Assembly (NCBI GenBank): GCA_021160245.1
Contig: JAGHCW010000171.1
Location: 1-10,516 of the forward strand
Direction of reading: 5' to 3'
Length of the DNA: 10,516 nucleotides
Origin: a bacterium
Lineage (GTDB): Bacteria > B130-G9
The notes under the pieces are model-generated. The model was not told where the DNA came from. It ran no database searches and was given only the letters and a program-made list of their open reading frames with translations. Of the stretch, positions 1-10,516 are shown piece after piece; within the stretch, counting starts at the first letter, position 1, and each line of letters starts with the position of its first letter. The translations under genes and the position numbers were made by a program.

Positions 1-167
1 CAGTTATATAGATGACTCTCATTATTCTAACACCATGATTCAACACTGTGACCTTAGAAGGCCAGAGCGCCGCTTCATTTGCATCGCCTTGATTGAGACC
101 GGGCGATGATATCGCGCTGCTATCTCTGGCGAAAGTTGGGCTTGAAACCTGCCGCGCTTAACCTACA

Positions 168-1112
168 ATGCCGTGCTTTGGAGGTTCTAATCTGTTCATC
201 TATATCATTCTGACCATTCTCGGCCTGTTAGCACTCGTGGTTCTTGCGCGAGCAATCTGGATTGCGCCGTTCGCCATGACCATCACGCATACTGATATCG
301 AGATTCTGGAACCCGGCTCTGCCTTTGACGGCTTCAGAATACTTCATCTATCGGACTTTCACCTTCGGAAGGGCACGAATCCAGGAATGCTACGGATGCT
401 CGATGAAGCGCTGGCCAAAATAAATGGCGAAAAGATAGACCTTATATGCCTGAACGGCGATATATTAGAGACCGATTGCGGCCGCGCTCTTCTTGAGCAG
501 GTTATGAGGCGGCTCCGCTCGATCGGCGCGAGTGAGGGTATAATCGCAGTTCTGGGAAACCACGACTACAACCACTACACGTTCCGCAACCTCTTCCTAG
601 AAAGATTCGTAGTTGAGACCAAAAACGACATCGACGCTCTGATCCGCATTCTCTCCGACAACGAGGCGCAGGTTCTTCGGAATAGGACGCTGAATCTTGG
701 CCGGGATGGTGAGCGGCTGACATTTGCGGGGATCGACGATTTCATCAGCGGACGGCACAGCATTCAGACGGTTCTCGAGGACGTTCGCCCGGATGATTGT
801 GTTGTGTTCTTGACGCACTCGCCTGATGTTATCGCCCAGCTAGCTGATCGCCACGTTGATCTCGTTCTTGCCGGACATACCCACGGCGGTCAGATTCGGC
901 TTCCGCTGCTTGGGTCTCTCGTCTCGCGCTCGAGGATGTTCAGGGGGCATGTCTCCGGTCTGTTTGATTCCGGCAGTATGAAAGTCTTTATTACAAGGGG
1001 AGTTGGCATCGTAAAGTATGCGCCTATGCGTTTCAGATGCCCTCCGGAGTTCTCAATCGTTGAGCTTTGCTCCAAATCTACTTGCCACAATCGGGTATCC
1101 TTGCAACAGTAG
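168..1112 (+). CDS. Membrane-anchored metallophosphoesterase (YkuE/YaeI-like calcineurin fold)
   Basis: A 314-residue protein with an N-terminal hydrophobic helix (about residues 9-33), then the ordered metal-binding motifs of the calcineurin-like phosphoesterase fold: DFH (D63, H65), NGD (G97-D98), GNHD (130-133), THSPD (H217) and GHTHGGQ (236-242). All dinuclear-metal ligands expected for the family are present, so it should be an active phosphoesterase. The GHTHGGQ ending and the single membrane anchor match the YkuE/YaeI/LpxG-like branch, some members of which cleave UDP-diacylglucosamine in lipid A synthesis. That substrate is only a possibility here. The ATG at 168 has no upstream Shine-Dalgarno site, while a GGAGG lies just inside it, so the true start may be the in-frame CTG at 192. 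It ends 55 bases before gatD on the same strand, with no visible terminator between them. Confidence 0.9.
   Translation: MPCFGGSNLFIYIILTILGLLALVVLARAIWIAPFAMTITHTDIEILEPGSAFDGFRILHLSDFHLRKGTNPGMLRMLDEALAKINGEKIDLICLNGDILETDCGRALLEQVMRRLRSIGASEGIIAVLGNHDYNHYTFRNLFLERFVVETKNDIDALIRILSDNEAQVLRNRTLNLGRDGERLTFAGIDDFISGRHSIQTVLEDVRPDDCVVFLTHSPDVIAQLADRHVDLVLAGHTHGGQIRLPLLGSLVSRSRMFRGHVSGLFDSGSMKVFITRGVGIVKYAPMRFRCPPEFSIVELCSKSTCHNRVSLQQ
180..184 (+). promoter_or_regulatory. GGAGG ribosome binding site inside the called phosphoesterase start
   Basis: A perfect GGAGG lies 12 bases inside the ORF that opens at ATG 168. It is 7 bases before an in-frame CTG at 192-194. No comparable site precedes the ATG. 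The shortened product would begin directly with the hydrophobic helix, which is normal for a signal anchor. CTG starts are rare, so this is a suggestion only. Confidence 0.4.
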
Positions 1113-1167
1113 TCGATGAATGTCACTTAAGCTTTGAATATTAGACAGATATTTTAGAGGGTAGAAA

Positions 1168-2565
1168 ATGGCGGCGAGTTCTTCCAGCAACACTCTCAAA
1201 GGCTATCGTGGACGGGCAAAAGAGGTTCTTAGCAGCCTCGGCGCGCGGGTATGGGCGGACGTTGAGGTTAAGACGTCAAAGGGCAATTATGTAGGGCTTA
1301 TCTTGCCCAGGTCCGAGACAGCGGACGACCAGCACATGGTCCTGAAGCTCCGCACAGGCTATAACGTCGGTGTGAACGTCAACACGATAACCGAGATATC
1401 CGAAATGGGATATAAGGAGGCGCATTACGAGATTCCCGAGAAGAAGTTTCCTTGTGATCCGGCCAAGCCAAATGTCACCTTGCTCGGAACGGGAGGCACG
1501 ATAGCATCACGGCTCGATTACAGAACGGGAGCAGTTATCCCCGCATTTTCCCCCGGGGAGCTGTACGGGGCTGTGCCTGAGCTTGCGGATATCTGCAATC
1601 TCGACACGAAGAAGCTCTTTGGCATCTTCAGCGAGGACATGTCGCCTCTGCAATGGACAACGCTTGCAAAAGGCATCGGACGTGAGATCGAAAAGGGCGT
1701 CGATGGCATCGTTATCGGACATGGTACCGACACGATGCACCATACAAGCGCGATACTGAGCTTCATGGTCCAGAACCCTCCCGTGCCGATAATTCTCGTC
1801 GGATCGCAGCGCTCCAGCGACCGGCCGTCCAGCGACGCGGCGCTGAACTTAATCAACGCGACGCGGTCGGCGGCTTACGGCGATATAGCAGAGGTTTTGG
1901 TCTGCATGTTCGGCCCGACGAGCGACCAGTATTGCCTGCTGCATCGAGGCACGCGCGTCCGCAAGATGCACTCAAGCTATCGAAGCACATTTAGGACGCT
2001 GAGCGATACCCCGGTCGGAAGGGTCTCCCCGACTGATTACGTTGTCCTGCGGGATGATGTGAAGAGACGCCGCAACGACAGGAAGGTGAAGATCGACCCC
2101 GTGTTCGAGGAGAAGGTCTCCATCGTCTATTATTATCCGAACATGAAGCCGGATATTATTGAGGCGCTGGTTGACAACGGCTACAAGGGAATTGTCATAG
2201 CGGGAACGGGCCTCGGTCATGTGAATAAGCCTCTTTACGAGCCGATCAAGAAGGCCTGCGACAAGGGTGTCCACATCTTTATGACGGTTCAGACGCTCTG
2301 GGGTTATGTCCAGATGTTCGTCTATGAGACTGGGCGGGAGCTGATGCAGCGTGGGATCGTTCCGGCCGCGAATATGCTGCCCGAGGTGGCCTACATGAAG
2401 CTTTGCTGGGTTTTAGGCCATACGCTCGAGCGGGAGAAGGTAATTGAGATGATGCTCAAACCCGTTTGTGACGAGATAACCGAGCGAGAGCCACATGACG
2501 GCTATCTAATCTTCCAAGGCGGCCTGCCGGAGGTCCAGAAGATGCTAAGGCATATCGCGAAGTAG
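1168..2565 (+). CDS. gatD: Archaeal-type Glu-tRNA(Gln) amidotransferase subunit D (GatD)
   Basis: In the GatDE complex GatD is the asparaginase-like subunit. It hydrolyses glutamine to release ammonia, which GatE uses to convert Glu-tRNA(Gln) to Gln-tRNA(Gln). The 465-residue protein has the small N-terminal GatD domain (about 27-80, with LPRSETADDQH and LKLRTGYNVGV), then the asparaginase domain. Catalytic elements are all visible: GTGGTIAS with T111, GHGTDTM with T187-D188, and RGTRVRKMHSS with K266. The C-terminal LWGYVQMFVYETGREL and MLPEVAYMKLCWVLGHT segments are specific to GatD rather than plain asparaginases AnsA/AnsB. Length is slightly above archaeal GatD (about 430-450). AGAGGG lies 6 bases before the ATG. 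GatE is not in this window. GatDE is regarded as an archaeal signature, so its presence beside bacterial genes is unusual. A GatD-derived asparaginase is the alternative. Confidence 0.9.
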   Translation: MAASSSSNTLKGYRGRAKEVLSSLGARVWADVEVKTSKGNYVGLILPRSETADDQHMVLKLRTGYNVGVNVNTITEISEMGYKEAHYEIPEKKFPCDPAKPNVTLLGTGGTIASRLDYRTGAVIPAFSPGELYGAVPELADICNLDTKKLFGIFSEDMSPLQWTTLAKGIGREIEKGVDGIVIGHGTDTMHHTSAILSFMVQNPPVPIILVGSQRSSDRPSSDAALNLINATRSAAYGDIAEVLVCMFGPTSDQYCLLHRGTRVRKMHSSYRSTFRTLSDTPVGRVSPTDYVVLRDDVKRRRNDRKVKIDPVFEEKVSIVYYYPNMKPDIIEALVDNGYKGIVIAGTGLGHVNKPLYEPIKKACDKGVHIFMTVQTLWGYVQMFVYETGRELMQRGIVPAANMLPEVAYMKLCWVLGHTLEREKVIEMMLKPVCDEITEREPHDGYLIFQGGLPEVQKMLRHIAK

Positions 2566-2704
2566 TGCGTGCAGGTTGGGTCATTATTTTAGACTGCTAT
2601 GGCTGGACACCGCTTTTTGATCGTGGCGGCCAAACGCGACATCAGTCATTATGAATTCGGCTTTCAACAGAGATACTATGCAAGGACGCGATGGGCATAC
2701 TACA

Positions 2705-2767
2705 TGTAGGGGCAGGCCTTGTGTCTGTCCAATATATAGATGGGCGGAGACAAGCCCCGCCCCTACA
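2705..2767. repeat. GC-rich inverted repeat, TGTAGGGGC type
   Basis: Two 26-base arms (2705-2730 and 2742-2767) are imperfect reverse complements, starting TGTAGGGGC and ending GCCCCTACA, around an 11-base AT-rich centre. The terminal 9 bases match perfectly and most of the rest pairs. The left end abuts a CTACA, forming the palindrome CTACATGTAG at 2700-2709. No reading frame is carried and no T-tract follows, so it is not a classic terminator. From general experience, similar GTAGGGGC palindromes recur as dispersed intergenic repeats in environmental bacterial genomes, resembling REP or MITE elements. Whether this one is repeated in its genome cannot be seen here. Confidence 0.75.
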
Positions 2768-2804
2768 CGACCCTAGATTCGACCTATTGGACAGCCTCTA
2801 TGAC

Positions 2805-2822
2805 GCGGCGCCTGGCCGCCGC
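2805..2822. other. Small GC hairpin upstream of the HhH-GPD gene
   Basis: GCGGCG (2805-2810) pairs perfectly with CGCCGC (2817-2822) around a 6-base loop. It sits 29 bases before the ATG at 2852 and just outside the likely ribosome binding region. It has no T-tract. It could be a 5' leader structure or chance in GC-rich sequence. Confidence 0.3.
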
Positions 2823-2851
2823 ACTCCAAGTCAGGCAAAGAGAGAACGTGC

Positions 2852-3469
2852 ATGACGATAGACGAGAAGGCCGAGACGCTATCTAGATTCGCCTGGTCGC
2901 TTGATGGATTCGTGGTTTTGGAGCGATTGAGCGAAACACCAGACCATCTGGGCGCGATCGTGGTTGATGCTGTGCTTCAGGCCGGAATCAACTACAAAAC
3001 CGTCGTGAGGCCCAGGGTTGAGAGATTGAGAGATGAGTATCCCGAGGCGCGGACGACGAGTGGCTTTCTTGCCCTAATCGATCGTGTCTGCCTCAGCGAT
3101 CTCATAGAATGGAAGGGCCAGACGAAGCTCAGCACAATTGCAGAGGTCTTGAATCTCCTCAAGCAGGAGCAGGTCGAGACTCGCTCTCAGCTAAAACTTT
3201 GGCTGCTCCAGTTCGGTAGCACATCGCGTTTGACGCAGATCAAGGGCATTGGGGAGATGACTGCCGATTACCTCAAGATGTTGGCGGGCATTGAGGTCTG
3301 CGCGGCAGATAGTCTGACAATGGGCTTCATGCGGCAAGCGGGCATTGAGCCGAAGTCGTATGATGAGGCGCGGGACATTTTATGCAGGGCGTCCAGGATG
3401 ATGGACGTTCATCCGGTCGCACTAGGCTTCAGCATCTGGGAATATATGGCCAAGCAGCCCAATAGCTGA
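2852..3469 (+). CDS. Minimal HhH-GPD DNA glycosylase-like protein
   Basis: A 205-residue, mostly helical protein with no signal peptide. Residues 128-146 (LTQIKGIGEMTADYLKMLA) form a helix-hairpin-helix, followed 7 residues later by D153 in VCAADSLTMGF. This spacing matches the HhH plus catalytic aspartate of the endonuclease III/MutY/AlkA superfamily (compare GVGxKTAN followed by VDTH). The lysine that gives endonuclease III its lyase activity is replaced by M136, and there is no C-terminal four-cysteine iron-sulfur motif. If active it would be a monofunctional base glycosylase acting on damaged DNA, or it may only bind DNA. The N-terminal 90 residues are not recognised beyond a general helical pattern. 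A purine run (AAAGAGAGA, 2837-2845) lies 6 bases before the ATG. The gene stands alone after the repeat-bearing gap and converges on the hydrolase 55 bases downstream. Confidence 0.65.
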   Translation: MTIDEKAETLSRFAWSLDGFVVLERLSETPDHLGAIVVDAVLQAGINYKTVVRPRVERLRDEYPEARTTSGFLALIDRVCLSDLIEWKGQTKLSTIAEVLNLLKQEQVETRSQLKLWLLQFGSTSRLTQIKGIGEMTADYLKMLAGIEVCAADSLTMGFMRQAGIEPKSYDEARDILCRASRMMDVHPVALGFSIWEYMAKQPNS

Positions 3470-3524
3470 TCGCTTTGGACTCTTGTCCCATTCAGTAAAT
3501 GGACGCGAGAATAATCTATCTCGA

Positions 3525-4715
3525 TCAGCCCGGCATAAGCTCCCACGTATCGCCCCTTTTCTCGACGTGATGAAAGCGCATCACCTGAACGTTAAGCGGC
3601 TCCGAATCGAGTTTCAGTACCACGCTTTTGGTCTTTGGGAAGTATATCTTGCGCTCGATCTCCCGGTCTTTGGTCGAGACAGTCAGCGCGACCGGAATGT
3701 CTTCCTCTGTGAGCGTTCCAAAGTTATTGATGCGTAGTTTGGCCTCATAGGAGTCGTCCGGCAGTTTCTTGACGACCTTTGAGACTCTGAGCTGCGGCCC
3801 GTCGAATCGAACGAAGTACTTCTCAAAGAACTCGCCGACTTTGGCCCAGTATTCGGTAGGGAAGACGTCCTTCGCGGCTATGTGGCCTGTACCGGGGGAC
3901 ATCCAGAATAGCTTTGGGGGCTTGGCCTTTGCATGAAGCCTGCGCGCCATCTCGGCCGGGCAGACCTCGTCTTTTTCGTTCGCGATGATAAAAAGAGGCT
4001 TTGGCGAGACGCTGCCGACGTGTGTCAAGGCGTCGCGCTCACTCGTAAATGTGTCGCCTTCCGGCAGTTTACTGGCTAGCGATGGAGCGTATTCTTTGAA
4101 TATCCGAGGCGCCATCTCAGCAAACGATGAGAAGGGGGAATCCGCGATTATCGCATCGACCGACTTGTTGCTTGCTGCCACATTTATACCGACAGCAGCG
4201 CCGATTGATACGCCGAATATGCCGACGCGCGTTGCCGCGGGACCGAAGCTCGCCTTCGCATAATCGACGGCCGCCGAAATGTCCTTCTCAATGGATAGTA
4301 ATGATGGCTCACCACCAGAGAGGCCGGCGCCTCGATAATCGAAGGCCAGCACATTGTGGCCCAAATCGTGCAGCTGTTTCATCATGTCAACCCAGAAGCC
4401 TATGTTACCCTTTGCGCCTCGGCAAAAGACTATCGTGGCTCGGGCTCTGTCGGCCGGGATGAACCATCCGGCGAGGTTGATCTCGTCCGATGAGGGAATC
4501 ACCACGTCGGAGTAGGAAAGACCCACGCTTTCGGGAGTAACGGTCGGGGCGCCCGCATCAGACATGACCAGCTTGGATATATGTTTGTCCAAGTACGATT
4601 CCCAGTCTATGGAGAAGACTAGAATCGACACTATGATAGCGACCGACGCCAGCCCGATAATGGCAATGAATGTGATTCGCATGGCCCGGCTTGTCTGCTT
4701 CTCACTATTTGTCAT
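3525..4715 (-). CDS. Membrane-anchored alpha/beta-hydrolase with C-terminal extension
   Basis: A 396-residue serine hydrolase. Residues about 13-36 form one hydrophobic helix preceded by R10 and R13, so it is probably a signal anchor with the enzyme outside the membrane. The alpha/beta-hydrolase core (about 65-300) shows FDYRGAGLSGG (125-135), the nucleophile elbow GVSIG with S170, acid D249 in NEKDEVCP, and H278 in GTGHIAA. This is a complete Ser-Asp-His triad of the BAAT/prolyl-oligopeptidase-like type. Residues 304-396 form a beta-rich tail with no recognised family. The substrate is unknown; an esterase or peptidase is plausible. The start overlaps the end of recR by 11 bases, and GAGAGG (4721-4726) lies 5 bases before the ATG within recR, so translation is likely coupled. 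It is the last gene of the ybaB-recR transcript, an unusual position for an envelope enzyme. Confidence 0.85.
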   Translation of the reverse strand: MTNSEKQTSRAMRITFIAIIGLASVAIIVSILVFSIDWESYLDKHISKLVMSDAGAPTVTPESVGLSYSDVVIPSSDEINLAGWFIPADRARATIVFCRGAKGNIGFWVDMMKQLHDLGHNVLAFDYRGAGLSGGEPSLLSIEKDISAAVDYAKASFGPAATRVGIFGVSIGAAVGINVAASNKSVDAIIADSPFSSFAEMAPRIFKEYAPSLASKLPEGDTFTSERDALTHVGSVSPKPLFIIANEKDEVCPAEMARRLHAKAKPPKLFWMSPGTGHIAAKDVFPTEYWAKVGEFFEKYFVRFDGPQLRVSKVVKKLPDDSYEAKLRINNFGTLTEEDIPVALTVSTKDREIERKIYFPKTKSVVLKLDSEPLNVQVMRFHHVEKRGDTWELMPG

Positions 4716-5328
4716 CGTTACCTCTCTTCATGTCAACTTTTGTCCTGCCACGAATAGCTCTTCCAAGCGTGATCTCATCAACGAATTCCAGCGGCCCGCC
4801 GATCGGCACACCGAACGCAATCCTGCTAACAGAGACTCCCAACTCCGCGACCGCTCGCGATACGTAGTTGCCTGTGGCTTCGCCCTCAACATCTGTACTC
4901 GTCGCGATTATCACTTCATTTACGCCATCGCCGCTTACTCTCTTTTTAAGAGCTTCAATCGTGAGCTCTTCAGGGCCTATCCCCGAAAGTGGCGAAATCC
5001 TGCCCAGCAACACATGATATAAACCCCTATATTCCTTTGAGCGTTCCAACGACGAGATGTCCCGCGAGCTCTCCACAACGCAAATGACGTTCATATCTCG
5101 ACTCTCGTCCGAGCAGATAGCGCAGAGGTCACCTGAGGAGAGGTTAAAGCACGCTTTGCACCGGCGAACCTTCTCCCGGGCTCCACAAATAGCGTCAACA
5201 AGGGCGGCAGCTCTCTTCTCGGGCATCTTGAGAATATGAAGCCCCATTCGCTCCGCGCCTCGTCTCGATATGCCCGGCAAGCGCGATAGTTCGGTCAAAA
5301 GCCGTGTGAATTGCCGAGGGTAGCCCAT
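4705..5328 (-). CDS. recR: Recombination mediator protein RecR
   Basis: RecR works with RecO, and in some species RecF, to load RecA on SSB-coated single-stranded DNA at gaps. The 207-residue length is typical. Domains in order: a helix-hairpin-helix (LPGISRRGAERMGLHIL, 17-33), a C4 zinc finger (C57, C60, C69, C72; CxxC-8-CxxC), a Toprim domain starting near residue 80 (VICVVES with E86, then ATSTDVEGEATGNYV), and the conserved end GVPIGGPLEFVDEITL. The HhH loop reads GIS where most RecRs have GIG, a minor variation. The start is the family's usual MxYP, with only 3 bases after the ybaB stop and no strong Shine-Dalgarno site, so it probably depends on coupling to ybaB. The last 11 bases overlap the hydrolase start. 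Confidence 0.97.
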   Translation of the reverse strand: MGYPRQFTRLLTELSRLPGISRRGAERMGLHILKMPEKRAAALVDAICGAREKVRRCKACFNLSSGDLCAICSDESRDMNVICVVESSRDISSLERSKEYRGLYHVLLGRISPLSGIGPEELTIEALKKRVSGDGVNEVIIATSTDVEGEATGNYVSRAVAELGVSVSRIAFGVPIGGPLEFVDEITLGRAIRGRTKVDMKRGNDDK

Positions 5329-5331
5329 ATA

Positions 5332-5649
5332 CTACATCTGGCCTAACAGCTGAGGCGGGACGCCTAGGTCTTTCGCAAATTTGGCCATCTCCTGAGCCAT
5401 CAGTTCCCTTGACTTGCGCAGCGCGTCGTTGACCGCCGAGAGCACGAGGTCCTCAAGCATCTCCACGTCATCGTTCTCAATTACCTGTTTGTCTATCTTG
5501 ATCTCGATGACTTCCTGAGCGCCATTTGCGACTGCCCGAACCATGCCGCCGCCTACGCTGCTCTCAACGATTTTCTTTTGGGCCTCCGCTTGCGCCTCAG
5601 CCATTTTCGACTTAACTTGCTGCATTTTCTTGAAGATGTTCATGTTCAC
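5332..5649 (-). CDS. YbaB/EbfC family nucleoid-associated DNA-binding protein
   Basis: A 105-residue protein of normal family length (about 100-110). It opens with a charged coiled-coil helix (FKKMQQVKSKMAEAQAEAQ, about 6-24), followed by the conserved core with VGGGMVRAVANGAQEVIEIKID (about 32-53) and a C-terminal helix beginning MLEDLVLSAVNDALRKS. YbaB/EbfC dimers bind DNA as small nucleoid-associated proteins and are usually encoded just upstream of recR, as here. The chosen start is GTG at 5649 because AAGGGG (5659-5664) lies 9 bases before it. An ATG two codons later (5643-5641) would be 15 bases from that site. dnaX, which often precedes ybaB, is not adjacent; a divergent protease gene lies upstream. 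Confidence 0.95.
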   Translation of the reverse strand: MNMNIFKKMQQVKSKMAEAQAEAQKKIVESSVGGGMVRAVANGAQEVIEIKIDKQVIENDDVEMLEDLVLSAVNDALRKSRELMAQEMAKFAKDLGVPPQLLGQM

Positions 5650-5658
5650 GTGGCTCTG

Positions 5659-5664
5659 CCCCTT
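5659..5664 (-). promoter_or_regulatory. Ribosome binding site for ybaB
   Basis: On the minus strand this reads AAGGGG, 9 bases before the GTG at 5649. It decides in favour of GTG over the ATG two codons downstream. Confidence 0.6.
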
Positions 5665-5923
5665 GTTTTCAAATTCAATAAAAGCCTATCGACCGACTTA
5701 GAATGCACAATCTTTGCATATCCGGCAATTGATCGTCAACTGCGCCGCCTCACCGGAAAATCGAATTGAGCTGCCACGCCCCTACCGACGGTAACCCCAA
5801 AACTCCAAACACCCGGTATGCGGCGCCAGCCTGATTATTGGGGGAGGGAAGATCAGCCTTTGAAATGTCAGAGCTCTTATGAGTATCATGTTGCCGATTT
5901 TCCTGGCAACCCAAATAAATATG

Positions 5924-5930
5924 TAGGAGG
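5924..5930 (+). promoter_or_regulatory. Ribosome binding site for the protease
   Basis: TAGGAGG is a strong Shine-Dalgarno sequence 9 bases before the first of two tandem ATG codons (5940 and 5943). It supports the 5940 start, although 5943 is also usable. Its TAG is the stop codon of a 12-codon upstream ORF. Confidence 0.75.
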
Positions 5931-5939
5931 CCCCAGAAT

Positions 5940-8900
5940 ATGATGTCCCAACGTTCAATTCTGGCTCTGTCAACCTTGATAGCGCTGTTTTTTACGATTC
6001 CAACGCTCTTAAGCGCATTTGCGCCTCAACAATCTGATCTGCCGGTTACAAGCGTCCCGCTGGCTCCGCATAAAGCCATAGGGCCGGAAGAGTCTCAGCT
6101 TTCGCGTCTTGAGGAGTTGCTCGCGCAGCAACCTCTAACCGTGCGCTGGGCCAAAGAGACCGGCGCGCCTCGTCTCATGGAGGGCCGTCTCTTCACAATT
6201 GAAGAGAAAGATGGCGCAAGGTTACCTGAGATGCTGATTGAGCGGTTTTCTGCGTTATTCGGTGTCCGTGATGGCGTGGATGCTCTTGCTCTTGTTAAGG
6301 AGGCGCGGTCATACAGCTACACGCATCGCACTCTTGAGCAAAGCTACATGGGTATCCCAGTCTGGAGAACCAAGCTCTTGGTCCACAGTGACGGCGCGGG
6401 CATGGTTCGCACGATAAATGGAGAATTTTACCGCGACATTGAATGCTCTATTGAGCCTGAACTTTCCGCAGAGGCCGCGAGGGACATCTCTCTCGGTATG
6501 CTCGGAATTCGCGCCGACGCCGAGTACTCCTGGAAGCAGAGAATGGTAATTGCTCCGACCACAACCTTTCGGCTATCGTTTGAGATCAAGATCCAGTGCG
6601 ATGAGCCGCTCGGGGAATGGGTCTTTTTGATCGACGCCCAGAATGGGGAGCTGCTCTATATGGACAATCAGCTCTGTTTCGGCCGGGTTCAGGGCGATCT
6701 TTATGAAGTCAATCCAGAGAAAACACCCGCTGCCACGCTTCCACTGCGTGATCTTGAGGTGAAAAAACTCGGGGATTCCTATTTCACCGACGCCGACGGG
6801 TACTTCGACGCGACGGATGCCACGGTGACCGCCTTTCTGGAGGGGCCATATTGCAAGGCCCTCAATGCGGACTCGAGCAGAGCTCGCTATTCTGGAGAGC
6901 CAAATGAGATACTCTTCAGCTATGAGACCCACGACACCCACTTCGATGAGGTCTGCTCTTTCTATCACGTCAACCAGATACACGCGTGGCTGAAGGAGTG
7001 CTTGGAGTTTGACGGGATGGACTTTCAGGTGGCCGTCACAGTTCAGTACGGAGACAACTTGAATAACGCCTTCTATAGCCCCTCGAATAACGGCATTTAC
7101 TTAGGCGGAGGCTCGTCGAGAGACCCAGCCCATGAGGCCGATATCGTGATGCACGAGTACGGCCACGCGGTTGTTCACAATACAGTTGCGTTAGACTTCA
7201 GCACGTCAATGCTAGATGAGGGCTACGCGGACTACTTCACGTGCAGTTTGCACGACGATCCGTTACTCGGCGAATGGTGGAGGCCCCCGTATCTCAGGAA
7301 TCTGGACAACGATCTTGTCTATCCATTCGACATGGTCGATGAGGGGCACCATGACGGCCAGATTTGGTCAGGCGCCTTGTGGGATATCCGCGAGATATAT
7401 GGGGCTGAAGTATCGGATAGGCTCGCGCTTGGCGCCCTCTTCTATCTAAGCAGCGCTCCTGATTTCATGGAGGCAAGAAATGCGGTCATCAGCGCAGACG
7501 AGGAGTACTTCGGCTCGGAGCATCTGGCAAGCATAGTTGAGATATTCTGCAAGCGAGGCATATCCGAGATTCGCACATCCAGCTGGTCTATAACAGAGAC
7601 AGAGGGCAATGGAGACGGTCTTGTTGACCCGGGCGAGACGCTCGAGCTTGAAATTCAGGTTCGCAATGTTGTTGATGACCCCATACCGGCCTCATATCTT
7701 GCCTTGACGTCGATGAGCGAATATGCCGAAGTAATCTCCGGGCTTTCTCCGGTTCCCGCGATAGACGCAAAGAAGAAAGCACAGACTTCGCAAACCCTAA
7801 GCTTCGTCGTTTCACCAGATTGCCCGCCCGACGGGACGCTGGAGTTCAATGTGAAGATGGGATATGACGTGGATGCGATCATTTACGCCGGCTCCCTCGA
7901 GATTGCGCTCGGCAGCGCTCCCCAAATCGTCGTCTCCGACTACAAGATCGTCGACTTCACCGGAAATCGCGACATGGAGGCGAACGCTGGTGAGATGATT
8001 GTCCCTCTGATAAGCCTCATCAACGAGGGCGGTGCGACCGCGGGAAGCGTCAGGTTGATGGCGTACACCGACAGCCCTTACGTCAATTCCCATGAGGCGT
8101 ACTCATCAATGTACAGTAATTCCGTGGGCTATGGGGACATAGGCCCGGGGCAGGATGTTAGCGACCCCGGCAGCGATGACAGCGTCATTCTCCTCCTCGA
8201 TTCTGATACCCCGGATGGCCATCAGTTCCAGCTCGACTATGACATAACAGAAGATAATGGGCGGATGTGGACCGGCAGCATAGACATCACCGTGACCGGC
8301 GAGGACGAGACCGCTCCGTGGGTTGCGATGTCCCAAGCCAATCCTAGATTGGTCAATAGAGGTGACTTCTTCTACTGCTATGTCTTTGTGGTTGAGCCGG
8401 GCGACATTCAATCCGTCTCAGGCAAACTGCATAACAGAGAGGGCGAAGATTTCGGCAGCGTCTATTTCATCGAATACTACTCGGGACTATACATGGGCTA
8501 CGGCTTGATGCCAGCAAACGAGGACCTCTTCCTGGACGTCACAACTCGGGATGCAAAGGGCAATAGTGGCGTGAAGAAGAACACTTGTGCTCTCGGCCCA
8601 ACCAAATTCGAGACCGAGTGCAAGGTGCTCTATGTCGCGGACGATTTCGCTGACATCAGCCAGACAAGGCAGCCAACGATGGATGCGCTAGCGGCAATCG
8701 GCCTAGATGTGGACGTCTGGGAAACGGAGATAAGGTCCGTTCCGGGCAATGCGACACTCAGCAAATACTTGGATGGCCTCGTCATCTTCGAGACTAAATA
8801 CAATCCCATCAACATGTCCCACACAGCGTATTTGGCCTATCTCCCTTCGGCCATTTCCGATTATCTCGACAAGGGCGGAAAGGCGCTCCTGATGGGCCAA

Positions 8901-9974
8901 AGGTTCGGCTCTTTCTATAGCGCTTACTACGAGCAAGGCACGTTTCTTGAGGACTATTTCGGTGTGGAGCTTGTGGGCAGTAAATCCGCGGATGAACAGA
9001 TAGTGCTTGTGGGCACGGAAGGTGATCCGATAACTGACGGCCTGACGCTCAACCTCGTTCAAGGCGACATCGAGTATCAGACAACGCCTGACATTCTCAA
9101 TCCGATTGGCAATTGCCAGCCGATCCTGCGATTCGCGGACAACCTGAGCCAGAAGGCCGGCGTTAGCGTCGAGGCAGACGGCTATCGGGCGGCATATATG
9201 ACCGTCAATCTCTGTGATATTGAGAGTGAGCAGGACCGCAATCTGCTGCTTTCTAGGATAATTGAATGGCTGAACTCCACAGTGCATCGCCCGAGCGGAC
9301 TGCCGATCTACGCTGGCGGCTTCGGTGGGACAACACTCACCTCCGAAGGTGGCCTTCTGAAGGTCCAAGCATTCGCCAACCCGCTCTATGGCATCGACAG
9401 CATCGAGCTTTATTACGACAATATACCGCTTGGTATTCCGCTATTTGAGACAGACGACAATTACTACTCCGCTGAGGTCGAGATCGGACCGGTCGCGCCC
9501 GGGTCTTATGCTCTCTCGCTGGTAGCGTTGCTTGACAGCGGCGAGCAGATCGTGGTGTGGCCATATTTGCCAGTCGGCGCCTACGAGGACTGGACGCTCG
9601 CGTCCGCGCCTCCGATTGCAGAAACTCCGGCGCCGATGAGCGCGGACGCGCCAAAGATACTCGCGGCCGGCTTCTGCGCGACGGACATTTCTTATGACCT
9701 AGGCGGCACTCTGCATGTGGTTGCCCAAGTATCTGACCCGGATGGCCTCGATGACATCGAGTCGGTCTCAATGGCACTTGACCTGCCAGGCGGTCTTCTT
9801 CTTCTTGACCTATTTGATGACGGATTAAACGGCGATTTCGCCTCAAATGACGGCATCTTTGGCACGATTCTTCAGGTTCAGGGCCTATCGACTGGCCTAC
9901 ACCCCGCGACAATAGTTGCCAAAGACACATCGGGAGGCGAGGGGCACTGGCCGCAAATAACCATTGGGGAGTGA
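5940..9974 (+). CDS. Secreted multidomain zinc metalloprotease, fungalysin/thermolysin type
   Basis: A 1344-residue secreted protease. A signal peptide (about 1-28) is followed by an FTP/PepSY-like propeptide (about 55-242) and an M36-like linker with NPEKTP. The catalytic domain (about 328-540) has HEYGH (H405, E406, H409) and a third zinc ligand E427 in DEGYADYF, 18 residues after H409. HHDGQIWSGALWDI (470-483) corresponds to the later conserved histidine segment of M36/M4 enzymes. Two beta-sandwich domains follow, each opening with a GNxD...GE motif (GNGDGLVDPGE near 557 and GNRDMEANAGE near 674). Then come a third beta domain (about 789-880), a GATase1-like alpha/beta domain (about 890-1112) whose elbow reads MGQRFG and lacks a cysteine, and two more beta domains. 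The last contains LFDDGLNGDFASNDGIFG. No cell-wall or outer-membrane sorting tail is evident. It probably degrades extracellular protein; residue limits are approximate. Confidence 0.88.
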   Translation: MMSQRSILALSTLIALFFTIPTLLSAFAPQQSDLPVTSVPLAPHKAIGPEESQLSRLEELLAQQPLTVRWAKETGAPRLMEGRLFTIEEKDGARLPEMLIERFSALFGVRDGVDALALVKEARSYSYTHRTLEQSYMGIPVWRTKLLVHSDGAGMVRTINGEFYRDIECSIEPELSAEAARDISLGMLGIRADAEYSWKQRMVIAPTTTFRLSFEIKIQCDEPLGEWVFLIDAQNGELLYMDNQLCFGRVQGDLYEVNPEKTPAATLPLRDLEVKKLGDSYFTDADGYFDATDATVTAFLEGPYCKALNADSSRARYSGEPNEILFSYETHDTHFDEVCSFYHVNQIHAWLKECLEFDGMDFQVAVTVQYGDNLNNAFYSPSNNGIYLGGGSSRDPAHEADIVMHEYGHAVVHNTVALDFSTSMLDEGYADYFTCSLHDDPLLGEWWRPPYLRNLDNDLVYPFDMVDEGHHDGQIWSGALWDIREIYGAEVSDRLALGALFYLSSAPDFMEARNAVISADEEYFGSEHLASIVEIFCKRGISEIRTSSWSITETEGNGDGLVDPGETLELEIQVRNVVDDPIPASYLALTSMSEYAEVISGLSPVPAIDAKKKAQTSQTLSFVVSPDCPPDGTLEFNVKMGYDVDAIIYAGSLEIALGSAPQIVVSDYKIVDFTGNRDMEANAGEMIVPLISLINEGGATAGSVRLMAYTDSPYVNSHEAYSSMYSNSVGYGDIGPGQDVSDPGSDDSVILLLDSDTPDGHQFQLDYDITEDNGRMWTGSIDITVTGEDETAPWVAMSQANPRLVNRGDFFYCYVFVVEPGDIQSVSGKLHNREGEDFGSVYFIEYYSGLYMGYGLMPANEDLFLDVTTRDAKGNSGVKKNTCALGPTKFETECKVLYVADDFADISQTRQPTMDALAAIGLDVDVWETEIRSVPGNATLSKYLDGLVIFETKYNPINMSHTAYLAYLPSAISDYLDKGGKALLMGQRFGSFYSAYYEQGTFLEDYFGVELVGSKSADEQIVLVGTEGDPITDGLTLNLVQGDIEYQTTPDILNPIGNCQPILRFADNLSQKAGVSVEADGYRAAYMTVNLCDIESEQDRNLLLSRIIEWLNSTVHRPSGLPIYAGGFGGTTLTSEGGLLKVQAFANPLYGIDSIELYYDNIPLGIPLFETDDNYYSAEVEIGPVAPGSYALSLVALLDSGEQIVVWPYLPVGAYEDWTLASAPPIAETPAPMSADAPKILAAGFCATDISYDLGGTLHVVAQVSDPDGLDDIESVSMALDLPGGLLLLDLFDDGLNGDFASNDGIFGTILQVQGLSTGLHPATIVAKDTSGGEGHWPQITIGE
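9966..9971 (+). promoter_or_regulatory. Ribosome binding site for the cyclic-nucleotide-binding gene
   Basis: GGGGAG lies in the final codons of the protease gene, 8 bases before ATG 9980. The in-frame GTG at 9971, which overlaps the protease stop, has no site at proper distance. The ATG is therefore the better start, and translation is probably coupled to termination at 9974. Confidence 0.65.
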
Positions 9975-9979
9975 ACAAG

Positions 9980-10429
9980 ATGCCTAATCTAAGCATAATC
10001 AAACAACCGCCGCTGTTTAAGGAACTCTCAGAAGAGGCCCTTGCGTTTCTCGATGGCCACGCCATTGCTCGAACGTTCCAAACTGATGAGGTCGTTGCCG
10101 CAGAGGGCAGCCTCGGCGACTGCATGTTCATCATAAAATCTGGCGCCCTTGACGTTGTTCTCAGCCGAGGCGCGCCGGGCATGGTCAAGATAGCACGGCT
10201 CTCACCAGGCGATTTTGTCGGCGAAATCTCGCTTATCGACAGCCAGCCCAGGTCCGCCTCAATCGTCGCCAGCAAGGACGCGGAAGTTCTCATCATCAAC
10301 CGACAGGCGCTTCTAGACCTCCACGAGGTCGATTTCAAGGCCTTTATGAAGGTGATTGTGAACATAACCCGAAAGCTCGGTGAACGCCTTCGGGAGACCG
10401 ACAAAGTCATAGCCGGAATCTCTAAATGA
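9980..10429 (+). CDS. Single-domain cyclic-nucleotide-binding protein
   Basis: A 149-residue protein made almost entirely of one CRP-type cyclic-nucleotide-binding domain. The N-terminal LFKELSEEALAFL helix is followed by the beta-roll (FQTDEVVAAEGSLGDCMFII, 33-52) and the phosphate-binding cassette FVGEISLIDSQPRSASIVA. In that cassette E82 and R91 correspond to the residues that hold the ribose and phosphate in cAMP- or cGMP-binding proteins. A C-terminal helix follows (about 116-145), but there is no helix-turn-helix, kinase, channel or other output domain, so it is not a CRP-family transcription factor. It may act as a ligand-sensing partner of another protein. A GTG at 9971, overlapping the protease stop, would add three residues. 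The gene starts 5 bases after the protease stop, which suggests one transcript. Confidence 0.85.
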   Translation: MPNLSIIKQPPLFKELSEEALAFLDGHAIARTFQTDEVVAAEGSLGDCMFIIKSGALDVVLSRGAPGMVKIARLSPGDFVGEISLIDSQPRSASIVASKDAEVLIINRQALLDLHEVDFKAFMKVIVNITRKLGERLRETDKVIAGISK

Positions 10430-10516
10430 GCTCTTGCGACGTAGGACCTCGACGCGCTCGGCCAAGCGGTTCAGCGCGATGAGAGCCAGGCTTCTCCGTG
10501 TTATAGACTCGTTCAA
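10430..10516. other. Right edge, no convincing gene
   Basis: After the stop at 10429 there is no clear terminator hairpin. One plus-strand frame is open to the window end (ATG 10479, beginning MRARLLRVIDSF), but it has no clear ribosome binding site and is too short to judge. It may be the start of a further gene in the same direction. Confidence 0.25.

Follow-up and report, generated by a model that had tools for sequence, protein, structure and literature searches.

GatDE has been described as an archaeal signature that is exclusive to archaea (PMC8762117, PMC9499178), and the gene studied here raises the question of what a GatD subunit does in a bacterium. No paper reporting a bacterial GatDE was found in the open-licence literature that was searched, which lacks most of the subscription journals. 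Bacterial genes of this kind may already be so named by automated annotation. The window, that is, the whole stretch of 10,516 nucleotides that was analyzed, belongs to a draft metagenome assembly (G000; 3.43 Mb, 244 contigs, 94.8% complete), and the nearest named relative, 89% identical, is from Candidatus Coatesbacteria, a little-known phylum. Judged from sequence, the gene encodes the GatD subunit of what is probably a complete GatDE, a tRNA-dependent amidotransferase. We favor a reading in which the host GatDE is an intact member of a second, mainly bacterial subfamily and would amidate Glu-tRNA(Gln), providing a route that runs parallel to another one and is connected with the supply of glutamine.

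The gatD open reading frame begins with ATG, ends with TAG and carries the following features:

1168..2565, plus strand: gatD, 465 amino acids, amide-donor (glutaminase/asparaginase-type) subunit of GatDE (TIGR02153, PDB 2d6f/1zq1, GatD tree)
1258..1398, plus strand: GatD_N domain, residues 31-77 (Pfam PF18195, 49.5 bits, cut-off 25.7)
1471..2046, plus strand: asparaginase N-terminal domain, residues 102-293 (Pfam PF00710, 186 bits)
2113..2454, plus strand: asparaginase C-terminal domain (Asparaginase_C), residues 316-429 (Pfam PF17763, 112 bits)
1498-1500, plus strand: catalytic T111 (GatD alignment)
1726-1728, plus strand: catalytic T187 (GatD alignment)
1729-1731, plus strand: catalytic D188 (GatD alignment)
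1963-1965, plus strand: catalytic K266 (GatD alignment)

The protein matched TIGR02153 (gatD_arch) over its full length with 511 bits (NCBIfam cut-off 324) and PRK04183 with 510 bits (cut-off 310), whereas asparaginase models scored it lower (asnASE_I, 392 bits; type II models, far under their cut-offs). Its best matches among solved structures were the GatD chains 2d6f (411 bits) and 1zq1 (410 bits), compared to only 153 bits for the top asparaginase structure. The four catalytic residues were invariant in 105 aligned GatD sequences, 79 from the bacterial clade and 26 canonical. An earlier note on this DNA, which had recognized a GatD with its specific N-terminal domain and all four of these residues, was correct on both points. 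In a tree with one asparaginase, included as outgroup only, the window protein fell within GatD and far from the asparaginase, the placement that the earlier note had associated with a working GatDE. Type I and type II L-asparaginases have the fold and the T/T/D/K site in common with GatD, but GatD is set apart by the additional GatD_N domain, higher scores with GatD models, its distant position in the tree and its GatE partner.

That partner was found by searching the same genome. gatE is located on another host contig (G000:C103:34330-36225) and scored 478.5 bits against a cut-off of 319.55, so that GatD repurposed as an asparaginase without GatE, which the earlier note had considered, is excluded for this host, and the subunit that it had expected of a working GatDE is present. 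When compared with solved structures, the host GatE matched archaeal GatE chains at ~324 bits and the best GatB at 109 bits. An AlphaFold2 model of GatE (mean pLDDT 80.1) had 1zq1_C and 2d6f as its best structural matches (E 7e-44 and 7e-42, respectively), ahead of every GatB. The GatB_Yqey tail was recognized in 13 of 18 GatE proteins and the GAD insert, by Pfam, in only 6 of 18. Residues H15, E157, E158 and E184 (M. thermautotrophicus numbering) were kept in both GatDE subfamilies; H15, E157 and E184 are reported to be catalytic in published structure work. Among the Coatesbacteria, GatE was present in all four genomes and GatD in three, two sister genomes as well as the host; the genome without GatD is 83% complete. 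In two of these genomes gatD lies close to selA and the gene for the CCA-adding enzyme, followed in one by argS. Each of the four also has a radical SAM/SPASM gene that either overlaps the gatE end or begins shortly ahead of it:

L010:11225-12229, with equivalents in L184, L185 and L014: radical SAM/SPASM gene downstream of gatE

A scan of a genome collection with a three-sequence GatD profile returned 429 related stretches, of which the best 80 were analyzed. Apart from members of its own phylum, the best 80 of the 429 were 68-74% identical to the window protein. They carried more than a dozen bacterial phylum labels, taken from database records and perhaps wrong in a few cases, including Zixibacteria, Latescibacterota, Krumholzibacteria, Aminicenantes, Fermentibacteria, Ignavibacteria/Bacteroidota, Neomarinimicrobia, KSB1, Gemmatimonadota, Planctomycetota and others. 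Six records among the best 80 were archaeal (five Thermoplasmata/Thermoplasmatota and one Euryarchaeota) and formed one clade in both the GatD and the GatE trees. Of the 80 loci, 62 also contained gatE next to gatD; in bacterial loci it usually ended a few tens of bases before gatD, forming a gatE-gatD operon.

In the GatD tree, the window and bacterial sequences formed an 84-row clade (SH-aLRT 100) on a long stem inside GatD. This clade was separated from most GatD of Thermoplasmatota and adjacent to the proteins of M. thermautotrophicus and P. abyssi; the root of this tree is unreliable, as its single asparaginase outgroup is very distant. Rooting the GatE tree with GatB gave canonical archaeal GatE (100/97) as the sister of a clade in which bacterial GatE was joined by the six archaeal sequences (93/97); bacterial-type GatE did not branch inside the canonical archaeal clade. 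The archaeal enzymes of Pyrococcus abyssi (1zq1) and Methanothermobacter thermautotrophicus (2d6f) have the same subunit domain layout, catalytic residues and GatE fold. In contrast to them, the bacterial-type set is a separate clade distinguished by fixed or near-fixed substitutions at 17 GatE and 14 GatD positions, occurs mostly in genomes with GlnRS or GatCAB, is usually encoded as a gatE-gatD operon and, in some lineages, often lies near glnA. GatB and GatE share a catalytic domain and chemistry, and bacterial GatE shows a GatB-like RK(Q/N)Y motif; however, the host GatB is a separate gene product that groups apart from all GatE, and GatA, which belongs to the amidase family, is not related to GatD. 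By these comparisons of sequence, the host GatDE belongs to a distinct, mainly bacterial second subfamily and is not a recent private acquisition. The pattern is consistent with a mainly bacterial subfamily that is probably old and was transferred later, in some cases apparently into Thermoplasmatota. The earlier proposal that this lineage gained GatDE by transfer was too narrow: GatDE of this subfamily occurs under many phylum labels, mostly as an operon, and long stems separate it from canonical archaeal GatDE. Evolutionary reasoning on GatDE and GatCAB in the last common ancestor has been built on an archaea-only distribution, and is changed by a widespread bacterial subfamily that is sister to archaeal GatDE.

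The distribution of other routes to Gln-tRNA was assessed in 50 GatDE-bearing genomes, which were sampled by closeness and spread rather than at random. GlnRS scored above cut-off in 31 of the 50, AsnRS in 43 and GatA in 19, with GatA truncated at contig ends in two more. GlnRS and AsnRS without detected GatA occurred in 21 genomes, GlnRS and GatA together in 10, and GatA without GlnRS, as in the host, in 11; seven genomes, apparently incomplete, had neither GlnRS nor GatA, and one (G030) had a fragmented GlnRS. The presence of GlnRS is positive evidence, whereas the absence of GatA in draft assemblies is weaker. Both G008, a single-contig MAG of Gemmatimonadota (5.04 Mb), and G041, a MAG of Thermoplasmata (5.16 Mb), were of the type with GlnRS and AsnRS. 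The earlier note's assumption that in bacteria GatCAB or GlnRS takes the place of GatDE did not hold, since most sampled GatDE genomes also have one of those. In the 21 genomes with GlnRS and AsnRS but no detected GatA, making ordinary Gln-tRNA and Asn-tRNA does not require GatDE. The direct GlnRS route has the same presumed product as GatDE, Gln-tRNA(Gln), and is absent from the host although it accompanies GatDE in many relatives; an ordinary GatDE role is hard to justify in many genomes because GlnRS should leave Glu-tRNA(Gln) scarce there. This coexistence raises a testable question, namely why a tRNA-dependent glutamine maker is kept beside direct Gln-tRNA synthesis.

The archaeal-labelled members had features of their own. 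G041 encodes a second, canonical archaeal GatD besides the bacterial-type GatD, and in this genome (L061, L234, L250, L261) GlnRS is flanked by three archaeal-type tRNA-Gln genes, with a bacterial-type tRNA-Gln(UUG) with U1:A72 in addition. No archaeon is reported to have GlnRS (PMC9499178). Five archaeal-labelled genomes (L047, L054, L061, L086, L089) carried a full-length GlnRS above cut-off together with an archaeal-like second GlxRS match. A dense cluster of tRNA-like matches, several of them low scoring, was also observed in the Thermoplasmata MAG (L235, G041:C1:4640400-4643700).

The host itself had no GlnRS above cut-off in a family-model search of the genome and a single, bacterial GluRS. 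Of the genes that the earlier note had named for the host, GatA (present in all four Coatesbacteria genomes) and GatB were found, while GlnRS was not, and GatC was not found beside gatA, in the neighborhood where it was sought. A complete GatCAB in the host is likely. AsnRS and an AspRS-like gene were also found. The host tRNA-Gln(UUG) and tRNA-Gln(CUG) are canonical, and both carry the bacterial U1:A72 pair and not A1:U72, which archaeal GatDE is reported to read (PMC9499178).

In the pathway that we propose from the known family, GluRS would load Glu onto tRNA, GatE would activate the Glu side chain using ATP, and GatD would free ammonia from Gln or Asn, such that GatDE would turn Glu-tRNA into Gln-tRNA. 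The acceptor would be tRNA(Gln), and GatDE may serve as a parallel or conditional route beside GatCAB in the host, or beside GlnRS in many relatives, tied to glutamine supply. The tie to glutamine supply is suggested because glutamine synthetase adjoins gatDE in several lineages. It lies near gatDE, often directly upstream, in nine loci from several phyla (L031, L039, L048, L053, L054, L061, L090, L037 and L043), and the five members that were scanned matched Pfam PF00120. A tRNA-Gln(CUG) gene with A1:U72 follows gatE in two Thermoplasmatota loci, and in L054 the gene order is gatE, tRNA-Gln(CUG), glnA. One bacterial operon is preceded by a same-strand tRNA-Glu(CUC) gene, ~190 bases before gatE (L077:2802-2878).

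Another tRNA gene lies upstream of gatE in all four Coatesbacteria, on the same strand and about 90-140 nt before gatE, in addition to the canonical tRNA-Gln(UUG) and tRNA-Gln(CUG) of the host:

L010:9136-9210: extra tRNA of the host (Rfam tRNA, 43.8 bits)
L013:1309-1383: extra tRNA, gatE upstream region
L014:3196-3270, minus strand: extra tRNA, gatE upstream region
L015:1267-1341: extra tRNA, gatE upstream region

The extra tRNAs were 76-93% identical between the four genomes, compared to 49-61% for their flanks and about 51% for shuffled sequence, and the linkage to gatE looks selected because genes further upstream differ. Their anticodons are UUA, CUA, UUA and CUG. U33 and a purine at position 37 were found in 84 of 88 parsed tRNAs, the only exceptions being these four, all of which have a pyrimidine at 37 while one also lacks U33. 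All four genes encode the CCA end; the host tRNA has U1:A72, and in the three sisters A1 faces A72. Although pairing was kept in 93% of cells, covariation among the four sequences did not exceed shuffles, and most single-sequence folds had another shape than a cloverleaf; the cloverleaf is therefore assigned from ARAGORN and the Rfam tRNA model. ARAGORN labelled the extra tRNA of G002 as a pyrrolysine tRNA, a label that follows from the CUA anticodon only. Suppression of stop codons is unlikely, as TAG and TAA are ordinary stops (gatD itself ends in TAG) and the loop lacks purine 37; the extra tRNA resembles neither a normal decoder nor a strong suppressor. This conserved odd tRNA beside gatE offers a concrete place to look for the role of the enzyme.

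The main difficulty for a tRNA(Gln) route is its redundancy with GlnRS or GatCAB, together with the bacterial-type tRNA-Gln (U1:A72) of the host, and other readings were weighed with this in mind. GatDE might serve a dedicated tRNA, in Coatesbacteria the extra one, with the Gln-tRNA used off the ribosome, or the RNA might control gatE. We regard this as unlikely, even though the position of the extra tRNA before gatE in every genome despite variable genes farther upstream, its conservation above that of the flanks, its chargeable acceptor end, its unique departure from the U33 and purine-37 rule, its presence beside canonical tRNA-Gln genes and the improbability of suppression would all agree with it. 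Set against these points, it is confined to four genomes of one family, no enzyme is known to use its product, and the nearest host tRNA in G003 is ambiguous between tRNA-Gln and tRNA-Pro. No such odd tRNA was detected near gatDE in other phyla among the loci examined, an absence that means little in G008 and G011, where tRNA inventories are incomplete. Still more doubtful is the general claim that bacteria hold a second GatDE with its own non-decoding tRNA, in Coatesbacteria the one upstream of gatE; this tRNA would be charged with Glu, undergo amidation by GatDE and then donate glutamine outside ordinary translation. There is also a small chance that bacterial GatDE has stopped making Gln-tRNA(Gln) and acts on a different acceptor, such as Asp-tRNA or some other glutamylated molecule. 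The switched positions in GatE and GatD may mean a changed substrate, and they include subfamily-wide switches near conserved GatE motifs (canonical RK..IDGSNT versus bacterial RKQYLDGSIP); the genomes with GlnRS and AsnRS but no detected GatA, and the two types of GatD in G041, point the same way. However, the residues for kinase and amidase catalysis are retained, most GatE proteins have a recognizable tRNA-binding tail domain, and the linkage to glnA and, in two Thermoplasmatota, to tRNA-Gln points to glutamine and tRNA-Gln.

It is very unlikely that GatDE is instead the main Gln-tRNA route of the host, with GatCAB left over or used for Asn-tRNA as in archaea. The lack of GlnRS would suit such a role, and GatCAB with GatDE is the archaeal combination (PMC9499178), but the AsnRS of the host means that GatCAB is not required for Asn-tRNA, and its tRNA-Gln genes are of the bacterial U1:A72 type. 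Contamination or a chimera of the contig is hardly credible, and so is a GatD that works by itself as an asparaginase. The draft state of the assembly and the location of gatD and gatE on separate contigs would allow the former, but both genes recur in sister genomes beside bacterial genes (selA, the CCA-adding enzyme, argS), the tree groups the window GatD with its own phylum, and misbinning is argued against because some gatE-gatD operons sit on large bacterial contigs and single-contig MAG chromosomes; contamination was rejected on these grounds. The gatE of the host speaks against a lone asparaginase, which was likewise discarded. An intact GatDE that would act on Glu-tRNA(Gln) in parallel to another route is the reading that we prefer.

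The remainder of the window holds genes outside the GatDE system. The earlier note had placed recR and ybaB on the same stretch, and both were confirmed as genuine bacterial genes with matches above cut-off:

4705..5649, minus strand: recR and ybaB/ebfC, bacterial context genes (TIGR00615, 235 bits; TIGR00103, 81 bits)

A 205-amino-acid open reading frame at 2852-3469 had no Pfam or NCBIfam matches. The region at 5940-9974 encodes a protein of 1344 amino acids with fungalysin/thermolysin-type metallopeptidase domains (M36/M4, FTP) and a choice-of-anchor X domain.
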